Source of the DNA: Actinomycetota bacterium
GTDB lineage: Bacteria; Actinomycetota; Actinomycetes; Actinomycetales; Microbacteriaceae
DNA length: 6,122 nucleotides
Assembly (NCBI GenBank): GCA_009702405.1
Contig: WLIC01000039.1
Coordinates: forward strand, 1 to 6,122
Reading direction: 5' to 3'
Numbering within the stretch: the stretch's first letter is position 1; each line of letters begins with the position of its first letter. Positions 1 through 6,122 of the stretch are shown in pieces. A program made the position numbers and the translations under genes. The notes beneath the pieces were generated by a model. The model was not told the origin of the DNA, made no database searches, and worked only from the letters and a program-made list of their open reading frames with translations.

Positions 1-197
1 CCTTCAGCACAGTTCAAACAACGAGCAAGGATTCTTGCGGAGGTAGTCTTACCGCAACCACGAGGACCGCTAAACAAATAAGCATGGTTCACTCGATCGC
101 TCTTGAGAGCTGCCATCAGAGGCACGGTAACTTGAGTCTGCCCAATCAGTTCAGCAAAGGACTCTGGGCGGTAACGACGATAGAGAGCGGTGGACAC
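1..197 (-). CDS. dnaX: DNA polymerase III subunit gamma/tau, N-terminal part (runs off left edge)
   Basis: The gene encodes the clamp-loader ATPase of the replicative DNA polymerase, which acts in the cytoplasm to load the beta sliding clamp. Only about 65 N-terminal codons are in the window. The reverse strand reads STALYRRYRPESFAELIGQ after the start, then NHAYLFSGPRGCGKTTSARI, which is the classic DnaX opening with the Walker A motif GPRGCGKT and the start of the conserved Cys region (ARCLNC). The start is GTG at 197-195. The box TAAACT (209-204 on the minus strand) ends exactly 6 nt before the GTG and no convincing ribosome binding site is visible, so the mRNA may be leaderless. Proximity to ffs and a tRNA-Ser agrees with the known actinobacterial dnaX neighbourhood. 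The identification is very secure; the leaderless start is inferred. Confidence 0.96.
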   Translation of the reverse strand, partial: MSTALYRRYRPESFAELIGQTQVTVPLMAALKSDRVNHAYLFSGPRGCGKTTSARILARCLNCAE

Positions 198-203
198 TCT
201 TAG

Positions 204-209
204 AGTTTA
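204..209 (-). promoter_or_regulatory. putative -10 box of leaderless dnaX
   Basis: TAAACT on the minus strand fits the TANNNT -10 pattern and is followed by 6 nt and then the GTG start, so transcription would begin at or next to the start codon. A weak -35 candidate, TTGGAG (231-226), lies 16 bp upstream. The two small-gene copies at 4054 and 5970 have the same -10/N6/GTG geometry. This is inferred from spacing only. Confidence 0.45.
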
Positions 210-241
210 AGTCTTTTTTTAAGGCCTCCAAGGCTAATCTA

Positions 242-268
242 TTGACAACCTGTGAATCCTTGTAAAAT
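242..268 (+). promoter_or_regulatory. putative promoter for the zinc-ribbon gene pair
   Basis: A perfect -35 hexamer TTGACA lies at 242-247 and a -10 candidate TAAAAT at 263-268. The spacer is 15 bp, shorter than the usual 16-18. It lies in the divergent gap between dnaX and the first zinc-ribbon gene, and would start a transcript near 275, upstream of both possible start codons of that gene. Confidence 0.4.
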
Positions 269-355
269 TCACTCATAGGTGCTGAGTTAGGGGGCAGCTT
301 GAAGCAATTCAGTGTCAAGGCAAAGGACACAATCTTGACCTATTTTCGGGGAACA

Positions 356-670
356 ATGAAACATTGTCGCGAATGCGGCACGGAGTTCATCCAGGATGAC
401 CAGTGGTGTCGAACTTGCGGCTCTAGGCGTGGCAAGAGAAGTTTCCTAACTCGCCTGATGGTATTCAATGGCAGTGTGGGTTTGCTGTTGTTGCTACTTC
501 TTGGGCTCCTGCAATATCTAGTTGGCATTGTAAACCCAGACTTAGTTCGGAGAGCGATATCGGGAGAACTCCCGTTCTTCGCGGCTTGGTTCTACCTTGC
601 CGTTGGTCTGTTATCCAGCCTTATGCCCCTGATTCTGATTAAGAGATTCTGGGATTTCTTGACTACCTAA
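356..670 (+). CDS. small membrane protein with N-terminal zinc ribbon
   Basis: A 104-residue protein of unknown function. It opens with a zinc-ribbon knuckle pair, MKHCRECG then WCRTCG, with Cys 4, 7, 18 and 21 as likely metal ligands. A short basic stretch (RRGKRSF) follows, then two hydrophobic segments at about residues 36-58, including a seven-leucine run, and 73-96. Expected topology is a cytoplasmic zinc ribbon anchored by two membrane helices. The ATG at 356 is chosen because zinc-ribbon proteins of this kind normally begin two or three residues before the first CxxC, and GGGGA precedes it closely. An in-frame TTG at 299 behind AGGGGGC would add 19 residues (MKQFSVKAK...) and cannot be excluded. 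It lies 30 bp ahead of a second protein of the same design, probably co-transcribed. The substrate or partner cannot be told from sequence. Confidence 0.72.
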   Translation: MKHCRECGTEFIQDDQWCRTCGSRRGKRSFLTRLMVFNGSVGLLLLLLLGLLQYLVGIVNPDLVRRAISGELPFFAAWFYLAVGLLSSLMPLILIKRFWDFLTT

Positions 671-700
671 CCTCACATCGACATATAGAGAGAGCAAGTT

Positions 701-1135
701 ATGAATTGTCAAAATTGCAAGCGCGAAATGAATCAAAATGATGAATTCTGCGGTGGTTGCGGATCGAAACTAATTGTTTCTCCTGTCACAGAACAAAACT
801 CATGCCCTAGCTGCAAGAACGAAATATCTATCGATCAAACGCACTGTCAGAAATGTGGAAGCAGTCGAAACGTATTCAAAGATGAACAGCCCGCAGAGGT
901 TTCAACTGGTGCCTCCAAGAGTTCCAAATTACTTGGAATCATTTTTACCATTATTGGATTAGCAGTAATAATCTTCGCTTTTATAAATTATAAAAATACT
1001 GAAGAAGCTCTTAGAACGGACAATAACCCAGGTCTTGGACTGCAATATATTATGAGTTTCCCTATTGGAATTGTTGGGCTAATTATTTTGATAGCAGGTC
1101 TTAGTTCTCTGAATAAATCAGCCAATAAGTCTTAG
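701..1135 (+). CDS. membrane protein with two N-terminal zinc ribbons
   Basis: A 144-residue protein of unknown function. It carries two consecutive four-cysteine ribbons: C3/C6 with C17/C20, and C35/C38 with C49/C52, each in CxxC form (NCQNC, CGGCG, CPSC, CQKCG). A polar, Ser/Lys-rich linker at about 58-76 leads to two hydrophobic helices near 77-95 and 116-136, and the tail is short and polar. The ATG at 701 follows the purine-rich AGAGAGAG stretch at the usual distance and leaves only one residue before the first ribbon. The gene is visibly richer in A and T than its neighbours. The upstream gene has one ribbon and two helices, so the pair looks like diverged relatives or partners. Zinc binding follows from the motif; the cellular role is unknown. 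Confidence 0.8.
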   Translation: MNCQNCKREMNQNDEFCGGCGSKLIVSPVTEQNSCPSCKNEISIDQTHCQKCGSSRNVFKDEQPAEVSTGASKSSKLLGIIFTIIGLAVIIFAFINYKNTEEALRTDNNPGLGLQYIMSFPIGIVGLIILIAGLSSLNKSANKS

Positions 1136-1152
1136 CCAGACAGCTGTGTAAA

Positions 1153-1240
1153 GACTCCCCGCACACCCGCCAGAGCCCAGTTACCCTTGCTATCTTTCGA
1201 TCCTGGGGGAGTTAGCCGAGGTGACGCCGCACGGGGAGTC
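1153..1240 (-). ncRNA. ffs: signal recognition particle RNA, bacterial small type (4.5S-like)
   Basis: This is the RNA scaffold that binds Ffh and docks with FtsY to target nascent membrane and secreted proteins. No open reading frame occupies the stretch. On the minus strand the ends GACUCCCC (1240-1233) and GGGGAGUC (1160-1153) pair perfectly, and pairing continues inward (CGUGC with GUGCG). The apex has the SRP domain IV signature: CCAGG, a short AUC/GAU stem closed by a GAAA tetraloop, then the conserved AGCA, then GGGUAACUGGG closing the next stem. The length of about 88 nt fits the Alu-less small form. Exact ends are set by the outer stem and may be off by a few bases. Location near dnaX matches the known actinobacterial arrangement. 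The tetraloop is GAAA where GGAA is most common; both fit the GNRA-type loop that Ffh accepts. Confidence 0.88.
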
Positions 1241-1247
1241 CAGTCCT

Positions 1248-1253
1248 ATTCTA
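1248..1253 (-). promoter_or_regulatory. putative -10 box of ffs
   Basis: TAGAAT on the minus strand lies 7 nt upstream of the predicted first base of the SRP RNA, the expected spacing for a -10 element. No clear -35 is visible at 16-18 bp; that position overlaps the last codons of the upstream membrane-protein gene. The RNA could also receive read-through from that gene. Confidence 0.5.
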
Positions 1254-1276
1254 AACCTTGAAAAGACCGCTATTTC

Positions 1277-2065
1277 CTAGCCCTTCTTGGCGGACTTAGC
1301 TACCTCAAGGTCAATAGCGTCTTGGATTTGCTTCTTAGTTTCCTTGATCTTCTTCACAGCTTCAGCCTTACCGCCTTCTTGGTAAGCAACGGCGATGCTG
1401 GCAGCGATACCCGGGGTCAGGTCATCAAAGTTTATGGATGCTAAGACAGAAGCTTTATCTCGATTGGAGACTGCAATAGTGAGAGTAATCCCGTTATCCC
1501 CTGCTTCTAGGTTAACTAGCTTGCTTAGGTCAAACTCTCTAACCACATTTTCACCTGCAAAGACAATTCGCTGGTTTGTGTAGGTGGAGGTGCCAATGTC
1601 TATAGGAGTTGACTCTTCTGGGTTTCTTCTGCTCTGCCCGGAATAACCTCCAACATTTCCTCTAACTCTTCCAAAGATTGGAAAACTAACTCCCCCGTAC
1701 CCGCCTGATCGAGTTGAGCCATTGCTCCTAAACTCTTTCAACATTGTTTGGTTTACTCGGGCTATAACCACTTCATCCTTTTGAGTAGAAAAGACATAGT
1801 CTTCGTCCTCAATGGTTCCATCAGCCATGCGATCAAGAATTGCCAACTGCTTGCCAAGGGCTTCAAGAGCTTCGTTGTTCTTATCTCTTGCTCTCAAGAA
1901 AAGATAGGTCGAGAAAGAAGCAAGAATTGCGAAGGTATAAACCACCAACATGAAACCTGAGTTATCTCCCTTTTGCCTGGCATCAAGCCAAGTCCAAAGT
2001 GATGCAATAAACAACGCAGCTAGAACAATGAGCCAGTTCTGCTGCCTCTTAGACAAACCAAACAT
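1277..2065 (-). CDS. two-helix membrane protein with PH-like cytoplasmic domain
   Basis: A 262-residue protein of unknown function. Two hydrophobic helices lie near residues 11-27 and 38-57, followed by a charged region (RARDKNNEALEALGKQ) probably coiled or helical. A beta-rich domain follows from about residue 87. Its core GTSTYTNQRIVFAG, then REFDLSKLVNLE and GITLTIAVSNRDK, has the pattern of bacterial PH/GRAM-like domains (TNQR-hydrophobic, later SNR). A Gly/Ser/Arg-rich insert at about 114-147 interrupts the domain's first half. The C-terminus is a Lys/Glu-rich helix. The start is well set: AGGAG lies 5 nt before the ATG at 2065. The ffs RNA begins 36 bp after the stop codon on the same strand. 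The PH-like assignment is from pattern only, and no ligand can be named. Confidence 0.78.
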   Translation of the reverse strand: MFGLSKRQQNWLIVLAALFIASLWTWLDARQKGDNSGFMLVVYTFAILASFSTYLFLRARDKNNEALEALGKQLAILDRMADGTIEDEDYVFSTQKDEVVIARVNQTMLKEFRSNGSTRSGGYGGVSFPIFGRVRGNVGGYSGQSRRNPEESTPIDIGTSTYTNQRIVFAGENVVREFDLSKLVNLEAGDNGITLTIAVSNRDKASVLASINFDDLTPGIAASIAVAYQEGGKAEAVKKIKETKKQIQDAIDLEVAKSAKKG

Positions 2066-2252
2066 CTTTACTCCTTTATCTTGATATCACCCTAGTGTTG
2101 CCTTCGGACATATCATGGTCCACCATCGAGGCGCATAGCCTGATGAAGGGAAAACTTCCCCATAATGCTTTGATTTAGGAGTGAAACTAACAATCAGAAT
2201 TGGCATTTTGTTCCCAAATTAGACATAGTTGGACTCAAAATCTATCTACTCC

Positions 2253-2261
2253 TGCTAGATT
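2253..2261 (+). promoter_or_regulatory. putative extended -10 promoter of the exported-protein gene
   Basis: TGCTAGATT has the TGn extension followed by a TANNNT hexamer (TAGATT, 2256-2261). A TTGGAC at 2229-2234 is 21 bp upstream, too far for an ordinary -35, so the extended -10 would be the main element. The transcript would have a leader of about 35 nt carrying the perfect palindrome GGGGATATCCCC (2271-2282) just before the ribosome binding site. Confidence 0.35.
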
Positions 2262-2302
2262 TCAAATTAGGGGGATATCCCCGTCTTAGAGAATGAGGGA
2301 GA

Positions 2303-3388
2303 ATGTCTAAGTACACAAAAACACTATTAGCCATTGCAACTGGCATGGCACTGTTAGGTTCATCAATTAGCGCTGCAACCGCAGCTCCAACAACAAACCT
2401 CACATATGCGCAATTCCTGGAGACTGCTGGCTATAAAGATTTCGTAGCAAAGTCAGCACTAGGAGCGGAATACCTAGCTAACCAATCAGGTGTTGTGATG
2501 ACTGTTGACATGACTATGACTGCGGACAGCACTACTAGCCCCCTTGCAAACATAAGTGTTTCGGCAACGAAAACTAAGTCAAAGACAGACATGACAGTTG
2601 AAGGCAAAACTTTGACTGTTTATTTCATCGAAGGTCATGCCTATTCAACAATGAATTCATACAAGGACTTAGCGGCACCAGATAACATCAGCAAAGTGCT
2701 TGCACGAATTCCGGGATCTTCAAGCAAGATGGTAAAAATGGTAAAGATGCCTGAGGGGCTCCAAACCTTCGACCCAGCTGATCTCTTCAGTTCAAGTTCA
2801 GAGACCTACGACACGTTACTGAACTCAAACTTCAAAGATTTACTCACCATGTTCCAATATTCAGATGTGACAGTTTCAGCTAACCCGTCAAACGAGACCT
2901 TAACCGACTATGCATGGGATATGGGGTTCTCAATGTTGGGCATTAGTTCATCAGTGCACTCCAAATACACCTTGGACGCAAACTCTCTTGTTGTATCTGG
3001 AAGCGTTAATTCAACAATGAGTTCTGCAAGTGGGTCTATGACAACTGCGACAACTATCACAATGAATGTCAATAATGAGCTGGTCATAGATATTCCTGAT
3101 CTGACTGACATCGTTGATGAAGCTCAAATCAACAGAGTTAGCCATCAGATAACTGCAGAAGGTAAATCAACGGCTAAAGCAAACGCCATCGTTAAGCGAG
3201 CTAAAGAATTAGCTAAGAAAGCTAGGGCTGCACTCAGTGGCAAGCACCTCAGAGATGCAGCTAAAGCTCTCAAATACACCTTTACCAACATCTCCAACGG
3301 TGTGAGATTAACTGCAACGGTTTCCAAAGTTAAGGGAAGTCTCTGCGTTGTAGTAGGTGGCGGTAAGGCAACCATCAAAACCTGCTAA
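2303..3388 (+). CDS. exported protein of unknown function with helical and Cys-bounded C-terminus
   Basis: A 361-residue protein that I do not recognise. The N-terminus is a standard Sec signal peptide: lysines, a hydrophobic core to about residue 20, then an ATA-type cleavage site near 27-28. No lipobox Cys is present, so it is secreted or surface-associated, not a lipoprotein. Residues of about 35-270 are Ser/Thr-rich with alternating beta strands and no cysteine, loosely like the LolA/LprG-type half-barrel of periplasmic carrier proteins; that likeness is only an impression. Residues of about 288-325 form a Lys/Ala-rich amphipathic helix (KRAKELAKKARAAL). The end (SNGVRLTATVSKVKGSLC to KTC) is a beta-rich tail with Cys 348 and Cys 361, able to form one disulfide loop, reminiscent of pilin-like C-termini. 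The ATG follows GAGGGAG with short spacing. It is monocistronic by layout. Confidence 0.75.
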   Translation: MSKYTKTLLAIATGMALLGSSISAATAAPTTNLTYAQFLETAGYKDFVAKSALGAEYLANQSGVVMTVDMTMTADSTTSPLANISVSATKTKSKTDMTVEGKTLTVYFIEGHAYSTMNSYKDLAAPDNISKVLARIPGSSSKMVKMVKMPEGLQTFDPADLFSSSSETYDTLLNSNFKDLLTMFQYSDVTVSANPSNETLTDYAWDMGFSMLGISSSVHSKYTLDANSLVVSGSVNSTMSSASGSMTTATTITMNVNNELVIDIPDLTDIVDEAQINRVSHQITAEGKSTAKANAIVKRAKELAKKARAALSGKHLRDAAKALKYTFTNISNGVRLTATVSKVKGSLCVVVGGGKATIKTC

Positions 3389-3415
3389 AAACCTCAAGGG
3401 CTATACTTTTACGGT

Positions 3416-3431
3416 ACCTAATTATTTAGGT
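3416..3431 (+). other. short perfect hairpin just before tRNA-Ser
   Basis: ACCTAA and TTAGGT pair perfectly around a TTAT loop, ending 3 nt before the mature tRNA 5' end. It is AT-rich and has no following T-run, so it is not a convincing terminator. It could be a 5'-leader structure of the tRNA precursor. A TATACT at 3402-3407 could be the tRNA -10 box, which would place this hairpin in the leader. Confidence 0.3.
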
Positions 3432-3434
3432 CAA

Positions 3435-3522
3435 GGAGAATTAGCCTAGTGGCCTATGGCGCCAGCTTGGAAAGTTGGTTGGGTGCAAGCCCTCGGGGGT
3501 TCGAATCCCCCGTTCTCCGCCA
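3435..3522 (+). tRNA. tRNA-Ser (anticodon GGA), with encoded CCA
   Basis: A class II tRNA reading UCC and UCU codons. The acceptor GGAGAAT (3435-3441) pairs with GTTCTCC (3512-3518), ending in a T-G wobble pair. The discriminator is G 3519 and the CCA is encoded at 3520-3522. The anticodon stem CCAGC/GTTGG closes the loop TTGGAAA, giving GGA at 3469-3471. A long variable arm (GGG-TGCAA-GCCC region) marks the serine class. The T arm is five G-C pairs around TTCGAAT. All parts are intact. The location near ffs and dnaX fits the known neighbourhood of actinobacterial tRNA-Ser genes. Confidence 0.97.
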
Positions 3523-3524
3523 AA

Positions 3525-3570
3525 TTACTGACTAGCGTGGAAGCGTGTCGGCTAAGTATCTAGTCAGTAA
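3525..3570 (+). repeat. 11-bp perfect inverted repeat between tRNA-Ser and the DoxX-like gene
   Basis: TTACTGACTAG (3525-3535) is repeated exactly as its complement CTAGTCAGTAA (3560-3570), around a 24-nt centre that contains GCGTG twice. The left arm starts 3 nt after the tRNA CCA end. No T-run follows the right arm, so it is not a typical intrinsic terminator. It could be a 3' processing or attenuation structure for the tRNA transcript, or an operator for the gene at 3606. Only the repeat itself is directly seen. Confidence 0.7.
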
Positions 3571-3605
3571 ATTCGGAATAATCTATGCGGAAAGGTTTTT
3601 CGCTA

Positions 3606-3974
3606 ATGAATATTGCACTTTGGATCGCTGCTTCTGCTTTAGCTCTGTTTATGCTCGCTGCTGGATTTATGAAGGTCTCACGACCAATCCAAGAAATTAG
3701 AAAAATGCCATGGGCAGCGAAAATGCCTGCAAACTACATTCGTTTGATTGGTTCAGCTGAGATCCTCGGTGCGCTAGGCCTTGTCCTTCCGCTAGCCACA
3801 GGAATGGCAGTCATTCTGACCCCAGTTGCCGCTCTATGCCTCGCTGTTTTGATGGCAGGTGCAACTATTACTCACATACGAATCAAGGACCCAAAGTCAG
3901 CTGCCCTAACAACAACTGTTCTAATGGCGTTAGCTCTATTTGTTGCTTTCGGAAGATTTAGTGGTCTCAACTAG
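3606..3974 (+). CDS. DoxX-like family integral membrane protein
   Basis: A 122-residue membrane protein of the DoxX-like superfamily (DoxX_2 type), whose biochemical roles are mostly undefined. Four hydrophobic helices lie near residues 4-21, 46-64, 67-87 and 98-116. Family marks are the opening MNIALWI, the first-helix end AAGFMKV, and RLIGSAEILGALGLVLP at the start of helix 2. The ATG at 3606 is preferred because MNIALWI is the usual family N-terminus and AAAGG lies upstream, though 10 nt away. An in-frame ATG at 3585 would add MRKGFSL. The length is normal for the family. It follows tRNA-Ser and the inverted repeat on the same strand, with no gene behind it in the same direction except the small gene at 4054. 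Confidence 0.85.
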   Translation: MNIALWIAASALALFMLAAGFMKVSRPIQEIRKMPWAAKMPANYIRLIGSAEILGALGLVLPLATGMAVILTPVAALCLAVLMAGATITHIRIKDPKSAALTTTVLMALALFVAFGRFSGLN

Positions 3975-4037
3975 ATTGCAAAGATTTTTAGAACTAAGAG
4001 CTTCACTGCTTCATTTGGTGCATGACCTTTTTTGCTA

Positions 4038-4206
4038 AAACTACAATCAACCTGTGGCTGCTAACCCAAACAAACTAATCGAACTAAAGATAGCTGGACA
4101 CTATCGGATGATTCCAGTCTGGGCTAGTGAGTTGGACTTTGAAGTTAGACCTGGTCAAAAGTTTGACGCTAGGGCTTGGAAGTATTGGAAGCCTGTGCTG
4201 CTTTTG
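4038..4206 (+). repeat. direct repeat copy 1 (about 86% identical to copy 2)
   Basis: By eye this 169-bp stretch aligns without gaps to 5954-6122 with 23 mismatches. The first 46 coding bases (4054-4099) are identical and mismatches gather after that. The mismatch pattern is codon-like (see the small gene at 4054), so this is a duplicated gene and not an insertion sequence. The homology may continue past the right edge of the window. Confidence 0.9.
4042..4047 (+). promoter_or_regulatory. putative -10 box of leaderless small gene, copy 1
   Basis: TACAAT ends exactly 6 nt before the GTG at 4054, so the transcript would start at or near the first codon. No ribosome binding site is present. The same hexamer and spacing recur in copy 2. 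No -35 hexamer is evident. Confidence 0.5.
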
Positions 4207-4230
4207 TTGAATGAAGTCCCTAGCGTATAA
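4054..4230 (+). CDS. small conserved protein of unknown function, copy 1 (58 aa)
   Basis: I do not recognise this family. The frame opens with GTG after an in-frame stop at 4036-4038 and gives a 58-residue protein beginning (M)AANPNKLIELKIAG, with a core YRMIPVWASELDFEVRPG, then QKFDARAWKYWKPVLLL, ending NEVPSV. It has no signal peptide or membrane helix and looks like a compact, basic and aromatic-rich soluble protein. Evidence that it is coding: compared with the copy at 5970, 16 codons differ and 12 of these are synonymous, and 47 of 51 residues are the same. The start rests on the conserved TACAAT-N6-GTG context. Its stop overlaps the end of the convergent tetR gene by 11 bp. The different last residues might mean truncation, but copy 2 is cut off, so this cannot be judged. 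Confidence 0.68.
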   Translation: MAANPNKLIELKIAGHYRMIPVWASELDFEVRPGQKFDARAWKYWKPVLLLLNEVPSV

Positions 4231-4804
4231 AAGCCTTGATCAGTTGGTCAACATCCTTGTCGATTGAATTTTGCCATTTCATGCCTGTCTTGTGAGATCT
4301 CAAGGATATGAGCCCATGTAATGACACCCAGAGCTGTATTGCTCTTTGGATTGAAGCTTTGTCTGGCTTCGGTTTATTCGAAATAAGAATCGCTAGCTGA
4401 GTAATCAAATGCAAGCCTGGTCTCTCATCCGGTAATGGCATGTCCATTTCATCGGTGGTTTCGAATAACAGCTGATAGCTGCCTGGATTGGTAAGACCCC
4501 AGGACACATATGCCCTGGCAAGTTTTTCTAACTTCAACTCTGAGTTTGGAGCCCCTGCTATTGCCTTATTGAGCTTCTCCTCAAGTTCAGCAAAAAGAAA
4601 CCTGATTACCTCGATGAATAGTTCATCTTGAGATTCAAAATGTCTGTATGCGGCACCTGGAGCTACGCCAGCTTTTTTAGCGATGTCACGCATTGTCGGT
4701 AACTTGATCGTTCGTGGGTTACTAGCCAATTCCGCAGCAACTTCGACAAGAGTTGTCTTCAGCCCGATTGACTTTGGGCCACCTGGTTTTTTCCTGCTAG
4801 CCAC
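4220..4804 (-). CDS. TetR/AcrR-family transcriptional regulator with WHG-type C-terminal domain
   Basis: A 194-residue ligand-responsive DNA-binding regulator, probably a repressor dimer. The N-terminal helix-turn-helix is at about residues 36-60 (PTMRDIAKKAGVAPGAAYRH, then FESQDELF), a textbook TetR recognition region with the Y-x-H-F signature. The ligand domain from about residue 84 has YVSWGLTNPGSYQLLFE and RAIQLWVSLHG, matching the TetR_C_33 (WHG) class; WVSLHG is at 159-164. The start is GTG at 4804; no other in-frame start lies between it and the operators, and AAAGGA sits 11 nt upstream. It is divergent from the exported YHYH gene, with two palindromic sites in between, so self-regulation and control of that gene are likely. 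The ligand is unknown. Its 3' end overlaps the small gene at 4054 by 11 bp. Confidence 0.92.
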   Translation of the reverse strand: MASRKKPGGPKSIGLKTTLVEVAAELASNPRTIKLPTMRDIAKKAGVAPGAAYRHFESQDELFIEVIRFLFAELEEKLNKAIAGAPNSELKLEKLARAYVSWGLTNPGSYQLLFETTDEMDMPLPDERPGLHLITQLAILISNKPKPDKASIQRAIQLWVSLHGLISLRSHKTGMKWQNSIDKDVDQLIKAFIR

Positions 4805-4827
4805 GTTTAGGTGAATCCTTTCATTTC

Positions 4828-4843
4828 GTGAACAAGTGTATAC
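4828..4843. promoter_or_regulatory. putative TetR operator, imperfect site
   Basis: GTGAACA-AG-TGTATAC has the same left arm as the stronger site at 4853 and matches its right arm at 5 of 7 positions. The two site centres are 25 bp apart. It overlaps TATACT (4839-4844), a possible -10 box for the plus-strand gene, so binding would block transcription. Confidence 0.6.
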
Positions 4844-4852
4844 TCGTAATTA

Positions 4853-4868
4853 GTGAACACTTGTTCAC
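4853..4868. promoter_or_regulatory. putative TetR operator, perfect palindrome
   Basis: GTGAACACTTGTTCAC has perfect 7-bp arms (GTGAACA and TGTTCAC) around a 2-bp centre, the size and symmetry of a TetR-family operator. It lies in the 88-bp gap between the divergent tetR and YHYH genes. Looked at another way, GTGAACAAGTG (4828-4838) and CACTTGTTCAC (4858-4868) are exact complements, so both sites share the same half-sites. Confidence 0.75.
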
Positions 4869-4892
4869 ATTACTAACAGTAAGGTCTCGAAA

Positions 4893-5891
4893 ATGAGTAA
4901 GAAATCCAGACTCTTTGTCATATCTGCAGCTGCCGTCGTAGCCATTGCGGTGGGTACATTTATAGCCTTAGGAAGTTCAACATCGGTGGTTCCGCTAGGA
5001 GCTAAGAGCCTGGATGTATCTCTGTTTAAGGAAGGTTCTCTGGCAAACCCGATCACCGAAGTTGATTGCACCTTATCTAACGGAACAAAAACTACTTGTT
5101 ACAAAGTGACTGTTACTGGAATTCCAGTTGATACCAAGATTGGCCCATTCTGCCCAGAGACAACCAAAACTTCCGCTACAGATGCTGGTATTTGGCTGGA
5201 TGGTAGCAAGATTTATGACGTGGACGGCAAATTCATTCTCGATCTCAGCACGATCTACGGTGATGCCAAGTGGAAACTGTATCGAGATGACGGTCAAGTA
5301 AATGTGACTGACACCAAAGAAGCATTTCAAGGTGCTGCAAAACCTGATGTTGAAGAGGCATACAAGTATCACTGTGTTGAGGGTAAGTACGAATGGACAA
5401 ACACTGGTAAAGCTGTCCCCATCACCGCTCTAATACCTAAGAACCCAGTAAGCACATCTGGGTCTACTACCACTCAGGGTAAAGACCTTGGAGTTACCTT
5501 GAATGGACTAGTGATTTCAGGATCTGCTCCTGTGGATGCAATTCTTGGCGCATACACAATCGCTGCATTTGATGATTGTGGCGGACACTTCAATCCGATA
5601 GAGGGTTACCACCTTCACGCCTATACAGACTGTCAAGGTTCAACATATGGGTCTCAAATAGATGATCCAAATGCTGAAACCAAAATCATTGGTTACGCAA
5701 TGGACGGTGTAGCTGTATTCGCCCCACTAGCTCATGACACAACAATCAAGCTTGATGAGTGCAATGGTAGAACAACCACTAAAGATGGTTACCACTACTA
5801 CGCCCAGTCGCCTGAATTGAATAAAGTCGTGAAATGTTTCAAGGGCTTAGCAGTTCAAGACACCTCCAGCAAACCCGGTCCACCAAAATAG
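4893..5891 (+). CDS. exported YHYH-domain protein
   Basis: A 332-residue extracytoplasmic protein. Residues 5-27 form an N-terminal hydrophobic segment after KKSR, either an uncleaved anchor or a signal peptide. The YHYH domain occupies about residues 195-318. It has GGHFNPIEGYHLHAYTDC (230-247), the family-typical GYAMDGVAVFAP (267-278), and GYHYYAQSPE with KCFKG (299-318). His 232, 240, 242 and 301 are candidate metal-binding residues by analogy with the family's His-rich motif; this is inference. Eight cysteines (59, 69, 87, 161, 229, 247, 290, 315) suggest disulfides outside the cytoplasm. The N-terminal 160 residues are not recognised. The ATG follows AAGG by 8 nt. It lies divergent to tetR across two operators and is probably repressed by it. 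Family function is unestablished. Confidence 0.85.
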   Translation: MSKKSRLFVISAAAVVAIAVGTFIALGSSTSVVPLGAKSLDVSLFKEGSLANPITEVDCTLSNGTKTTCYKVTVTGIPVDTKIGPFCPETTKTSATDAGIWLDGSKIYDVDGKFILDLSTIYGDAKWKLYRDDGQVNVTDTKEAFQGAAKPDVEEAYKYHCVEGKYEWTNTGKAVPITALIPKNPVSTSGSTTTQGKDLGVTLNGLVISGSAPVDAILGAYTIAAFDDCGGHFNPIEGYHLHAYTDCQGSTYGSQIDDPNAETKIIGYAMDGVAVFAPLAHDTTIKLDECNGRTTTKDGYHYYAQSPELNKVVKCFKGLAVQDTSSKPGPPK

Positions 5892-5957
5892 CAAACCCTA
5901 ATCTCTATTTGTGTTTTAGGTGTACTACTCTCATGATTCTTTAGTGCAACTGGAAAC

Positions 5958-5963
5958 TACAAT
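5958..5963 (+). promoter_or_regulatory. putative -10 box of leaderless small gene, copy 2
   Basis: TACAAT ends 6 nt before the GTG at 5970, identical in sequence and spacing to copy 1, while the flanking bases upstream of AAACTACAAT differ between copies. No ribosome binding site or clear -35 is visible. Confidence 0.5.
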
Positions 5964-5969
5964 GAATCT

Positions 5970-6122
5970 GTGGCTGCTAACCCAAACAAACTAATCGAAC
6001 TAAAGATAGCTGGACGTTATCGGATGATTCCGATCTGGGCTACAGAGTTAAGTTTTGAAGTCAGACCTGGTCAGAAATTTGATGCTAGAGCCTGGAAGTA
6101 TTGGAAGCCTGTTCTACTGCTA
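5970..6122 (+). CDS. small conserved protein of unknown function, copy 2 (partial, cut by right edge)
   Basis: This is a paralogue of the gene at 4054. The open 51 codons start with GTG and differ from copy 1 at only four residues (H/R, V/I, S/T and D/S), three of them mild changes. An in-frame TGA lies upstream at 5934-5936, and the GTG is the first start after it. The shared motifs are LIELKIAG, YRMIP, FEVRPGQ and FDARAWKYWKP. The C-terminus lies outside the window, so its true length, and whether copy 1 is truncated, are open. Confidence 0.68.
   Translation, partial: MAANPNKLIELKIAGRYRMIPIWATELSFEVRPGQKFDARAWKYWKPVLLL

Follow-up and report, generated by a model that had tools for sequence, protein, structure and literature searches.

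Repeats flanking a tetR-YHYH gene pair near tRNA-Ser(GGA) are most likely a truncated gene remnant and the start of its full-length relative

The window, by which we mean the whole 6,122-nucleotide stretch analyzed here (contig WLIC01000039.1, from a member of the Microbacteriaceae), carries a tRNA-Ser gene followed by a series of genes that lie between or beside two copies of a direct repeat (Table 1). Upstream of the tRNA are dnaX, two zinc-ribbon ORFs, a 262-aa gene, and a 361-aa ORF. Two small neighboring ORFs occur near dnaX (window positions 359–1135), of which the second encodes a double zinc ribbon (Pfam DZR) and the first shows weak similarity, and ORFs like these are also found in the homologous loci L003 and L005. 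From the tRNA to the second repeat copy, the order is a DoxX-like gene, copy 1, tetR, and a YHYH-domain gene. That the copies bracket a tetR-YHYH pair had been read from the sequence, and Pfam confirms both genes. The YHYH protein has a hydrophobic N-terminus, as read by eye, and is possibly exported. A strong inverted repeat in the divergent promoter region between the two genes is, from its position, a candidate TetR operator; a pattern search in L055 and L056 found no equal repeat. The tetR and YHYH genes also share a contig, in divergent orientation, in G051 and G017, two further genomes from the genus, with spacings of about 5.8 and 1.3 kb (L055 802–8062; L056 723–3488). They may move as a unit or share regulation.

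Table 1 Features from the tRNA gene to the right edge of the window
Feature	Position	Strand	Remarks
tRNA-Ser (anticodon GGA)	3435–3522	+	ARAGORN; left landmark of the variable spot
DoxX-like membrane protein gene	3585–3974	+	Pfam DoxX_2, E 1.7e-22; cargo between tRNA and copy 1
TACAAT, -10-like element of copy 1	4042–4047	+	Six bases before GTG, leaderless type
Copy 1	4054–4230	+	ORF of 58 codons; codons 1–55 match the front of the 177-codon HExxH gene
TetR-family regulator	4220–4804	-	Pfam TetR_N, TetR_C_33; relatives in L055, L056
Inverted repeat between tetR and YHYH gene	4828–4868		17-nt arms, 88% complementary
YHYH-domain gene	4893–5891	+	Pfam YHYH, E 1.5e-11; ~70% DNA identity in L019/L020
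TACAAT, -10-like element of copy 2	5958–5963	+	Six bases before GTG
Copy 2	5970–6122	+	Codons 1–51 of the HExxH gene; frame still open at the window edge

The direct repeat pair (4038–4206 and 5954–6122) differs by 23 mismatches over 169 nt, 22 of them at gene positions up to +151 and the last at +153; a repeat search on the window scored it at 88% over 165 nt. Read from the GTG codons at 4054 and 5970, codons 2–51 differ at 21 nucleotides and in 16 codons, of which 12 are silent and four change the amino acid, and 47 of 51 residues are equal when the start is counted. The original prediction had given the same coordinates, mismatch total, codon differences, and protein identity, all of which our recount reproduced. 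It had also called the pattern non-random, and here 21 random substitutions placed on the copy 2 core gave four or fewer amino acid changes in none of 100,000 simulations (mean 14.2). Copy 1 differs from the homologous locus L001 at 16 nucleotides, 15 of them silent. NG86 dN/dS is 0.01–0.19 in 14 of the 15 pairs involving copy 1 or copy 2; in the remaining pair, copy 1 with L011, dS could not be estimated. The mismatch pattern reflects constraint at the protein level.

The matching frame encodes 174–183 residues in all five homologous loci examined, and 84 database proteins match this full length at E values up to 0.001. All three database matches to the 58-aa piece of copy 1 continue beyond codon 55 into the downstream sequence of the family. 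Thirteen of 67 genomes of the genus have a match, one each, comprising 12 full-length genes (seven at 74–100% identity, five at 46–47%) and one C-terminal remnant; a free-standing N-terminal piece was found in none of the 67. Wider sampling gave matches in 2 of 299 family genomes and 2 of 394 class genomes. Loci L013–L017 form a second subfamily, 46–47% identical, in which HExxHLPKDDAHSDxW replaces HExxHALSSGYHGDPW. The C-terminal remnant, in G065 (L039 775–876), covers residues 143–176 of the HExxH gene and is a second broken copy in the genus, located about 4 kb past tRNA-Ser(GGA).

Comparison with relatives brings out what the window by itself does not reveal: copy 1 stops short, and copy 2 passes the right edge with its gene unfinished. 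Residues 1–55 of copy 1 are 96% identical to the 177-aa protein of L001, after which the sequences diverge: the last three codons are unrelated and are followed by a stop where tetR has its 3′ end, the stop codon of tetR itself (4220–4222) sitting at the break point. The break falls within a helix of residues 39–58, and the HExxH motif belongs to the part that is missing from copy 1; copy 1 is truncated and very probably a remnant. The copy 2 region is 92% identical in DNA to L001 4980–5153, its last 69 nt are identical to L001, and it would be the start of the resident gene, which is presumably whole past the window edge. We therefore consider it very probable that both copies represent the 5′ end, with a likely leaderless promoter and N-terminal codons, of one gene of about 177 residues in Rhodoluna-like bacteria, copy 2 being the resident and copy 1 the remnant of another allele, broken off behind codon 55 at the point where the tetR-YHYH cargo starts.

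The start signal is shared by most copies. TANNNT followed by six bases and the start codon occurs in eight of nine homologous copies (copy 1, copy 2, L001, L002, L003, L005, L011, and L012, not L004), a score in which the L005 spacing is counted from ATG and the five divergent relatives L013–L017 are left out. A TANNNT about 12 bp before the start characterizes leaderless genes, which are common in Actinobacteria, as presented in the portion of PMC3160421 consulted, and the spacing here is the same, 12 bases from the first T of TANNNT. Leaderless initiation of the HExxH gene is thus likely, and the missing ribosome binding site remarked on in the original prediction is to be expected. Gene callers may pick a wrong start for a gene that has no such site; in L002 (4698–5378), the longest ORF for the gene begins within tRNA-Ser and encodes 226 aa.

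Residues H104, E105, and H108 (the HExxH motif) are invariant in 30 aligned sequences, as are H115 and D117, candidates for the third metal ligand, and the spacing is HExxH-x6-H. The original prediction that the sequence matches no known family is upheld: the stretch corresponds to no named family in Pfam or NCBIfam, the L001 and L005 proteins have no Pfam match at E values up to 1, and the L001 protein gave a single unrelated, sub-threshold NCBIfam row (E 0.13). The best explanation is an uncharacterized protein with a predicted gluzincin/WLM-like metallopeptidase fold, and its inferred activity would be that of a peptidase. Wss1/WLM-domain and SprT-type metalloproteases, which have a role in DNA–protein crosslink repair, share 13–16% identity with the HExxH protein, and the alignment to 5xbn begins at its residue 22, leaving the N-terminal strands unmatched. 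The archaeal minigluzincins, among which jannalysin and selecase belong, have 104–109 residues compared with 177 here; they share 13–15% identity, and 93–95 residues are aligned, about half of the model. The likeness between WLM and SprT, and the term minigluzincin for abylysin, are taken from the part of PMC4559962 consulted.

The original prediction proposed a genuine 51-residue small-protein family present twice. Its two observations, the duplicated sequence and the excess of silent changes, are real, and the claims of coding in the GTG frame and of homologs were both borne out, but the full-length relatives in five of five loci and among 84 database proteins rule against the family, which we regard as barely credible. 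The claim of selection on the protein holds in so far as the dN/dS values show coding constraint; because the relatives are full-length and none of the 67 genus genomes has a free-standing N-terminal piece, the substitution pattern is no evidence that the truncated piece itself is selected. Median pN/pS among seven full-length relatives (21 pairs) is 0.196 for the N-terminal 50 codons versus 0.145 for the remainder, and the front end is thus under no greater constraint. The claimed family therefore becomes a gene fragment, with the caution that an excess of silent changes between short repeats indicates coding ancestry and is not proof that the short piece is a gene. Copy 1 could instead be a working, free-standing peptide of 58 residues that has its own leaderless promoter and modulates the full-length protein as a decoy or inhibitor. 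It keeps an open frame and TACAAT-N6-GTG, and the nearly all-silent differences from L001, together with the simulations, are in keeping with this. Silent changes are also expected, however, if copy 1 is a recently truncated full-length gene, each of the 13 genus matches is single, and copy 1 lacks HExxH and stops inside a helix, which makes a peptide function very unlikely. The more specific version, in which copy 1 arose by partial duplication, is kept as a leaderless fragment from a new WLM/SprT-like family of bacterial metalloproteases and acts as decoy or regulator of the copy 2 enzyme, is likewise very unlikely. A truncated remnant with the start of a full-length relative remains the preferred reading.

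The spot downstream of the tRNA varies in content. tRNA-Ser(GGA) is also present in L001, L002, L003, and L005 and absent from the L004 contig, where the post-tRNA segment comes first. With no gene between, the HExxH gene follows the tRNA after 36 bp in L001, 91 bp in L002, and 96 bp in L003. DUF1990 and Nramp genes intervene in L005, and in L004 the gene is preceded by a TetR gene, a monooxygenase-like gene, an epimerase-looking ORF (by eye), and a weakly glyoxalase-like ORF. No tRNA-Ser match was found near L011 (3.2 kb) or L012 (10 kb, L052); in the L012 genome (G008), tRNA-Ser is on another contig.

Sites that differ among copy 1, copy 2, and L001 form blocks (9 runs versus 16.8 expected, P 6e-4, a value that is optimistic because neighboring sites are not independent). 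The start is common to copies 1 and 2 (48 nt without mismatch), copy 1 and L001 mostly agree in the middle, and copy 2 agrees with L001 at the end. Between +93 and +153, 11 sites set copy 1 apart from the other two sequences, and every one of them is silent. These patterns fit recombined alleles of a selected full-length gene, one of which was truncated recently. We hypothesize that cargo DNA entered the variable spot by recombination, with the homologous 5′ end of the gene as anchor, and that the other end was joined illegitimately, leaving a partial duplicate behind. Homology-facilitated illegitimate recombination, in which one end is joined by homology and the other illegitimately in the portions of PMC3240628 and PMC5361080 consulted, would produce such partial duplicates. 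In the T6SS immunity orphan-gene arrays, within what PMC5361080 relates of them, new cargo likewise enters beside a homologous anchor while part of the old locus stays in place; unlike in those arrays, what remains here is a 5′ end next to a tRNA-Ser spot, and the mechanism is inferred in both. Against other recombination routes, we give this one about even odds, and the order of events is likewise a proposal. Alternatively, the tetR-YHYH pair could be a small mobile element with site-specific integration at the front of this gene, where it supplies a new 5′ end; copy 1 would then be the displaced host end and copy 2 the restored gene. The cargo does lie exactly between the displaced and the continuous 5′ ends, and the variable content of the spot is also compatible with an element. 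On the other side, none of the eight window proteins scanned with Pfam is an integrase or transposase, the 3′-terminal 12, 14, and 16 nt of the tRNA each occur once in the window as exact matches, and the gene has no match in phage, plasmid, or viral collections. The copies also differ by 14%, and their longest identical stretch is 48 nt, though 48 nt could be such a core. We consider a mobile element very unlikely.

With the short piece explained as a fragment, the remaining interest lies in an HExxH protein family of small-genome Rhodoluna-like bacteria that lacks annotation and is predicted to fold like Wss1, and in the tRNA-Ser spot, where cargo sits beside broken or duplicated pieces of its neighbors. 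In L005, copies of the post-tRNA segment that are 87% identical (2772–2845 and 3622–3696) bracket the DUF1990 gene, and this segment contains a terminator-like hairpin, as read by eye.
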